From Cryobacterium aureum (lineage in GTDB: Bacteria; Actinomycetota; Actinomycetes; Actinomycetales; Microbacteriaceae), in assembly GCF_002954245.1 (NCBI RefSeq), contig NZ_PPTG01000038.1, positions 1 through 64,000 on the forward strand: a DNA stretch of 64,000 bases, written 5' to 3'. The position numbers and the translations under genes were made by a program. Within the stretch, counting starts at the first letter, position 1, and each line of letters begins with the position of its first letter. The notes beneath the pieces are model-generated. The model did no database searches and was not told where the DNA came from. It was given only the letters and a program-made list of their open reading frames with translations. Below are positions 1 to 64,000 of this stretch, one piece after another.

Positions 1-1
1 C

Positions 2-112
2 GGCGTCTACTCCCGCGTCGCCGGCCGCCTACTCGCCCTCGCCGCCGGAATCTGGCACAACTGGCTCCTCGGAACTCCCAACAAACGATCCCTCATCGCC
101 TACGACCATTAG
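2..112 (+). CDS. IS982-family transposase, C-terminal end (partial)
   Basis: An open frame enters from the left edge and stops at 110-112. Its last 36 residues include the segments RVAGRLLALAAGIWHNW and KRSLIAYDH. From memory of the family this is the C-terminal tail of actinobacterial IS982-type DDE transposases, which commonly end in SLIAYDH or SLTAYDH. The catalytic region lies outside the window, so activity cannot be judged. No terminal inverted repeat could be recognised in the bases after the stop. It marks the left edge as a mobile-element boundary next to the repeat-rich surface protein. Confidence 0.75.
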   Translation, partial: GVYSRVAGRLLALAAGIWHNWLLGTPNKRSLIAYDH

Positions 113-399
113 GACTCACTCATCTAGGTATACCGGGTCAGCCCTTTTCACTACGCTGGGCCAGCGCGCGATGCCTCACCCACCGCGAACCGGGAACAAC
201 GCAATCGACGTTTGGTTCCGTCAGTGCCGGGCAACGCTAGCTCATGTCGTGCTGGCGTCACTGCGCATCGGGGACGCGCCCCCAGTGAGTGGGGGGATCG
301 GCGCCGGACAGGTCCCCGTAACTCTAGCGATCGCTAAGCTGGGCTCGGAGCGGGGGGGCACTCGTCGTTCTTTGCGCCCGGAACGAACGAAGGATTTTC
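113..399. other. Intergenic stretch without a convincing gene
   Basis: This 287-base gap lies between the transposase stop and the surface-protein start. It holds a perfect 12-bp palindrome TAGCGATCGCTA at 325-336, a G-run at about 350-358, and an AAGGA ribosome-binding site at 389-393 for the next gene. The right end of the insertion sequence should fall here, but I could not identify its terminal repeat. No recognised riboswitch fold is visible. Confidence 0.5.
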
Positions 400-1275
400 A
401 TGATGCGGTTGGCCCGAACGATGCTCACGGTGGCCCTGATCGGGACGCTGGCCGTGCTGCCGGGGATGACGGCGAGCGCCGCCGAGAAGGCCTGGGACCT
501 CCCGACGACGATCTCCGTCGCCGGCCAGAACGCGTACTCACCGCAGGTGGTGACTGATGGCACAACCATCACCATCACCTGGAACCACTTCGACGGCACC
601 AACTACGGAATCCAGACGGCATCCTCCACCGACGCCGGCGCCACCTGGAGCACCCCCACCACACTCTCCACCCCCGGCCAGGACGCGTCCGAACTGCAGG
701 CGGTGACTGATGGCACGACCATCACCGTCACCTGGAGCCGTTTCGACGGCACCACCGACGTCATCCAAACGGCATCCTCCACCGACGCCGGCGCCACCTG
801 GAGCGCCCCGACCACCCTCTCCACCCCCGGCCAGCGCGCGTACTCACCGCAGATCGTGACCGATGGAACAACCATCACCGTCACCTGGCGCCGCTTCGAC
901 GGCACCAACTACGGTATCCAGACGGCATCCTCCACCGACGTCGGAGCCACCTGGAGCACCCCCACCACACTCTCCACCCCCGGCCAGCGCGCGTACTCAC
1001 CGCAGATCGTGGCAGATGGCACAACCATCACCGTCACCTGGCAGTGCTTCGACGGCACCACCGACGTCATCCAGGTGTCTACGTTCACACGGATCCCGGC
1101 GCCGACGGACATCCCGACCGGCACCGCCACCACCACCACCACCACCACCACTGCGGCCTCGGCGGAGCTCGCGGCGACGGGCTCGGAGGGCGTGTTCACC
1201 ATGGGGCTGCTGGCGGCCGGGCTCTTAGCGGCCGGGCTATTGCTGGCCCGGGTTCGACGGCTCGCTCGCGCCTGA
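400..1275 (+). CDS. Secreted repeat protein with LAXTG-type sortase anchor
   Basis: A 291-residue exported surface protein. It has an N-terminal signal peptide with an ASA cleavage site near residue 27. The middle is built of 51-residue repeats (DGTTITVTW, FDGT and ASSTDAGATWS elements), each resembling a BNR/sialidase-like beta-propeller blade. A Thr tract coded by an ACC run follows. The end is a cell-wall sorting signal: LAATG at residues 257-261, a hydrophobic helix and an Arg-rich tail. LAXTG is the motif used by class E sortases of high-GC actinobacteria, so wall anchoring is likely. No catalytic residues of a sialidase can be identified, so the function (adhesion or glycan binding) is open. 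AAGGA stands 6 bases before the ATG. Confidence 0.8.
   Translation: MMRLARTMLTVALIGTLAVLPGMTASAAEKAWDLPTTISVAGQNAYSPQVVTDGTTITITWNHFDGTNYGIQTASSTDAGATWSTPTTLSTPGQDASELQAVTDGTTITVTWSRFDGTTDVIQTASSTDAGATWSAPTTLSTPGQRAYSPQIVTDGTTITVTWRRFDGTNYGIQTASSTDVGATWSTPTTLSTPGQRAYSPQIVADGTTITVTWQCFDGTTDVIQVSTFTRIPAPTDIPTGTATTTTTTTTAASAELAATGSEGVFTMGLLAAGLLAAGLLLARVRRLARA
521..1075 (+). repeat. Tandem 153-bp coding repeat, about 3.6 copies
   Basis: The word CCGGCCA recurs at 521, 674, 827 and 980, exactly 153 bases (51 codons) apart. Long stretches are nearly identical between units, for example GCGTACTCACCGCAG in units 1, 3 and 4. The last unit is cut short by the Thr-rich linker. The near-identity suggests recent expansion and unit number may vary between strains. 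Confidence 0.9.
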
Positions 1276-1451
1276 CGCCACACGGGCCCACCTGACCGGC
1301 TCAATTCGGTGCAGACGTGGCCACCACCGTCGTGGCCGCCACCATCGTGGTGCGGCGGTCATAAGAGGGTAGGTCACGCTGTCTCCTCCGGTTCGTTCCC
1401 AGAAATCGGTTCGATCGCAGATTTACGAACGGTGCATTGCGCAAACTCCCC

Positions 1452-1598
1452 GTGCCAGAATGGCCGGGTCACGTCGCAAACGATTTCGTGCAGGTGTTGC
1501 TCTGGCTGGAAACCGGCCCACGGTATGCCGTCGTGACCGCCCTCGAGGTGAGCGATATCGCAGCAACCGGCGAGAGCGAGTTTCAGATCACCGACTGA
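1452..1598 (+). CDS. Possible small ORF or gene remnant, unrecognised
   Basis: A GTG-started frame of 48 codons ends at 1596-1598. Its composition (LLWLETGPRYAVVTALEV) looks more like protein than like noise, and the frame is open upstream back to about 1364. There is no clear ribosome-binding site and I recognise no family. It may be the 3' remnant of a decayed gene in the 395-base gap between the surface protein and the Pr6Pr gene. Nothing else gene-like is seen in that gap. Confidence 0.25.
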   Translation: MPEWPGHVANDFVQVLLWLETGPRYAVVTALEVSDIAATGESEFQITD

Positions 1599-1635
1599 GG
1601 TCGGAGGCCGCCCGGCGCTGGCGTACCGTTAGCCT

Positions 1636-1674
1636 ATGACCGCGCGCACGAGCCTCGCCGGAGGGCGGCAATGA
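1636..1674 (+). CDS. Possible 12-codon upstream ORF overlapping the next start
   Basis: ATG at 1636 opens 12 codons and closes with TGA at 1672-1674, which overlaps the ATG of the Pr6Pr gene (ATGA). Its last codons carry the GGAGGG that serves as ribosome-binding site for the main gene. The arrangement would couple translation of the main gene to the leader. This is a sequence observation only; expression is not shown. Confidence 0.3.
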   Translation: MTARTSLAGGRQ

Positions 1675-2324
1675 GAGCGCGCACCGCGTTCGGCGTGGCG
1701 CGCCTCGGCCTGACGGCGGTGGGGCTGGTTGCGCTGGTCGGCTATTTTCAGTACACCCTCGGGGTCGCCGCGTTTGCGATGGCGAATTTCTTCAGCTATT
1801 TCACGGTGCAGAGCGCCATCGCATCGATTTTCGTCTTCCTGACGGCCGCCGTCGTCGCTCTGCGACGCCCCACCGACCCGGCCTGGCTCGACATGTTGCG
1901 CGCCATGGTGACGACCTACATTCTGGTCTCCGGCGTGGTCTACGGCATCATCGTCTGGCAGTCCTCCGGCGCGAACTATTCCATCGAAGTGCCGTGGTCG
2001 AGCCAGTTGCTGCACTTCGTGATTCCGGTCTTCGCCCTCATCGACTGGATCGTCGACCCGTTCAAGGCACGCCTGCCGTGGAAATATCTCAGCTGGGCCA
2101 TCGTGTTTCCGGTGTTCTGGCTGGTCTTCACCCTCATTCGTGGGCCGATCGTGGGCTGGTACCCCTACTTCTTTCTCGATGCCCGTCAGGTGAGCGGCCC
2201 CGGCGAGACCGTGTCCTACTGCCTGATCATCGTGCTGATCATCACGAGCATCGCGGCCCTGCTCACCGGGATTACGCGATTGAAACGGATGCCGCACCAC
2301 CGACTTCCGTACTGGCGCCCTTGA
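1671..2324 (+). CDS. Pr6Pr-family integral membrane protein
   Basis: A 217-residue protein with about six hydrophobic helices. Conserved-looking polar positions sit in the helices (FFSYFTVQS near residue 40, VPWSSQLLHFVIPVFALIDW in the middle, WYPYFFLD near the fourth loop), which matches the Pr6Pr (FAR-17a/AIG1-like) family of bacterial membrane proteins. The biochemical role of bacterial members is not established. Distant eukaryotic relatives hydrolyse fatty-acid esters of hydroxy fatty acids. GGAGGGCGG precedes the ATG. It is convergent with the amine oxidase gene, 33 bases away, and no strong terminator was seen between them. Confidence 0.75.
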   Translation: MRARTAFGVARLGLTAVGLVALVGYFQYTLGVAAFAMANFFSYFTVQSAIASIFVFLTAAVVALRRPTDPAWLDMLRAMVTTYILVSGVVYGIIVWQSSGANYSIEVPWSSQLLHFVIPVFALIDWIVDPFKARLPWKYLSWAIVFPVFWLVFTLIRGPIVGWYPYFFLDARQVSGPGETVSYCLIIVLIITSIAALLTGITRLKRMPHHRLPYWRP

Positions 2325-2357
2325 GCTGTTCAACTGTTCAGCTGTTTAGCTGCACTG

Positions 2358-3767
2358 CTACTGGTCGGGTACGGCGAGGAACGGCTCGAGCGCGGTGAGC
2401 GCCGCCGCGAGAAAGGCCTCGTCGTCGAGTTCGCTCAGGCGGGTCGCGTTTTCGGCGGCGATCAGCCCCATCAGAACGGGCTCGCCGGTCAGCGGCATCA
2501 TGTTGATCCAGACCGGAAAGTCGGCGTCTTCACCGACGATGGTCCAGAGACGGGCGGACGTCTCCCAGAACGGCGCGTCAAACCGCAACCAGATCTTGTC
2601 GACCACGCCCATACCGAGCGCGCCGATGGCACCGCGATGGGCGAACGGAAGCGCCGGCGAGAATTCGATGGCCGCGTCCTTCAGCACACCGAGCGGCACG
2701 GTCACGATCACCCGATCGGCGGACAGCGACTCGCCGGTACCGAGGCGCAGGCTCACGCCATCGTCGTCGTGGGCCACGCGATTGACCACACTCGAGAGCA
2801 GCAGCTCGAGGCCTTCCGCGTCGCCGGCGAGCAGGGTTGAGTATCCGCCCAGCACGATCTGGTCATCGTCGGCGCTCGCACTATCGGTCGTGTACCAGGC
2901 CGATTGCTGGCTCGGTGTGGCCCCGGTTTCGACCTTGAGTTTCGTGGCGATCTCGTACTCGAGCCAGTCGGCATCCGAGAGGCCTTCGGCGTTCGGAGTC
3001 TTCGACAGGCTGGCTTCGCCCGAATCGACCAGGGCACGTTCTACCGAGACATCCTGCTGCTGATTGGCCGCCCAGCTGAGGGCGCCGGCGACGGCCTGAG
3101 TGCCAAGTGGTGATACCTCGACGACCTCCCCGGCGCGGGTTCGCACCTCGGGCGTACGCACGAACGGTAGTAGCTTCACTCCAAGAGCGGTGAGCTCGTC
3201 GTCCAGAAAACTGTCGGCGGTGTTGTGCACGAACGAGGGACCACGTTCGATCGGAAATGGCCAGTCGGCGCTGACGGTATCGATGCGCCCACCAATGCGG
3301 TCGCGCGCCTCAATCACGACCACGTTGAAGCCGTCGTTGACGAGTTCCCTGGCCGCCGTTATCCCGGCAATTCCGGCACCGACAATCGTGATGCGTTCCC
3401 CCGGAGCCGCGATGTCTCGCACCTGGCTGGCCGCCAGCAGGCCGGAGGCGCGGGCACCCTGCACGGTACCGGGCTCATCAGCCGCAGTGGCTTCACCGGC
3501 GAAGAACACTCGGGCGTCGACTGCCTGGCCGAGGGCAGCTCGGTGCTCGGGAGTGGCGCCGACGGCGGCGTAGCTGAATGATCCACGGGAGAAGGGGTCG
3601 GTCGACCAGTTGGTTCTGGAGACCGTGAGCGGCTGCGGAACCAGCGAGGGGGTGAGCGTGGTGGGCGACGGGGATGTCGTCGGCACCGGCGCCGGCGCCA
3701 CGCACGCTGCGAGGGCCAAGACGGAAAAACCCGACGCTGTGCCGAGCAGAAAAGTGCGCCGCTTCAC
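2358..3767 (-). CDS. Flavin amine oxidase lipoprotein with circularly permuted domain order
   Basis: A 469-residue exported FAD-dependent amine oxidase of the monoamine-oxidase/polyamine-oxidase family. It starts at a GTG with an MKRRTFLLGTASGF leader and a lipobox ending at Cys22. The nucleotide-binding GAGIAG lies at residues 130-135, followed by EARDRIGGR (153-161), yet residues 51-116 already carry the segments that normally close this family: TDPFSRGSFSY, FFAGEAT, and PGTVQGARASG. The protein then ends at the EPFLAVPDQ helix, just where the canonical C-terminal part should continue. Total length without the leader (about 430) equals a whole oxidase, so nothing is missing; the parts are reordered. 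Function as an amine oxidase is inferred and the substrate is unknown. Confidence 0.8.
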   Translation of the reverse strand: MKRRTFLLGTASGFSVLALAACVAPAPVPTTSPSPTTLTPSLVPQPLTVSRTNWSTDPFSRGSFSYAAVGATPEHRAALGQAVDARVFFAGEATAADEPGTVQGARASGLLAASQVRDIAAPGERITIVGAGIAGITAARELVNDGFNVVVIEARDRIGGRIDTVSADWPFPIERGPSFVHNTADSFLDDELTALGVKLLPFVRTPEVRTRAGEVVEVSPLGTQAVAGALSWAANQQQDVSVERALVDSGEASLSKTPNAEGLSDADWLEYEIATKLKVETGATPSQQSAWYTTDSASADDDQIVLGGYSTLLAGDAEGLELLLSSVVNRVAHDDDGVSLRLGTGESLSADRVIVTVPLGVLKDAAIEFSPALPFAHRGAIGALGMGVVDKIWLRFDAPFWETSARLWTIVGEDADFPVWINMMPLTGEPVLMGLIAAENATRLSELDDEAFLAAALTALEPFLAVPDQ

Positions 3768-3863
3768 GATCGGTCTGCTTCAGAACGGCGGATCCCGGGC
3801 GCGCGCCCGGAGTGCTTCAGTACTGCGCCAGTCATGAGACCAAACTACCGCAGACCGTGCAGC

Positions 3864-3911
3864 TTGACATTTTCCGCTCAAGGTAGTTAGTTAGTTACAT
3901 GACCAACTAAC
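3864..3911 (+). promoter_or_regulatory. Promoter and operator of the GntR/ABC operon
   Basis: A consensus -35 TTGACA (3864-3869) is followed at -10 distance by the repeated TTAG tract 3884-3897. An inverted repeat GTTAGTT (3890-3896) and AACTAAC (3905-3911), with an 8-base spacer, covers the expected -10 and transcription start. A YtrA-type GntR regulator is encoded directly downstream, so autorepression through this site is likely (inference). Confidence 0.65.
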
Positions 3912-3956
3912 CCGTGAACCGAAGCGGGCGCAGCATCCACTGAAAGCAGGCAGTCC

Positions 3957-4337
3957 TTGATCGAAGCGGGCAAACCGATCTTCGTGCAGATCGCGGAGCA
4001 GATCGAGAACGACATCATCGATGGCGTCATCGAGGAGGAGACTCCCGTGCCCTCGACCAACGAGTTCGCGGTCTTTCACCGCATCAACCCGGCGACCGCC
4101 GGCAAGGGCGTCAACCGCCTGGTCGAAGACGGAATTCTTTACAAGAGGCGAGGAATAGGGATGTTCGTAGCAACCGGAGCCCGGCAACGGCTGGTCGACG
4201 CCCGCACCGATCAGTTTCGGGCCAACTTTGTCGGCCCGCTGCTGAGTGAAGCCGCCAAACTCGGCATCACCGCCGAGCAGGTCGCCAGCATGATCAACGC
4301 AGAATCCGTGACCGACAGAAATGCGAGCAACTCATGA
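3957..4337 (+). CDS. GntR-family (YtrA subfamily) transcriptional repressor
   Basis: A 126-residue regulator: an N-terminal winged helix (KPIFVQIAEQIENDII near residue 6, VPSTNEFAVFHRINPATAGK in the recognition helix region, RRGIGMFV in the wing) and a short helical tail of about 45 residues without a ligand domain. This is the YtrA architecture, whose members sit at the head of ABC transporter operons. The start is TTG at 3957 after AAAGCAGG; no better in-frame start exists. The gene overlaps the ATPase gene by ATGA, so the two are translationally coupled. Confidence 0.88.
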   Translation: MIEAGKPIFVQIAEQIENDIIDGVIEEETPVPSTNEFAVFHRINPATAGKGVNRLVEDGILYKRRGIGMFVATGARQRLVDARTDQFRANFVGPLLSEAAKLGITAEQVASMINAESVTDRNASNS

Positions 4338-5254
4338 ACCTCACCGAACCGGCCGTGCGCGTCACCGGCCTCACCAAGAAATTTGGTGCTTTCGCCGCGA
4401 TCGACGATGTGAGTTTCACGGTCGAGACCAACAAAATCTATGGCTTGCTCGGCCGCAATGGTGCGGGCAAGACCACCCTCATGCAACTGCTCACCGGGCA
4501 ACAATTCGCCACCAGCGGCACCCTCGAGGTGTTCGGAGCTTCGCCGGTTGAGAATGCACGGGTGCTGCAGTCGCTGTGTTTCATCAAGGAAACCCAGAAG
4601 TATCCGGACAGCTTTCGGCCGGAGCACGTGCTCGCGAGTGCGCCGTGGTTTTTCGCCAATTGGGACGCGGACTTCGCGGCCAGCCTGGCCCAAGATTTTC
4701 GGCTGCCCCTCAACCGCCCGATCAAGAAGCTCTCCCGCGGGCAGCTCTCAGCGGTCGGCGTGATCGTTGGGCTCGCCTCGCGCGCCCCGCTCACCTTCTT
4801 CGATGAGCCTTACCTTGGGCTCGACGCGGTCGCGCGGCAGATCTTCTACGATCGCCTGCTCGAGGACTATGCCGAGCATCCGCGCACCATCATTCTGTCG
4901 ACGCACCTCATCGACGAGGTCAGCAACCTGCTCGAACACGTTCTCGTCATCGACGAGGGTCGCATTCTCATGGACCAGGACGCCGACGAGTTGCGCGGCT
5001 CCGCGAGTACCGTCGTGGGCAAGAAGACGGATGTCGATGCTTTCGTCGCCGGCCGCGACATCATTTCTCGAGATGGTATCGGCGGGCTAGCTTCGGTGAC
5101 CGTCACGGGCCTCAGCGAGGCCGAACGAGCCGCCGCCCGCACCGCCGGGCTCGAGCTCTCCCCCGTGTCGCTGCAGCAGCTGATCGTGCAGCGTACGACG
5201 AGCACCACCTCTGAAACTGCGAGCACGACCGACGCTTGGAGCGCACGCTCATGA
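4334..5254 (+). CDS. ABC transporter ATP-binding protein (YtrA-associated)
   Basis: A 306-residue ABC ATPase. Walker A is GRNGAGKTT (near residue 41), the signature LSRGQ replaces LSGGQ, Walker B is LTFFDEPYLGLD, and the switch His lies in STHLIDEV. A C-terminal extension of about 90 residues follows. It pairs with the membrane protein encoded next, whose ATG overlaps this stop by four bases. YtrA-linked exporters are often induced by cell-wall-active compounds; the substrate here is not shown. Confidence 0.9.
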   Translation: MNLTEPAVRVTGLTKKFGAFAAIDDVSFTVETNKIYGLLGRNGAGKTTLMQLLTGQQFATSGTLEVFGASPVENARVLQSLCFIKETQKYPDSFRPEHVLASAPWFFANWDADFAASLAQDFRLPLNRPIKKLSRGQLSAVGVIVGLASRAPLTFFDEPYLGLDAVARQIFYDRLLEDYAEHPRTIILSTHLIDEVSNLLEHVLVIDEGRILMDQDADELRGSASTVVGKKTDVDAFVAGRDIISRDGIGGLASVTVTGLSEAERAAARTAGLELSPVSLQQLIVQRTTSTTSETASTTDAWSARS

Positions 5255-6027
5255 CCGCTTTGTTGACCGGCACCGCGACATCCGTACACCCGCGTAGTGC
5301 CCCGGCGCGCATCTGGAACGTGGTGCGGCTGCACCTCGTCGACCGCCGCACTTACATCGGCATTCCGTGGCTGATCGCCGGGATGGCCTTCGTGGTCACA
5401 GTTTTCATGGCCCAAATCATCGGCTTCACGACCGGCGGCCTCGGTACCGCCGACGCCATCGCGGGTCAGCGGTACAGCTGGGCTGTGCTGGCTCCGCAGG
5501 GGTACCTGATCGCAGTCGGCGTGCAGGCCATCTCGTTCGGGTTTCCGCTCGCGCTTGGTTTCGGCGTGACTCGGCGGGACTTTTACCTCGGTACCGCGCT
5601 GCTGTTCGTGCTGATCTCGGCCGCGAACGCACTGGCTTTCGCCGTGCTGACCCAGCTCGAACAGCTGACCGACGGCTGGTTCATCGACACCTACATGTTC
5701 AACGCGATCTGGCTCGGCATCGACGGTTTCTGGGTCGACCTGTTCTCCTTCTTCGTGATGCAGCTGCTGGTGTTCTTCATCGGCGCGTCGATCGCGACCA
5801 TCTACATGCGCTGGCGCATGCCCGGCATGCTCATATTCTGGAGCGCTCTGGCTTTGGCCATCGTCGGCACCGTCACGATCATCACTTTCACGAGCAACTG
5901 GCCCGCCGTCGGCCTCTGGTACGGCGCGCAGGGCATCGCGGGTATCTTCGCCTGGCTGCTGGTCCCTGCCGCTGCAGCCGGCTTCGGCGGTTTCCTCGCC
6001 CTGCGCCGAGCCACCCCGAAGAACTAG
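5251..6027 (+). CDS. ABC transporter membrane subunit
   Basis: A 258-residue protein with about six hydrophobic segments (for example AGMAFVVTVFMAQIIGF, GVQAISFGFPLALGFG, SALALAIVGTVTIITF). No binding-protein-dependent EAA loop is present, consistent with an ABC-2-like exporter half. The ATG at 5251 overlaps the ATPase stop as ATGA, so I prefer it over the TTG at 5236. It is the last gene of the regulator-ATPase-permease operon and ends three bases before the convergent SDR gene. Confidence 0.8.
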   Translation: MTALLTGTATSVHPRSAPARIWNVVRLHLVDRRTYIGIPWLIAGMAFVVTVFMAQIIGFTTGGLGTADAIAGQRYSWAVLAPQGYLIAVGVQAISFGFPLALGFGVTRRDFYLGTALLFVLISAANALAFAVLTQLEQLTDGWFIDTYMFNAIWLGIDGFWVDLFSFFVMQLLVFFIGASIATIYMRWRMPGMLIFWSALALAIVGTVTIITFTSNWPAVGLWYGAQGIAGIFAWLLVPAAAAGFGGFLALRRATPKN

Positions 6028-6030
6028 AGG

Positions 6031-6834
6031 TCAGGCCGGGCGGCGCTCCTCGGCCACGGAGTTGCCGCCGTCGACGACGATCACCTGCCCGGTGACATAG
6101 GAAGCGCCGGGAGAGGCGAGGAACGCGATAACGGATGCGACCTCCCCCGGCGTGCCGCTGCGCCCGGCCGGAACGAGCGCACCTTCGAGGGCCTCGCTCG
6201 TGAGCTGGGAGCCGGTCGCGATCCAGCCGGGAGCCACGGCGTTGGACGTGATGCCGAACTCGGCCTCATCGACGGCGAGGGCTCGGGTCAGCCCGACCAA
6301 GCCGGCCTTGGCCGCTGCGTAGGCGACGTCGCCCCGGCTCGCCATAATCGTTCCGCTCACACTCGACACCGTAACTATGCGGCCCCAGCCCGCTGCGCGC
6401 ATGAACCCGATCACGGCGCGCGTAGCGTGAAATGCCGTCGACAGGTTGATGGCGAGCCCGTGGGCCCAGTCGTCGGGGCTGGTGAGAATGTCGCCGTGGC
6501 CCATCTCGGCGTCGCCGACGGCGACCATACCGGCGTTGTTCACGAGGATCGTCGGTTCGAGCGTGCCCGCCGTGAGGGCCGCCTGAAGTTTTGCGGCGCC
6601 CACGGCCGAGTCGAGGGTGCAGACGATTCCGACGGCGCCCCGGCCGTCGGCGGTGAGTTCGGCTGCTCGGTCGTGTACCCGCGCCGTCGTGCCGGTGAGA
6701 ATCACCCGGGCGCCAAGTTCACCGAGCATCCGTGCTGCTGCGAAGCCGATGCCGGTGGCGCTGCCCGCCCCGGTGACGAGCGCGGTGCGTCCGCCGAGGT
6801 CGAGGGCGGCTGGGAGCGCGGGTGCAGGAGTCAT
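6031..6834 (-). CDS. Short-chain dehydrogenase/reductase
   Basis: A 267-residue NAD(P)-dependent oxidoreductase of the classical SDR family, resembling FabG-like 3-oxoacyl reductases. It has the glycine motif TGAGSATGIG (21-30), NNAG (99-102), catalytic Ser158, Tyr172 and Lys176, and the typical C-terminal YVTGQVIVVDGG. The glycine loop has two extra residues compared with TGxxxGIG. The substrate cannot be told. A TAACCT -10 hexamer six bases before the ATG suggests leaderless expression. Confidence 0.9.
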   Translation of the reverse strand: MTPAPALPAALDLGGRTALVTGAGSATGIGFAAARMLGELGARVILTGTTARVHDRAAELTADGRGAVGIVCTLDSAVGAAKLQAALTAGTLEPTILVNNAGMVAVGDAEMGHGDILTSPDDWAHGLAINLSTAFHATRAVIGFMRAAGWGRIVTVSSVSGTIMASRGDVAYAAAKAGLVGLTRALAVDEAEFGITSNAVAPGWIATGSQLTSEALEGALVPAGRSGTPGEVASVIAFLASPGASYVTGQVIVVDGGNSVAEERRPA

Positions 6835-6840
6835 GGCGTC

Positions 6841-6846
6841 AGGTTA
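6841..6846 (-). promoter_or_regulatory. -10 hexamer TAACCT, six bases before the SDR start
   Basis: Read on the minus strand, TAACCT is followed by six bases and the ATG at 6834, leaving no room for a ribosome-binding site: a leaderless arrangement. Confidence 0.5.
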
Positions 6847-6861
6847 GCGCTCCCGCACCCC

Positions 6862-6968
6862 GTGCATAACTCCGGCAAATTGTGATCGGCGAGAAGCGGA
6901 TGCCCTGCGGTGACCCGGAATTCCGCCCAACTTTTCTGCCGCGGCTTCAAATTGCAGGAGTTATGCAC
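6862..6968. repeat. 107-bp element bounded by 21-bp imperfect inverted repeats
   Basis: The arms 6862-6882 (starting GTGCATAACTCC) and 6948-6968 (ending GGAGTTATGCAC) are inverted copies with two mismatches, separated by 65 bases that code for nothing obvious. It sits in the only gap between two same-strand genes, downstream of the methyltransferase and upstream of the SDR promoter. It looks like a REP-type doublet or miniature transposable element, and it could also act as a terminator. No target-site duplication is evident. Confidence 0.55.
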
Positions 6969-6997
6969 AGACCCGGACGAATTTTGGGCCTGACGCG

Positions 6998-8548
6998 TTA
7001 GACGGGCTGTGGCAACGACAGAAAACCGTCGACGAGTAGCTCACGCACCCTGGGCAGGAGTTCGGCACTCAGCGCCTGCTCGTCGGCGTCCAGGAGCTGG
7101 GCGAGAGCGCCGATGATGGCGCCGACCGCGAGGTCGCCGTCGCAGGCACCGACCAGCCCGGCCAGGGCCGTGTCGAGCGGCACCGAACGGCCGAATCCGC
7201 TGCCCTGGTGCAGAGTCATCACGGTCGGATCCTGCTGACCGGGCCAGTAGTGGCGTTCCTCGGTGACGTCGGAGGCCAGGGTGAGCTGCGTGCGCAACAG
7301 GCGCGCGTCATCCGCTTGAACTTGCCAGTCGTGGGCGGCGAGGCACTCGACCAGGTGCGCGCCGAGGCCGGCCGGGTTGTGGCCGAGGGTATCGGGCATC
7401 CGTTCGAGGCGGAGCAGGGTCGGGGCTGGCACTCCCTCGGGCAGCATGCGCAGCAGCAGGTAGCCGAACCCGATCCGGCGCACGCCTCGCGCCTCGAAGT
7501 CGTTCAGCCAGGCGTCGTACAGCCGGTCGAAGTCGGCTCCGGGGCGGGTGCCACCGTCGCGGATCCAGGTCTCGGCGTACTCGCCCGGCGACTGCACTTC
7601 GCGTTCGATGATCCACGCGTCGAGTGCCGGGCCGGCATCGGGCGTGAGCCAGCGTTCGACCCGTTCGAAGGCATCCGTTTCCCCCGAGTATTCCCAGTTG
7701 CCGAGCAGCTGCGCGACACCGCCGGGAGTGAGATGGTCTGCGGCACCGCGCACGACGGCCTCGACCAGGGCGTCTCCGACCATACCGCCGTCCCGATACT
7801 CATAGCTCGGTACTCCCTCGGCGCGTGGCGTTATCACGAACGGCGGGTTCGAGATGATGTGATCGAACCGCTCCCCCGCCACCGGCTCGAACAGGCTGCC
7901 CAAGCGAAACTCGATATTGTCGATCTCGTTGAGCTTCGCGTTCAGTGCGGCGAGTTCCAGCGCCCGCACCGAGATGTCGGTCGCGACGACGTGCGCGGCG
8001 TGCCGCGATGCGTGCATCGCCTGGATTCCACAGCCGGTACCGATGTCGAGCGCCCGTTCGACCGGGCTCGGCATCATGAGTGAGCTCAGGGTACGCGAGG
8101 CCCCGCCGATGCCGAGAACATGAGTTTCGCCGAGCGGATGCCCGAGCGCCAGCTCCCCCAGATCGCTCACGATCCACCAGCTTCCGGCGCCGTAGGCGTC
8201 GATGAAGCTGTACGGACGCAGGTCCACGAGTGGGCGCACGAGCGCATCGAGTGCCACCACGAGCCCGAGCTGTTCAGCACCGGCTGCCCCGAGTGTGGGC
8301 AGGGCGGCATCGAGGTCGGCACGCGGCACCGCGTCCCCGAGCAGGAACAGCCGGGCCAGGGTTGCTGCGGGTTCATTCCGACCCAGTTTGGCGGCGAGCG
8401 TGACCAGCGCCCGCTGGGCCGGAACCCGCTGGTTCCGGCGGAGGGCGGCATCCGCTTCGATGCCCCACAACCCGGTCAGGCCGGGAACCGAGAAATGAGC
8501 GGAGGCGAGGTCGGTGCGCAGTAAGGAAATGAGAGTTGCAGAAGTCAC
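6998..8548 (-). CDS. Class I SAM-dependent methyltransferase (HemK-like NPPF motif)
   Basis: A 516-residue protein. Residues 1 to about 140 form an alpha-helical N-terminal domain typical of an actinobacterial methyltransferase family. The Rossmann methyltransferase core follows, with DIGTGCGIQ (168-176) and the catalytic-loop motif NPPF (234-237) used by enzymes that methylate planar nitrogens in proteins, RNA or DNA. About 200 C-terminal residues form an accessory region. The substrate is unknown. The start is a GTG. It lies 26 bases downstream of the flavin monooxygenase gene on the same strand, so it may be the last gene of the polyketide operon, although its motif points to a macromolecular target. 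Confidence 0.82.
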   Translation of the reverse strand: MTSATLISLLRTDLASAHFSVPGLTGLWGIEADAALRRNQRVPAQRALVTLAAKLGRNEPAATLARLFLLGDAVPRADLDAALPTLGAAGAEQLGLVVALDALVRPLVDLRPYSFIDAYGAGSWWIVSDLGELALGHPLGETHVLGIGGASRTLSSLMMPSPVERALDIGTGCGIQAMHASRHAAHVVATDISVRALELAALNAKLNEIDNIEFRLGSLFEPVAGERFDHIISNPPFVITPRAEGVPSYEYRDGGMVGDALVEAVVRGAADHLTPGGVAQLLGNWEYSGETDAFERVERWLTPDAGPALDAWIIEREVQSPGEYAETWIRDGGTRPGADFDRLYDAWLNDFEARGVRRIGFGYLLLRMLPEGVPAPTLLRLERMPDTLGHNPAGLGAHLVECLAAHDWQVQADDARLLRTQLTLASDVTEERHYWPGQQDPTVMTLHQGSGFGRSVPLDTALAGLVGACDGDLAVGAIIGALAQLLDADEQALSAELLPRVRELLVDGFLSLPQPV

Positions 8549-8574
8549 TTATCCATTCAACTCGATGTGCGCGG

Positions 8575-9699
8575 TCACAGCCACCGCATGGTGAACGCCC
8601 GGGCGACGAGCTCGTTGGCCGGCGGCAGCGTGAGAGTCCGCACGAAGGCGTTCCGAACACCGAGTCGCAGGCCGTGGGCTGGCCGGCCCATCTGCATGTT
8701 GAATCCGGCTTGCAGGGCCGCGCGGCGGGCGGCGCTGCGGCGCGTGCGGTCATAGTGGGCCAAAACGGATGCCGCCGCTGCCGGTTCGAGCAGCGCCCGC
8801 TGCAGCGCCGGCGCGAGGGCCACGGCGTCGAGCCAGCCGAGGTTCATGCCCTGCCCGCCGATGGGGCTGATCTGATGCGCCGCATCGCCGGCCAGCAGGA
8901 TTCGACCCGCGCACATGCTCCCCGCGAGCCGCTGCTGCACGGCGAAGGAACTGGCAGCCCCGAGCGGCTCGGCAACGCTGACTCCCGTTCGGTGCCGGAT
9001 GAGCGCGGCCAGGTCGGCACTGTCGGCATCCGTTGCGAGAAAATCGGTCATCGCTACCCACCGACGCCGATCGCCGGGCAACGGAAAGGACTCGACCACG
9101 CCGCCGCGCTCGAAGTAGAGCACCGCGCCGGTATCGCTCGAGTCAGGATCGGCGAAGTCGCCCATGAGATACGTTTCGCGCCGGCCGAGCTGCCGCCAGG
9201 TGATACCAGCCTGCTCGCGCACGCGGCTGCGCGCGCCGTCCGCGCCGATCACGTAGCGGGCCTCGATCGCGCCGGTGTCGGTCGACACTGCGACGGCATC
9301 GCCGTCGTCCTGCACCGCGGTCACGGTCACGCCCCTCCGATATTGGCCGGGGCGGAGTTGCTCGAACCGTGCGCGCAGCAGGGCCTCCGTCTCGTACTGC
9401 GGCAGGGCGACCACGAACGGATACGCCGGCGCGGCCTTCTCGAACGACAACCGTCCAAGCCTGCGCGCATCGCACCGTACCTCCCCCTCGCGAATGCGCA
9501 CGGCCCGCTCGAGCAGGGCGTCGGCGATGCCAATGGCGGCGAGGGCGGCGAGGGACGGCGGGTGGATGCCGATCGCCCGCGAGCGGAAGGACGGGGTATC
9601 GCGCTGCTCGAGCACCTCAACGTCGAGCCCGCCGACGGCGAGAACGCAGGCGAGCATAGCGCCCACCGGGCCGCCACCCACAATGACGACGTCACGCAT
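8575..9699 (-). CDS. FAD-dependent monooxygenase of the type III PKS operon
   Basis: A 374-residue class A flavoprotein hydroxylase. It shows GGGPVG (8-13) for the ADP moiety of FAD, GADGARSRVR (152-161), and GDAAH followed by a GGQGMNLG loop (271-287). The ATG at 9699 lies inside the stop of the upstream methyltransferase gene (eight-base overlap), which fixes the start better than the longer open frame. By analogy with PKS-associated oxygenases (such as the S. griseus srs system) it would hydroxylate the aromatic or phenolic lipid product, giving a quinone or quinol. The substrate is inference. Confidence 0.85.
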   Translation of the reverse strand: MRDVVIVGGGPVGAMLACVLAVGGLDVEVLEQRDTPSFRSRAIGIHPPSLAALAAIGIADALLERAVRIREGEVRCDARRLGRLSFEKAAPAYPFVVALPQYETEALLRARFEQLRPGQYRRGVTVTAVQDDGDAVAVSTDTGAIEARYVIGADGARSRVREQAGITWRQLGRRETYLMGDFADPDSSDTGAVLYFERGGVVESFPLPGDRRRWVAMTDFLATDADSADLAALIRHRTGVSVAEPLGAASSFAVQQRLAGSMCAGRILLAGDAAHQISPIGGQGMNLGWLDAVALAPALQRALLEPAAAASVLAHYDRTRRSAARRAALQAGFNMQMGRPAHGLRLGVRNAFVRTLTLPPANELVARAFTMRWL

Positions 9700-10396
9700 C
9701 CGGCGGTGTCCAGGCCAGCACGAGCCGCGACGGCAGCCCGCGCGACACCGTCCACCCGGCTGGCACAGCCGCCCGCAGCTCCACGGCCGTATAGCTGCGT
9801 TGAATCGAGGTGAGCCCGTCCGGGCGAATATAGGAGTGCCGAAAGAACGGCCAGGTCGCCGCCGCAAACCCGAGGTAGGCATAGTTGGATCGCTCCAAAT
9901 CGGCGTGCAGCACGCGCACGCGGGCGAGATCCTCCGAGTCCACCAGCAGCCCCTTTAACTCGTCCACGCTCAAGTGGTGCAGCACGTGGTTGGAGACCAC
10001 GAAGTCGAAGCGCGCGCCCTCCGCGACGAGGTCAGAGCTGAGCGCCCGCCGAAACGACAGGCCGGCAATCTTCGGCTGGCTGGTCGCGAAAACGTGCGCA
10101 CGGGCATCCGGATCGATTCCGGTCACCGTGAGCCGCAGTCCGTCGCGCACCGCCCAGCGGGCGAGCGCCCGTGAGACATCGCCGCCGCCGGAGCCGACGT
10201 CGAGCAACGTCGTTTCGGAGGTGGTGGACAAGGTCGGGCGGATGCTGCGGCGATAGATCCTCCACCAGCCCGACACGACCGCGTTGACCACGCGAAAATC
10301 CTGGTAGGTGCGGGTGAGCATGGCCGGGTCGCACAGCGGGGAATCCATGATCTCGCGGGCACCGTGCGCCCGCACGCGCAGTGAGGGAAGGGCCAT
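9692..10396 (-). CDS. Class I methyltransferase of the type III PKS operon
   Basis: A 234-residue SAM-dependent methyltransferase with motif I LLDVGSGGGD (64-73), an acidic residue in VTGIDPDA, and the post-motif SNHVLHHL typical of small-molecule methyltransferases. It starts directly after the PKS stop (TGAATG) and overlaps the monooxygenase start, so the three genes form one transcription and translation unit. Probable role: O- or C-methylation of the polyketide product. It resembles the class found beside type III PKS genes in many actinobacteria. Confidence 0.85.
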   Translation of the reverse strand: MALPSLRVRAHGAREIMDSPLCDPAMLTRTYQDFRVVNAVVSGWWRIYRRSIRPTLSTTSETTLLDVGSGGGDVSRALARWAVRDGLRLTVTGIDPDARAHVFATSQPKIAGLSFRRALSSDLVAEGARFDFVVSNHVLHHLSVDELKGLLVDSEDLARVRVLHADLERSNYAYLGFAAATWPFFRHSYIRPDGLTSIQRSYTAVELRAAVPAGWTVSRGLPSRLVLAWTPPDA

Positions 10397-11611
10397 TCAG
10401 CCCTCGATCACGGTCATGAGGCCGGACTCCACGGTGAGACCGGGGCCGAACGCCATGGCGCAGACGCGTTCTTCGGCGGCGGTGGCCGGGCCGTCGAGAA
10501 TGGCCTTCATGACGAAGAGGATGGTCGCGCTGCTCATATTGCCGTTAGTGCGCAGGGTTTCCCTCGAGGGAAACAACTGGTCAGGGCGGAGTTCGAGTTT
10601 GGCCTCGGTCTTGTCGAGGATGCTCCGCCCGCCCGGGTGGATCGCCCAGTGTTCGATCACCGAGCTCAGCGTGGCCGGTGGCGCGAGGGTGAGAACCGGG
10701 GCGGCCACCGTGGTCCCAGACTCGCTCGCCTCCGCTCGGAGCGGAGCCGCGAGCTGCCCGGTGATCGACGCGTCGCGGGCGAACAGGGGCGCCAGGGCGC
10801 CCACGATGTGTTCGTCGATGATGTGCGGAACGTAGGTGCTCAAAATCATCTCGAAGCCCTCATCGCCGATTTTCCACGCCATGTCGCCCTCACCGACCGG
10901 GGTAATGACCGTTTCGAACAGGTCGAGACCGAGTGCTTTCTCGCCCGGCAGCGGCGCCCGGGAGCTGACGATGCCGGCGGCAGCGCCGTCGGAGAACAGC
11001 GAGGAGGCGACGATGGTGTCCGGGTCGCTGGAGGTGCGCAGGTGCAGCGAGCAGAGCTCGGCGCTGACCACGAGTACGACCGCATTCGGGTCGGCCTCGA
11101 CGAACTGCTTCGCGGTGCGGAGCGCGGGCATGGAGGCGTAGCAGCCCATGAATCCGAGGTGGTAGCGCTGGGTGCTGGGTTTCAGGCCGAGCTCTCGCAC
11201 GAGCATGTAGTCGGGGCCGGGGGCGTAGAACCCGGTGCAGGAGACGGTGATCACGTGGGTCACATCTTCGGGGCGAATGTCGGGGCACGCGGCGAGCGCG
11301 AGGCGGCCGGCCTCGACGAAGAGTTTGGTGGCCTCCTCGATGTAGAGCTCGTTGCGCACCCGGGTACTCGGCACCAGCAGCAACTGCTGCCTTGCATCGA
11401 AGAACTGCGGCTCGGCCGAATCGTTGTCGAGGGTGAGCTCGGCGATCACGGTATGCCTGGTCTCGATGCCCGACACGTTGAAACTGGTACTGACCAGCCG
11501 TTGTGCGAGCCGGCTGAGTCCGGGCTGGGCGGCGAAGATGTCGCGCACCTGCTCCTGGATCAAAATCGTCGGGGGAACTACGGTCTGGAGCGCTCTCAGC
11601 GTGACGGCCAT
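10397..11611 (-). CDS. Type III polyketide synthase
   Basis: A 404-residue chalcone/stilbene-synthase-fold enzyme. The catalytic triad is visible: Cys157 in GFMGCYAS, His325 in HWAIHPGG, and Asn358 in TNGNMSS. The enzyme extends an acyl starter with malonyl-CoA and cyclises the chain, typically to alkylpyrones or alkylresorcinols in actinobacteria. Starter specificity cannot be read from sequence alone. It heads a PKS-methyltransferase-flavin hydroxylase operon, the same logic as phenolic-lipid and quinone pathways. A PAP2 phosphatase gene lies 69 bases upstream on the same strand and may belong to the same lipid context. Confidence 0.93.
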   Translation of the reverse strand: MAVTLRALQTVVPPTILIQEQVRDIFAAQPGLSRLAQRLVSTSFNVSGIETRHTVIAELTLDNDSAEPQFFDARQQLLLVPSTRVRNELYIEEATKLFVEAGRLALAACPDIRPEDVTHVITVSCTGFYAPGPDYMLVRELGLKPSTQRYHLGFMGCYASMPALRTAKQFVEADPNAVVLVVSAELCSLHLRTSSDPDTIVASSLFSDGAAAGIVSSRAPLPGEKALGLDLFETVITPVGEGDMAWKIGDEGFEMILSTYVPHIIDEHIVGALAPLFARDASITGQLAAPLRAEASESGTTVAAPVLTLAPPATLSSVIEHWAIHPGGRSILDKTEAKLELRPDQLFPSRETLRTNGNMSSATILFVMKAILDGPATAAEERVCAMAFGPGLTVESGLMTVIEG

Positions 11612-11680
11612 GAGTTAGTGTCGCACGTGGCTTCGATTGAGTACACCCCTTCACGGCCGAATCTCGGGGCTATGGCGAAT

Positions 11681-12601
11681 CTAGGGCAGTCGAGCGAACA
11701 GCCGCGTTCCGCTGAGCGCGAGCAGCAGGCCGGCGGTCACGATGGCCGCGACCCCACCCAGGTAGGCTACGACCGTGCCGAGCGTGCCGACGCGCTCGAA
11801 CAGGCTGCTATCCAGCACCAGGGTGGCGATAAAGGCCACGGCGGAGACCGTGCCACAGCCGACCGACAGCCACCGGATAAGGCGAACCGTTGATCGGCGC
11901 AGGCCGGTGAAGGCTGGCCATCGTGAGCTGGGGGCGGTAGCATCCGTCTGCGGCACGACACCCACCCACGGCCAAGCCAGCACCGCCCCGGCGAGGCACC
12001 CCCAGAGGGCGACCCAGAGCAGGGCTGCAATCACGTCGCTCGGCCGATGCCACTGGTTGGCGAGTGTAGCCACACCGGCCAGCACGGCGAAAGCGGTGCC
12101 CCACCCGGCGACCATCGGGCGCATGCGTGGGCTCGCGACCAGAAAGACCACGAGAGCGGATGCCGCCGCCACCGTCGTATGCCCCGACGGGAAAGAGTTT
12201 CCGGCATACCCCTCGACCGCGAGGTCGGGGCGAGCCAGAATGCCGTACTTCAGCAGTTGGGCCGAGGCAGTGGCCGCCGTAGCAGCGACCAGCGCGACTA
12301 TGAGGGTGCGCCAGTTGCGGCGCACGAGCGCGATGACCGCGGTCAGGACCACCCCAAAAGCCACGGCGAGGTCCGGCACGGAGTCGAGCACCCGACCGGT
12401 GAACGGGGTGATGCTGTGACGGCCGAATTCGGCGCCGTCATAGGCGAGTTGGTCGGCTTCCTGGCCGGCATGGCTGCGCACGAAGAACAGGTAGAGACCG
12501 ATGAAGGCTACGGTCGTGAGCACGGCCCCGGCGACGTACCCGAGCGATCCCTGTTTCAGGGAGCTTAGAGGGGACCAAATGCGCACGGTCAAGCATGCCA
12601 C
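11681..12601 (-). CDS. PAP2-family membrane phosphatase
   Basis: A 306-residue membrane protein with the three phosphatase signatures of the PAP2 superfamily: KYGILARP, FPSGHTT, and QWHRPSDVIAA (the SRxxxxxHxxxD-type motif). Around these lie five to six hydrophobic segments, and a further hydrophobic tail of about 90 residues follows. Likely substrates are lipid phosphates such as undecaprenyl or phosphatidyl pyrophosphates (family knowledge). The annotated start is a GTG at 12601; a second GTG at 12586 is also possible. No clear ribosome-binding site supports either. Confidence 0.88.
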   Translation of the reverse strand: MACLTVRIWSPLSSLKQGSLGYVAGAVLTTVAFIGLYLFFVRSHAGQEADQLAYDGAEFGRHSITPFTGRVLDSVPDLAVAFGVVLTAVIALVRRNWRTLIVALVAATAATASAQLLKYGILARPDLAVEGYAGNSFPSGHTTVAAASALVVFLVASPRMRPMVAGWGTAFAVLAGVATLANQWHRPSDVIAALLWVALWGCLAGAVLAWPWVGVVPQTDATAPSSRWPAFTGLRRSTVRLIRWLSVGCGTVSAVAFIATLVLDSSLFERVGTLGTVVAYLGGVAAIVTAGLLLALSGTRLFARLP

Positions 12602-12634
12602 AGTGTGCTTGAAAACGCGGTTTCTCAGCGCCCG

Positions 12635-13552
12635 CTACCGGGTGGCGAGCACGACTTTGCCGCGCAGGTGGCCCGCCATGAGGTAGCGGTAGGCGTCCTG
12701 CACGTGATCGAGCGGAAACACCCGATCGATCGGCAGCACGATCTCACCGTTCGCAATCAGTGTGGCCAGCGCCTCGAGATCGTTGATATCCGCGGCCTGA
12801 CCGCCCACCTCGGTCACTCCGGCGCCGGAACGATGGCCGCGTGCGGCGATGGTGTTGATGCGCGTGCCGGGCACCCCGAGGTCGAGGGCAGCGTCGATCG
12901 TGGCGGCGCCGTTATAATCGAGGGCAGCCGTCACCGTCAGGCCGGCGGCCAGCACCCGGTCGACCAGGCCGTCGCCGTAGGCGATGGGCATGACGCCCAG
13001 CCCGCGCAGAAATTCGTGATTGACCGGGCTCGCGGTGCCCACAACGGTCGCCCCGGTGCGGAGGGCAAGCTGGCAGGCGAGGATGCCGACACCACCGGCG
13101 GCAGCACCGACCAGCACTGTGTCATCGGCAGTCAGGCAGAGGGACGCAACGCTAGCCCAGGCTGCACGTCCCGCGATGTCGAGACCCCCCGCCTGTTCAA
13201 ACGTGAGGGCGGCCGGTTTTTTGAGGATGCGCGTCGCGTCGACGACGAGGAAGTCTGCCTGGGCATGCATCCGCTTGCCGCCGAACACGGCGTCACCGAT
13301 CTGAAAACCCGTGACACCATCGCCCAACTCGTCGATGAGGCCGGAGAAATCGTTTCCGTTACCGCAGGGCGGAACCGCCTCGTAACGCAGTGCAGCCGGG
13401 CCGCCGTGAAAGATTTTGTAGTCGACCGGATTCAGGCCGGCGACGTGCACCCGCACGCGGACCTTCCCCCGTCCAGCCTGCGGTTGCTCATCGTGCACGA
13501 TACTCAGTACCTCGGGTCCACCAAATTCATTTATGCGAACATATCGAGCCAT
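12635..13552 (-). CDS. NADP-dependent MDR oxidoreductase (quinone-reductase type)
   Basis: A 305-residue medium-chain dehydrogenase/reductase. The N-terminal GroES-like domain has GLNPVDYKI and the nucleotide-binding region has VLVGAAAGGVGILACQLA. The zinc-binding Cys residues of alcohol dehydrogenases are absent, so it belongs to the zinc-independent quinone-oxidoreductase branch. The physiological substrate is unknown. A TAGGCT hexamer stands six bases before the ATG, indicating a leaderless transcript. Confidence 0.88.
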   Translation of the reverse strand: MARYVRINEFGGPEVLSIVHDEQPQAGRGKVRVRVHVAGLNPVDYKIFHGGPAALRYEAVPPCGNGNDFSGLIDELGDGVTGFQIGDAVFGGKRMHAQADFLVVDATRILKKPAALTFEQAGGLDIAGRAAWASVASLCLTADDTVLVGAAAGGVGILACQLALRTGATVVGTASPVNHEFLRGLGVMPIAYGDGLVDRVLAAGLTVTAALDYNGAATIDAALDLGVPGTRINTIAARGHRSGAGVTEVGGQAADINDLEALATLIANGEIVLPIDRVFPLDHVQDAYRYLMAGHLRGKVVLATR

Positions 13553-13558
13553 GCCGCC

Positions 13559-13564
13559 AGCCTA
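13559..13564 (-). promoter_or_regulatory. -10 hexamer TAGGCT, six bases before the MDR start
   Basis: On the minus strand TAGGCT, then six bases, then ATG at 13552; no ribosome-binding site fits between. Confidence 0.55.
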
Positions 13565-13735
13565 GGGCCACGCATCGACAGCGTCGGTGCAAACGCAGCC
13601 GACGCCGTCCCTGCCCATTCACCCCAAGATTAACGCGTGGCGTACACCTAATGTTCAAGAACTCCTGATGGAATGAATTCAGTACCGTTGGTGCGCGCGT
13701 GCAGAGTGCGTACCTTCCGAACGAATGGAAGTTTC

Positions 13736-14674
13736 GTGAGCATTCGAACGGCTGAATATCCCAGGCCGAACCAATTTCTCCTCCATCTCAGTGACACACA
13801 CTTGCTTGCCGGCGGCAATCGCCTGTACGGCAGCGTGGATGCCACGGCCCACCTGATCAAGCTCTTTGCCGAGGTTGAGGAATCCGGTCGTCGTCCTGAT
13901 GCCATCATCTTCACCGGCGACCTCGCTGATAAAGGCGAGCCGGGGGCTTACGACCACCTACGCGACATCGTAGAACCGGCCGCTGTCCGACTCGGTGCGC
14001 GAGTCATCTGGGTCATGGGAAACCACGACAATCGTGAAGCGTTTCGCACGAATCTACTCGGCGAACTTCCCGCGGCGACCCCGATCGACCGGGTGTACTA
14101 CCTGGATGGACTTCGCATCATCGCCCTCGATACCACGGTTCCCGGACACCACTACGGATCAGTGTCCGAGGAGCAGCTCGAGTGGCTGGCCGAGGAGCTT
14201 CGCGTTCCCGCACCTGACGGAACGATCCTCGCAATGCACCACCCGCCGGTGCCGAGCATGCTCGATCTCGCCGTAGCCGTCGAGTTACGTGATCAAGCCG
14301 GACTGGCAGGGGTGCTCCGCGGCACGGATGTGCGCAGCATCCTGGCCGGTCACTTACATTATTCGTCGACGGCGACCTTCGCGGGGATCCCGGTATCGGT
14401 GGCCTCGGCCACCTGTTACACACAAGACCTCACCGTGCCCATCGGCGGAACGCGCGGCTGGGATGGTGCCAGGGCATTCAATCTCGTACACGTTTACCCG
14501 GACACCATCCTGCACTCGGTCGTGCCGATCGGGACCTACCCGGCCCTCGAATACATCGATGCCGAAGAGACCGCCGGTCGACTCCGCGAGCTGGGTGTGC
14601 AGATCATGCTTGCGGGCGCCGTGCCGGCATCCCATGAGCCACCGATGACCATGCCGATCCCGGTTCTGCGGTAA
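13736..14674 (+). CDS. Class III cyclic nucleotide phosphodiesterase, Rv0805-like
   Basis: A 312-residue metallophosphoesterase with the complete metal-binding set: SDTH, GDLAD, GNHD, HHPP and GHLHYS. Sequence order and blocks such as [20 protein letters not shown] and [14 protein letters not shown] match what I remember of M. tuberculosis Rv0805, which hydrolyses cAMP and other phosphodiesters. I choose the GTG at 13736 (GGAA five bases upstream; the protein then begins RTAEYPRP like Rv0805) over the ATG at 13673, which would add 21 unrelated residues. The last 71 bases overlap the convergent Stealth gene. Confidence 0.9.
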
Positions 14675-16400
14675 CCACCTGGCTGGCGCGCTCCCACGGT
14701 GCCTCAAACGGGAAGTAGAGGTCGAGAAATTCAATGACGGCCGTGCGTCGCTGGTCGTCGGAAATCTCCGGAAAGCTCCCGTCATTCAGGCAGAACATGT
14801 CCTGGTCGCGGTGCCTGCGCAGGCGGTTCATCTGCCGCAGGGCGATTCGTAGCGTGGTCTCGATGTACATCGAGCGCGCCTGAGTCTGGGCGACGGCACG
14901 ACCGGTCATCAACGCATAGTAGTGATAGAGCGAGTTGGTGACCGAAATGTCGGTTGCCGAACGAAAACGGCTCGCCGCAGTGCGGCTGAAATCCTCGGGA
15001 AACTCCTGTTCCAGCTCCAGCAACACGCTCTTGCGCATCGGGGCCGGCGTGTGCTCGAGGTGCCGGGTGGTGACCTTACCGAAGCGACCGCGCAGCAGAG
15101 CACGGTTCACTCGGGCGGCGTTCTCGAATCCGCTGCGGGTCGGGTCGTTTTCGCCCAGGCCGATGCGAGTGGATGCCTCGACGAACTTGGTCACTCCACC
15201 CGGCGAAAAGAACAGCTCCGGCCCAACCGGGCGACCGAAGAACATATCGTCGTTTGAGTACAGAAAGTGCTCGGCGAGGCCGGGAATGTGGTGCAGTTGG
15301 CTCTCCACGGCGTGTGAGTTGTGAATGGGCAGCACGCTCGTGTCGACGAAGAAGTCTTCGCTGCGCATGATCGTGACCCGAGGGTGCTCGGCCAGCCATT
15401 CCGGTGCCGGTGAATCGGTGGCGATAAAGATGCGTCGAATCCACGGGGCGAACATGTAGACGCTGCGCAGCGCGTACTTGAGTTCGTCGATCTGGCGAAA
15501 ACGGGCGTCGGAATCGTCACCTTCGCCGACCACATAGGCCTTCATTCGCTTGGCGCGCTCTCGCTGAAACTCGTCGCTCGAGCCATCCACCCAGCTGAAC
15601 ACGAGGTCGATGTCGAAGGAGATGTCGCTGGCCAGGTCATCGAACATGTTCTGCAGAGTGAGCCAGGTACGCCCGTACAGATCGATCGTAGTTTCGCGGG
15701 CTTCGGACCGCGGCAGCCGGGTGCGCATGAGGGCGTTTTCAACCGGGGCGATGATTTCGTCTTCGCCGAAACGCCACAGTTCAAACTGGAACGCGGTCTG
15801 GGCGCCGTAGCGCAGGCGGCCGATCGGTTCGATGCGCGGCCGGTAGACACGAAAAACGGAGGACTTGCGCAGCGTCATGAGCGCGCCGTCGGCGAGCAGA
15901 AACTGTTGGCTGACGTTGCCATCGAGCGGCTTGGCGTAGAACGGCTCGTTGGCGAAAGCCGCAGCCAGGACCTTGGTGATGTCCTTGCGCCGTTTGCGGT
16001 CGACGGCGATGACCGGCCGGTTGTGGTCGCCGCGGACGAGTAGAAAGTCGATGCCGGCGCTGGTGAAGGCGTCGTACACGGCCACGAGGTCTTTCACCAT
16101 GGACTCGTGCGGGGTGTAGTGACCGTTGATGAGGGCGATCTCACCCTTGCGCACGACGAGGTCGTCGCGGTCGAACCGGCGCGTGCGGGCATCCGGTGTG
16201 ATCAGCACTAGCTCGGGCTCATTGCTGAGCGACAGCGTCGGGATCAGCCCCGTGTTGGTGGGCGGTTCCGGCTCGCTCGAGTCGTAGCCCACGGAGTCTT
16301 GGCGATGGGCGTCGGTGTCGAAGATGTCGCCGCCGAACGAATCGGGAAAGCCGTGGTCGGAAGTATCCGGTTGTGCGTCCGGAATATCGAATGTCGCCAT
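14604..16400 (-). CDS. Stealth-family sugar-phosphate transferase
   Basis: A 598-residue Stealth protein. The four conserved regions occur in order: CR1 with [15 protein letters not shown]2 with [21 protein letters not shown] and [14 protein letters not shown]3 around [11 protein letters not shown] and HTPAPMRKS, and CR4 in the [15 protein letters not shown] area. About 230 additional N-terminal residues precede CR1. Stealth enzymes move hexose-1-phosphate to sugars to build phosphodiester-linked polymers such as capsules (family knowledge). The ATG at 16400 has a near-perfect AAGGAGG five bases upstream, so the longer open frame is rejected. Its 3' end overlaps the phosphodiesterase gene tail to tail. 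Confidence 0.9.
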
Positions 16401-16638
16401 GGTCCTCCTTGAAAAAGTGGAGCACTCGATCTCGGTCCAGCCCAGGCTGAAATCGAGGAGTGCGGCCGGCTGTGTCGGCGTGGATACTTCAGGGTGTTTC
16501 TCAGTGATGAACTTCTTGAGAAGTGACGAGGTTCTCGAGGAGCAACTGGCGTTTGGTGAAACGCGGGGGCATTTGTCTTTAGTGTACGTCCCGATGTCGG
16601 TAGTTTGCTGCGCCGACCGGCCCACCGCACGACGCCCG

Positions 16639-16666
16639 CGAAACGGATGCTGCGGCATCCGTTTCG
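16639..16666 (-). terminator. Hairpin made of an inverted AAACGGATGC pair, after DUF1761 gene
   Basis: CGAAACGGATGC (16639-16650), a TGCG loop, and its exact complement GCATCCGTTTCG (16655-16666) form a 12-bp stem 14 bases past the DUF1761 stop. There is no U-tract. The arms are the over-represented genome word discussed in the findings. Confidence 0.6.
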
Positions 16667-16679
16667 ACGGTACGTCGGG

Positions 16680-17108
16680 TCAGAGCGCCGAGATGCCGAA
16701 CAGGCCGATGATCAGGGCCATGAGCAGAATGGTGACCAGTTCGTGGGCGATGTTGAGCACGGTCAGGCCCGCCGGGCGGCGGTCGAACGCGTCGTGGGTG
16801 ACCATGCGGGCCGCGGTGAATCCAGCCCAGAGAATGACTCCGGTAAGGAGGGTGTTGAACAGAAAGTTTCCGCCGTAGAAGTTCTGGGCGATCGCCGCGG
16901 CTCCGGCGAGCACGGAGGCGGTGACGAAGCTGACGAAGACGGTGATGATGATCGCGCCGGTGCCGCTGCCCTTCATGCTTTCCTCGGTGTGACCGACAGC
17001 TTTCATCCAGTAGCGACCGAAAACGGCGCGGGTGTACCAGATGGACCCGACGACCATGCTTGACGCGGTGGCCAGGAGCACGGCCCAAATGTTGATTTCG
17101 GGAACCAT
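16680..17108 (-). CDS. DUF1761 membrane protein
   Basis: A 142-residue protein with four hydrophobic helices. The N-terminal pattern SMVVGSIWYTRAVFGRYW and later AARMVTHDAF and LNIAHELVTILLMALIIG match DUF1761 proteins. No function is established for this family. AAAGGA precedes the ATG. It lies between the YyaL-like gene and the Stealth gene on the same strand; the 279-base gap to the Stealth start carries the hairpin above and probably the Stealth promoter. Confidence 0.8.
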   Translation of the reverse strand: MVPEINIWAVLLATASSMVVGSIWYTRAVFGRYWMKAVGHTEESMKGSGTGAIIITVFVSFVTASVLAGAAAIAQNFYGGNFLFNTLLTGVILWAGFTAARMVTHDAFDRRPAGLTVLNIAHELVTILLMALIIGLFGISAL

Positions 17109-17170
17109 GACGGATCCTTTCGGCTGGCCCCCTGTCTGGGGCGAAGATGAAGCGGACGAGTACCCCGATG

Positions 17171-19168
17171 TTAGTGCGTATGCGGCCGGTCCGATTGTTG
17201 CGCTTCAGCGGCGATTTCAGCCCTGAGCCGCGCGGTCGCAACGATCGGCGGCAGCTGGACCGGGTCGGTGACCGGCAGCTGGCAGACGAAGTCACGGCAG
17301 AGGTACGCGGTGGGCTGACCGCTCGGCGCCGTGCGGGCCGCGAATAGGTCGAATCCGCCGGCGGTGAATGCCCGCGCTTGGGATTCTGAAACGGATGCGA
17401 CCACTCCCGCCGGGTGGCGTCGGGCGAGGTCGTGCAGGGTGACGGCCGTGCCGTGAACCTCGGCGTCACCGGGCTGGTCGGGTGAGACGATCACGAGTTG
17501 CTCGATCGGTGCGTTCAGCTCGTCGAACAGGCGTAGCGCAGCGCCATAGGCGAGAGGTCGAGCGGGAGCCAAATCGGCTACCAGGCCGAGGCCGGTCTGC
17601 GCGGCCCGCCGATAGCGGTCATCGCCGGTGAGGCGGTAGAGCAGCAGTGCGGCGTCGGCACTGGCGGACAGGCCGGAGGGATAGGCACCCTCTGAAGGGT
17701 CGACGGCGCTGACCAGGCCTTGCCTGCTGAGCACCGGATCCGCGCCGTTCGGGGGGCAAAAAGCGGGCGTTTCGGTGTCAGTGTCGGTGGCTGCCGATAC
17801 TGTGCTGTCGAGCAGGTGACGAGCCCGGGTGGCGTAGGTCACGTCGCCGGTGACGAGTGCGAGTTCGAGGAGCCCCCGTGAGTACATGCCGTAGTCCTCC
17901 AGGGTAGCTTTGGCCTGGGAGGTACGACCGGTAACGGAGGCGCGTACGAGGCTGCCATCGGCGCGCTCGTGGTGCTCGTGCAGGTAGTCGGCCGCGCGGC
18001 GGGCGGCGTCGATGAGGTCCGGCCGGTCGAAGGCGAAACCGGCTCGGGCCAGCGCCTGGATGGCCAGACCGTTCCAGCCGGTCAGCACCTTCGTATCGAG
18101 GGCGGGCGGAGTCTGCTTAGAGCGGTCGCTCTGCTCGAGGGCGTAGTAGCCGCCCTCGACCCGGTGTCCGTCGACGGTGCTCTCCGAATCCTGAGCGCTG
18201 GCAAACCCGCCTCCCGGAAGCTGCATCACGTCGCAGAGAAAATGAGCGATTCCCTCGGCGACGTGGCAAGCCCAAGGTGCGCCGGTGAGCATCCAAGCGC
18301 GGGTGTACAGACTGAGCAGCTGAGCATTGTCGTAGAGCATCCGTTCGTAGTGCGGGTCGCTCCAGTCTCGGTTGACCGCGTAGCGAAAGAAGCCGCCCTC
18401 GATCGGGTCGCGCAGTGGTGACGCACCGATGCGCTTGAGGGTGCGCAGTGCGAGCGACTGGCCGTCGCCGCTAAGCGCGGTGTCGTGCCCGAGCAGAAAA
18501 GAGAGCGCAGGGGCAACCGGAAACTTTGGTGCGCCTCCGAATCCGCCGAACCGGGCATCTTCATAGCCGACCAGTTCGGCGACGGCCCGGTCGAGCACGT
18601 CGGTGTCGGGCCGGGCGGTCAGCTCGGAGTCGGTGACTCCAGCCGCTACCCCGGTTGCGAGCTCGCGACCCGATTCGGCGAGCAGCTCGGCCACCCTCGC
18701 TGCGCCGGCCGTTACCTCGGCGCGCCGGGTTTGCCAGGCCGTCGTCACTGCCGTCAGAACGTCACGAAACGACGGATGCCCCGCCATTGCCACCGGCGGA
18801 AAGTAGGTTCCGGCGTGAAAGGCCTGGCCGTCGGGCGTGACAAACACGTTCAGCGGCCAGCCGAGCCCCTCGACGAACGCACTCGCGGCAGCGAGGTAGC
18901 TCGCGTCGACGTCGGGGTGCTCCTCCCGGTCGACCTTGATGCTCACGAAGTGCGCGTTGAGATACTCGGCAATGGCCGGGTCGCTGAAACTTTCCCGCGC
19001 CATGACGTGGCACCAGTGACAGGTGGAGTAGCCGATCGAGACGAGCACGGGTACATCGCGCTCGCGCGCTGCGGCGAAGGCCTCTTCGCCCCAACCAAAC
19101 CAATCGACCGGGTTATCGGCATGGCTGCGCAGGTAGGGGCTGATGGCATCGGCGAGGCGGTTGGGCAT
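17171..19168 (-). CDS. DUF255 / YyaL-type thioredoxin-domain protein
   Basis: A 665-residue cytoplasmic protein. Residues 1-165 are a thioredoxin-like DUF255 domain with the redox motif CHWC (Cys50, Cys53), preceded by [14 protein letters not shown]. The remainder is an (alpha/alpha)6-barrel resembling N-acylglucosamine 2-epimerases and glycosidases ([41 protein letters not shown]). Human SPATA20 and B. subtilis YyaL share the layout. The molecular role is unknown. The length is normal for the family, so the gene is intact. Confidence 0.9.
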
Positions 19169-19204
19169 ACTCCATTGTGCGCCCGGTTGCCCGGGTGAGC
19201 GAGG

Positions 19205-19879
19205 CTACGGTAGCTGGGCAGCCCCGAGCAGGGCGTTTCGTCGGCGTTGCACCCGCACCCAGACCACGAAGCCCACGAGGGTGAACGCGCCGTAGAACAG
19301 GTAGAGCACTGCGGAGGCGTAGTAGCCGGCGCTGATCAGCAGCGGTACACCCACCACGTCGACGGCTACCCAGATCAGCCAAAATTCGGTCCAGCCCTTG
19401 GCCATGCCGTAGGTTGCGAGCAACGAACCGGTGAAGATCCAGGCATCCGCCCAAACCGGTTCGAACGAGCCCAGTGCACGAAAGATGGGTGTGAGCACGA
19501 GCGTGCCGGCGACAAGTCCAAGGCCCAGCAGGATGCGGGTGCGGGTGCCGGCCCAGTGCGGTGCCACGGCAACGTGCACGGCCGAATTGCGGCTGCGCTG
19601 CCACTGCACCCAGCCGAAGATCGACACAACGATGAACATGATCTGACGACCGGCCTGACCAAGCAGGTTGACCGGGTTGGGCGTGCCGAACACTGCCCCG
19701 AGGAACACCGTGAACAGCAGGGCATTGCCGACGATGCCGACCGGCCAGGCCCAGATCTTGCGGCGCATGCCGCCGACCGCGCTCGCTATGCCGAAGGCGT
19801 TACCGACGACCTCGCGCCAGAGAATGGTCTGGGTACCGATCTGTAACTGGGCGTCGAAGAGCCATTCGATCGGATTCAT
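19205..19879 (-). CDS. pnuC: Nicotinamide riboside/mononucleotide transporter PnuC
   Basis: A 224-residue integral membrane protein of the PnuC family, with about seven hydrophobic segments and family patterns such as WREVVGNAFGIASAVGGMRRKIWAWPVG split over helices 1-2 and WTEFWLIWVAVDVVGVPLLI near the C-terminus. It mediates facilitated uptake of nicotinamide riboside for NAD synthesis. The start at 19879 (MNPIEWLF) removes an Arg-rich leader of the longer open frame that does not fit a membrane transporter. The upstream 150 bases show no NAD riboswitch I can recognise. Confidence 0.88.
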   Translation of the reverse strand: MNPIEWLFDAQLQIGTQTILWREVVGNAFGIASAVGGMRRKIWAWPVGIVGNALLFTVFLGAVFGTPNPVNLLGQAGRQIMFIVVSIFGWVQWQRSRNSAVHVAVAPHWAGTRTRILLGLGLVAGTLVLTPIFRALGSFEPVWADAWIFTGSLLATYGMAKGWTEFWLIWVAVDVVGVPLLISAGYYASAVLYLFYGAFTLVGFVVWVRVQRRRNALLGAAQLP

Positions 19880-19990
19880 GGGGATCTTTCTGCGCAGACG
19901 GCACGTACTCGCACGTGCCCGCGCCCAACAAAGCGCGGCGCATCCCAATCTACGCCGCTGCCCGGACCGGTGTAGCCCGATGACGCAGCG

Positions 19991-20017
19991 GTGGCCCCGC
20001 AGAGACGGCGGGGCCAC
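19991..20017 (-). terminator. Hairpin downstream of aldo/keto reductase gene
   Basis: GTGGCCCCGC (19991-20000) pairs perfectly with GCGGGGCCAC (20008-20017) around a seven-base loop, 19 bases past the aldo/keto reductase stop. No U-tract follows on the minus strand. Confidence 0.65.
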
Positions 20018-20035
20018 TCAAAAGAATGCTTCGGG

Positions 20036-20881
<846 letters not shown>

Positions 20882-20968
20882 TTAGTCGCCGTGGTCGTTC
20901 CACCCCCAAACACCCAATGTTCACTGACCGCGAAAGCAGTCATTTGACCGAAGTAATATTGAAAGCTC

Positions 20969-23900
20969 ATGGACACGCTCAACATCACCTTCCCTCCGGA
21001 GCTGCCGGTCAGCCAGCGTCGGGACGACATCGCCCGCGCGATTCGCGAGAACCAGGTCGTGATCGTCGCCGGGTCGACCGGGTCGGGCAAAACCACGCAG
21101 CTGCCCAAGATCTGCCTCGAACTCGGGCGCAAGAACATCGGGCACACCCAGCCGCGCCGGCTCGCCGCGCGCACGATCGCCGAGCGCATCGCCGAGGAGC
21201 TCGGCCAGGAGGTCGGGCAGTTGGTCGGCTACCAGGTGCGGTTTACCGACAAGGTCGGTGCCGATACCCGCATTAAGTTGATGACCGACGGCATCCTGTT
21301 GAATGAGATTCACCGCGATCGCATGTTGCGCAAGTACGACACGATCATCATCGATGAGGCGCACGAGCGCAGCCTCAACATTGATTTTCTGCTCGGCTAC
21401 CTGCGGCAACTTCTGCCCAAGCGCCCCGATCTCAAGCTCATCATCACGTCGGCCACCATTGATCCGGCGAGTTTCGCGAAGCACTTTGCCGACGCGGACG
21501 GTGTGCCGGCGCCGGTCGTCGAGGTCTCCGGGCGCACCTTTCCGGTGGAGATTCGCTACCGGCCGCTCGTGGCGGAGCCTGGCGTCGACGACGACGACAC
21601 CACGGATGCCGCTCCCCCGGTTGACCGCGACTATATCGAGGGCATCACCACGGCTCTCGACGAACTTGAACGTGAGTCGAACGGCGACGTGTTGGTCTTC
21701 CTCTCCGGCGAAACCGAGATTCGCGACGCCGCCGACGCCCTACAGGGCAAGTATGCCTCCTCGGCCAATCGCAACCCCACTGAGGTGCTGCCGCTCTACG
21801 GCCGGCTGTCATCGGCCGACCAGCACAGGGTGTTCCAGCCGTCGACCGTCCCTGGGGTGAAACGGCGCATCGTGCTCGCGACCAACGTGGCCGAGACCAG
21901 CCTGACGGTGCCGGGCATCCGCTATGTCATCGATGCCGGAACCGCGCGCATCAGCCGCTACAGCGTGCGGTCCAAGGTTCAGCGGCTGCCGATCGAAGCG
22001 ATCTCGCAGGCCTCCGGCAACCAGCGCAGCGGCCGAAGCGGGCGCACCAGTGACGGTATTGCCATTCGGTTATATTCCGAAGAGGACTATATGCGACGCC
22101 CGGAATATACCGAGCCGGAGATTCTGCGCACCAACCTCGCCGCGGTGATTCTGCAGATGATCTCGCTCGGCCTCGGCGACATCGCCTCGTTCCCGTTTTT
22201 GACCCCGCCGGATTCCCGCAATATCAAGGACGGCCTCGACCTGCTCGCCGAACTCGGCGCCATTGAAGCTATGGATAAAACCACCCCGCGCCTCACCCGT
22301 ATCGGCCAGCAGCTCGCGCAGCTGCCGATCGACCCACGCTTTGGCCGCATGGTGATCGAGTCGAAGACGCAGGGCACCAGCCGGGAAGTCATGGCGATCG
22401 TGGCCGGGCTGACCATTCAGGACCCGCGAGAGCGCCCACTCGACCGTCGCGCCCAGGCCGACCAGTTCCACGCCAGGTTCGCCGACCCAACGAGTGACTT
22501 TCTCAGCCTGCTCAACCTCTGGAATTACCTCGAGAAGCAGCAGTCCGAACTCGGCTCGAGCGCCTTTCGTCGACTCTGCAAGAACGAATACCTCAACTAC
22601 CTGCGGGTGCGCGAATGGCAGGACGTGCTGCGCCAGTTGCGCCAGCTTGCCAAGCCGCTCGGCCTGCATCTCGGTGAGCCCAGTGCGAACCCGGACGGTG
22701 TGCACCGGTCGCTGCTGGCCGGACTGCTTTCCCATATCGGGCTGAAGGACGTAGCCAAGAAAGACTATGTCGGCGCCCGGCAGCAGCGCTTCGTGCTGTT
22801 TCCCGGCTCAACCCTGGCCAAGAAACAGCCAAACGCCGTGATGAGCGCCGAACTGGTCGAAACCAGTCGGCTGTTCGCCCGCATGAACGCCGTCGTCGAC
22901 CCGGCCTGGGCCGAACCGCTCGCCGGTAACCTGTGCAAGCGCAGCTACTCCGAACCGCACTGGGAAATGAAGCAGGGCGCCGCCGTCGTCTACGAACGGG
23001 TGACGCTGTATGGTGTGCCGATCGTGGCCCGGCGCCGGGTGCAGTTCTCCCGGATCGACCCGGCCTATGCGCGCGAGCTGTTCATTCGGCACGCGCTGGT
23101 AGAGGGTGAGTGGGACCGGGCGTCGGGACCGCAATCGTCGGCGGCCGAGAAGGAAGCGGATCGCGGCGGACGCGGACCATCGCGCAATGAACGCGTGAGC
23201 ATCTCGGTCGATGGCGGCGATGCCGCCAGCGGCCGCGGCTCTTGCCGTTCCGATGGCGCCCCAGCCGTTGGCTCGAGCGCGAGCCGTGGCGGCCGCCCAG
23301 GCCAGACCGGCGACCCCGGAATGTGGGCGTTTGAGCGGGCCAATGCCAGGCTACGGGAGGAACTGGCCGAGCTGGAGGAGCGCACCCGGCGCCGGGACAT
23401 CCTCTTCGACGATGAGGCCGTTTTCGACTTCTATCAGCGCCGCATTCCGGCCGATGTCTCATCGACGAAGAGTTTCGAGGGCTGGTGGCGCACGGCCAGG
23501 TTCGACACCCCCGATCTGCTGACGATGACCGCCGACGCGCTCGTCGCCGAGGACTCTCCCGAGATCGACGAAGGGCTGTTTCCGCCGAGCTGGCAGCAGG
23601 GCGACCAGCGTCTGACCCTCGGCTATCGCTTCGAACCCGGCGAAGAGGACGACGGTGTGACCGTGCGCATTCCGCTCGCGCTGCTGGCCCGCCTCTCCCC
23701 GAACGGTTTCGACTGGCAGGTACCGGGCCTCCGCGCCGAACTGGTGACTGCCATGATCAAGTCACTGCCGAAAAGTATCCGCCGCAATGTCGTTCCCGCG
23801 GCCGACTGGGCCGCCAGGCTGCTGGGTGAGCTGCCCGGCGAGCCCGGCATTGTCGAGACCCTGCCGACGCCGGTGCCGGAGGCGTCGTTCGCCGAGACGC

Positions 23901-24988
23901 TCGCGGCGTTAATTCAGAAGCTCACCTACGTGCCGGTTTCCGCGCGCGACTTCGAGCTTGGCCGGGTTCCCTCGCACCTGCGCATGACCTTCGTCGTCAC
24001 CGACGAGCGTGGGCGCACCGTCGCCGCCGACAAGGACCTCGCCGACCTGCAACGCCGACTCGGTACCCGGGTGCGGGAGAGCGTCGCGAAGGCGACGAGC
24101 GCCGCCGCGCCGAGCAACGCCATCGAGCGCGGCGCCATCACCACCTGGGACTTCGGCGAACTCCCCCGATTCCTCGACACCAAGCAGGGTGACAACACGA
24201 TTCGCGGGTATCCGACGCTGGTCGATGATGGGGCATCCGTTTCAATTGGCATGATGAGCACCGAGCTGGAGCAGGCCCGCGCGCTACCCCGCGGGGTGCG
24301 CCGGCTGCTGCTGCTCGCGACGCCGTCACCGGCCGCGTATGTGCAGCAGCACCTGACCGCCGCCGAAAAGCTCTCCCTCGCGACCAGCCCGTACAAGTCG
24401 ACGCAGGCCCTGTTCGAGGATTGCCTCGCCGCCGCGGTCGACGACGTATTGTTTCGGGTACGTCCCGATGGGCAGGTGTTCATGAAGGCCGAATTCGACA
24501 CCATTCGCGACCGGGTCTCCGGCGTTGTGATGGATTCCATGTTTGAAACCGTCGGCCTGGTCGCCCGCATTCTCACCGCTCATCGCCTCGCCGACAAAGC
24601 GCTCAAGGCAGCAACCAGCATGGCGCTGCTGCCCGGAATCAGCGATGCCCGCGAACAGCTCACCGCGCTGGTCTACCCCGGATTCGTCAGCGAAACCGGC
24701 CTCGCCCAGCTGCGCCACCTGCCGCGCTACCTCGGCGGCATCAGCGCTCGGGTGCCGAAATTGGTCGACAACCCGAGCCGCGACCGGGTTTGGATGAACG
24801 AGACCCAAGCCGCCACCACCCGGTTCGAGAACGCCGGCGGCACCATGCCACTCACAGCGGATGCCGCGGCGCCGGTTCTGCGCGCCCGCTGGATGATCGA
24901 GGAGCTGCGCATCAGCCTGTTCGCGCAGGAGCTCAAGGCGGCGGAGTCCGTCTCGCTGCAACGTATCCAGAAGGTGCTCGCCGGATAG
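20969..24988 (+). CDS. hrpA: ATP-dependent RNA helicase HrpA
   Basis: A 1339-residue DEAH-box helicase. Motif I is GSTGSGKT (35-42), motif II DEAH (129-132), motif III SAT (in IITSATID), and motif VI QRSGRSGRT-like. The helicase-associated and OB-fold domains follow, and then the long C-terminal DUF3418 region that defines bacterial HrpA. Its length matches the family, plus a Gly/Ser/Arg-rich low-complexity insert of about 65 residues (coded by roughly 23110-23320). HrpA resolves stalled ribosomes and mRNA structures in E. coli (recent literature knowledge). TAATAT lies nine bases before the ATG and no ribosome-binding site is present. Confidence 0.95.
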   Translation: MDTLNITFPPELPVSQRRDDIARAIRENQVVIVAGSTGSGKTTQLPKICLELGRKNIGHTQPRRLAARTIAERIAEELGQEVGQLVGYQVRFTDKVGADTRIKLMTDGILLNEIHRDRMLRKYDTIIIDEAHERSLNIDFLLGYLRQLLPKRPDLKLIITSATIDPASFAKHFADADGVPAPVVEVSGRTFPVEIRYRPLVAEPGVDDDDTTDAAPPVDRDYIEGITTALDELERESNGDVLVFLSGETEIRDAADALQGKYASSANRNPTEVLPLYGRLSSADQHRVFQPSTVPGVKRRIVLATNVAETSLTVPGIRYVIDAGTARISRYSVRSKVQRLPIEAISQASGNQRSGRSGRTSDGIAIRLYSEEDYMRRPEYTEPEILRTNLAAVILQMISLGLGDIASFPFLTPPDSRNIKDGLDLLAELGAIEAMDKTTPRLTRIGQQLAQLPIDPRFGRMVIESKTQGTSREVMAIVAGLTIQDPRERPLDRRAQADQFHARFADPTSDFLSLLNLWNYLEKQQSELGSSAFRRLCKNEYLNYLRVREWQDVLRQLRQLAKPLGLHLGEPSANPDGVHRSLLAGLLSHIGLKDVAKKDYVGARQQRFVLFPGSTLAKKQPNAVMSAELVETSRLFARMNAVVDPAWAEPLAGNLCKRSYSEPHWEMKQGAAVVYERVTLYGVPIVARRRVQFSRIDPAYARELFIRHALVEGEWDRASGPQSSAAEKEADRGGRGPSRNERVSISVDGGDAASGRGSCRSDGAPAVGSSASRGGRPGQTGDPGMWAFERANARLREELAELEERTRRRDILFDDEAVFDFYQRRIPADVSSTKSFEGWWRTARFDTPDLLTMTADALVAEDSPEIDEGLFPPSWQQGDQRLTLGYRFEPGEEDDGVTVRIPLALLARLSPNGFDWQVPGLRAELVTAMIKSLPKSIRRNVVPAADWAARLLGELPGEPGIVETLPTPVPEASFAETLAALIQKLTYVPVSARDFELGRVPSHLRMTFVVTDERGRTVAADKDLADLQRRLGTRVRESVAKATSAAAPSNAIERGAITTWDFGELPRFLDTKQGDNTIRGYPTLVDDGASVSIGMMSTELEQARALPRGVRRLLLLATPSPAAYVQQHLTAAEKLSLATSPYKSTQALFEDCLAAAVDDVLFRVRPDGQVFMKAEFDTIRDRVSGVVMDSMFETVGLVARILTAHRLADKALKAATSMALLPGISDAREQLTALVYPGFVSETGLAQLRHLPRYLGGISARVPKLVDNPSRDRVWMNETQAATTRFENAGGTMPLTADAAAPVLRARWMIEELRISLFAQELKAAESVSLQRIQKVLAG

Positions 24989-25009
24989 TTCGCCCCGGGC
25001 CCACCTTAT

Positions 25010-25062
25010 GTCCCCGGGCCCAGTTTATAAACTGGGCCCGGGGACGGGGCCCGGGCCCCGTC
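25010..25062. terminator. Nested GC-rich palindromes between convergent genes
   Basis: A 36-bp perfect palindrome (25010-25045, arms GTCCCCGGGCCCAGTTTA and its complement) overlaps a second perfect 20-bp palindrome (25043-25062). A further CCCCGGGCCCA copy stands at about 24994-25004. The cluster lies between the hrpA stop and the stop of the convergent ABC ATPase gene, so a bidirectional terminator is the simplest reading. The long palindrome has no loop bases of its own; the A/T-rich centre would form the turn. Confidence 0.7.
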
Positions 25063-25077
25063 CGGAAGAGAGCGGGG

Positions 25078-25854
25078 CTAGAGGACCTTGGAGAGGAAGG
25101 CCTGGGTGCGGTGGTGCTGCGGGTTGGCGAGCACTTCGGTGGGCACGCCACTCTCGACGACGACTCCGCCGTCCATGAAGACCAGCGAGTCGGCAACCTC
25201 GCGGGCGAATCCCATCTCGTGGGTGACCACGATCATGGTCATGCCGCCTTCGGCCAGGCCCTGCATCACGTCGAGCACCTCGCCGACGAGTTCGGGGTCG
25301 AGCGCGCTGGTCGGCTCGTCGAACAGCATGAGCTTGGGTTCCATTGCCAGGGCACGGGCGATCGCGACCCGTTGCTGCTGACCACCGGAGAGGTGGGCGG
25401 GGTAGTAGTCGGCGCGTTCGGCCAGACCAACCCGAGCCAACAGGGCGCGGGCATTGGCCTCGACGCCCGCCTTGGAGAGGCCCTTGACCCGAATGGGTGC
25501 TTCCATCACGTTCTGCAGCGCGGTCATATGCGGAAACAGGTTGAAGCGCTGAAACACCATGCCGATGTCGCGGCGCTGCCGAGCGGCCTCCTTCGGGCGC
25601 ATCTCGTAGAGCTTGTCATTGACTTCCCGGTAGCCGATGAGCTCGCCGTCAACGCTGAGGCGCCCCGCCGAAACGACTTCGAGGTGGTTGATGCACCGCA
25701 GAAAGGTGGACTTACCGGATCCGCTGGGCCCGACCAGGCACATGACCTCGCCGCGCTTGACCTCGAGCGAGATACTCTTGAGCACCTCGTTGGAGCCAAA
25801 GCTCTTGGAAACGCGGTCGGCGACCACCATGGGGGTCTCACTCGCAGCAGCCAT
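25078..25854 (-). CDS. Polar amino-acid ABC transporter ATPase (GlnQ type)
   Basis: A 258-residue ATPase of the polar amino-acid uptake family. Walker A is GPSGSGKST, the Q-loop lies in [11 protein letters not shown], the signature is LSGGQQQR, Walker B is [14 protein letters not shown], and the H-loop is [10 protein letters not shown]. These are diagnostic of GlnQ/GluA-type subunits. It energises amino-acid import with the permease encoded upstream (one-base TGATG overlap) and the lipoprotein at 26868-27758. It ends 15 bases from the palindromic terminator. Confidence 0.93.
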
Positions 25855-26849
25855 CAGCGGTCTTTCTTGTTCGGGTCTGTGGGCGGCAGCACGACCGTGG
25901 GTTGACCGCTGCCGACGACCGGGGTGACGCCGGTCATGGTGCCCGTGATCGACGCTGAGGCGTCATCCGCTTTCTTGTCTGGACGACGATCGCCGATGCC
26001 GCGGGCGAACCGTTTCTCGAGAAAGTATTGGCCGACCATGAGAATGGAGGTGAAGAACAGGTACCAGATCGATGCGACGATGAGCATCGGCACCGTGTCA
26101 AAGGTCACGGCAGCGATGTCGCGGGAGCGCGTGTAGAGCTCAAGCGTGAACGGGATCGCCGTCACCAGCGAGGTCGTTTTCAGCATCGAGATGACCTCGT
26201 TGCCAGCCGGCGGAATGATCACCCGCATCGACTGCGGAACGACGACGCGCACCATGGTTTGGAACCAGCTCATGCCGAGCGCGGTCGCCGCTTCTTCTTG
26301 CCCGCTGTCGACGGAGAGTAGCCCGGCGCGCACGATTTCGGCCATGTAGGCGGCTTCGTTGAGCGCGAGGCCGACGATCGCCAAGACGAAGGCGCTCAGC
26401 GCCACCCGGGTCGGGAAGGACACCCAGGGTTCGGTGAACGGCAGGCCGATGTCGATGGACTGGTAGATCGTTCCGATCAGACCCCAGAACACCAACTGAA
26501 CGTAAACGGGAGTGCCGCGGAACACCCAGAGGTACACCCAGGCGATGCTGTTGACCACCGGGTTCGGTGACAGCCGCATGATCGCGAGCGTCACTCCGAG
26601 AATGATGGCGATGATCATCGAGTAGACAGTGAGCTGCAGGGTAATGAACGCCGCCTGCGAGATGCGCTGGTCGAACAGGTACTTGCCGACCGCTGGCCAG
26701 TCGTAGGCGGGGCGCACCGCCGCATCGGCGATGAACAACGCGACAATGAGCAGTAACACGACCGCGAAGGTATTCCGCCACGGATGGCGCAGCCGAATCG
26801 CCTTGATTCCGGGTTCCGCCTTGACGCCGGTCGCGGTCGTGTTAGTCAT
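25854..26849 (-). CDS. Amino-acid ABC transporter permease
   Basis: A 331-residue inner-membrane permease of the HisMQ type. About 60 cytoplasmic and membrane residues precede the TMD, the coupling loop is [20 protein letters not shown]-like (EAA motif), and [15 protein letters not shown] follows. The segment [12 protein letters not shown] is typical of this family. A hydrophilic Ser/Thr/Pro-rich tail of about 50 residues extends the C-terminus. A single permease gene implies a homodimer. The order in transcription is lipoprotein, permease, ATPase. Confidence 0.92.
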
Positions 26850-26867
26850 GATCTGAGTCGCTACGCT

Positions 26868-27758
26868 CTAGCCGTTGGACGCGGCGTTGATGGTGATGGT
26901 GTCGATGCCACCGTCTGTGACACCCCAGGCGTCAAGGATTTTGCCGTAGGAACCGTCGTCGACCATGGACTGCAGGGCAGCCTGCACGGCCTTGGTTAGT
27001 TCTGAATCCTTTTCGACCGTGATGCCATACGGCGCCACGTCAAAGCTTTCCCCGACGGGGGCCAGCTTGCCGTCAGTCTTGGAGATGGCGTAGAGGGTAA
27101 CCGGGGAGTCGGCGCTCAAGGCATCTGCCTTGCCGAGAATGACCGCGTTGGTCGCCTCGTCCTGTGAACCGTAGGGCTGAGACTCGATCGGCTCCAAACC
27201 GGCGGCAACACAGGCCGCGCTCTTGGCGGGCAGCTCGTCGGTATCTTGCACCGTGTTGTCCTGCACGGCGACGGTCAGGCCGCAGGCATTGTCGGGGTCG
27301 ATGGTGGATCCGCTCGGCGCGGCCCAGAGAATTCCGGCGTTGTAGTAGTTGACGAAGTCGACCTGCTTCTCGCGCTCGAGGTTGTCGGTGAAGGAGGATT
27401 CGCCAATGTCGACGGTGCCGCCGGTGATGCTCGGAATGATGTTGTCGAAGGACGCGATCTGGTACTCGGTGGTGAGGCCGAGCTTGGCGGCGATGCCGTC
27501 GGCGAGTTCGATGCCCCAGCCGATCGGTGCGCCAGCCTCGTCCTTGAACTCGTTCGGCGGGTAGGCCGCGTCGGTGCCGATGATGAGCACGCCGGCGCTC
27601 TTGATGTCCTCGGGGAGCAGCGCGACGGCTGCGGCATCCGCTTCAATGGTGCTCGCCTCGCCCGAGGGCGCCGTGGCCGGAGTGGAGTTGTCGACACAAC
27701 CGGTGAGCAACAGAACGGCGGCGGCGGCGAAAGCGGGAACGATGTAGCGTGCGCGCAT
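26868..27758 (-). CDS. Amino-acid ABC transporter substrate-binding lipoprotein
   Basis: A 296-residue exported lipoprotein with lipobox LLTGC (Cys21), followed by a family-3 solute-binding domain: GTDAAYPPNEF, GWGIELADGIAAKLGL, and ITGGTVDIGESSFTD. It delivers an amino acid, probably polar or basic, to the permease encoded 18 bases downstream. The ligand cannot be fixed from sequence. AAGGAAG stands seven bases before the ATG. The gene is divergent from an acetyltransferase gene. Confidence 0.93.
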   Translation of the reverse strand: MRARYIVPAFAAAAVLLLTGCVDNSTPATAPSGEASTIEADAAAVALLPEDIKSAGVLIIGTDAAYPPNEFKDEAGAPIGWGIELADGIAAKLGLTTEYQIASFDNIIPSITGGTVDIGESSFTDNLEREKQVDFVNYYNAGILWAAPSGSTIDPDNACGLTVAVQDNTVQDTDELPAKSAACVAAGLEPIESQPYGSQDEATNAVILGKADALSADSPVTLYAISKTDGKLAPVGESFDVAPYGITVEKDSELTKAVQAALQSMVDDGSYGKILDAWGVTDGGIDTITINAASNG

Positions 27759-27906
27759 GGCACTTCCTTCTTGAATCGATCGAAAATGCGCGGATTCGAC
27801 GATGAATCCACACGCGAGTAAGACCTAACGAGCCTAGTGCAACAGCGGCCGTCTGTATTCGAGCGCCGGACGGGTCAGACGGTTTGACGAGCGGATGCCG
27901 CGGATC

Positions 27907-27912
27907 TATCGT
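27907..27912 (+). promoter_or_regulatory. -10 hexamer TATCGT, six bases before the GNAT start
   Basis: TATCGT-N6-GTG. This spacing, shared with many other genes here, selects the GTG at 27919 as the start. Confidence 0.45.
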
Positions 27913-27918
27913 CGAAAG

Positions 27919-28443
27919 GTGCCAATCCTCAGACCAAACATTTTGTACACCTCCCCCACTGACCCGCTTGCCGCGCCGCTGGTAGCCGAGCTGTCACGGG
28001 AGTACGACGAGCGCTACGGCCTGAACGACGGCATTCCGTCGTCGGTGGAACTCAGCCGGTATCCGGCGCGGCGGTTTCAGCCGGTCGACGGCGGTACTTT
28101 TCTGCTCCTGGTCGAAAACGGGCAGGCGGTGGCCGGCGGAGCGTTCATGCGGGCCGAGGAGGAAGGCACCGTCGAAGTCAAACGGGTGTGGACGCACTCC
28201 GCGCACCGCCGCCGGGGGCTCGCCAGCCAGGTGATGGCCGAGCTGGAGGCGGAAGCCCGGCGGCGCGGCATCCGTTTCATCGTGCTGACCACGGGAGCCC
28301 GGCAGCCGGAGGCGGTGGCGCTGTACCTCGCGCTCGGCTACGAACCGCAGTTCGACCCGGGCGACGACTGGGAGTCGATCGGGTATCTGGAGTTTCGCAA
28401 GCAGCTTGCGGTGGTCGACGAATCGGGCGACGCGTCGTTTTAG
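27919..28443 (+). CDS. GNAT-family N-acetyltransferase
   Basis: A 174-residue acetyl-CoA-dependent acetyltransferase. The core AcCoA-binding segment is VWTHSAHRRRGLASQVMAEL (the R/QxxGxG/A pattern), preceded by the beta strand AGGAFMRAEEEGTVEVKR and followed by GARQPEAVALYLALGYEP. The substrate is unknown. I place the start at GTG 27919 because of the TATCGT-N6-GTG arrangement; an ATG at 27895 would add eight residues. It is convergent with the ammonia-lyase remnant. Confidence 0.85.
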   Translation: MPILRPNILYTSPTDPLAAPLVAELSREYDERYGLNDGIPSSVELSRYPARRFQPVDGGTFLLLVENGQAVAGGAFMRAEEEGTVEVKRVWTHSAHRRRGLASQVMAELEAEARRRGIRFIVLTTGARQPEAVALYLALGYEPQFDPGDDWESIGYLEFRKQLAVVDESGDASF

Positions 28444-28453
28444 GCACGCCGCT

Positions 28454-28895
28454 TTAGGAGCCGATAAGGGCAGTCGTCAGATCGACGAGCACGCTGGCTG
28501 GCAGGTTGGCGTTGACGAACCCGTGCAGCACTGGCACGAGCGAGGTCGCTGACCGGCCCGCCGGGTCAAGCAATTGCGCGGCGTGCAGCGCCTCGATCGC
28601 GAGAACCTCGAGGGTGAGGGCGCGGCTGCGTTGCAACAGCTGTAGGGGCAGCGGGGCGTAGCTGGCCTGGTCTTCGACGCCAGACAGCGCCGCACCGGCC
28701 ACGCTCGCCGGGTGGGCCAGCTGCCGAAGCTCGGCGAGATTGGCGGCGGCGGAATACCAGAGCAAGCCGGGAATCGAACTCGTGCCGGCGGCGCGATCGG
28801 GCCGGGCGAGCTCGGAGAGCGCGCTGATGCGCCGTTCGCTGGCTGAGGCGACGTGGGCGAGCGGGTCGAGGGTGCGGTGCACGTGCGCTGGATGC
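28454..28895 (-). pseudogene. Aromatic/histidine ammonia-lyase remnant (C-terminal part)
   Basis: The open frame encodes roughly 145 residues that look like the C-terminal helical part of the histidine/phenylalanine ammonia-lyase family: ASERRISALSEL, SIPGLLWYSAAANLAEL, and ALSGVEDQASYAPL (the family's TS-x-EDH-type segment), then helices to the stop. The family is about 500 residues and its MIO-forming Ala-Ser-Gly is missing, so this is inactive. Upstream, the frame runs into the remnant of an unrelated flavin monooxygenase gene without any proper start. Confidence 0.65.
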
Positions 28896-29327
28896 AACCT
28901 GGCCGGTGAATAGAAAGCCATTGCCACCGACCGCATCCGCGAGCTCTCCGAGGTGCTCGGCCACCTCCTCCCCGGTACCGATGATCGCCAACCCGTCTTT
29001 ATTCGCCCTGGCCTGCAGAATTTCGCGCAGCGTCGACCCGGCCGGTGCCGACTTGACGAAGTTGTCGAGGGTACCCTGATTGCTGTTCGTCGTCAGCTAG
29101 GGCAGCGGCTCGTCGAGGTCGCAGGCCTTGAAATCGACCCCGGACAGGCAGGAGACCCCCTGCAACGCTTCGTCGATCGCGGCCTGGCTGAGTTCGGCCC
29201 GGTGCGCGCGCACCGACTCGGTCGCGGCGGCGTTCGCGGTGAGGATCGGATTCACCAGCGGGGTGTTGCCGACCAGATCGGCGACACTCGCGAGTACCTC
29301 TTCCCGCAACGGCTGAGTTCTGGTCAT
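28895..29327 (-). pseudogene. Flavin-dependent (NtaA/SnaA/DszA-like) monooxygenase remnant
   Basis: An ATG at 29327 opens a frame with RAHRAELSQAAIDEAL and SGVDFKACDLDEPLP, then an in-frame TAG at 29097-29099. The same frame resumes with LTTNSNQGTLDNFVKSA, LREILQARANKDGLAIIGTG and VAEHLGELADAVGGNGFLFTG. Read through the stop, this matches the C-terminal third of NtaA-type luciferase-like monooxygenases. The barrel domain is absent at the 5' side, and the 3' end fuses into the ammonia-lyase remnant near 28895. The gene is broken three ways: 5' deletion, nonsense codon and 3' fusion. Confidence 0.6.
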
Positions 29328-29386
29328 CTCTTTATGGTAAATCGCCCGGTGCCACCTGACCCCATGCGGTGCGACTATTTTGGGCA

Positions 29387-29440
29387 CGCAGAAAACGGAT
29401 GCAGCGAGGCCGGCTGGCCCTGCTGCATCCGTTTTCTGCG
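29387..29440 (-). terminator. 19-bp-stem hairpin after the iron-siderophore lipoprotein gene
   Basis: CGCAGAAAACGGATGCAGC (29387-29405) and its exact complement (29422-29440) enclose a 16-base loop, starting four bases past the stop of the lipoprotein gene. The stem contains the AAACGGATGC word in inverted pair. No long U-tract follows. Confidence 0.8.
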
Positions 29441-29444
29441 ATGG

Positions 29445-30449
29445 TTACTTGACGGCGGCCGCGAGCAGGGCGACGTAGTCGTCGAGGCCCCAGGACAGTG
29501 ACAGTCCGGTGGGCGGGGAAACCGAGCTGATGAACGCCGCGCCGACCGGGGACGCGACCGTTCCGGCCTGCACCTGCGGCATGGCCTGCGCGTAGCTAGC
29601 ATTAAGGAACGCGTCCGACTCTTCCTGGGTGGAACCGAAGTTGACCAGCAGGTCGCTGTCGAGCTGGTCGAGTTGCTCGTAGCTGAGCGTGTAGTAGAAG
29701 CTCGCCTCGTCGGTCGCGAGTTCGTCGACCGCGGGCGCGCTGACAAAGCCGAGGTCGAGGGTGAAGTCGACGCGCGGGTCTTCCTTCTTGTAGACGTAGA
29801 AGCTGCCGGTGCTGTCGCTCGACAGGGCGATGGTCTTGCCGGCGAATTCGGGGTGCGCCGCGGCCTGGTCGGCGATTTCGGTGTCGATCGACGCGAGCAG
29901 GGCGCTCGCCTCGTCGCTCTTGCCGAGCGCGGTTCCGGTGATCTCGATCAGATCGCGCCACGGGGTGGCCCAGGCGTCGCCCGGGTACGCCACGACCGGG
30001 GCGATCTTGCGCAGCAGGTCGTATTCCTGCTCGGTGATGCCGGAGTAGGCGGCGAGAATCACGTCGGGGGCGGCGGCGGCAATGTCTTCGTAGGGCGGCT
30101 CCTGACTGTCGGGCAGCACGACGGGCATCTCCTCGCCTTCGAGAGCTTCGGCGATCCAGGGCAGCACGCCGTTCTCGTCGCCGCCGTAGCTCTGGAACGG
30201 AATCGCCACCGGGATCACGCCGAGTGCGATCGCGTCGTCGGCGCTGCCCCAGCCCCAGGCCACGACGCGGGTCGGCTGCTGGTCGATCGTGGTTTCGCCG
30301 AAGGCGTGCTCGATGGTGACGGGAAAGCTGCCGGATGCCGCGGCGTCAGCAGCAGGGTCGGTCGCTTTATCGGCGGCGGCCGTGCAACCGCTCAGAGTCA
30401 GAGCGAGGATGCTGGCGGTGGCCAGCGTGACGGTGAGGCGTCGGGACAC
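29445..30449 (-). CDS. Iron-siderophore ABC transporter substrate-binding lipoprotein
   Basis: A 334-residue exported lipoprotein with lipobox Cys22, followed by a FecB/FepB-type (cluster A-II) binding fold: PTRVVAWGWGSADDAIALG, YEDIAAAAPDVILAAYSGI, and the long helix between the lobes. It captures a ferric siderophore for the FecCD-type permeases. I take the GTG at 30449, which has GGAGA six bases upstream and gives a compact signal peptide. An iron box 48 bases upstream gives it its own iron-regulated promoter in addition to readthrough from the ATPase gene. Confidence 0.92.
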   Translation of the reverse strand: MSRRLTVTLATASILALTLSGCTAAADKATDPAADAAASGSFPVTIEHAFGETTIDQQPTRVVAWGWGSADDAIALGVIPVAIPFQSYGGDENGVLPWIAEALEGEEMPVVLPDSQEPPYEDIAAAAPDVILAAYSGITEQEYDLLRKIAPVVAYPGDAWATPWRDLIEITGTALGKSDEASALLASIDTEIADQAAAHPEFAGKTIALSSDSTGSFYVYKKEDPRVDFTLDLGFVSAPAVDELATDEASFYYTLSYEQLDQLDSDLLVNFGSTQEESDAFLNASYAQAMPQVQAGTVASPVGAAFISSVSPPTGLSLSWGLDDYVALLAAAVK

Positions 30450-30496
30450 GAAATTCTCCAGTTCGTCGGGCGCAGACGGAGTAACCACCTACGTTA

Positions 30497-30515
30497 TAAG
30501 GATAGCCTACCCTAA
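30497..30515 (-). promoter_or_regulatory. DtxR/IdeR-type iron box upstream of the siderophore lipoprotein
   Basis: TAAGGATAGCCTACCCTAA fits the 19-bp iron-box consensus TWAGGTWAGSCTWACCTWA with few changes. It spans the stop codon (30512-30514) of the upstream ATPase gene. Repression by an iron-loaded DtxR-family regulator is expected. Confidence 0.85.
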
Positions 30516-31357
30516 ATTCTGACTGGCTTGCTCTGCCAAACTTCGGGCGTCTCAGCGGTCGACACCCGCCCGTGGAACCGACCGATCGGTATAATCATCG
30601 GGGCACCACAGACCGGGTCTGGCACAATCGCAGCTTCGAGGTCGAAGGCGTGCCGCACGATGTCGGCGGTGAGCGTCTCGGCGGGGGCGCCGTTGGCGAC
30701 GATGCTCCCGGCACGCATGACGACGAGGTGGTCGGCGTAGCGGGCGGCCAAGTTGAGGTCGTGCAGCACCATTACGACGGTCGTACCGCGCTCCCGGTTG
30801 CGCTCGAGCAGCAGGTCGAGCACCTCGATCTGGTGCGTCACGTCGAGAAAGGTGGTCGGTTCGTCGAGCAGCAGAATCTCGGGATCCTGGGCGAGGGCCA
30901 TAGCGATCCAGACCCGCTGCCGCTGCCCGCCGGAGAGGTCTTCGAGCCGGCGCGCGGCGAGTTGCTGGGTGTTGGTGGCGGCCATTGCCGCAGCGACGAT
31001 CTCGTCATCGGTGCTCGACCACTGCCGAAACCAGCCCTGGTGCGGGTAGCGGCCACGCCCGACGAGGTCGGCCACGGTGATGCCGTCGGGAGCAATGGGC
31101 TGCTGCGGCAGCAACCCCACGACGGTCGCAACCTTCTTGCCGGACAGCGCGGCGATATTGCGCCCGCCCAGGGTGACCTGTCCGGCCTCCGGTTTCAGCA
31201 GCCGGGCGAGGCCCTTGAGCAGGGTGGATTTGCCCGAGGCATTGGCGCCAACGATGACCGTGATGGCTCCGGGTATGACCTCGAGATCGAGACCGTCGAT
31301 GATGGGCGTGTGATCGTAGCCGAGAGTGATGCCTTCGGCGCGCAGTTGGTGGGTCAT
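30512..31357 (-). CDS. Ferric-siderophore ABC transporter ATPase (FecE/FepC type)
   Basis: A 281-residue ATPase: Walker A GANASGKST, the Q-loop in LLPQQPIAPDGITV, signature LSGGQRQR, Walker B ILLLDEPTTFLD, and H-loop MVLHDLNLAARYAD. The PTTFLD and HDLN patterns are characteristic of iron-siderophore and vitamin B12 uptake ATPases. It overlaps the preceding permease gene by one base and ends inside the iron box of the lipoprotein gene. It powers import with the two FecCD permeases. Confidence 0.94.
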   Translation of the reverse strand: MTHQLRAEGITLGYDHTPIIDGLDLEVIPGAITVIVGANASGKSTLLKGLARLLKPEAGQVTLGGRNIAALSGKKVATVVGLLPQQPIAPDGITVADLVGRGRYPHQGWFRQWSSTDDEIVAAAMAATNTQQLAARRLEDLSGGQRQRVWIAMALAQDPEILLLDEPTTFLDVTHQIEVLDLLLERNRERGTTVVMVLHDLNLAARYADHLVVMRAGSIVANGAPAETLTADIVRHAFDLEAAIVPDPVCGAPMIIPIGRFHGRVSTAETPEVWQSKPVRI

Positions 31358-32424
31358 CAGGCACCCTTTCCGGTTTTGTTGCTGGTGGCGAGCAGCCAGA
31401 GCAGGTAGGGGGCGCCGATGGCGCCCGTGATGATTCCGGCGGGCAGTTCGAGCTGCCCGGGCAGCAGGTGCTGGGCCGTGAAATCGGCCACGGCAGTGAT
31501 GAGGGAGCCCACGAGCGCCGCCGGCACGAGGGCGAGTCCGCCGGTGCCGACCACTCGTCGGGCGATCGGAGCCGCCACAAAGGCCACAAACGCGAGCGGG
31601 CCGACCGCCGCGGTGGCCGTTGCGGCGACGGCAACCGCGATCACGAGCAGCAGCAGCCGGGTGCGTTCGGCACCGACGCCGAGGCTCGAAGCCAGGTCGT
31701 CGCCGAGTTGCAGGGCCCGCAGGCGTCCGCTCAGCAGGCGAATAACCGGCAACAGCACGAGCAGAACGACGGCCACGACGGCGATATCCTGCCAGCGCGC
31801 GCCACTGACACTGCCGACCAGCCAGAGCAGCGCGCCCTGCGCGTCGTTCAGGTCGGCGCGGGACAGCAGGTAGCCGAGCAAGCCCTGCACCATGAACGCG
31901 ACGCCCACGCCGATCAGCACGAAACGGTAACCGACCACGCCGCCGCGCCAGGCCAGCAGGTAGATGGCGCAGGCGACGATGATCGCTCCGGCGAAGGCGG
32001 CGAGGGAGGTGGCAACGCTTCCGAAACCAAGAATGAGCAGCCCGAAGACGGCTGCGGCACTCGCTCCCCCGGTGACACCGATGATGTCCGGGCTCGCCAG
32101 CGGGTTGCGCAGCACGGTCTGGAACAAGGCGCCGGAGAGCGCGAACGCCACGCCGACGAGCACGGCGAGGGTGAGGCGGGGCAAGCGCAGCGAGAGCACG
32201 ATGAAATTCTCGCTCTGGCTGCCCTGGCCGGTGAGTGTGCGCAGCAGGTCCGGCACGCTGAGCGAATATGCCCCGACGGCGAGGCTGAACGCCGCGACGA
32301 TGACGAGGGCACCGACGAGCACGAGCACGATGCGGCGTTCGCGTCTGCGGCGGCCGGCGCGCGCGCGGGCCAGAGGGGGGACGGAGCGGGGGGCGGTATC
32401 CGCTTTCTGCAGGGCTGTCATCAC
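31357..32424 (-). CDS. FecCD-family siderophore permease, second subunit
   Basis: A 355-residue integral membrane protein with about ten hydrophobic helices after an Arg-rich N-terminus. Family blocks LRLPRLTLAVLVGVAFALSGA, QTVLRNPLASPDIIGVTGGA and FVAFVAAPIARRVVG are clear. It forms the translocation channel with the other permease. The ATG overlaps the upstream permease gene by four bases (ATGA). The Ser/Arg-rich N-terminal extension of about 30 residues is longer than in many relatives. Confidence 0.93.
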   Translation of the reverse strand: MMTALQKADTAPRSVPPLARARAGRRRRERRIVLVLVGALVIVAAFSLAVGAYSLSVPDLLRTLTGQGSQSENFIVLSLRLPRLTLAVLVGVAFALSGALFQTVLRNPLASPDIIGVTGGASAAAVFGLLILGFGSVATSLAAFAGAIIVACAIYLLAWRGGVVGYRFVLIGVGVAFMVQGLLGYLLSRADLNDAQGALLWLVGSVSGARWQDIAVVAVVLLVLLPVIRLLSGRLRALQLGDDLASSLGVGAERTRLLLLVIAVAVAATATAAVGPLAFVAFVAAPIARRVVGTGGLALVPAALVGSLITAVADFTAQHLLPGQLELPAGIITGAIGAPYLLWLLATSNKTGKGA

Positions 32425-33458
32425 AGGCCGGCCAGTTTCACACGACGTACCAGGGCGATCAGCACCGGCGCGCCGAGGAAGGCGACGACGAGGCCGGCCT
32501 CGATTTCGCCGGGCTGGGCGATGACACGTCCGAGTACGTCGGCCGCCACGAGCAGGGTCGGGCCGAACAGCGCCGAGAACGCGATGATGAGGCGGTAGTC
32601 GGGGCCGGTGATCCAGCGGGCCACGTGCGGCACGGCGAGGCCGACAAACACGATCGGGCCGGCCATCGCTGTCGCCGAACCGCAGAGCAGCACGATCGCG
32701 ACGGCGCAGACGATGCGGGCGGCAACCAGGTTTTGGCCAAGGCCCCGGGCGAGATCGTCGCCGAGAGCGAGGGCGTTGAGCATGCGAGCGGCCACAATCG
32801 CCAGGATCGCGCCGACCAGGATGAACGGGGCGAGCGGCAGCGCGGCGTCGAGGCCGCGAGCGACGAGGGAGCCCGCCGCCCAGAACCGGTAGCGGTCGAA
32901 GGCTTCGGTGTCGGCGAGCAGCACGATGGTGATGAGCGAGGTGAAAGCGGCGGTCAGCGCGGTTCCGGCGAGGGCGAGCTTGACCGGCGTCGCCCCCTCA
33001 CGACCGAGGGAGCCGATCAGGTACACGATGGTGGCCGCCACGGCGGCGCCAATAAAGCCGAACCAGACGTAGCCGAGTGAGGAGGTCACTCCGAACCAGC
33101 CGATTCCGGCGACGACGAACAGTGAAGCGCCCGCATTGACGCCGAGCAGGCCAGGGTCGGCGAGCGGATTGCGAGTGACGCCCTGCATGAGCGCACCGGC
33201 CAGGCCGAGGGCGAGGCCGGCGAGCAGGCCGACGACGGTGCGCGGCACCCGCAGATCGAGGATAACGGTGTGGTCGGTCAGGGTGCGGTCGGGGCTAATC
33301 AGGGCGTCGAACACGGTGCCGAGGCCGATCTCGCGGGATCCGACCACGAGGGACGCGGCGATGCTGAAGCCGAGCAGTACGAAAGCGACGACGAAGCCGA
33401 TGACGACCCGGCGCGGGCGGGTGCGAGCTGGTGCGGGTCGATCCAGAGCCAGGGTCAT
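32421..33458 (-). CDS. FecCD-family siderophore permease, first subunit
   Basis: A 345-residue permease with the same family blocks: LRVPRTVVGLLAGLALGLAG, MQGVTRNPLADPGLLGVNAGA, and FVGLAVPHVARWITGPDYR. About ten transmembrane segments are visible. It heterodimerises with the next gene product in the ferric-siderophore importer. It overlaps both neighbours by ATGA, so the operon is tightly coupled from the siderophore-interacting protein gene on. Confidence 0.94.
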   Translation of the reverse strand: MTLALDRPAPARTRPRRVVIGFVVAFVLLGFSIAASLVVGSREIGLGTVFDALISPDRTLTDHTVILDLRVPRTVVGLLAGLALGLAGALMQGVTRNPLADPGLLGVNAGASLFVVAGIGWFGVTSSLGYVWFGFIGAAVAATIVYLIGSLGREGATPVKLALAGTALTAAFTSLITIVLLADTEAFDRYRFWAAGSLVARGLDAALPLAPFILVGAILAIVAARMLNALALGDDLARGLGQNLVAARIVCAVAIVLLCGSATAMAGPIVFVGLAVPHVARWITGPDYRLIIAFSALFGPTLLVAADVLGRVIAQPGEIEAGLVVAFLGAPVLIALVRRVKLAGL

Positions 33459-34441
33459 TGAGCTTCGGACCGGCCCAGCCGCCAGTAACCCATGAAAGCC
33501 ACCCGTGAACGGTCTATACCGGTCTCCCTCACCAGGAAGCGACGCAGGAGCTTGATCGTGCAGGATTCTCCGGCGAGCCAGGCGTAGAAGCCGGTGCCAC
33601 TCGCGTCGTTGGGTGATTCCCAGAGCAGGTCACAGTCCACGTCGACGTCGGCGAACGACTGCGGCGCCGTGGCGACCGCGGTTTCGACGAGGGGACGGTT
33701 GCGTGCGACCCAGCCGCGTATGGCTTCGTCCAGTCGTTCTCCATGCGGGGCCTGGTCGCGGGCCAGCCACGTGATCTCGCACCCACTGGAAAGAACGAGG
33801 GGCAGGGCATCCGCTTGGGTGGGCACTTCGATGAAGGCGCGCGCTCGGCGGCCGGCGGGCAGGCTCTCGAGGATGCTGCAGATGGCGGGGGCGGCGGTCT
33901 CGTCGCCGGCCAGCAGCAGTTCGGTCGCCTGGCCAGGGCGCCAGTCGAGGCCGATAGCGCGACCCGGGCTGCGCTCGTCGGGGCCGACGATGACAACGTC
34001 GGTGCCGATTCGGGCGGCCTGCAGCCAGCGCGCGGCCGGGCCGAGCGGGCCGTGGCTGTTGGGAATTCCGTGCGTGACGAAGTCCACGTCGACCTCGCGC
34101 TGTTCGGGGCGCACAGCGCGAATCGTGTAGGTGCGAAACGGGTTGCGATCGGCGTCGGGCAGCGCACGCCAGCGGGCATACCAGGTACCGTCGGCAATCG
34201 TGCGCTCGTCGTCGGCGCCGATGTTGGCAAGACCACGGCCGGGCAGCGGCAGCACGATCTTGACGCGCTGATCGAGCCCGGACGTGCCGAAGGTGTCAAA
34301 TTGTTCACCGAAGAAGGTGACCCGGGTGAAATGCTCACTCAACCAGCGGATACCGACGACCGTCGCGCGATACGGACGGTAGGCCGGGCGGTCAGCGACC
34401 GCCGCGGTGCCGGGGCCGGTCACGATCGGTAAGGTAAGCAT
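33455..34441 (-). CDS. Siderophore-interacting flavin reductase (SIP/ViuB type)
   Basis: A 328-residue FAD-dependent ferric-siderophore reductase. The N-terminal FAD-binding beta-barrel has RTYTIRAVRPEQREVDVDFV and HGIPNSHGPLGPAARWLQAA. The C-terminal NAD(P)H-like domain has ELLLAGDETAAPAICSILE and a conserved end (GTGFYAWLAGE, GYWRLGRSE). It releases iron from the imported siderophore by reduction in the cytoplasm. It is the first gene of the five-gene iron block. The ATG at 34441 lies within the iron box, so the message is probably leaderless or very short-leadered. Confidence 0.93.
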   Translation of the reverse strand: MLTLPIVTGPGTAAVADRPAYRPYRATVVGIRWLSEHFTRVTFFGEQFDTFGTSGLDQRVKIVLPLPGRGLANIGADDERTIADGTWYARWRALPDADRNPFRTYTIRAVRPEQREVDVDFVTHGIPNSHGPLGPAARWLQAARIGTDVVIVGPDERSPGRAIGLDWRPGQATELLLAGDETAAPAICSILESLPAGRRARAFIEVPTQADALPLVLSSGCEITWLARDQAPHGERLDEAIRGWVARNRPLVETAVATAPQSFADVDVDCDLLWESPNDASGTGFYAWLAGESCTIKLLRRFLVRETGIDRSRVAFMGYWRLGRSEAQ

Positions 34442-34448
34442 TACCTTA
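34430..34448 (-). promoter_or_regulatory. DtxR/IdeR-type iron box overlapping the SIP start codon
   Basis: TAAGGTAAGCATTACCTTA is a perfect palindrome around GCA and fits the iron-box consensus. The SIP ATG (34439-34441) lies at its centre. Binding would block both initiation and elongation. Confidence 0.88.
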
Positions 34449-34543
34449 GTATGGCATGCCTTTCCTCACAATGGACGGTGCGGTCGAGATTGTCAGGCCC
34501 ACATGGTCACGTCGTCTGCCCCAGTTTTCGACGCGCCCGACCC

Positions 34544-34549
34544 TAGACT
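34544..34549 (+). promoter_or_regulatory. -10 hexamer TAGACT, nine bases before the MFS start
   Basis: TAGACT, nine bases, then GTG at 34559; no ribosome-binding site is seen. Confidence 0.5.
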
Positions 34550-34558
34550 GAAATCATT

Positions 34559-35767
34559 GTGAAAAGTTACTGGACTCTTCTACGCACGCCGGGCGTATCC
34601 CGCCTGATCGGCGCGCAGTTGACGGCCAGGTTTCCTTTTGGAATGCTCTCCCTCGCCTTTCTCATTCACATCGAGCGCATCTTTGATTCGTACGGTGCGG
34701 CCGGGCTCGTTCTGGGCGCGATGAGCATCGGCCAGGCGATTGCAGGGCCCCTCACCAGCAGGCTGATGGGTCGGCTCGGCATGCGCCCGGTGATCATCGC
34801 CACGATGTTCATCTGCGCGGTCTCGATCGTCGTTATGGCGCTCGTTCCCTTGTCGGTGCCGAGTCTCATGCTCATCGGATTCGTCGCGGGTCTGTCCACC
34901 CCGCCGATCCAGCCGGCCGTGCGCACGATCTACCCCAAAATCGTCAACTCCCGCCAGCTCACCCCGTTGTTCTCCCTCGACGCGTCGGCGCAGGAGATCA
35001 TCTGGGTGCTCGGGCCCGTCATCGCAACCTTCGTGGCGCTGCAGGTATCGACGACCGCGGGCATTCTGCTCGCCGCATTCTTTCTGGTCGGCGGCGGAAT
35101 CTGGTTCGTCTCGCTGCCCGAGGTCGGTCGCGTGCGCATCCCCCGCAGCCGGCGAAAGCTCGGCGTCGTGCTGAAGAAGCCGGAGGTGCTGCTCAGCACC
35201 ATCGTCGGGTTCACGCTCGTGGCGGCCTGCGCCGCCGTGGAAGCCGGGGTGGTCGCGGTGTTCGGGCACGGCAGCGCCGATGCCGGCTGGGTGCTCGGCA
35301 TCTTCGCGATCGGCTCACTCATCGGCGGACTCGCGCTCGGCCACGCCCCGATCGGACCGTGGGCCCTCGCCGCCCGCATGCTCATCGTCACCATCGGCCT
35401 CGCCCTGGCCAGCCTGTGGCTCACCTTTTGGTGGCTGTCGTTTGCCCTGCTTCTGGCCGGGGTCGGCATCGCGCCCGCCTTCGCGGTGCTGTTCGGCATC
35501 GTCTCGGCCAGCGTCAAGTTCAGCGACACCGCCGAGGCCTACGGCTGGGTGGGCACCGGCCAGCTGATCGGCGCCGCCCTGGGCTCCGCCATTGCTGGTT
35601 TCTCGATCGACCATTCCGGGCCAGTCTCGGCGATCTACGTCGCCGCGGGTTTTGCCGCCCTCGGCTGCATCATTCCCGCGCTTGGCCGCCGTTGGCACCC
35701 CGACCTGCGTGGCCGCGACATCAGCCCCATCCCCGACACCGAGCCCATCCAGGTGCAGGTCTCGTAG
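34559..35767 (+). CDS. MFS transporter, probable exporter
   Basis: A 402-residue protein with twelve predicted membrane helices. The loop 2-3 motif region is SRLMGRLGMRPVIIATMF, and helix 5 has the GPVIATFVALQ-type element seen in drug exporters. There is no substrate clue. It stands next to the siderophore block but on the opposite strand, so siderophore or drug export is only a suggestion. The start is a GTG with a -10 hexamer close upstream. Confidence 0.88.
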   Translation: MKSYWTLLRTPGVSRLIGAQLTARFPFGMLSLAFLIHIERIFDSYGAAGLVLGAMSIGQAIAGPLTSRLMGRLGMRPVIIATMFICAVSIVVMALVPLSVPSLMLIGFVAGLSTPPIQPAVRTIYPKIVNSRQLTPLFSLDASAQEIIWVLGPVIATFVALQVSTTAGILLAAFFLVGGGIWFVSLPEVGRVRIPRSRRKLGVVLKKPEVLLSTIVGFTLVAACAAVEAGVVAVFGHGSADAGWVLGIFAIGSLIGGLALGHAPIGPWALAARMLIVTIGLALASLWLTFWWLSFALLLAGVGIAPAFAVLFGIVSASVKFSDTAEAYGWVGTGQLIGAALGSAIAGFSIDHSGPVSAIYVAAGFAALGCIIPALGRRWHPDLRGRDISPIPDTEPIQVQVS

Positions 35768-35770
35768 CAT
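35765..35770 (+). promoter_or_regulatory. -10 hexamer TAGCAT, six bases before the reductase start
   Basis: TAGCAT-N6-ATG; its first three bases are the stop codon of the MFS gene. Confidence 0.45.
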
Positions 35771-35776
35771 TATGGG

Positions 35777-36592
35777 ATGATCTCCCTCACGCTCAACGAT
35801 GGCCGCCTGATTCCCCAGTTCGGTCTCGGGGTCTACAAGGTAGCGGATGCCCTCGCCGCCGACACCGTCCAGGTCGCGCTCGACGCCGGGTACCGCCACG
35901 TCGACACCGCAGCCCTCTACGAGAACGAGGTCGGTGTCGGGCAGGGTCTGGCGCGCTCAGCCGTGCTCCGCGAGGACGTGTTCGTGACCACCAAGGTGTG
36001 GAACGATCGCCACGGCTACGACGAAACGCTGCGAGCCTTCGACGAGAGCCTGGCCAAGCTCGGCCTCGACTACGTCGACCTGTATCTGATCCACTGGCCG
36101 GCGCCGAAGCAGGACCGCTACGTCGAAACCTATCGGGCGCTCGAGGCTATCCGGACCTCAGGCCGCGCCCGCTCGATCGGGGTCTCCAACTTTCACCCGC
36201 ACCATCTCGAACGACTGCGAAATGAGACCGACGTCGTGCCGGTGCTCAACCAGGTGGAGTTGCACCCGTGGCTGCCGCAAACCGGGGTGCGCGCGTATGG
36301 CGCGGCCCACGGCATCCTGACCGAAGCGTGGTCGCCGTTGGCTCGCGGGCGTGCGATCGGCAACGAGACCCTTGATGCGATCGGCGCCAAGCACGGCAAG
36401 TCGGCAGCGCAGATCGTGATCGCCTGGCACCTCGCGCTCGGCAACGTGGTCATTCCCAAGTCGGTGACGCCGGCGCGCATTCGCGCCAACATCGACGTGT
36501 TTGACATCTCCCTCGACTCCGACGACCTCGCGGCCATCGCCCGTCTCGGCAGCGGCGAGCGCACCGGCAAGGACCCCGACGACCTCGACTGA
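35777..36592 (+). CDS. Aldo/keto reductase, paralogue of the gene at 20036
   Basis: A 271-residue reductase with [45 protein letters not shown] and IPKSVTPARIR. The catalytic Asp, Tyr, Lys and His set is complete. It shares the overall sequence and length of the reductase at 20036-20869, so the two are paralogues. It follows the MFS gene by nine bases but appears to have its own -10 element. It is convergent with a third reductase of a different subfamily, 18 bases away. Confidence 0.92.
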   Translation: MISLTLNDGRLIPQFGLGVYKVADALAADTVQVALDAGYRHVDTAALYENEVGVGQGLARSAVLREDVFVTTKVWNDRHGYDETLRAFDESLAKLGLDYVDLYLIHWPAPKQDRYVETYRALEAIRTSGRARSIGVSNFHPHHLERLRNETDVVPVLNQVELHPWLPQTGVRAYGAAHGILTEAWSPLARGRAIGNETLDAIGAKHGKSAAQIVIAWHLALGNVVIPKSVTPARIRANIDVFDISLDSDDLAAIARLGSGERTGKDPDDLD

Positions 36593-36610
36593 GCGCTGCC
36601 GAGCTCACAG

Positions 36611-37597
36611 CTACCAGCGCGGGTGGATCTGCTTCCGCAGGAGTCGATCGTAGATATCCTGCACGCCCTCGTTGAAGGCACTGGAGAGTGGTTCGGCAAT
36701 ACCGGCCGCGGCGTTGCCCTGCGCCTGCGCGACCGAGCGGGCTCCCGGAATGACGGCGCTGACGCCATCGATCTGGGCGACCCAGGCCAGTGCCGCCTGC
36801 GCTGGCGTGAGGCCGGCCGGGGCCAGAGCGGCGAATTCGGTGGCGGCCTGAAGACCCACCTCGAAGTCAACTCCGGAGAACGTCTCGCCGACGTCGAAGT
36901 GGCTGCCGTCGCGGTTGAAGTTGCGGTGGTCGCTTTCGGCGAACACGGTCTCGCGAGAATATTTGCCGGTCAGCAGTCCACTGGCCAGCGGAACCCGCGC
37001 AATGATGCCGACCCCGGCCTCACGCGCGGCGGGCAGCACCACGTCGAGCGGCTTCAGTCTAAACGCGTTCAGAATGATTTGCACGGTGGCTACGCCCGGG
37101 TGGCTGATCGCGGCGAGGGCCTGGTCGCAGGTCTCGACGCTCACACCGTAATGGCTGATCACGCCCTCATCGACGAGGGTGTCAAGCGCGTCATAGACTT
37201 CACCGGAGTCGAAGACCGCGCTCGGTGGGCAGTGCAATTGCACGAGGTCGAGGGTGTCCATGCCCAAGTTCGTGCGCGAGCGGTCGGTCCACTCACGAAA
37301 ATTGGCCAGCACGAAGTTCTCGGCCAGTTGCTCAGCCCGGCGCCCCATCTTGGTGGCGACGGTGATCTCTGCGCCGGGGGCGTCGTGCGCGAGAAAATGT
37401 CCGATCAGGCGTTCGCTGCGGCCGTCACCATAGACATCCGCTGTGTCGAAGAAGGTGATTCCGGCATCGGCGGATGCCGCCAGCACAGCAGCCGCGTCGG
37501 CGTCAGTCACGGCGCCCCAGTCGGCGCCGAGCTGCCAGGTTCCGAGCCCGATCACGGAAACAGTGCGGCCGGTTCGTCCCAGGGTTCGTTTTTGCAT
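36611..37597 (-). CDS. Aldo/keto reductase of the general-stress/voltage-beta-like branch
   Basis: A 328-residue reductase: GLGTWQLGADWG, FFDTADVYGDGRSERLIG (catalytic Asp and Tyr), ATKMGRRAEQ (Lys), LVQLHCPP (His), GIIARVPLASGLLTGKY, and the coenzyme-binding VIPGARSVAQAQGN. This belongs to a different AKR branch from the two shorter paralogues. The catalytic set is complete and the substrate unknown. TAAGCT lies six bases before the ATG, though GGAGCT in the gap could also serve as a ribosome-binding site. Confidence 0.9.
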   Translation of the reverse strand: MQKRTLGRTGRTVSVIGLGTWQLGADWGAVTDADAAAVLAASADAGITFFDTADVYGDGRSERLIGHFLAHDAPGAEITVATKMGRRAEQLAENFVLANFREWTDRSRTNLGMDTLDLVQLHCPPSAVFDSGEVYDALDTLVDEGVISHYGVSVETCDQALAAISHPGVATVQIILNAFRLKPLDVVLPAAREAGVGIIARVPLASGLLTGKYSRETVFAESDHRNFNRDGSHFDVGETFSGVDFEVGLQAATEFAALAPAGLTPAQAALAWVAQIDGVSAVIPGARSVAQAQGNAAAGIAEPLSSAFNEGVQDIYDRLLRKQIHPRW

Positions 37598-37603
37598 AGC
37601 TCC

Positions 37604-37609
37604 AGCTTA
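37604..37609 (-). promoter_or_regulatory. -10 hexamer TAAGCT, six bases before the AKR start
   Basis: TAAGCT-GGAGCT-ATG on the minus strand. The gap also resembles a ribosome-binding site, so this case is ambiguous. Confidence 0.3.
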
Positions 37610-37664
37610 GACATTGGGTGCAACGGCGCGCCAAACCCTGTGCAGCAGAACCGCCGCGGAAGTC

Positions 37665-38618
37665 TCAGGTCGGGCGGCCCCCGATGATGGTGACGGCGCG
37701 CGCCGCGAGGCGGGCACCGGCAGCCGCCGCCAACGCCAACGACGCGCCCTCGAGCCACGCTGTGACGAAGCCAGCGCCGAACGCATCCCCGGCTCCGGTC
37801 GAGTCCGCCCGCTCGACGCGCGCAACAGGAATCATCACCGGAGGTTGGCCGGAAACGGCCACGACCGAGCCCTTGGCGCCCATAGTCAGGGCAACGACCC
37901 CAAAGCTTTCGGCCAGGCGTGTCGCAACGGCGAGCGGATCGTCAAGCCCTGTGAGGGCGCGCCCCTCTGGAAGGTTGGGCAACAGAACGGATGCTCCCGC
38001 CACCGCACGCAAGAAATGCGCGACTCCGAAATCCGCCAGGACGCGTGCCGACCCCGGGTCGACGACAACGGGCACGCCGCGCTCGCGGCACCGAGCCAGC
38101 AGGTCTTGAAAGGAGCCGATAGTGCCCTCCGGATCGTGCAGTCCAGAGAACACCGAGTACCCGGTGAAGTACAGTGCGGCAGCACCGTCGAGTAGGGAAT
38201 CGGGAACGTCATTCGGAGTAAGGACCCGGTTCGCACCGCGTTCGGTCAGCACTGTACGGGAGCCATTTTCATCGACGATGACAATGATTGTGCCCGTGGG
38301 CCGGGTCGCGTCGGGGGTGAGGTGGGCGCGCACACCGAACTCAGCGAGGAAGCCCGCATGGTAATCACGGTCGATGGCACCGACCCTGCCGATGAAGTCG
38401 ACCGCGACACCCGCGCTTCCGAACCAGGCCGACACGTTGGCCGCGGCGCCACCCGGAAGCTGCCGAATCGACGACGCCGTGTTGGTATCGCCCTCCGGCT
38501 TCCGGTGCGGTCGCACCATGATGTCGTCGATGACGTCACCGAACACCACCACACGCGGGTGTCGCTGCACGCCGAGGGACGCAGCATCCGATGCGCGGTC
38601 TGCGGCACCGGCATTCAC
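37665..38618 (-). CDS. PfkB-family sugar or nucleoside kinase
   Basis: A 317-residue ribokinase-fold kinase. The N-terminal signature is GDVIDDIMVRP with QLPGGAAANVSAWFGSAG, and the C-terminal PfkB motif is DSTGAGDAFGAGF with the catalytic Asp. The phosphoryl acceptor is not clear. The position downstream of thymidine phosphorylase makes a nucleoside or ribose-type substrate, such as pseudouridine or deoxyribose, plausible (inference). No psuG-like glycosidase gene is present next to it. The start is GTG at 38618; 132 bases separate it from deoA. Confidence 0.88.
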   Translation of the reverse strand: MNAGAADRASDAASLGVQRHPRVVVFGDVIDDIMVRPHRKPEGDTNTASSIRQLPGGAAANVSAWFGSAGVAVDFIGRVGAIDRDYHAGFLAEFGVRAHLTPDATRPTGTIIVIVDENGSRTVLTERGANRVLTPNDVPDSLLDGAAALYFTGYSVFSGLHDPEGTIGSFQDLLARCRERGVPVVVDPGSARVLADFGVAHFLRAVAGASVLLPNLPEGRALTGLDDPLAVATRLAESFGVVALTMGAKGSVVAVSGQPPVMIPVARVERADSTGAGDAFGAGFVTAWLEGASLALAAAAGARLAARAVTIIGGRPT

Positions 38619-38750
38619 GACCGAGCCGGTCGGTGATCAAATCCCGAATGAAAACGCTCATCGTCGACGTGCCATGGTTGCAGCATCAATCCCCCTCGAA
38701 TCTGTGCCGGCGCGACGGGCCGTCTACCCCCGGAAAGCCACACCCTGAGC

Positions 38751-40055
38751 CTAGCGACTCCCGACCCGCTCGGCGATCAGCGGTCCACCATTTTGCACAG
38801 GCTCACCCGGGTCGCCGATGCGCCAGGCACCCTCGACGGCCTCGAGGGCACGTGCGAACCGCTCGGGCTCGTCGGCGCTGAGCGTGAACAGGGGCTGGCC
38901 CTTGACGACGGTGTCGCCGGGCTTGGCGTGCAGGTCTATTCCGGCCGCGTGCTGCACCGGATCCTGCTTGCGCGCCCGGCCGGCGCCAAGCCGCCAGGCG
39001 CCGATGCCGAACGAAAGGGCCTGCTGTTCGACCAACAGTCCACTCCGCTCAGCGAGCACGACGTGAGTTTCGCGGGCCACCGGCAACGCGGCATCCGGGT
39101 CGCCGCCCTGCGCGCGAATCACGGCGCGCCACTTGTCCATGGCGCGACCATCTTTCAAGGCAGCCCCCACGTCGACGCCGGTGATTCCGGCCAGGGAGAG
39201 CATCTCCTCCGCCAGCGCCACGGTCAACTCGACTACATCGGCGGGCCCGCCGCCGGCGAGCACCTCGACCGACTCGCGCACCTCGTTGGCGTTGCCGATG
39301 GCCAATCCGAGCGGCACGTTCATATTGGTCAGCAGCGCGGATGTCGCCACCCCGGCATCCTCGCCGAGCTCCACCATGGTGCGGGCCAGTTCCCGCGACC
39401 GCTCGATGTCTTTCAAAAAGGCGCCGGAGCCGAACTTTACGTCGAGTACGAGCGCGCTGGTGCCCTCGGCGATCTTCTTCGACATGATCGACGATGCGAT
39501 CAGCGGAATCGCCTCGACCGTTCCGGTGATGTCGCGCAGGGCGTAGAGCTTGCTGTCGGCCGGAGCCAGACCGCTGCCGGCCGCGCAGACCACGCCGCCG
39601 ATCTCCTGCAACTGCTTGAGCATCTCGTCGTTGGTCAGGTTGGCGCGCCAGCCCGGAATCGACTCGAGCTTGTCGAGCGTGCCGCCGGTATGGCCGAGGC
39701 CACGGCCCGAGAGCTGCGGCACGGCCGCGCCGAACACGGCCACGAGCGGCATCAGCGGCAGGGTGATCTTGTCGCCGACACCGCCGGTGGAATGCTTGTC
39801 GGCGGTCGGCTTGCCAAGGCCGGTAAAGCTCATGCGTTCGCCGCTTTCGAGCATCGCCATGGTGAGGGCGCGGATCTCGCTGCGCGTCATACCGTTCAGA
39901 AAGATGGCCATGGTCATGGCGGCCATCTGCTCGTCGCCGACGTAACCGCGCGTGTAGGCGTCGATCAGCCAGTTGATCTGTGCTTCGCTGAGCTCCCCGC
40001 GGTCACGTTTGGTGTGGATGAGGTCGACGGCGTCAAACGCTTCGATGGTGGTCAT
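38751..40055 (-). CDS. deoA: Thymidine phosphorylase
   Basis: A 434-residue pyrimidine-nucleoside phosphorylase. It has the family signature around residues 110-125 (GRGLGHTGGTLDKLE), the phosphate-binding KHSTGGVGDK, and the C-terminal domain GVDLHAKPGD-like (AGIDLHAKPGDTV). It cleaves thymidine, and in some members uridine, to base and (deoxy)ribose-1-phosphate. It overlaps cdd by ATGA and ends the nucleoside operon. Together with cytidine deaminase and the BMP-type importer it forms a complete uptake and salvage module. Confidence 0.96.
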   Translation of the reverse strand: MTTIEAFDAVDLIHTKRDRGELSEAQINWLIDAYTRGYVGDEQMAAMTMAIFLNGMTRSEIRALTMAMLESGERMSFTGLGKPTADKHSTGGVGDKITLPLMPLVAVFGAAVPQLSGRGLGHTGGTLDKLESIPGWRANLTNDEMLKQLQEIGGVVCAAGSGLAPADSKLYALRDITGTVEAIPLIASSIMSKKIAEGTSALVLDVKFGSGAFLKDIERSRELARTMVELGEDAGVATSALLTNMNVPLGLAIGNANEVRESVEVLAGGGPADVVELTVALAEEMLSLAGITGVDVGAALKDGRAMDKWRAVIRAQGGDPDAALPVARETHVVLAERSGLLVEQQALSFGIGAWRLGAGRARKQDPVQHAAGIDLHAKPGDTVVKGQPLFTLSADEPERFARALEAVEGAWRIGDPGEPVQNGGPLIAERVGSR

Positions 40056-40477
40056 TCTGTGTGCTCCTGTACAGCGTGGTACTCGGCGAGTTGCCTGGGC
40101 CCGAAGGCATCCGGCAGCACCTCGTCGATGGTCTTCACGCCGGAGACCGTTTCAAGCAGCATGCCCGGCGCGGAGTGTTCATACAGAAGCTGCCGGCAGC
40201 GACCGCACGGCATGAGGATGCCACCGTTGCCGTCGACGCAGGTGAACGCCACGAGCTGGCCGCCGCCGCTGCGATGCAGCGCGGAGACCAGACCGCACTC
40301 GGCGCAGAGGGTGAGGCCGTAGGAAGCGTTCTCCACGTTGCATCCGCTAACTACGCGCCCGTCGTCGACCAACGCCGCGACACCCACCGGAAACTTCGAG
40401 TACGGCACGTAGGCGGTTTTCATAGCGTCGAGGGCCTGCGAACGCAGCAGAGCCCAATCGATGGTCAATGCACTCAC
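40052..40477 (-). CDS. cdd: Cytidine deaminase
   Basis: A 141-residue zinc deaminase of the short, homotetrameric type. Zinc and proton-transfer residues are in CAECGLVSAL (Cys, Glu) and PCGRCRQLL (two Cys). The N-terminal YVPYSKFPVGVAAL and GCNVENASYG are diagnostic. It converts cytidine and deoxycytidine to uridine and deoxyuridine. I use GTG at 40477, whose GTGA overlaps the permease stop; the longer open frame upstream is a shadow of the permease gene. Confidence 0.96.
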   Translation of the reverse strand: MSALTIDWALLRSQALDAMKTAYVPYSKFPVGVAALVDDGRVVSGCNVENASYGLTLCAECGLVSALHRSGGGQLVAFTCVDGNGGILMPCGRCRQLLYEHSAPGMLLETVSGVKTIDEVLPDAFGPRQLAEYHAVQEHTE

Positions 40478-41772
40478 TTGATGTACGGCTTTCCGTCGGC
40501 GGCGGGGGCCCGGGAGCGGCCGACGAACCCGGCCACGGCGAAGATCGTGACGACGTAGGGCAGCATGAGCATGAATTCGCTCGGTACCGGCGAGCCGATG
40601 ATGCCCAGCACGTTTTGCAGGTTGGTGGCGAAGCCGAACAGAAGCGCCGCGAGGGTGGCCTTGATCGGATGCCACTGGCCGAAGATCACCGCGGCGAGGG
40701 CGATGAAGCCCATGCCGTTGGTCATCTCCTTGTTGAACGCACCGACAGCACCGAGCGTGAAGTACGCTCCGCCGAAGCCCGAGATAACACCGCCGAGGGT
40801 GACGGCAACGAAACGGGTGCGGTTCACGTTGATGCCGACAGTGTCGGCGGCCTGCGGATGCTCCCCCACGGCCCGCACGCGCAGGCCCCACTTGGTGCGA
40901 AACAAGCCGAAATACACCACGGCAACGGCAACGTACATGACGTAGACGATGATGGTCTGGCGAAACAGTACCGGGCCGATGATGGGGATTTCGCTGAGCA
41001 GCGGAATGTTGAGTCGAGGAAAAACATCCGGTGAGTTGAGGTTGGCGCTCGGGGCGAGAACCTGCGAGTAGAGAAAGCTGGTGAGCCCGATCACGAGCAC
41101 GTTGAGCACGACACCGACGATGACCTGGTCGACGAGATACTTGAGCGCGAACGCGGCGAGCACCATCGAGACGAGCGCTCCGGCCACCATCGCGGCGAGC
41201 AGGCCGAGGTAGGGGTTGCCCGTGGCAGAGGCGACGACCGCCGAACTGAAGGCACCGGCCAGGAGCTGCGCCTCGATGGCCACGTTCACGACGCCGGCGC
41301 GCTCAGACATCACACCGCCGAGAGCACCGAAGATGAGCGGGGCGCTCAGGGTGACCGTTCCGATCAGCAGCCCGGGCACCGGAATAGTCGAACCCGATGC
41401 CGCCCAGGCCAGAAACCCGACCAGGAACAGCAGAGCGAACAGAATGGTCAGCACGATGGGAATCTTGCGGTGGCGGTAGACCAGCCAGGCCGACGCCGCT
41501 GCCAGGAGCACGAGCACGATGGCGACGAACACGCCGGTGGCGAAGGTGGGCAGGGCAACTTCGGGCAGTTGGATCAGGTCGCGCGCTTCGGACAGGCGGA
41601 AGGTGCTGAGCTCGCCGCGCTGGCCACGCCCGAAGAGCACGAACAGGATCAAGGACAGCACGGAAAAGCCGCCGAAGGTGATCGGAATCTTCCAGCTGCG
41701 AATTTGCGCCGTCGGTTTCACGATCGGCGCCGAGGCCGGAACCGGAACGTTGCTCTCTGTCAGAGTGCTCAT
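40474..41772 (-). CDS. Nucleoside ABC transporter permease, second subunit
   Basis: A 432-residue permease of the BMP-type nucleoside importer family (YufQ/NupQ-like). About 60 N-terminal residues precede a first helix and a linker; the conserved core has LSAPLIFGALGGVMSERAGVVNVAIE, GVVLNVLVIGLTSFLYSQ and GLRVRAVGEHPQAADTVGINV. It starts at ATG 41772, overlapping the first permease by ATGA. The N-terminal extension with additional hydrophobic helices is longer than in Bacillus YufQ (about 320 residues). Confidence 0.9.
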   Translation of the reverse strand: MSTLTESNVPVPASAPIVKPTAQIRSWKIPITFGGFSVLSLILFVLFGRGQRGELSTFRLSEARDLIQLPEVALPTFATGVFVAIVLVLLAAASAWLVYRHRKIPIVLTILFALLFLVGFLAWAASGSTIPVPGLLIGTVTLSAPLIFGALGGVMSERAGVVNVAIEAQLLAGAFSSAVVASATGNPYLGLLAAMVAGALVSMVLAAFALKYLVDQVIVGVVLNVLVIGLTSFLYSQVLAPSANLNSPDVFPRLNIPLLSEIPIIGPVLFRQTIIVYVMYVAVAVVYFGLFRTKWGLRVRAVGEHPQAADTVGINVNRTRFVAVTLGGVISGFGGAYFTLGAVGAFNKEMTNGMGFIALAAVIFGQWHPIKATLAALLFGFATNLQNVLGIIGSPVPSEFMLMLPYVVTIFAVAGFVGRSRAPAADGKPYIK

Positions 41773-43061
41773 TTGGCCACCACCTCGTTGGTCTTGCGCA
41801 CCTTGACGGGGCGGATTTTGGGTTTTTTGGTGGTGCCCGGTGTCGGCAGGCGGAACATGGCACGCACCAGCGGCGGCGCGGCGATGAACAGCACGATGAG
41901 GGCCTGCACGACCACGACAATGTCGATCGGAACGCCCTCGGCGGCCTGCATGGCGAAGCCACCGGCCTTGAACGCGCCGAAGAGGATGCCGGCGGCGAAG
42001 ATGCCCCACGGCTTGGACCGCCCGAGCAGGGCGACGGTGATGGCGTCGAAGCCGATACCGGCGTCGATGCCGGCGCCGAACCCGGTAGTCACTGTGCCGA
42101 GCACCTGGTTGATACCGGCCAAGCCCACAAGCGCGCCCGAGATGGCCATGGCATACATGTAGACGTTCTTCACGTTAATGCCGGCCACCCGGGCCGCGCT
42201 CGGGTTCTGCCCGACGGCGCGAAACTGGAACCCCAGGTTGGACCGGCTGAGCAGCCACCAGACGAAGATCGTGGCCGCGATGACCGTGAGAAAACCGGCG
42301 TGCAGGTTGTACCTGGGGCCGAACAGGTCGGGGAAGACCGCGGTCGACAACATCGGCGGGGTCTTCGGGTTGTTGCTGCCCGGAGCCTGTAGTGCACCCG
42401 GGGTACGGAGCAGAAACTGAATGAGATAGAGCGCCACGAAGTTGAGCATGATCGTGACGATCACCTCGTGGGCTCCGGTGCGGGCCTTGAGCAGGCCCAC
42501 GATTCCGCCCCAAATGGCACCGCCGAGCAGCCCGGCCAGTACAGCCACGATCAAGTGGATGCCGGCCGGGAGTTCGATCGCGAAGGCGACATAGCCAGCG
42601 GCGCCGGCCGCAATGAGCATCTGCCCACGGCCACCGATGTTGAACATTCCCACCCGGAAGGCGAGCCCGACGCCGAGGCCGGCCGCGATCAGCGGCGTCG
42701 CGAAGGTGAGCGTCTCGGTCAGCGGACGGATCGCGGTCAGAAAGCCGTTAGCCCGAAAGTTATAGATCGCCCCCTGGAACAGGGCGGAATAGGCGCCAGC
42801 CACGGCATCCCCGACGGCCTGCAGCAGGTCGGCGGGCCGGGAAAAGAAGTATCCGGACGTTTCCTGCACACGTTCGTTGGTGAATGCGATCAGGATGGCG
42901 CCGACCACGAGCGCGAACACGACAGCCAGGATGGAAATCATGGCGCTGCCACCGGTGATGTCGCGCAGGGTTTGGTTCCAGCGCTCAGACCCGTCCGTCT
43001 GGGCCGGTCCGGAAGCCGGAGCGGCGGGAGCCGGGGCTGCCGGTGCTGTCAGGTCGCTCAC
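41769..43061 (-). CDS. Nucleoside ABC transporter permease, first subunit
   Basis: A 430-residue YufP/NupP-like permease. An Ala/Pro-rich cytoplasmic N-terminus is followed by about ten hydrophobic helices with the blocks PLIAAGLGVGLAFRVGMFNIGG, GAHEVIVTIMLNFVALYL and FQFRAVGQNPSAARVAGINV. A Lys-rich tail follows. It forms a heterodimer with the other permease and is energised by the double ATPase encoded upstream. The four-base overlaps on both sides show a single coupled operon. Confidence 0.92.
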   Translation of the reverse strand: MSDLTAPAAPAPAAPASGPAQTDGSERWNQTLRDITGGSAMISILAVVFALVVGAILIAFTNERVQETSGYFFSRPADLLQAVGDAVAGAYSALFQGAIYNFRANGFLTAIRPLTETLTFATPLIAAGLGVGLAFRVGMFNIGGRGQMLIAAGAAGYVAFAIELPAGIHLIVAVLAGLLGGAIWGGIVGLLKARTGAHEVIVTIMLNFVALYLIQFLLRTPGALQAPGSNNPKTPPMLSTAVFPDLFGPRYNLHAGFLTVIAATIFVWWLLSRSNLGFQFRAVGQNPSAARVAGINVKNVYMYAMAISGALVGLAGINQVLGTVTTGFGAGIDAGIGFDAITVALLGRSKPWGIFAAGILFGAFKAGGFAMQAAEGVPIDIVVVVQALIVLFIAAPPLVRAMFRLPTPGTTKKPKIRPVKVRKTNEVVAK

Positions 43062-44578
43062 AGTGCGGCCTCCGTTGCGGGAGCGTGTTCGCCAGCCATC
43101 ATGAGGCCGAGAGTGGCGCGGGGCGTGGTGCCGGGCACGATTCCAACGATTTCTCCTCGATACATCACCGCGATGCGGTCGGCCAGAGCGACGACCTCGT
43201 CAAGCTCGGTGGAGACCACAATCACCGGAATTCCGGAGTCGCGTGTTTCAATAATGCGGGTGTGCACGAATTCGATCGAGCCAACGTCGAGTCCGCGGGT
43301 CGGCTGCGCCGCCACGAACAGGCGCAGGTCACGGCTGAGTTCGCGTGCGAGCACGACCTTTTGCTGGTTCCCCCCGGAAAGCCGACCGGCTTCCATGTCG
43401 CTGCCCTGCGAGCGAATGTCAAACTCGTGAATCTTGTCGGCGGCAAACCTGGCCCGAAAGCCCAGTTGCAGGTTGCCTGCCTTCACGAACGGCGCGCCGG
43501 AGCTGCGGTCGAGCATGAGGTTCTCGGCAATGCTGAAGTCCGCGATGAGGCCGTCTTCAGTGCGGTCCTCGGGAACGAACCCGACACCGGAATCGAGGAT
43601 GTGCCGCACGCTGTAGCCGCGCAGCGGTTTTCCGTCGAGTTCGATCGACCCGGTCACGTGGTGCTGCAGCCCGATCAGTGCCTCGGTCAGTTCGGTTTGG
43701 CCATTGCCCTGCACGCCGGCAATGGCGAGCACCTCACCGGCCTGAACGTCGAAGCTCACGTTGTTCACGACGATCTGGTTGCGGGCGTCGATGACCGTCA
43801 GGTTCTTCACCGACAGTGCGGTACCGCGCAACTCTGGCGCGTTCTTGTGCACGGTCAGTTCAACAGCGCGTCCCACCATGAGTGAGGCCAGCTCGGCGTT
43901 CGTCGCGGTCGGCGAGGCCTCACCGACAACGGTTCCTAAGCGGATGACGGTGATGCGGTCGGCGACGGCGCGCACCTCCCTCAGCTTGTGCGTGATGAAC
44001 ACGATTGACGTGCCCGACTCGGCCAGCTGGCGCATGATGATCATGAGCTCGTCGGTTTCCTGCGGGGTGAGCACGGCGGTGGGTTCGTCGAAGACCAGCA
44101 CCTTGGCGTCTTGGGACAGCGCCTTGATAATCTCCACGCGCTGCTGCACGCCGACGGGCAGATCTTCGATCAGGGCGTCGGGATCGATGTCGAAGCCGAA
44201 CCGGTCGGATATCTCCCGCACCTTGGCCCGGGCCGCACTGAGATCCAGGCGTCCGCCGAAAGTGGTCTGTTCGTGGCCGAGCACGACATTCTCGGCGACG
44301 GTGAACACCGGAACGAGCATGAAGTGCTGGTGCACCATGCCGATACCGGCATTCATGGCGTCGCCGGGACCGGCGAATTTCTGCACCACCTCGTCGAGCA
44401 GAATCTCGCCCTCTTCGGCGATGTAGAGGCCGTACAGCACGTTCATCAGGGTGGACTTGCCGGCACCGTTCTCGCCCAGGAGGGCGTGAATTTCACCCGG
44501 CTCGACGGTGAGGGAGATGTTGTTGTTGGCGACCAACGCACCGAAGCGCTTGGTGATGCCGCGAAGTTCGAGCTTCAT
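43058..44578 (-). CDS. Nucleoside ABC transporter ATPase with two ABC domains
   Basis: A 506-residue tandem ATPase (YufO/NupO and RbsA-like). Domain 1: Walker A GENGAGKST, Q-loop MVHQHFMLVP, Walker B VLVFDEPTAVLTPQE. Domain 2: the phosphate loop is degenerate (GVQGNGQTE), as is usual for this family, with signature LSGGNQQK and VAAQPTRGLDVGS. One domain is therefore expected to hydrolyse ATP and the other to be degenerate. It is followed by two permease genes, and preceded by a terminator hairpin that separates it from the lipoprotein gene. Confidence 0.93.
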   Translation of the reverse strand: MKLELRGITKRFGALVANNNISLTVEPGEIHALLGENGAGKSTLMNVLYGLYIAEEGEILLDEVVQKFAGPGDAMNAGIGMVHQHFMLVPVFTVAENVVLGHEQTTFGGRLDLSAARAKVREISDRFGFDIDPDALIEDLPVGVQQRVEIIKALSQDAKVLVFDEPTAVLTPQETDELMIIMRQLAESGTSIVFITHKLREVRAVADRITVIRLGTVVGEASPTATNAELASLMVGRAVELTVHKNAPELRGTALSVKNLTVIDARNQIVVNNVSFDVQAGEVLAIAGVQGNGQTELTEALIGLQHHVTGSIELDGKPLRGYSVRHILDSGVGFVPEDRTEDGLIADFSIAENLMLDRSSGAPFVKAGNLQLGFRARFAADKIHEFDIRSQGSDMEAGRLSGGNQQKVVLARELSRDLRLFVAAQPTRGLDVGSIEFVHTRIIETRDSGIPVIVVSTELDEVVALADRIAVMYRGEIVGIVPGTTPRATLGLMMAGEHAPATEAAL

Positions 44579-44631
44579 TCATCCTGAATTCTTGGGGTAG
44601 CACCGGCGGATCGCTGCACGGGGGATTAAAA

Positions 44632-44659
44632 TGGGGAGGCCGACAATCCGGCCTCCCCA
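44632..44659 (-). terminator. Hairpin with T-rich tail between lipoprotein and ATPase genes
   Basis: TGGGGAGGCCG (44632-44642) pairs with CGGCCTCCCCA (44649-44659) around a six-base loop. On the minus strand the stem is followed by ATTTTAAT. It sits 15 bases past the lipoprotein stop. It would favour lipoprotein over transporter mRNA, a common arrangement for binding-protein operons. Confidence 0.8.
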
Positions 44660-44674
44660 GGTCACTGCAGCGTA

Positions 44675-45781
44675 TTACTGCTTCGGCGAGGCGGGCGATT
44701 CGACAGTGATCGAACCGTCGATGATGCCGGCCTTGATCGCGTCAACGTCGGCGGCTATGGTCGCAGGAACCTTGGACTCGAAGTCGTGGAACGGTGCGAT
44801 GCCGACGCCCTCATTGTCGAGGGTCCCGACGTAGGCGCTCGGGTCGAAGGTTCCAGAGCCGGAGGCGGTCACCACTGTGGACACGGCGACCTTGATGTCC
44901 TTGAGAATGCTGGTCAGGAACAGGCTGGAGCCGGCCGGGTTGGTCACGTACAGATCGGCGTCAACACCCACCATGGCGATGTCCTTGCCCGAGCTCTTGA
45001 TCGCTTCGATCGCGCTCAGAAAGATCGGTCCACCAACGGGCAGGAGCACGTCGGCGTTCTGATCGATGAGGCCCTGGGCCTTGGCGAGGGAGTCAACGCC
45101 GGCGGCGAAGCCACCGGTGAACGAACCGGTCTGCGAGGCGACGTCCCAGCCAATGGTCTTGACGGAGGTACCGTTCTGCTCGTTGTAGTACGCGACGCCG
45201 TCAGCGAAACCGTCCATGAAGATGGTGACCGGTGGGATCTGCCGTCCGCCATAGGTACCGACGACGCCGGTCTTGCTGTATCCGGCAGCGGCGTAGCCGG
45301 CCATGAAGCCGGCCGGGGCGGTGTCGAACAGGAGCGGCTTGATATTCGGGGCGTCGATTTTGCCGTCATTGTCCAGGTCGGCATTGTTATCGATGAGGGC
45401 GTAGTTGACTTCGGGGTTCGCGAGTGCCGACTCAATGGTGGCGGCGGCGAGGTCGAAGCCGACGGTGATGATGAGGCTGCAGCCCTGGTCAACCAGGTTC
45501 TGCACGTTCGACTGGTAGTCGGTTTCGGCAGCGGATTGGACCGTCTTCGGAGTGACTTTGAGTTCAGCGGCGGCCTCGTTGAGGCCCTCGAAGCCGAGCT
45601 GGTTGAACGACTGGTCATCGAAGCCACCGGCGTCGGACACCATGCAGGGCAGAAAGTCGCTGGCGGCAGCGGAGTTGGTGTCATCAGTGGTAGCGGGGGC
45701 CTGGGCACAGGCCGCGAGCATCGCCACGGAACCGAACATTGCAAGACCGGCGAGTACGGTCTTACGGGTCGAAATTGTCAA
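44675..45781 (-). CDS. BMP-family nucleoside-binding lipoprotein 1
   Basis: A 368-residue lipoprotein with lipobox LAAC (Cys25), then a BMP (PnrA/Med-like) fold: CMVSDAGGFDDQSFNQLGFEGL, IITVGFDLAAATIESAL, AGYAAAGYSKTGVVGTYGG, and QNADVLLPVGG. It binds nucleosides for the transporter encoded downstream. The start is a TTG at 45781 with a strong GGAGG seven bases before it; no better start is in frame. It is a paralogue of the next lipoprotein gene upstream. Confidence 0.92.
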   Translation of the reverse strand: MTISTRKTVLAGLAMFGSVAMLAACAQAPATTDDTNSAAASDFLPCMVSDAGGFDDQSFNQLGFEGLNEAAAELKVTPKTVQSAAETDYQSNVQNLVDQGCSLIITVGFDLAAATIESALANPEVNYALIDNNADLDNDGKIDAPNIKPLLFDTAPAGFMAGYAAAGYSKTGVVGTYGGRQIPPVTIFMDGFADGVAYYNEQNGTSVKTIGWDVASQTGSFTGGFAAGVDSLAKAQGLIDQNADVLLPVGGPIFLSAIEAIKSSGKDIAMVGVDADLYVTNPAGSSLFLTSILKDIKVAVSTVVTASGSGTFDPSAYVGTLDNEGVGIAPFHDFESKVPATIAADVDAIKAGIIDGSITVESPASPKQ

Positions 45782-45808
45782 GAGGACCTCCAGGGTGCTG
45801 CCCAGCGA

Positions 45809-45831
45809 GATCGCACGGGCGTGGTGCGATC
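45809..45831. promoter_or_regulatory. 8-bp inverted repeat in the leader of lipoprotein gene 1
   Basis: GATCGCAC (45809-45816) and GTGCGATC (45824-45831) with a seven-base spacer, 28 bases upstream of the TTG start. It is a candidate operator or leader hairpin; no regulator gene is nearby. Confidence 0.35.
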
Positions 45832-45923
45832 CACGTTACCGAATGTGACGCTGCGCAGATGAGCATTGTGCGTGCACGGGCGAGTCGTTATCAAGCCGCG
45901 ACATTGCCGAAACAATTTCTCCC

Positions 45924-46985
45924 TTATTGGGGTGAACTCGGGCCTTCCACGGAAATGATCCCGGCTATAATCGCGGATCGAATCTGGTCGAGTTCATCCA
46001 CGAGTTCGGCCGAGACGAGCGCGGCCTGATCGTGGAAGTCGGCAATCTCGACGCCGCCGTTCTTCAGGGTTCCCACGAACGCCGTGTTGTCGAAGCTACC
46101 GTCGAGGTCGGCCCCGATGGTTTCGACGACGGCGGCCGACGTGTTCTTCAGCACGCTCGTGAGCACGACCGACTGAAACTGGGCCGGCAGGGTGATGTAG
46201 CCGTCGTTGTCGACCCAGATGACGGAGACGCCCGGCGTTTCGATCGCTGCGGCCGCCGCGCCCTGACCGACCTGGCCGGCCACCGGCAGAATGATGTCGG
46301 CCCCCTGGTCGATGAACGACTGGGCGAGGGCTTTGCCCTTGTTGACGTCTTCGAAGTCGCCTGTGAAACTGCCGTCCTGGGCGTCCTTGTTCCAGCCGAG
46401 AACCTGCACCTGCGTCTTGTGCTTGTCGTTATACATCGCGACACCGTCGACGAAACCGTCCATGAACAGGGTGACGGGTGGCTGGTTGCCGCCGCCGAAG
46501 GTCGCCACGATGCCGGTCTTGGTGACGCCGGCCGCGAGGTAGCCGGCGAGGAACGAGGCCTGGGCGGTGTCGAACACGATCGGTTTCACGTTGGGGGCAT
46601 CGACGACCTCGTCGACGATCGCGAAGTGCACGTCGGGGTTGGCGGTCGCCTCCGCGAGGGTGGCATCGGCGAGTTCAAAGCCGACGGTGAGAACGAACTG
46701 GCATCCGGTTGCCACGGCCTGACTCACGTTGGGTGCCAGGTCGATCTCCGACGTCGACACGATCGCATCGGTGTCAATGCTGTACTTCGTCGCCGCCTCC
46801 TGCAGCCCTTCCCAGCTGGACTGGTTGAAGGACCGGTCTTCGAGGCCACCCGAGTTCGTGACCATGCGGGCGCAGTAGTCGGGCGCCGTCGCATCCACTG
46901 TCGCGGTCGGTGTCGGCGCCTGCGCGCACCCCGCCAGCAGCAGAGCGGATGCCGCGAGGGCAGAAACAGCAATCAACCGGCGCAT
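45924..46985 (-). CDS. BMP-family nucleoside-binding lipoprotein 2
   Basis: A 353-residue lipoprotein with lipobox LAGC (Cys20) and the same BMP blocks as its neighbour: CARMVTNSGGLEDRSFNQSSW, LTVGFELADATLAEA, FLAGYLAAGVTKTGIVATFGG. GGGAG precedes the ATG at 46985; the longer start adds only six residues. The two lipoproteins are tandem paralogues with about the same length and presumably different ligands or affinities for one permease. This gene is the first of the nucleoside operon, 44 bases after manC ends. Confidence 0.92.
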   Translation of the reverse strand: MRRLIAVSALAASALLLAGCAQAPTPTATVDATAPDYCARMVTNSGGLEDRSFNQSSWEGLQEAATKYSIDTDAIVSTSEIDLAPNVSQAVATGCQFVLTVGFELADATLAEATANPDVHFAIVDEVVDAPNVKPIVFDTAQASFLAGYLAAGVTKTGIVATFGGGNQPPVTLFMDGFVDGVAMYNDKHKTQVQVLGWNKDAQDGSFTGDFEDVNKGKALAQSFIDQGADIILPVAGQVGQGAAAAAIETPGVSVIWVDNDGYITLPAQFQSVVLTSVLKNTSAAVVETIGADLDGSFDNTAFVGTLKNGGVEIADFHDQAALVSAELVDELDQIRSAIIAGIISVEGPSSPQ

Positions 46986-47029
46986 GAGCACTCCCTTAAG
47001 CATGAACTGGAATTCTAGTCAGGTCGGGC

Positions 47030-48151
47030 TTAGAGCACGTCGCTGGAACCCGAGAGCTTCAGCGCATCGACGACCGCCTTGACCTTCTGGGCGTTCGCGC
47101 TCGTGGTGACCAGCAGGGCATCAGGGGTGTCGACCACGACGATGTCTTCGACGCCGATAAGCGCGATCATACGGCCGGTGTGGCTGACCACGATACCGCT
47201 CGACGAGTCGGCGAGTACGCGGGCCCCCTCGCCGAGGATGGCGAGGTTGGCTTTGCGCCCGCCGGAGTGCAGCTTGGCAATCGACGCAAAGTCGCCAACG
47301 TCATCCCAGTCGAACTGGCCGGGAATGACGACGAGTTTGCCGGCGGCCGCGGCAGGTTCAGCCACCGAGTAGTCAATGGCGATTTTCTTCAGGCGCGGCC
47401 AGACCTGGTCGACCACGGCGCCGCGGGCCGGGGTATCCCAGGCGGCAGCGAGCTCCAGCAGGCCGGCATGCAGTTCCGGCTCTGCCGCTTCGATCTCGGC
47501 GAGCAGGCGGTCGGCGCGGGCGATAAAGATTCCGGCGTTCCACAGGTAGTGTCCGTCGGCGAGGTAACCCTCGGCGATGTAGGGGCTGGGTTTCTCCACG
47601 AAGGAGGCGACGGCCAATGCGGTCGGAGCGCCGTCGATGGCTAGCGACGCTGCGCTCTTGATATAACCGAAGCCGATCGCGGCCTCGGTCGGCTGGATGC
47701 CGATCGTGACGATGTAACCGGAATCCGCCGCGGCAACCGCTTCGGTGACCGCCGACCGAAACTGGGCGTCGCCCTTGATGACGTGATCGGCCGGGAACGA
47801 CCCAATGATGACGCCCGGCTCGCGACGCTGCAAAATAGCGGCGGCGAGTCCGATCGCGGCGGTGGAGTCACGCGGTTCGCTCTCGAGCACGACGTTGGGG
47901 TCAGCCAGTTCGGGCAGTTGCACTTCGACGGCAGCCCGGTGGGCACGGCCGGTGACGACCATGATGCGCTGCTCGCCCGACAGTGGAACGAGGCGATCCC
48001 AGGTATCGCGCAGCAGGGTGTGGCCGGAACCGGTGAGGTCGTGCAGAAATTTGGGGGCATCCGCTCGCGACAACGGCCACAGCCGGGAGCCGATACCGCC
48101 AGCGGGAATCACGTTGTACAGGCGGTCGATGGGCTCACTGGACGTAATCAT
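47030..48151 (-). CDS. manC: Mannose-1-phosphate guanylyltransferase
   Basis: A 373-residue nucleotidyltransferase that makes GDP-mannose from mannose-1-phosphate and GTP. The nucleotide-binding loop is PAGGIGSRLWPLSR near residue 17, PKFLHDL follows, and later come FVEKP and QFDWDDVGDF, all typical of ManC. The C-terminal isomerase domain of bifunctional enzymes is absent, so the length fits the monofunctional type. It is divergent from a GT4 glycosyltransferase gene; both have TAGTCT-N6-ATG starts. Confidence 0.92.
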   Translation of the reverse strand: MITSSEPIDRLYNVIPAGGIGSRLWPLSRADAPKFLHDLTGSGHTLLRDTWDRLVPLSGEQRIMVVTGRAHRAAVEVQLPELADPNVVLESEPRDSTAAIGLAAAILQRREPGVIIGSFPADHVIKGDAQFRSAVTEAVAAADSGYIVTIGIQPTEAAIGFGYIKSAASLAIDGAPTALAVASFVEKPSPYIAEGYLADGHYLWNAGIFIARADRLLAEIEAAEPELHAGLLELAAAWDTPARGAVVDQVWPRLKKIAIDYSVAEPAAAAGKLVVIPGQFDWDDVGDFASIAKLHSGGRKANLAILGEGARVLADSSSGIVVSHTGRMIALIGVEDIVVVDTPDALLVTTSANAQKVKAVVDALKLSGSSDVL

Positions 48152-48157
48152 TGGCTC

Positions 48158-48163
48158 AGACTA
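48158..48163 (-). promoter_or_regulatory. -10 hexamer TAGTCT, six bases before the manC start
   Basis: TAGTCT-N6-ATG on the minus strand, identical to the arrangement before the divergent glycosyltransferase gene. Confidence 0.6.
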
Positions 48164-48233
48164 TCGGGCGGTCCCGACCACTGTCGGCCACGATTGTTCA
48201 TGCGCGCGTCACCAGGCGGCAATGGCCGTTGCT

Positions 48234-48239
48234 TAGTCT
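48234..48239 (+). promoter_or_regulatory. -10 hexamer TAGTCT, six bases before the GT4 start
   Basis: TAGTCT, CGAACC, ATG at 48246: no ribosome-binding site between. Confidence 0.6.
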
Positions 48240-48245
48240 CGAACC

Positions 48246-49418
48246 ATGCGGATCGCAGTCATCAGCGAAAGTTTTCTCCCCACCGTGAGCGGGGTGACCA
48301 CGAGCGTATGCAGAGTGCTCGAACACCTGGCCGGCACCGGACACGAGGCCATGGTCATCGCCCCTTCCGGCGCCCCGGCCGAGTACGCCGGATTTCCGGT
48401 ACACACGGTCTCTGCAGTGAACTACCGCGAATTTCCAGTGGGTATGCCCAGCCCGCAGGTGCAGAAGCTGCTCGCTGACTTTCGCCCCGACGTGTTGCAC
48501 GCCGCCTCGCCGTTTCTGCTCGGTGCTCAGGGCATCAGCGCCGCCAACCGGCTCGACATTCCCTCGGTCGCGATCTTCCAAACGGATGTCGCCGGCTACG
48601 CACACAGAAACCACCTCGGCCCCGCAACGGCGCTAGCCTGGCGATTTGTGAAGTGGGTACACGATGGCGCCACCCGCACCCTGGTTCCATCGTCGTCGTC
48701 CATGGCCGCGCTGCTGCGCCTCGGTGTGCCCCGGCTGGCTATGTGGACTCGCGGTGTCGACCTGAACGGCTTTCACCCCAACCTGAAGAACGATCCGGCG
48801 GTCGCCGCGCTACGGGAACGGATCGCGCCTGCCCCCAAAACGGAAGGCCCGCCCGACGTGATCGTAGGCTACGTCGGTCGCATGGCCCCGGAGAAGCAGG
48901 TGGAGCGGCTGCGTGCGCTGCGCGGGGTGCCGGGCATCCGTCTGGCTCTCGTGGGTGACGGGCCGAGCGTTCCCTCTATACGGCGGGCACTCGCGGGCAT
49001 GCCGGTCACCTGGCTCGGGCGGTTGTCAGGCCGCGAACTCGCCGTCGCCTACGCGAGCTTTGATGTGTTCGTGCACGCCGGTACGGAAGAAACCTTCGGC
49101 CAGACCCTGCAGGAAGCCCACGCGGCCGGGCTGCCGGTGGTGGCCCCGCACGCCGGCGGGCCAATCGACCTCGTCGCCCACGGCGAGAACGGGTATCTAT
49201 TTCGACCGGACGACGACGGCGACCTGAAGCACTGGGTGTGCCAACTCGCCAACGACCCCATGCTTCGGGCGCGGATGGGCGAAGCCGGGCGCCGCGCCGT
49301 GCTCGGTCGCTCCTGGCCCACGGTCTGCTCCGAGCTGATCGAATACTACGAACAGGCCATCGACGAGCGTCTCGCCGTACGCGCCAACACGCACGTCCCG
49401 CCCTCGATGCAACGTTAG
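48246..49418 (+). CDS. GT4-family glycosyltransferase, probable GDP-mannose-dependent
   Basis: A 390-residue GT-B fold transferase. The N-terminal loop is ESFLPTVSGVTTSV, with FQTDVAGYA in the acceptor domain. The donor domain has VGYVGRMAPEKQVERL and the E-x7-E-type segment AGTEETFGQTLQEAHAAG. The best resemblance is to actinobacterial mannosyltransferases of the MgtA/PimB group, which mannosylate glycolipids. The shared intergenic region with manC supports GDP-mannose as donor (inference). It may act in lipomannan-type glycolipid synthesis at the inner membrane face. Confidence 0.87.
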   Translation: MRIAVISESFLPTVSGVTTSVCRVLEHLAGTGHEAMVIAPSGAPAEYAGFPVHTVSAVNYREFPVGMPSPQVQKLLADFRPDVLHAASPFLLGAQGISAANRLDIPSVAIFQTDVAGYAHRNHLGPATALAWRFVKWVHDGATRTLVPSSSSMAALLRLGVPRLAMWTRGVDLNGFHPNLKNDPAVAALRERIAPAPKTEGPPDVIVGYVGRMAPEKQVERLRALRGVPGIRLALVGDGPSVPSIRRALAGMPVTWLGRLSGRELAVAYASFDVFVHAGTEETFGQTLQEAHAAGLPVVAPHAGGPIDLVAHGENGYLFRPDDDGDLKHWVCQLANDPMLRARMGEAGRRAVLGRSWPTVCSELIEYYEQAIDERLAVRANTHVPPSMQR

Positions 49419-49528
49419 GTCACCCTAACCGGCACAAGAAGGCGGAGCGCTTGTAGACTAATGAAATGTGCTTATAGCGCATTCTCGGTCTCACTTAAGA
49501 GCCATAATTCAGCCAGGGAGGGTTGTTC

Positions 49529-49942
49529 ATGCCACAGACGGCAGGAACCCTAGATTCTCAGCAGAAGACGACGTCACGTCGCCCCGCCGGCACCCTTTAT
49601 CGGGGTAACACGGGCATGTGGTCGTGGGTATTGCACCGCATCACCGGCGTCGCGATTTTCTTCTTTCTGCTCGTTCATATTCTCGATACGGCGCTCGTGC
49701 GGGTCAGCCCCGAAGCGTACAACGCGGTCATCTCGCAGTACCAGACGCCGATCATGGGGCTCGGTGAGGTCGCGCTCGTCGGCGCCATCGTGTTCCACGC
49801 CTTCAACGGACTGCGCATCATCCTGATCGACTTCTGGAACGCCAAGTACCAGCGGGTGCTGTTCTACGTGGTCATCGGCCTGTGGGTCGTCACCATGCTC
49901 GGCTTCGTGCCGCGCCACCTCATCAACGTGTTCAGCCACTAG
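49529..49942 (+). CDS. sdhC: Succinate dehydrogenase cytochrome b556 subunit
   Basis: A 137-residue membrane anchor with three helices. LHRITGVAIFFFLLVHILD carries the conserved Ser/His/Arg area and the heme-ligand His, and FHAFNGLRIILIDFW the second. It holds heme b and the quinone site together with SdhD. The ATG at 49529 has AGGGAGGG seven bases upstream; the TTG six bases earlier is less likely. First gene of sdhCDAB. Confidence 0.95.
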   Translation: MPQTAGTLDSQQKTTSRRPAGTLYRGNTGMWSWVLHRITGVAIFFFLLVHILDTALVRVSPEAYNAVISQYQTPIMGLGEVALVGAIVFHAFNGLRIILIDFWNAKYQRVLFYVVIGLWVVTMLGFVPRHLINVFSH

Positions 49943-49953
49943 GGGGCGACAAT

Positions 49954-50424
49954 ATGACTTCAACAATCGAAGCTCCCCGCAGCCCGCGGACCCCCAAGGG
50001 CCCTTATGGCCGCAGCACGAAGAAGAGCGGTGTCAACTGGGAAAAGTGGGGCTGGATTTACATGCGTGTCTCCGGCGTCGTGCTGGTCGTGCTCATCTTC
50101 GGCCACCTGTTCGTCAATCTCATGATCGGCGAGGGCGTCAGCGCCCTGAACTTCGCGTTCGTCGCCGGCAAGCTCACCAACCCGTTCTGGATGGTCTGGG
50201 ACATCATCATGCTCTGGCTCGCGCTGATTCACGGCGGCAACGGCATGCGCACCCTGGTCAACGACTACGCCACCTCGCGAATCAGCCGCGGCATCTTGAA
50301 GGTCGCGATCCTGGTCAGCGTTGTTGCGCTAATCGTGCTCGGCACCCTCGTGGTGTTCACCTTTGATCCCTGCCCCGCCGGTGCGCCCGCCGACCTCGTG
50401 GCCTCGTTCTGTAAGTCCCTCTAG
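49954..50424 (+). CDS. sdhD: Succinate dehydrogenase membrane anchor subunit
   Basis: A 156-residue membrane subunit with three hydrophobic helices ([58 protein letters not shown]) and conserved His residues likely contributing to heme and quinone binding. A hydrophilic basic N-terminus of about 35 residues precedes helix 1. AGGGGG stands ahead of the ATG. It lies 11 bases after sdhC and 17 before sdhA. Confidence 0.93.
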
Positions 50425-50441
50425 GAGCTGCACTAACAAAT

Positions 50442-52253
50442 ATGACTTCTTCCACCTCAGCACCCACGGAGTCCACCGTCGTAGACGGCGTGCACTACCA
50501 CCAGCACGACATCGTAATTGTGGGAGCGGGTGGAGCCGGCATGCGTGCCGCCATCGAAGCCGGCCCCCACGCCAGCACGGCGGTCATCTCCAAGCTCTAC
50601 CCGACGCGTTCGCACACCGGTGCGGCGCAGGGCGGGATGGCTGCCGCCCTCGCCAACGTCGAGGAAGACAACTGGGAATGGCACACCTTCGACACGATCA
50701 AGGGTGGCGACTACCTGGTCGACCAGGACGCCGCCGAGATTCTGGCCAAGGAAGCCATCGACGCGGTCATCGACCTCGAGAACATGGGTCTGCCGTTCAA
50801 CCGCACGCCAGAGGGCAAGATCGACCAGCGACGCTTCGGTGGTCACACCCGCGACCACGGCAAGGCGCCGGTTCGTCGCTCCTGCTACGCCGCCGACCGC
50901 ACCGGCCACATGATTTTGCAGACGCTCTATCAGAACTGCGTCAAGCGCGGCATCAACTTCTTCAACGAGTACTACGTGCTCGACCTCGTTATGACCAACG
51001 TCGACGGCGTCGATCAGCCATCGGCCGTGGTCGCCCTCGACCTGTCCAGCGGCGAGCTGCACGTGTTCCAGGGCAAGGCATTCATCTTCGCCACCGGCGG
51101 TTTCGGCAAGATCTACAAGACCACGTCGAACGCCCACACCCTCACCGGTGACGGCGTCGGAATCGTCTGGCGCAAGGGACTGCCGCTGGAGGACATGGAA
51201 TTCTTCCAGTTCCACCCGACCGGGCTGGCCGGGCTGGGCATCCTCTTGACCGAGGGAGCCCGCGGCGAGGGAGCCATCCTGCGAAACGCCTCCGGTGAGC
51301 GCTTCATGGAACGCTACGCGCCCACCATCAAGGACCTCGCCCCGCGCGACATCGTCTCGCGCTGCATGCTCAAGGAGGTCGCTGAGGGTCGCGGCGCCGG
51401 CCCGGACAAGGACTACCTGTACCTCGACTGCACCCACCTCGGCAAGGAACTGCTCGAGACCAAGCTGCCAGACATCACCGAGTTCGCCCGCACCTACCTC
51501 GGCGTTGACCCGGTCACCGAGCCGGTTCCGGTCATGCCGACCGCGCACTACGCGATGGGCGGCATCCCCACGAACGTGAACGCCGAAGTCTGGCGCAACA
51601 ACGAGCAGGTCGTTCCCGGTCTGTACGCCGCCGGCGAGTGCGCCTGCGTCTCCGTGCACGGCTCCAACCGCCTCGGCACCAACTCGCTGCTCGACATCAA
51701 CGTGTTCGGCAAGCGCGCCGGCAACAACGCGGTCGAATACGTCAAGACGGCCTCGTTCACTCCCCTGCCGGAAGACCCGGCCAAGGAGGTGCGCGAACTG
51801 CTGGAAGGCATCCGTTCGTCGACCGGAACCGAACGTATTGCCGTGCTGCGCAAGATTCTGCAGGAAGAAATGGACAAGAAGGCGCAGGTGTTCCGCACCG
51901 ACGAGTCCCTCGCCGAAGTAACAGAGACCATCCACCTGCTGCGTCAGCGGTACAAGAACATCGGCGTGCAAGACAAAGGGCGTCGGTTCAACACCGACCT
52001 GCTCGAGGCCGTCGAGCTGGGCTTTTTGCTCGACCTCGCCGAGGTTGTCGTCTATTCCGCCCGCAACCGCAAGGAAAGCCGCGGCGGACACCAGCGCGAG
52101 GACTACCTCGTGCGCGACGACGAGAACTATCTCAAGCACACCATGGCGTATCTCAAGGGCGACGCGATGAGCGCCGATGCCGCCGACCACATCAAGCTCG
52201 ACTGGAAACCGGTTGTCATCACCCGCTACCAGCCGATGGAGAGGAAGTACTAG
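50442..52253 (+). CDS. sdhA: Succinate dehydrogenase flavoprotein subunit
   Basis: A 603-residue catalytic subunit. The FAD dinucleotide loop is [10 protein letters not shown] (28-37), the covalent FAD attachment His is His58 in [11 protein letters not shown], substrate and catalytic segments are HPTG and [12 protein letters not shown], and [12 protein letters not shown] and [13 protein letters not shown] follow. It oxidises succinate to fumarate in the TCA cycle and passes electrons to SdhB. Length is standard. Its stop shares one base with the sdhB GTG. Confidence 0.97.
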
Positions 52254-53014
52254 TGAGTACCACCACGATCGATAACAAGCCCGTTGTTCCCGAAGAGATC
52301 AAGTCCTTCACGGTGACGCTCATTATTCGTCGCTTCAACCCAGAGGTCGACGACGAGCCGCACTGGCAGGACTTCGACGTACAGCTCTACCCGACCGACC
52401 GCGTGCTCGACGCGCTGCACAAGATCAAGTGGGAGCAGGACGGTTCGTTGACCTTCCGTCGCTCCTGCGCCCACGGCATCTGTGGCTCGGACGCCATGCG
52501 CATCAACGGCCGCAACCGTCTGGCCTGCAAGACGCTCATGAAGGACCTTGACGTCACGAAGCCCATCTACGTGGAGGCCATCAAGGGCCTGCCGCTGGAG
52601 AAGGACCTCATTGTTGACATGGAGCCGTTCTTCGACTCCTTCCGGGCGGTGCAGCCGTTCCTCATGAACAGCGTTACCCCGGTCAAGGGCAAGGAACGCA
52701 TTCAGACGGTCGCTCAGCGTGCGCGCTTCGACGACACTACGAAATGTATTCTCTGCGCTGCGTGCACGTCGAGCTGCCCGGTTTTCTGGACCGACGGCCA
52801 GTACTTCGGCCCGGCCGCCATCGTCAACGCGCACCGTTTCATCTTCGACTCGCGCGATGAGAATGCGGCCGTGCGCCTGGACATTCTCAACGACAAGGAG
52901 GGCGTGTGGCGTTGCCGCACAACCTTCAACTGCACGGATGCCTGCCCCCGCGGTATTCAGGTGACCCAGGCCATCGCCGAGGTCAAGCAGGCCATTATGC
53001 GCGGCAAGGCGTAA
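52253..53014 (+). CDS. sdhB: Succinate dehydrogenase iron-sulfur subunit
   Basis: A 253-residue subunit with three cluster motifs: the [2Fe-2S] plant-type set in SCAHGICGSDAMRINGRNRLAC-like order (four Cys), CILCAACTSSCP for [4Fe-4S], and CTDACPRGIQV for the second ferredoxin motif. It carries electrons from SdhA to the membrane quinone site. The start is GTG at 52253, overlapping the sdhA TAG by one base and preceded by GAGAGGAAG. It completes the operon. Confidence 0.97.
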   Translation: MSTTTIDNKPVVPEEIKSFTVTLIIRRFNPEVDDEPHWQDFDVQLYPTDRVLDALHKIKWEQDGSLTFRRSCAHGICGSDAMRINGRNRLACKTLMKDLDVTKPIYVEAIKGLPLEKDLIVDMEPFFDSFRAVQPFLMNSVTPVKGKERIQTVAQRARFDDTTKCILCAACTSSCPVFWTDGQYFGPAAIVNAHRFIFDSRDENAAVRLDILNDKEGVWRCRTTFNCTDACPRGIQVTQAIAEVKQAIMRGKA

Positions 53015-53030
53015 CTGCTCGATTGCATGA

Positions 53031-53063
53031 CGAACACCCCCGTCGATTCGATGGGGGTGTTCG
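53031..53063 (+). terminator. Hairpin after sdhB
   Basis: CGAACACCCCC (53031-53041) pairs with GGGGGTGTTCG (53053-53063) around an 11-base loop, 17 bases past the sdhB stop. No U-tract follows. Confidence 0.75.
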
Positions 53064-53073
53064 TGCATCCGGT

Positions 53074-53079
53074 TAGGCT
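53074..53079 (+). promoter_or_regulatory. -10 hexamer TAGGCT, six bases before the YihY start
   Basis: TAGGCT-N6-GTG, immediately behind the sdhB terminator. Confidence 0.6.
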
Positions 53080-53085
53080 GAACCA

Positions 53086-54159
53086 GTGAAAGAGCTTCTG
53101 GCGCGCATCATGGCGTGGCGACCCGTACGGGTGTTCACCCACTTCACCAGCGTGGGCGGCAGTATCCTCGCCGGCGGCATGTCGTACCAGGCCATCTTCG
53201 CCATCTTCGCGGCAGTCTGGGTGGGATTCTCCATCGCTGGGCTGTTTCTCACCGCGAACCAGGGGCTGTTGAACGCGCTCTACGCCATTATCAACCAGTC
53301 GATTCCGGGCCTCATCGGTACCGACGGCATTATTGACCCTGAGGTTCTCGCGACTGCTGGCATCCTCACCTGGACCGGGGTAATCGCTCTGGCCGGATTG
53401 CTGCTGACGGCATTGGGGTGGCTCTCGACCACGGCGCAGGCCGTGCGTACCGTCTTTGGAATGCCGCCCCAGGCCACGTTCTTCATCTGGGTCAAACTGC
53501 GCGAGCTCGGCCTGGGACTGCTGTTCGGGCTGGCCCTGGTCGTCTCCGCGCTGGTCTCACTCGCGAGCACCGCGCTGCTCGGTGCCCTGTTCGGCCTGTT
53601 CCAGATTCCGCAGGACTCGGTGTTTTACGAGGCATCGGCCCGTGGCATCGGTCTTTTGGTGGTGCTCATCATCGACACGATTACCTTGGCCGGCCTGTTC
53701 CGGGTACTGTCACGGGTGCGCATTCCGGTGCGACGGCTGTTCGCCGGAGCCGTACTGGGCGGCGTCGCTCTGGGGGTGCTGAAGATTCTTGGTGGCGCGC
53801 TGCTCGGCGGTGCCAGTCGCAACCCGTTGTTGGCGACTTTCGCTGTGATCATCGGTCTGCTGGTCTGGTTCAATCTGGTGAGCAGTGTCACGCTCCTCGC
53901 CGCCTCCTGGATTGCGGTCGGCATGAATGACGCGGGAATTCCGCCGCACACGCTCAGCGCCGATGAAGCCGCCGAAAATCAGGAACAGCGGATGCACGAT
54001 GCCTTGCGGTTGACCGCGCAGGCCGAATTCACCGCCGCCAGGGGCGACCTCGATGCGGCGCCGTGGTATGCCCGCTGGAACGCCCGACGCCGACTTAAGA
54101 CGGCCGAGGCAGTCGTCGAGGGGTACGCCACGGCGGATGCGGCCGACGCCCCTAAGTAG
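53086..54159 (+). CDS. YihY/BrkB-family membrane protein
   Basis: A 357-residue inner-membrane protein with six hydrophobic helices. The N-terminal GGSILAGGMSYQAIFAIFAA is the YihY signature, and LVWFNLVSSVTLLAASWIAV lies near the end of the domain. A charged cytoplasmic tail of about 80 residues follows. Older literature called this family ribonuclease BN, which is now considered wrong; the true role is unknown. Start GTG 53086 with no ribosome-binding site. Confidence 0.88.
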   Translation: MKELLARIMAWRPVRVFTHFTSVGGSILAGGMSYQAIFAIFAAVWVGFSIAGLFLTANQGLLNALYAIINQSIPGLIGTDGIIDPEVLATAGILTWTGVIALAGLLLTALGWLSTTAQAVRTVFGMPPQATFFIWVKLRELGLGLLFGLALVVSALVSLASTALLGALFGLFQIPQDSVFYEASARGIGLLVVLIIDTITLAGLFRVLSRVRIPVRRLFAGAVLGGVALGVLKILGGALLGGASRNPLLATFAVIIGLLVWFNLVSSVTLLAASWIAVGMNDAGIPPHTLSADEAAENQEQRMHDALRLTAQAEFTAARGDLDAAPWYARWNARRRLKTAEAVVEGYATADAADAPK

Positions 54160-54162
54160 ACT
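54157..54162 (+). promoter_or_regulatory. -10 hexamer TAGACT, six bases before the xthA start
   Basis: TAGACT-N6-ATG. The hexamer begins at the stop codon of the YihY gene. Confidence 0.55.
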
Positions 54163-54168
54163 TGACCC

Positions 54169-55023
54169 ATGTCTGACACCAAACCCCTTCGCATTGCGAG
54201 CATCAACACGAACGGGGTACGAGCCGCGTACCGCAAGGGGATGGGCGACTGGTTAGATGCCCGTGACGTTGACATTCTCGCGATTCAGGAGGTGCGAGCC
54301 TCCACCGAAGACCTCGAGGGACTGCTCGGGCCGGACTGGAACATTCTGCACGATGCCGCCACGGCCAAGGGCCGCGCCGGAGTTGCCCTGGCGAGTCGCG
54401 CCGGGGCATCCATTCACCGTGTCGCCCTCGGCGCCGAAGAATTCGACAGCGCGGGCCGCTGGCTCGAAGCCGACTACGAGGTCAACGGGCACATCATCAC
54501 CGTGGTGAGCACGTACGTGCACTCCGGCGAGACCGACACTCCGAAGCAGGTCGAGAAGTACAAGTTTCTGGACGCCATGCTCGCTCGGCTGCCCGAGTTG
54601 AGCATGCACAGCCCGCTCGCGCTCGTGCTGGGCGACCTGAACGTGGGGCACCGCACGCTCGATATCAAGAACTGGCGCGGAAACAAGAAGCACGCGGGCT
54701 TCCTGCCGGAAGAGCGTGAGTATTTCGACCGTATCCTCGGGGCCGAAGGCGACGCTGAGTACAACGCGGGTGCCGGAATCGGCTGGGTGGATGTCGGGCG
54801 TAAGTGGGCCGGTGAGGTCGAGGGGCCCTACACCTGGTGGTCCCAGCGCGGGCAGGCCTTCGACAATGACACCGGGTGGCGACTGGACTACCATCTGGCC
54901 AGCCCGGTTTTGGCGGCATCCGTTGTTTCTTACGCGGTCGACCGGGCTGCAGCGTATGACCAGCGATGGAGCGACCACTCCCCCGTCGTTGTCGACTATG
55001 ACCTTTCTGGAGCTAAATCATGA
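54169..55023 (+). CDS. xthA: Exodeoxyribonuclease III (AP endonuclease)
   Basis: A 284-residue DNA repair enzyme of the exonuclease-endonuclease-phosphatase fold. Metal and catalytic residues are in [30 protein letters not shown] and [11 protein letters not shown]. It cleaves abasic sites in base excision repair. The sequence order matches ExoIII/XthA rather than ExoA of other lineages. It overlaps trpS by ATGA. The start is probably leaderless. Confidence 0.94.
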
Positions 55024-56024
55024 CCAAACCCCGCCTGTATTCGGGCATGCAGCCCTCCGCCGAGTCCCTGCAGATCGGCAATTACATTGGCGCACTGCTC
55101 AACTGGAAGTCGCTGCAGCAGACCCACGACGCGTTCTTCTCTATCGTGGACCTGCACGCCATTACGGTCGCCCAGGAGCCAGCCAAGCTGCGCGAGAACA
55201 CCCGCGGCACGGCGGCGCAATACATTGCGGCCGGGATCGACCCGTCGGCGTCGACGCTGTACGTGCAGTCGCACGTGTCCGCGCACGCGCAGCTGGCCTG
55301 GGTACTGAACACCATCACCGGGTTCGGTGAGGCGAGCCGGATGACGCAGTTCAAGGACAAGTCCGCGCGGCACGGCGCCGACGCGACGACCGTGGGGCTG
55401 TTCGCCTACCCGACACTGATGGCCGCGGACATTCTGTTGTACCAAACGGAGGTGGTGCCGGTGGGGGAAGACCAGCGTCAGCACGTTGAACTCACCCGGG
55501 ACCTCGCGCTGCGCTTCAACTCGCGCTTCGGCGACACCTTTACGATTCCCGAGGTGGCGATCGTGAAGGAGACCGCGAAGATCTACGACCTGCAGAATCC
55601 GTCGTCGAAAATGTCGAAGTCGGCCGAGTCGCACGCCGGAGTCATCTGGTTGCTCGACGAGCCCGGCGTCACTAAGAAGAAGATCATGCGAGCCGTGACG
55701 GATGCCGATGGCGGCGTGGTCTTCGACCGCGAGAACAAGCCGGGCGTGGCCAACCTGCTCACGATCTACTCCGTGCTCGCCTCGCGCACGATCGAGTCGC
55801 TCGAAACCGAGTACGCCGGTCGCGGCTACGGCGACCTGAAAAAGGGACTCGTCGACGTTGTTTTAGGCACCTTCGACCCTATTCGCGCGCGCGTCGCCGA
55901 ACTGCTCGGCGACCCAGCCGAGCTCGACCGGGTGCTGGCGTCGAACGCCGCCCGGGCTGACGCTGTCGCCAACGAGACCCTCGCTACCGTCTACGACCGC
56001 GTAGGCTTCCTCCCCCGCCGCTGA
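55020..56024 (+). CDS. trpS: Tryptophanyl-tRNA synthetase
   Basis: A 334-residue class Ic aminoacyl-tRNA synthetase. The ATP site is [18 protein letters not shown] (the HIGH equivalent), and the tail loop is [31 protein letters not shown] and the C-terminal helix set are typical. It charges tRNA-Trp. Start overlaps xthA by ATGA and its stop overlaps the acetyltransferase gene as TGATG, so four genes here are coupled. Confidence 0.97.
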
Positions 56025-56629
56025 TGCGCCCGTTCTCGCTCTCATCGCCAGTGGTGCTGCTGGATGAGCCGTCGCTCGGAGACGCCGACCAGGTCTTTGA
56101 CTACTGTCAGGACCCAATCTTCGAGCGTTTCCTCACCGTTCCGTGGCCGTATGCCCGTGAGCACGCCGAGGGATTCCTCGGTGAGTATGTTCCCGCCGGT
56201 TGGGCGTCGGATCGGGAATATACCTGGGCGCTGCGCGAGTCGGCTGGGGCAGACCTTGTGGGCGTGATCGCGCTGCGCTTGACGGGAGAATCCGTCGCGG
56301 CGGACGCATCCGTTCACCGGGTGGGGTCAATCGGATTCTGGCTGGGGGCCCCGCACCGCGGTCGTGGGCTCATCCCCGAAGCGCAGCGACTGGTCGCCGA
56401 TTGGGCCTTCGATCAGGGGATCATCGACGTTCTGCACTGGGAGTGCCTGCTCGGGAACGTCGCGTCAGCCCGAGCGGCGTGGAAGTCGGGGTTTCGATAT
56501 TCCGGGGTGGGGCCATCCGTCGCCGCCTACCGGGACGGAAGCTACCCCGACTCCTGGCAGGGCCACCTCGCCGCCGGAGACGACCGCAGGCCTCAACCCG
56601 GCTGGCCCGCCGAGGTCCTCGAACTGTGA
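56024..56629 (+). CDS. GNAT-family acetyltransferase (RimJ/RimL-like)
   Basis: A 201-residue acetyltransferase of the Acetyltransf_3 type. RVGSIGFWLGAPHRGRGL carries the AcCoA-binding segment, and ECLLGNVASARAAWKSGFRYSG is the typical C-terminal alpha-beta element. Members acetylate ribosomal protein N-termini, amino acids or antibiotics; the target here is not determined. The ATG at 56024 is coupled to trpS, and the gene's stop overlaps the HAD gene start. Confidence 0.87.
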   Translation: MRPFSLSSPVVLLDEPSLGDADQVFDYCQDPIFERFLTVPWPYAREHAEGFLGEYVPAGWASDREYTWALRESAGADLVGVIALRLTGESVAADASVHRVGSIGFWLGAPHRGRGLIPEAQRLVADWAFDQGIIDVLHWECLLGNVASARAAWKSGFRYSGVGPSVAAYRDGSYPDSWQGHLAAGDDRRPQPGWPAEVLEL

Positions 56630-57381
56630 TGCTGCCAAGGGTCGTGCTGTTCGACCTCGACGACACCCTGTTCGCGCACCGAGCCGCGGTCGCTGACGGT
56701 ATTCTGCTGCACCTCGATCGAGTCGGTGGCGCCTTCGCAACCGGGGACCGGAGCGCGTCGACGGCGCTGTGGGATGCCCTCGAAGAGAAGCATTATCACT
56801 CCTACCTCACCAATGAATTGGACTTTGCCGGCCAGCGTCGCGCTCGTGCCCAGGATTTTGCTGCTTGGTTCGACATCGCGCTGACCGATGATCAGGCGGA
56901 TGTTTGGTTCGACCAATATTTTGAGAGCTACCGGGCGAGCTGGCGGCTGCACGACGACGCTCTTCCCTGCTTTGATGCCCTCGCCGAGCAGATTCCCGGA
57001 GTTCGCTTCGGCCTCATCACGAACGGCGACCCGGTGTTTCAGGGGGACAAGATTCGTCGTGTCGGCCTCGCTGATCGGTTCGACCACGTCATCGCATCGG
57101 GTGCGGTCGGCTTCACCAAGCCCGATGCACGCATCTTCGAGTACGCCTGCGCGCAGTTCGATGTGCCCGTCGGTGCAGCGGTGTACGTGGGTGATCGACT
57201 GCGCACGGATGCTGTGGGCGCGGCCGCTGCGGGGCTGACCGGGATCTGGCTGAACCGAGCCGCCGTATCCGCTGTCCCTGCGGTTGACCGGGTCGACGCC
57301 TCCCGCCTCGGAGTTCTGTGCATCGAGACCCTCGCCGACTTGCCCTCCGTGCTCAGTGTCGGAAAAACTCCCGGGATGTGA
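56629..57381 (+). CDS. HAD-superfamily hydrolase
   Basis: A 250-residue phosphatase-type HAD protein. Motif I is FDLDDTLF (catalytic Asp pair), motif II LITNGDP, motif III FTKPDARIF (Lys), and motif IV VGDRLRTDAVGA. The cap is a helical C1 type between residues about 15 and 95. The substrate is unknown; relatives dephosphorylate sugar phosphates or nucleotides. The ATG at 56629 overlaps the previous stop (TGATG). Confidence 0.92.
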   Translation: MLPRVVLFDLDDTLFAHRAAVADGILLHLDRVGGAFATGDRSASTALWDALEEKHYHSYLTNELDFAGQRRARAQDFAAWFDIALTDDQADVWFDQYFESYRASWRLHDDALPCFDALAEQIPGVRFGLITNGDPVFQGDKIRRVGLADRFDHVIASGAVGFTKPDARIFEYACAQFDVPVGAAVYVGDRLRTDAVGAAAAGLTGIWLNRAAVSAVPAVDRVDASRLGVLCIETLADLPSVLSVGKTPGM

Positions 57382-57387
57382 ACCTGA

Positions 57388-57421
57388 TGCGGCCCGGCCG
57401 CGAAAGAGCGGCCCGGCCGCA
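57388..57421. terminator. Bidirectional hairpin between HAD gene and glpK
   Basis: Arms 57388-57401 and 57408-57421 (core GCGGCCCGGCCGC twice) form a 14-bp stem with one central C-C mismatch around GAAAGA, in a 54-base gap between convergent genes. Confidence 0.75.
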
Positions 57422-57435
57422 CGGAGCAGTGTGGG

Positions 57436-58950
57436 CTAGCGGACGTCGTCGTCTACCCAGTCGAGGGTCTTCGTGACGGCCTTCTTCCAGTTGCGCAGGA
57501 GTCGGGCGGCTTCTTCCGGGTCCATGGCCGGCTCCCAGCGGGAGTCTTCCTGCCAGTTGGAGCGCAGGTCATCGAGGCCGCTCCAGAAGCCGACCGCGAG
57601 GCCGGCCGCGTAGGCGGCGCCCAGCGCCGTGGTCTCGGCCACGACCGGGCGCACAACCGGCACGCCGATGATGTCGGCCTGGAACTGCATGAGCAGGTCG
57701 TTGGCCGTGGCACCGCCGTCGACTTTGAGTTCGGTCAGCGGCACACCGGAGTCGGCGTTGACCGCGTCGAGCACCTCGCGGGTCTGATACGCGATGGCTT
57801 CGAGTGCCGCACGGGCGATGTGCCCCTTGTTCACGTAGCGGGTGAGGCCCACGAGTGCGCCACGGGCGTCGGAGCGCCAGTACGGCGCGAACAGGCCGGA
57901 GAAGGCCGGCACGAAGTAGGCTCCACCGTTGTCCTTGACCGTCTTGGCCAGGTCTTCGATCTCGGAGGCGTTCTTGATGATGCCGAGCTGGTCGCGCATC
58001 CACTGCACGAGCGAGCCGGTGACCGCGATCGATCCCTCGAGCGCATAGTGCACGGGAGCGTCGCCGAGCTTGTAGCCGACAGTGGTGAGCAGGCCGTTCT
58101 TCGAGTGGATGATCTCGGTGCCGGTGTTGAAGATCAGAAAGTTACCCGTGCCATAGGTGTTCTTGGCCTCGCCCTGGTCGAAGGCGGCCTGGCCGAAGGT
58201 CGCGGCCTGCTGGTCGCCCAGGATTCCGGCGATCGGCACCTCGCGCAGCAGGCTGTGCCCGCTGGCGATGCCGTAGACCTCGGAGGAGGATTTGATTTCC
58301 GGCAGCATCGACTTGGGTACGTCGAAGATGTCCAGGATCTCGTCGTCCCACTGCAGGGTTTCGAGGTCCATGAACATCGTGCGGCTCGCGTTGGTGACGT
58401 CGGTCGCGTGCACGCCGCCCTCGGTACCGCCGGTCAGGTTCCACAGCACCCAGGAGTCGGTGGTGCCGAACAAGAGGTCGCCGGCATCCGCTTTGGCGCG
58501 GGCGCCCTCGACGTTTTCGAGGATCCAGACGATCTTGGTGCCGGAGAAGTAGGTGGCCAGCGGCAGGCCGACCTTGGCCTTGAAACGGTCGACGCCACCA
58601 TCCGCTGCGAGACGATCGACGATCGCCTGGGTGCGGGTGTCCTGCCAGACGATGGCGTTGTAGACGGGCACGCCGGTGTTCTTGTCCCAGACGACAGCGG
58701 TTTCGCGCTGGTTGGTGATGCCGACGGCCTCAATGTCGTGGCGGGTGATGTTGGCCTTCGACAACGCCTGGCCGATGGCCTCACGGGTGTTGTCCCAGAT
58801 TTCCTTCGGGTCGTGCTCGACCCAGCCGGCCTGCGGCAGAATCTGTTCGTGCTCGAGCTGGCCGGTCGAAATGATCGACCCGGCCTTGTCGAACACGATC
58901 GCGCGGGAGCTCGTGGTTCCCTGGTCGATGGCGAGAACGTACTTGGCCAT
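57436..58950 (-). CDS. glpK: Glycerol kinase
   Basis: A 504-residue FGGY kinase. The N-terminal ATP site is [15 protein letters not shown], followed by the family segments GWVEHDP, VWQDTR, and the second FGGY signature in the C-terminal half ([17 protein letters not shown]). It phosphorylates glycerol to sn-glycerol-3-phosphate. It is the last gene of the glpD-glpF-glpK run on this strand, 71 bases downstream of glpF. Confidence 0.97.
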
Positions 58951-59021
58951 GTGTAACTCCTTTGTTGTTCCAGGTGGGAAATATAAGTTTAAAGCGGATG
59001 CTGCAGAATGCGTTGGATGGC

Positions 59022-59780
59022 TTAACCCAGGATGGGTAGCAGCACTCCCGACGAGGCACCGGCGAGGACGCCGCCGATGATCGGACCGACGACCGGAACC
59101 CAGGAGTAGGACCAGTCACTGCTGCCCTTGCCCTTGATCGGCAGCAGGAAGTGCGCGATGCGCGGGCCGAGGTCACGGGCGGGGTTGATGGCGTAACCGG
59201 TGGGCCCACCGAGCGAGGCACCGATCGCGATCACGAGCAGAGCAACCGGCAGGGCGCCGAGGGCGGCCAGACCGCCAGCGTCGCCGTTGCGGCCGAAACC
59301 GATGACGACGAAGACCAGCACGAAGGTGCCGATGATCTCGGTGACCAGGTTCCAGCCGTAGGAGCGGATGGCTGGCCCGGTCGAGAAGACACCGAGCTTG
59401 TTGGCGCTTTCCGGTTCCTGATCGAAGTGCTGCTTGTAGGCGAGCCAGACCACGACGGCACCGAGGAACGCACCGATCATCTGGGCGCCGATGTAGGTCA
59501 GCGTCGATAGGACATTGACCGGCACGCCCGACCCGAAGGTGTCGGTGCCGCTGGCGACGAGCCCCAGGGTGACGGCCGGGTTCAGGTGGGCACCCGAGTT
59601 GTAGGCGGCGATCACGCCGGCGTAGACCGCGAGACCCCAGCCGATCGTGACCATGAGAAAGCCGCCGCCGAAGCCCTTGTTCTTGGCGAGGGCGACGTTG
59701 GCGACCACGCCACAGCCGAGGAGCACGAGGATGGCCGTTCCCACGACCTCTGACATAAAGACGACACCGAGATTGTCCAC
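59022..59780 (-). CDS. glpF: Glycerol uptake facilitator (aquaglyceroporin)
   Basis: A 252-residue MIP-family channel. Both NPA boxes are present: [12 protein letters not shown] near residue 70 and [13 protein letters not shown] near residue 205. The Asp after the second NPAR (NPARD) is the mark of glycerol-conducting members. Six membrane helices are visible. It carries glycerol to GlpK encoded downstream. AAAGGT stands ahead of the ATG. Confidence 0.95.
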
Positions 59781-59944
59781 ATTGACCTTTCAGATGGGGT
59801 GCTGCTGTTCACCGCACTTGACCTAGTTGTCGAGTGCGGCTGTTGTGCGTTGTGTCTAAAACGTATCGGCGCTCAGGGCGGAGTGAGCCGGTTTCGCCTG
59901 CACGTTCGTGCAGATTGTCGGCAATCGCCAGCCCTGGACGGGGG

Positions 59945-61681
59945 TCAGGCGACGAGAATGCCAGCCGCGGCGACGGGGGCGAGTTCGACCCCGTGTGCGT
60001 CGATCAGGATGCCCCGTGCCAGCGCGATCTCCTCGGCCCGTCGCTCGGCGTCCCAGCCGAGCACGGGGGCAACGACGAGGGCGAGTTCCTCGATCAGCGG
60101 GGTGGTCACTGCACCGACGAAGGCCATGCTGGTGCGGCGGAGCAACACGTCGACCAGGCGCACGACGCTCTCGGTGGATGCCAGAAACTCGATCTCGCGT
60201 CGGCTGTACTCGGGGTTGTGCTGGAGTGGGGCATCCGCTTGACCGCTCGGGTCGGCCATAAAGTCGATGACCTCGCTCGCCCGCGTGCCGTACCGGGCGA
60301 GCAGAGTTGCGGCGCGATCAGAGCCGACCTCATCGCCGTGGGCGGTGACCCAGACCAGGTGGGCGGCCTCCGTGGCCGGAAAGTCTCGTCCGCCGCCGAT
60401 GGCGAGCCCCTCGGTCGAGACGACGCGCGGCAGGCGGAGCAGTTTCAGGATGTCGGTGCTCAGGTTCTCGGCGAGGGCGCGGAAGGTGGTCCACTTGCCT
60501 CCGACCAGGCTGAGCAGGGTGCCGTTTTCCGTACCAGCGCGGGGCAGCGGTCGAGACTCGATGCGGTAGTCGCGGCTGACGAAACCGGGGGCTTCGTCGT
60601 CGTGGCGGGGCAGCGGGCGCACGCCGGCGAACCGAAAGACGATGTGCGAACGATCGACCTTGACGGTTGGGAAAACGTGCGCGACCAGGTCGAAGAAGTA
60701 ATCGATCTCAGGTTCGGTGCAGCGGATCGGCTTGCTCATGTCGTGCTCGAGGTCGGTGGTTCCGACCAGAACCCGGCCCTTGAGCGGGTAGATCAGCACG
60801 ATGCGGCCGTCTTCGTGCTCGAAGAAGATCTCACGTCCTCCGGTTGCCGCGAGCAGCTCCGGGTTGTCGAGCACCACGTGGGAGCCCTTGGTGCCGCCCA
60901 TGAAGGTGCTGGGCTGACCGAGAGCTGTGTTGGTCAGGTCGGTCCAGGGCCCGCTCGTGTTGACGACGACATCCGCGTGGAATCGGAATTCTTCGCCGGT
61001 GATGGTGTTGCGAAGGAGCACGCCGTTCTCATCCATTCCGGCGGCTTCGACGTAGTTGGCGGCGCGGGCGTGCGGGCCGGCGTCGAGACCGTCGCGCAGC
61101 ACGTCGAGGGCGAGGCGCTCCGGGTCGTGCATCGCGGCGTCATAGTAGGTGGCTGTGTACTTGAGCCCGGGGTTGAGCAACGGCAGGGCTGCGAGCGCCT
61201 TGGCACGGCCCTTGAACTCGTGGCGCGGCACGGTTCCGCCGTCGCGAGAGAAAGCGTCGTAGATCATCATGCCCAGTTTGATGAGCATGGCGCCGCGCTC
61301 CACGTGCTTGGTGCCCTGCTTATGGGTCAGGAACCGGAGCGGCGCGGCCAGAGCGCCGGAGAAGGTGGAAAAGATGGGGATGGTGGTCTGCAGCGGCTTG
61401 ACATAGTGCGGTGCAATCTTGAGCAGGCTGTTGCGCTCCGTCACCGACTCCTTCACCAGGCGAAACTCCCCGTTTTCGAGGTAGCGCACTCCGCCGTGGA
61501 TCATGTGCGAGCTGGCCGATGAGGCGCCCGATACGAAGTCGTTTTTTTCGACGATGACCACGTCGACGCCCTGCAGGGCCAGATCGCGGAAGGTCGCGAT
61601 GCCGTTGATGCCGGCGCCGATGATGAGCACCTGGGCGCTGGGGCGATCGGAGATCGCGGTCTGTGAGTTTAGGAACGACAT
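59945..61681 (-). CDS. glpD: Aerobic glycerol-3-phosphate dehydrogenase
   Basis: A 578-residue FAD-linked dehydrogenase that oxidises glycerol-3-phosphate to DHAP and feeds electrons to quinone. The FAD loop is GAGINGIATFRDLALQG, then SSASSHMIHGGVRYLE, the substrate and FAD segments VVNTSGPWTDL and VGTTDLEHD, and a C-terminal DAO-C domain. I start at ATG 61681 (GAGGTGACAACA upstream); the upstream open frame lacks the FAD loop homology. The 164-base gap to glpF shows no strong terminator, so readthrough is possible. Confidence 0.95.
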   Translation of the reverse strand: MSFLNSQTAISDRPSAQVLIIGAGINGIATFRDLALQGVDVVIVEKNDFVSGASSASSHMIHGGVRYLENGEFRLVKESVTERNSLLKIAPHYVKPLQTTIPIFSTFSGALAAPLRFLTHKQGTKHVERGAMLIKLGMMIYDAFSRDGGTVPRHEFKGRAKALAALPLLNPGLKYTATYYDAAMHDPERLALDVLRDGLDAGPHARAANYVEAAGMDENGVLLRNTITGEEFRFHADVVVNTSGPWTDLTNTALGQPSTFMGGTKGSHVVLDNPELLAATGGREIFFEHEDGRIVLIYPLKGRVLVGTTDLEHDMSKPIRCTEPEIDYFFDLVAHVFPTVKVDRSHIVFRFAGVRPLPRHDDEAPGFVSRDYRIESRPLPRAGTENGTLLSLVGGKWTTFRALAENLSTDILKLLRLPRVVSTEGLAIGGGRDFPATEAAHLVWVTAHGDEVGSDRAATLLARYGTRASEVIDFMADPSGQADAPLQHNPEYSRREIEFLASTESVVRLVDVLLRRTSMAFVGAVTTPLIEELALVVAPVLGWDAERRAEEIALARGILIDAHGVELAPVAAAGILVA

Positions 61682-61791
61682 TGTTGTCACCTCTGTCTCG
61701 GGCTTGCACTCGACAAGCCATGTGAATAGATTCAGTCTGACAGTCCGACACAATTTCTCAACCGGATTGAACATACGTGCAAGGAGCCGTT

Positions 61792-62766
61792 GTGACCTTC
61801 GAAATCGACCCCGTGCAGTCCGACCGCAGCCGCGATGCCCTCACCGCGGCGCACCTGTACTACATGCAGGACCTCACGATGGATGCCATCGCCCAGGAGC
61901 TGCATACCTCCCGTTCCTCGGTGTCCCGCCTGCTCAGCCACGCCCGAGAGATCGGCCTGGTCGACATCCAAATCAAGTCCCCGTTGGATGCCCCGAGTCA
62001 CCTCGAGCAGCAGATTGAGGCTCGGTTTCAGATCACCGCGCACGTTGTTCCGGTACCCGACAGCGCGAGCGACGTCGACCGGCTCGAGCGTGTAGCCCTG
62101 TCTGTTGCACGGATTCTCGGCCAATACTTCGACTCGAACATGACCATGGGGATCGCCTGGGGGTCGACCATGAACGCGATCAGCCGGCACGTCACCCCGA
62201 AACAGACGCACAACTCGCAGATCGTGCAACTCAACGGTGCAGGCAACATGCGCACGACCGGTCTTGGCTACGCGAGTGAGATTCTCGGGCGCTTTGGAAC
62301 AGCCTTCGGCGCGCACGTACAGCAGTTTCCGGTTCCGGCCTTCTTCGACAACCCGGACACCAAGCAGGCGCTGTGGCGCGAGCGCAGCATCAGTCGCCTG
62401 ATCGACATGCAGGCCATCATGGATATCGCCCTGTTCGGCCTGGGCTCTCCGTTCTCCGGTGTCATGAGCCGGGTCTACGCCGGCGGCTATCTCGAGCAGG
62501 CCGAATTCGATTCCCTCAGCGCGGCCGGCGTGGTCGGTGACGTTGCGACAGTGTTCTACCGCGCCGACGGTTCGGCCGACGGAATCGCCCTGAACGAACG
62601 GTCCACCGGCCCGGACTTCACCGTGCTCCGCCGCACCCCGCGACGAATCTGCGTCGTGGCCGGCCGTTCCAAGCTCGCGAGCCTGCGCGGTGCCCTGGCC
62701 GCACACCTCATCACCGACCTGTTCGTCGACGAGAGCACAGCCCGCGCCCTGGTCGAGGCAAACTGA
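61792..62766 (+). CDS. SorC/DeoR-type sugar-binding transcriptional regulator
   Basis: A 324-residue regulator. The N-terminal helix-turn-helix is TMDAIAQELHTSRSSVSRLL (near residues 29-48), followed by a SorC sugar-binding domain with PVPDSASDVDRLERVA, MGIAWGSTMNAI and FLG-type LFGLGSPFSGV. It is divergent from glpD, so it most likely controls the glycerol operon, with glycerol-3-phosphate or a similar phospho-sugar as effector (inference). I choose GTG 61792, five bases after AAGGAG, rather than the GTG at 61777. Confidence 0.9.
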   Translation: MTFEIDPVQSDRSRDALTAAHLYYMQDLTMDAIAQELHTSRSSVSRLLSHAREIGLVDIQIKSPLDAPSHLEQQIEARFQITAHVVPVPDSASDVDRLERVALSVARILGQYFDSNMTMGIAWGSTMNAISRHVTPKQTHNSQIVQLNGAGNMRTTGLGYASEILGRFGTAFGAHVQQFPVPAFFDNPDTKQALWRERSISRLIDMQAIMDIALFGLGSPFSGVMSRVYAGGYLEQAEFDSLSAAGVVGDVATVFYRADGSADGIALNERSTGPDFTVLRRTPRRICVVAGRSKLASLRGALAAHLITDLFVDESTARALVEAN

Positions 62767-62836
62767 TCGGATATTGAACGGAATAACCCGGCGCGCAGGC
62801 TGTTGCACTATAACTAGAAGTAGAACTTGCAGTACA

Positions 62837-62969
62837 CGTGCTCCGGGGTCGGTGTAATTCCGAACCGGCGGTTAAAGTCCGCGACCCGTTAGTCCCTTGC
62901 ACAAGGGACCAGCGGTTGAGCTGGTGAAACTCCAGCACCGACGGTCACAGTCCGGACGGGAGGCGCACG
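62837..62969 (+). ncRNA. FMN riboswitch (RFN element)
   Basis: The leader contains the RFN blocks in order: GGGGTCGGTGTAATTCC, ACCGGCGGTTAAAGTCC, GCGACCC, the variable CCCTTGCACAAGGG arm, GGTTGAGCTGGTGAAA, CCGACGGTCACAGTC and CGGACGGGAGG. Terminal arms CGTGC (62837-62841) and GCACG (62965-62969) close stem P1. FMN binding would lower expression of the downstream riboflavin genes. The following 90 bases hold the expression platform; no T-tailed terminator is evident, so control of translation is more likely. Confidence 0.95.
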
Positions 62970-63062
62970 AGTTGGTTGGCCCCTACGGTCGACCGACGGG
63001 TTTCATGCATGATGATGCACACCCACACCCCCCGGAGCTCGTCCGACACGGATGAGGGCGGG

Positions 63063-64000
63063 ATGACCAACAACGCGGCAGTAGACGGAGGTCTGCAGAG
63101 TGCCATGCGCCGCGCGCTTGAGCTCGCCGCCCACGGCCCCGCCACCGGAGTGAATCCCCGGGTCGGCTGCGTCGTTGTGAACCCGGCCGGCGAAATCCTC
63201 GCCGAAGGCTGGCACCGCGGCGCCGGCACCCGGCACGCCGAGGTCGACGCGCTCGCACAGCTCGCCCCCGACGCCGCGCACGGAAGCACCGTCGTCGTCA
63301 CGCTCGAGCCCTGCAACCATGTCGGCCGCACCGGTCCGTGTGCCCAGGCCCTGATCGAGGCCGGCGTCGCCCGCGTGGTGTACTCGGTGACCGACCCGGG
63401 TGAGCACTCCTGCGGCGGAGCCGAGCGACTGCGCGCCGCCGGCATCGACGTGCAGGGTGGCCTGCTCGCCGATGTCGGCGAGGCCTTTCTCGGCGACTGG
63501 CTCTCCGCCGCGCGCCTCGGCCGGCCGTTCGTCACGGTCAAGTGGGCGTCGAGCCTCGACGGTCGCGCGGCCGCCGCCGACGGCTCCAGTCGCTGGATCA
63601 CCGGCGCCGAAGCCCGCCTCGACGTTCACCGGCGTCGCAGCGCCTCCGACACGATCCTGGTCGGCACCGGCACCGTGCTCGCCGATGACCCTGCCTTGAC
63701 CGCGCGCGACGCCGACGGCGGGCTCCTCGCCCGGCAGCCCGTGCCCGTGGTGGTCGGGCGACGGGAGGTGCCGGCATCCGCTGCCCTGTTTGCGCACCCG
63801 CAGCAGCCGCTGTTTTTTGACGGCCTCGACCTGTCTGCCCTTCTGGCCGACCTGCACACAAGGGCCGTGCGCAGCGTGTTCATCGAGGGCGGACCGACGG
63901 TCGCCAGCGCGTTCGTGGCCGCCGGGCTGGTCGACGAATACCTCGCCTACCTCGCACCAACGCTGATCGGCGGCCCGCGACTGGCCATCACGGACATCGG
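63063..64000 (+). CDS. ribD: Bifunctional riboflavin biosynthesis protein RibD (partial)
   Basis: The first 312 codons of RibD are present and the window ends before the stop. The N-terminal deaminase has HAEVDAL (His, Glu) and LEPCNHVGRTGPC (two zinc Cys). The C-terminal reductase has VKWASSLDGRAA, SRWITGAEARLDVHRRRS, and DTILVGTGTVLADDP. The enzyme deaminates and then reduces the pyrimidine intermediate of riboflavin synthesis. The ATG at 63063 follows GAGGGCGGG; an in-frame ATG at 63012 is the alternative. It is the first gene behind the FMN riboswitch. Confidence 0.95.
   Translation, partial: MTNNAAVDGGLQSAMRRALELAAHGPATGVNPRVGCVVVNPAGEILAEGWHRGAGTRHAEVDALAQLAPDAAHGSTVVVTLEPCNHVGRTGPCAQALIEAGVARVVYSVTDPGEHSCGGAERLRAAGIDVQGGLLADVGEAFLGDWLSAARLGRPFVTVKWASSLDGRAAAADGSSRWITGAEARLDVHRRRSASDTILVGTGTVLADDPALTARDADGGLLARQPVPVVVGRREVPASAALFAHPQQPLFFDGLDLSALLADLHTRAVRSVFIEGGPTVASAFVAAGLVDEYLAYLAPTLIGGPRLAITDI

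Follow-up and report, generated by a model that had tools for sequence, protein, structure and literature searches.

In flavin amine oxidases the cofactor site draws on both ends of the chain, so that a circular permutant of such an enzyme directly tests how a split site assembles. The closest described relatives of the protein considered here are the amine oxidase domains of LSD2 (KDM1B) and LSD1 (KDM1A) and the polyamine oxidases of maize and yeast, all of which are canonical in block order. LSD2 and LSD1 carry the same FAD motifs as our protein, LSD2 being its best match by sequence and both being among its best matches by structure; our protein differs from the two in block order, in being bacterial and in having a leader with a twin-arginine (Tat) motif and a lipobox. 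A Pfam scan did not find the SWIRM and accessory domains of LSD1 and LSD2 in it, and 469 residues leave no room for a SWIRM domain, a zinc finger or a tower.

Permuted flavin domains have been described in a different setting: according to the accessible part of the report, circularly permuted multi-FMN-bind1 proteins are bacterial extracytosolic flavoproteins that differ from the present case in that the FMN-bind domain is unrelated to the amine oxidase fold and the flavin is covalent (PMC11334425). A survey of circular permutations, in its accessible text, counts 54 cases and does not mention 'amine oxidase' (PMC4432964). Our literature search, with few subscription papers in reach and most papers available as abstracts, found no description of a flavin amine oxidase that is permuted in nature. 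As far as these searches reach, the protein is new as a variant of a known family.

Block order within the protein

The window, i.e. the whole stretch of DNA that was analysed, comprises 64,000 nucleotides of Cryobacterium aureum (contig NZ_PPTG01000038.1, positions 1 to 64,000). The relevant features are given below; row counts refer to aligned sets of 59 permuted and 25 canonical proteins, to which we return later.

2358..3767, minus strand: circularly permuted flavin amine oxidase gene, 469 aa; GTG start at 3767, stop ends at 2358
3642..3767, minus strand: leader and Pro/Thr-rich spacer, residues 1-42; RRTFLLG twin arginine (R3 R4), lipobox-like LAAC (C22)
3414..3641, minus strand: old C-terminal FAD block, now at the front, residues 43-118; 43-116 match LSD2 700-773
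3570..3602, minus strand: TDPFSRGSFSY motif, residues 56-66; from the sequence
3486..3506, minus strand: FFAGEAT motif, residues 88-94; G91 and E92 invariant (59/59 permuted, 25/25 canonical rows)
3441..3473, minus strand: PGTVQGARASG motif, residues 99-109; A105 in 59/59, G109 in 58/59, G104 in 57/59 and T101 in 53/59 permuted rows
3399..3419, minus strand: new joint RDIAAPG, residues 117-123; gap between the LSD2 stretches, from old C-terminal helix to first Rossmann strand
2361..3398, minus strand: main oxidase part, Rossmann start and substrate domain, residues 124-469; LSD2 337-692, PF01593 from profile position 1
3363..3380, minus strand: GAGIAG dinucleotide-binding loop, residues 130-135; from sequence and alignment
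2595..2597, minus strand: K391, presumed flavin-N5 lysine position; K in 32/59 permuted and 24/25 canonical rows
1671..2324, plus strand: Pr6Pr family membrane protein gene, tail-to-tail neighbour; NF038065, E 2.7e-37

The reading frame, motifs and coordinates set out in an earlier note, made from the sequence alone, were all confirmed: the frame encodes 469 residues, the preceding in-frame stop lies only 4 codons before the GTG start, and TDPFSRGSFSY, FFAGEAT and PGTVQGARASG come before GAGIAG. The FAD-site motifs of the amine oxidases (GxGxxG...E, GGR, the GE of FAGEAT, and GAxxSG) are all present. Members of the Pfam family Amino_oxidase (PF01593) usually open with GxGxxG and close with the FAGEAT/GAxxSG block; in the window protein this order is reversed, and we therefore class it as a permuted variant rather than a standard member.

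Profile and pairwise searches recover the protein in two pieces. PF01593 matches with 220 bits (E 9.7e-65, cut-off 19.8) in two stretches, the better of which places residues 133-465 on profile positions 1-366 of 443. Among solved structures LSD2 is the best match by phmmer (whole-sequence E 4e-40). It is matched in two stretches: residues 124-461 fall on chain positions 337-692 and residues 43-116 on positions 700-773, the second stretch with an E of 1.1e-7. Such a match lies far beyond chance. In the same search, chain positions 435-506 of FMS1 match residues 49-119. Since LSD2 is matched in these two stretches only, with each part of the canonical fold covered once, the order swapped and nothing large absent or duplicated, the canonical catalytic domain is present once, with its last ~75 residues now leading the chain. 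Seven LSD2 positions separate the two matched stretches, and the cut lies among them: the main part stops, with EPFLAVPDQ as its last residues, in the loop that precedes the old C-terminal block.

Predicted structure

A first attempt at the structure, based on close relatives only (17 Cryobacterium sequences together with the window protein), failed, with a pLDDT of 36.6. For a second AlphaFold2 model we added unchanged fragments of three proteins of canonical order (from loci L018, L163 and L223), each block as its own row; with these canonical fragments among the input rows, the single chain was modelled at a pLDDT of 73.8 and a pTM of 0.76. Adding 37 to a model position gives the protein numbering. 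Ten-residue mean pLDDT values are 77-96 across model residues 51-120, a span that includes FFAGEAT and the old C-terminal helix as well as the joint and the start of the Rossmann fold; residues 21-40, inside the moved block, lie at 56-61, and residues 182-262 are disordered.

By Foldseek, LSD2, maize polyamine oxidase and LSD1 rank at the top, the overlay on LSD2 being loose (TM 0.60-0.62, rmsd 8.4-9.2). VIA-align gives Z scores of about 21 to the same three structures, with 21.7 to LSD2 over model residues 80-431; the polyamine oxidases of maize (1b37_B, Z 21.5) and yeast (FMS1; 4ech_B, 19.2, and 1rsg_A, 18.6) match likewise. Most of these alignments run from model residue 80-87 to 430 and are limited to the main part because the aligner is sequential and the moved block sits at the other end.

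In the model, the old C-terminal helix (protein residues 102-119) leads into the first Rossmann strand (125-129). By its confidence, the model lends indirect support to the idea that the moved block would pack into the FAD domain. One might imagine instead a domain-swapped permutant, in which the moved block would fill in the FAD site of a partner chain and the enzyme would be an obligate dimer. We consider such an arrangement very unlikely, given that a helix-to-strand joint of about seven residues fits neighbouring ends within one chain and that the monomer model has a pTM of 0.76. The old C-terminal FAD block (residues 43-118) precedes the GxGxxG Rossmann start, the old ends joined by ~7 residues. 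Under the preferred, single-chain reading, because the old N- and C-termini adjoin in the usual FAD domain, both blocks of one chain would fold into that domain and place the cofactor as in canonical relatives.

Distribution of the permuted order

Could the unusual order be an assembly or annotation artefact? A search of the genus recovered it in 57 of 57 Cryobacterium genomes, each with one uninterrupted match and no internal stop (as found, the matches start at query residue 28 or before and end at 412 or beyond). A separate contig scan returned 18 loci, 17 of them from 17 named Cryobacterium assemblies, and in every one of the 17 the main part follows the moved block within one frame; the eighteenth, L018, has the canonical order. 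With the order identical in all 57 genomes and all 17 Cryobacterium loci, the frame free of stops and a neighbouring gene conserved as well (see below), we regard the probability of an artefact as practically negligible.

Beyond the genus, the permuted order was found in at least 133 of 398 genomes of the family, counting matches that start no later than residue 83 and run past the joint; one or two of these frames contain a stop. The same family search contained a match over query residues 56-468 with five in-frame stops (G208:C22:131170-132465), apparently a decayed permuted gene. Across the taxonomic order (396 genomes, block order being read without the weaker matches of families f6, f10 and f15, the last in genome G510), the permuted order occurs in three genomes, which belong to two other families (f15 and f16), and a fourth candidate is canonical. 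The class search (394 genomes) found 13 permuted genomes of six families by block order (f35, f37, f43, f48, f51, f54), and a short match at the end of a contig adds one further genome, G804. The phylum search (396 genomes) yielded five permuted genomes (f72, f80 twice, f82 and f121), and in f85 the permuted order was seen only as a fragment, a frame of 290 residues. In total, 13 families of Actinomycetota besides the window's own have the permuted order, with block order assigned by HMM and the f85 fragment included. In most of these broad searches, from family to phylum, strict limits applied and four candidates were scored in each genome, which makes absence from a given genome weak evidence.

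Canonical relatives contain the same two blocks, with the block that is moved in our protein at the C-terminal end instead. One is a paralogue in the same genome (G000:C33:186360-187628); others are L018 and L163, the latter sharing the Tat-lipobox leader with the window protein. In the phylum to which the genome of L018 belongs, the one phylum outside Actinomycetota in which block order was read, 9 of 199 genomes matched and all four with a readable order are canonical. Scans of viral contigs found no permuted relative; they contained canonical matches at L163, L166 and L191 (one contig), at L164 and L173 (one contig) and at L223, along with a match to the Rossmann part only at L165. At the 52 loci of two motif scans, profile models identified an oxidase only at L191 and L223. 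A plasmid search gave eight records, and in none of them does the match extend over both the moved block and the main part.

Because the same block order is kept across the genus and in many other Actinomycetota, we are looking at a long-kept rearrangement rather than a sequencing mistake. The earlier note had read the protein as a permutation and not a fusion, a truncation or an assembly error, and that reading is now supported by the two-segment LSD2 match, by FAD-site residues in both halves and by the same block order in many independent assemblies, from Cryobacterium through its family to further families of Actinomycetota.

FAD-site residues, selection and the N5 lysine

The positions that we take to line the FAD site are identical in all 59 permuted and all 25 canonical rows, both in the main part (G130, G132, G135, E153, G159, G160, R161) and in the moved block (G91, E92, A105); the key residues are thus retained in both halves. 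Compared with 15 Cryobacterium orthologues (15 of the 17 loci; L015 and L017 were left out), the moved block gives dN/dS values of 0.015-0.148 and the main part values of 0.086-0.144, the leader being looser at 0.070-0.485. Both parts of the oxidase are under purifying selection.

One position of the active site is less constant. K391 lies at what we take to be the flavin-N5 lysine position of LSD1 and the polyamine oxidases, and a lysine is found there in 32 of 59 permuted versus 24 of 25 canonical rows. In the other 27 permuted rows it is replaced by T, V, R, L, Q, S or A, so that oxidase chemistry cannot be taken for granted in every member of the group; loss of the lysine is the strongest hint of changed chemistry in part of it. 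Imagine that permuted proteins had kept FAD and ceased to be amine oxidases, acting as dehydrogenases, redox sensors or pseudo-oxidases. The 27 replacements, set against a single one among canonical rows, speak for this possibility. However, the lysine is present in the window protein and in all 18 rows of the Cryobacterium set (window and 17 loci), and the key FAD positions are kept, and we think a wholesale change of chemistry rather unlikely. An amine oxidase remains our preferred reading of the window protein, which, once anchored, would oxidise a small amine-like substrate with O2 as acceptor.

Leader and export

R3, R4 and C22 are invariant in a 20-row alignment of the window protein and relatives from its family, and we read RRTFLLG plus LAAC as a putative Tat/lipoprotein signal. 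The protein would accordingly be exported folded, with FAD, by the Tat route and anchored as a lipoprotein. The earlier note had gone further and suggested that the permutation itself may reflect export or anchoring of the new N-terminus, a suggestion that finds no support here: inspection by eye revealed no leader ahead of the moved block in the permuted L081, L082 and L084, while a leader with twin arginine and lipobox is present in L163, whose order is canonical. On this pattern, permutation does not seem to be required for export, nor always to be tied to it.

Joint, cut site and origin

Measured in 56 permuted rows, the spacing between the G of GAxxSG and GxGxxG is 18-20 residues in 53 and 11, 23 and 27 residues in the others; three further rows of the 59 fall outside the pattern used. 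The cut lies in the same loop in 29 of 31 permuted rows inspected at both ends, the other two being fragments. A near-constant joint length fits either a single event or a strict structural limit.

For a phylogeny, 84 proteins (59 permuted, 25 canonical) were split into the two blocks, each block was aligned, and a quick tree was built. These are 84 of 101 sets, 17 near-copies or close relatives having been omitted, as were L094 and L120 as fragments; the canonical rows are the better matches to the permuted profile, so that the family is not evenly sampled. L081, L082 and L084, permuted oxidases of two other families with no recognisable leader, sit on a long branch.

Left free, the quick tree requires four order changes, as would be expected if the permutation had arisen independently several times in Actinomycetota, and the members from f15 and f16 differ from the rest, having no visible leader. 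Yet constraining all permuted rows to group together raises the likelihood by 4.14 (AU p 0.556), the joint is nearly fixed in length, and the same loop is cut in the 29 rows inspected at both ends. Repeated origins consequently strike us as unlikely. Because the constrained tree has the better likelihood and an AU p of 0.556, a single origin is allowed by the tree, though not shown by it.

Gene neighbourhood

A gene of the Pr6Pr family (NF038065) lies downstream of the permuted oxidase, in convergent orientation, in 50 of 50 family loci tested; these comprise the 17 Cryobacterium loci and 33 stretches of ~12 kb, with the window among the latter. The two matches are less than 200 bases apart in 46 of these loci. 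For permuted genes of other families, 23 surrounding stretches were searched, a few as short as 3-5 kb, and none contained a Pr6Pr match. We considered an operon of the two genes and rejected it: they are convergent, which permits no common transcript. Their association may be inherited synteny. When neighbouring proteins were clustered, no group beyond the oxidase and Pr6Pr-like proteins occurred in more than 4 of 33 loci.

Elsewhere in the window, positions 400-1275 on the plus strand encode a protein that is probably secreted: it shows, by eye, closely similar repeats of ~50 residues, matches BNR_2 weakly and has, at the C-terminal end, an LAATG-like sorting signal with a membrane stretch.

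Discussion

The permuted flavin amine oxidase is a real, conserved rearrangement of a known enzyme family. A single explanation appears highly probable to us, namely that in this protein the flavin amine oxidase fold, in its LSD/polyamine-oxidase branch of PF01593, has been circularly permuted in nature and is intact; its two blocks would fold together, and it would act as a Tat-exported lipoprotein on a small amine-like substrate.

A broader scenario is decidedly doubtful, though it would tie several of these observations together. A widespread subfamily of actinobacterial flavin oxidases, leaderless in some members and exported in others, might go back to one ancient permutation; with the chain ends moved away from the FAD domain, into the loop ahead of the old last block, the active site would have relaxed, several lineages dropping the N5 lysine and gaining chemistry other than amine oxidation, and in Microbacteriaceae the enzyme would work with its Pr6Pr neighbour, a partnership suggested by synteny only.

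The case also carries a warning, in that profile searches see permuted proteins in pieces: the best Pfam stretch here ends at position 366 of 443. A natural permutant carried by all examined genomes of a genus and found in many families across its phylum would show that new chain ends are tolerated by the flavin amine oxidase fold, and would offer a template for engineered oxidases with relocated termini.
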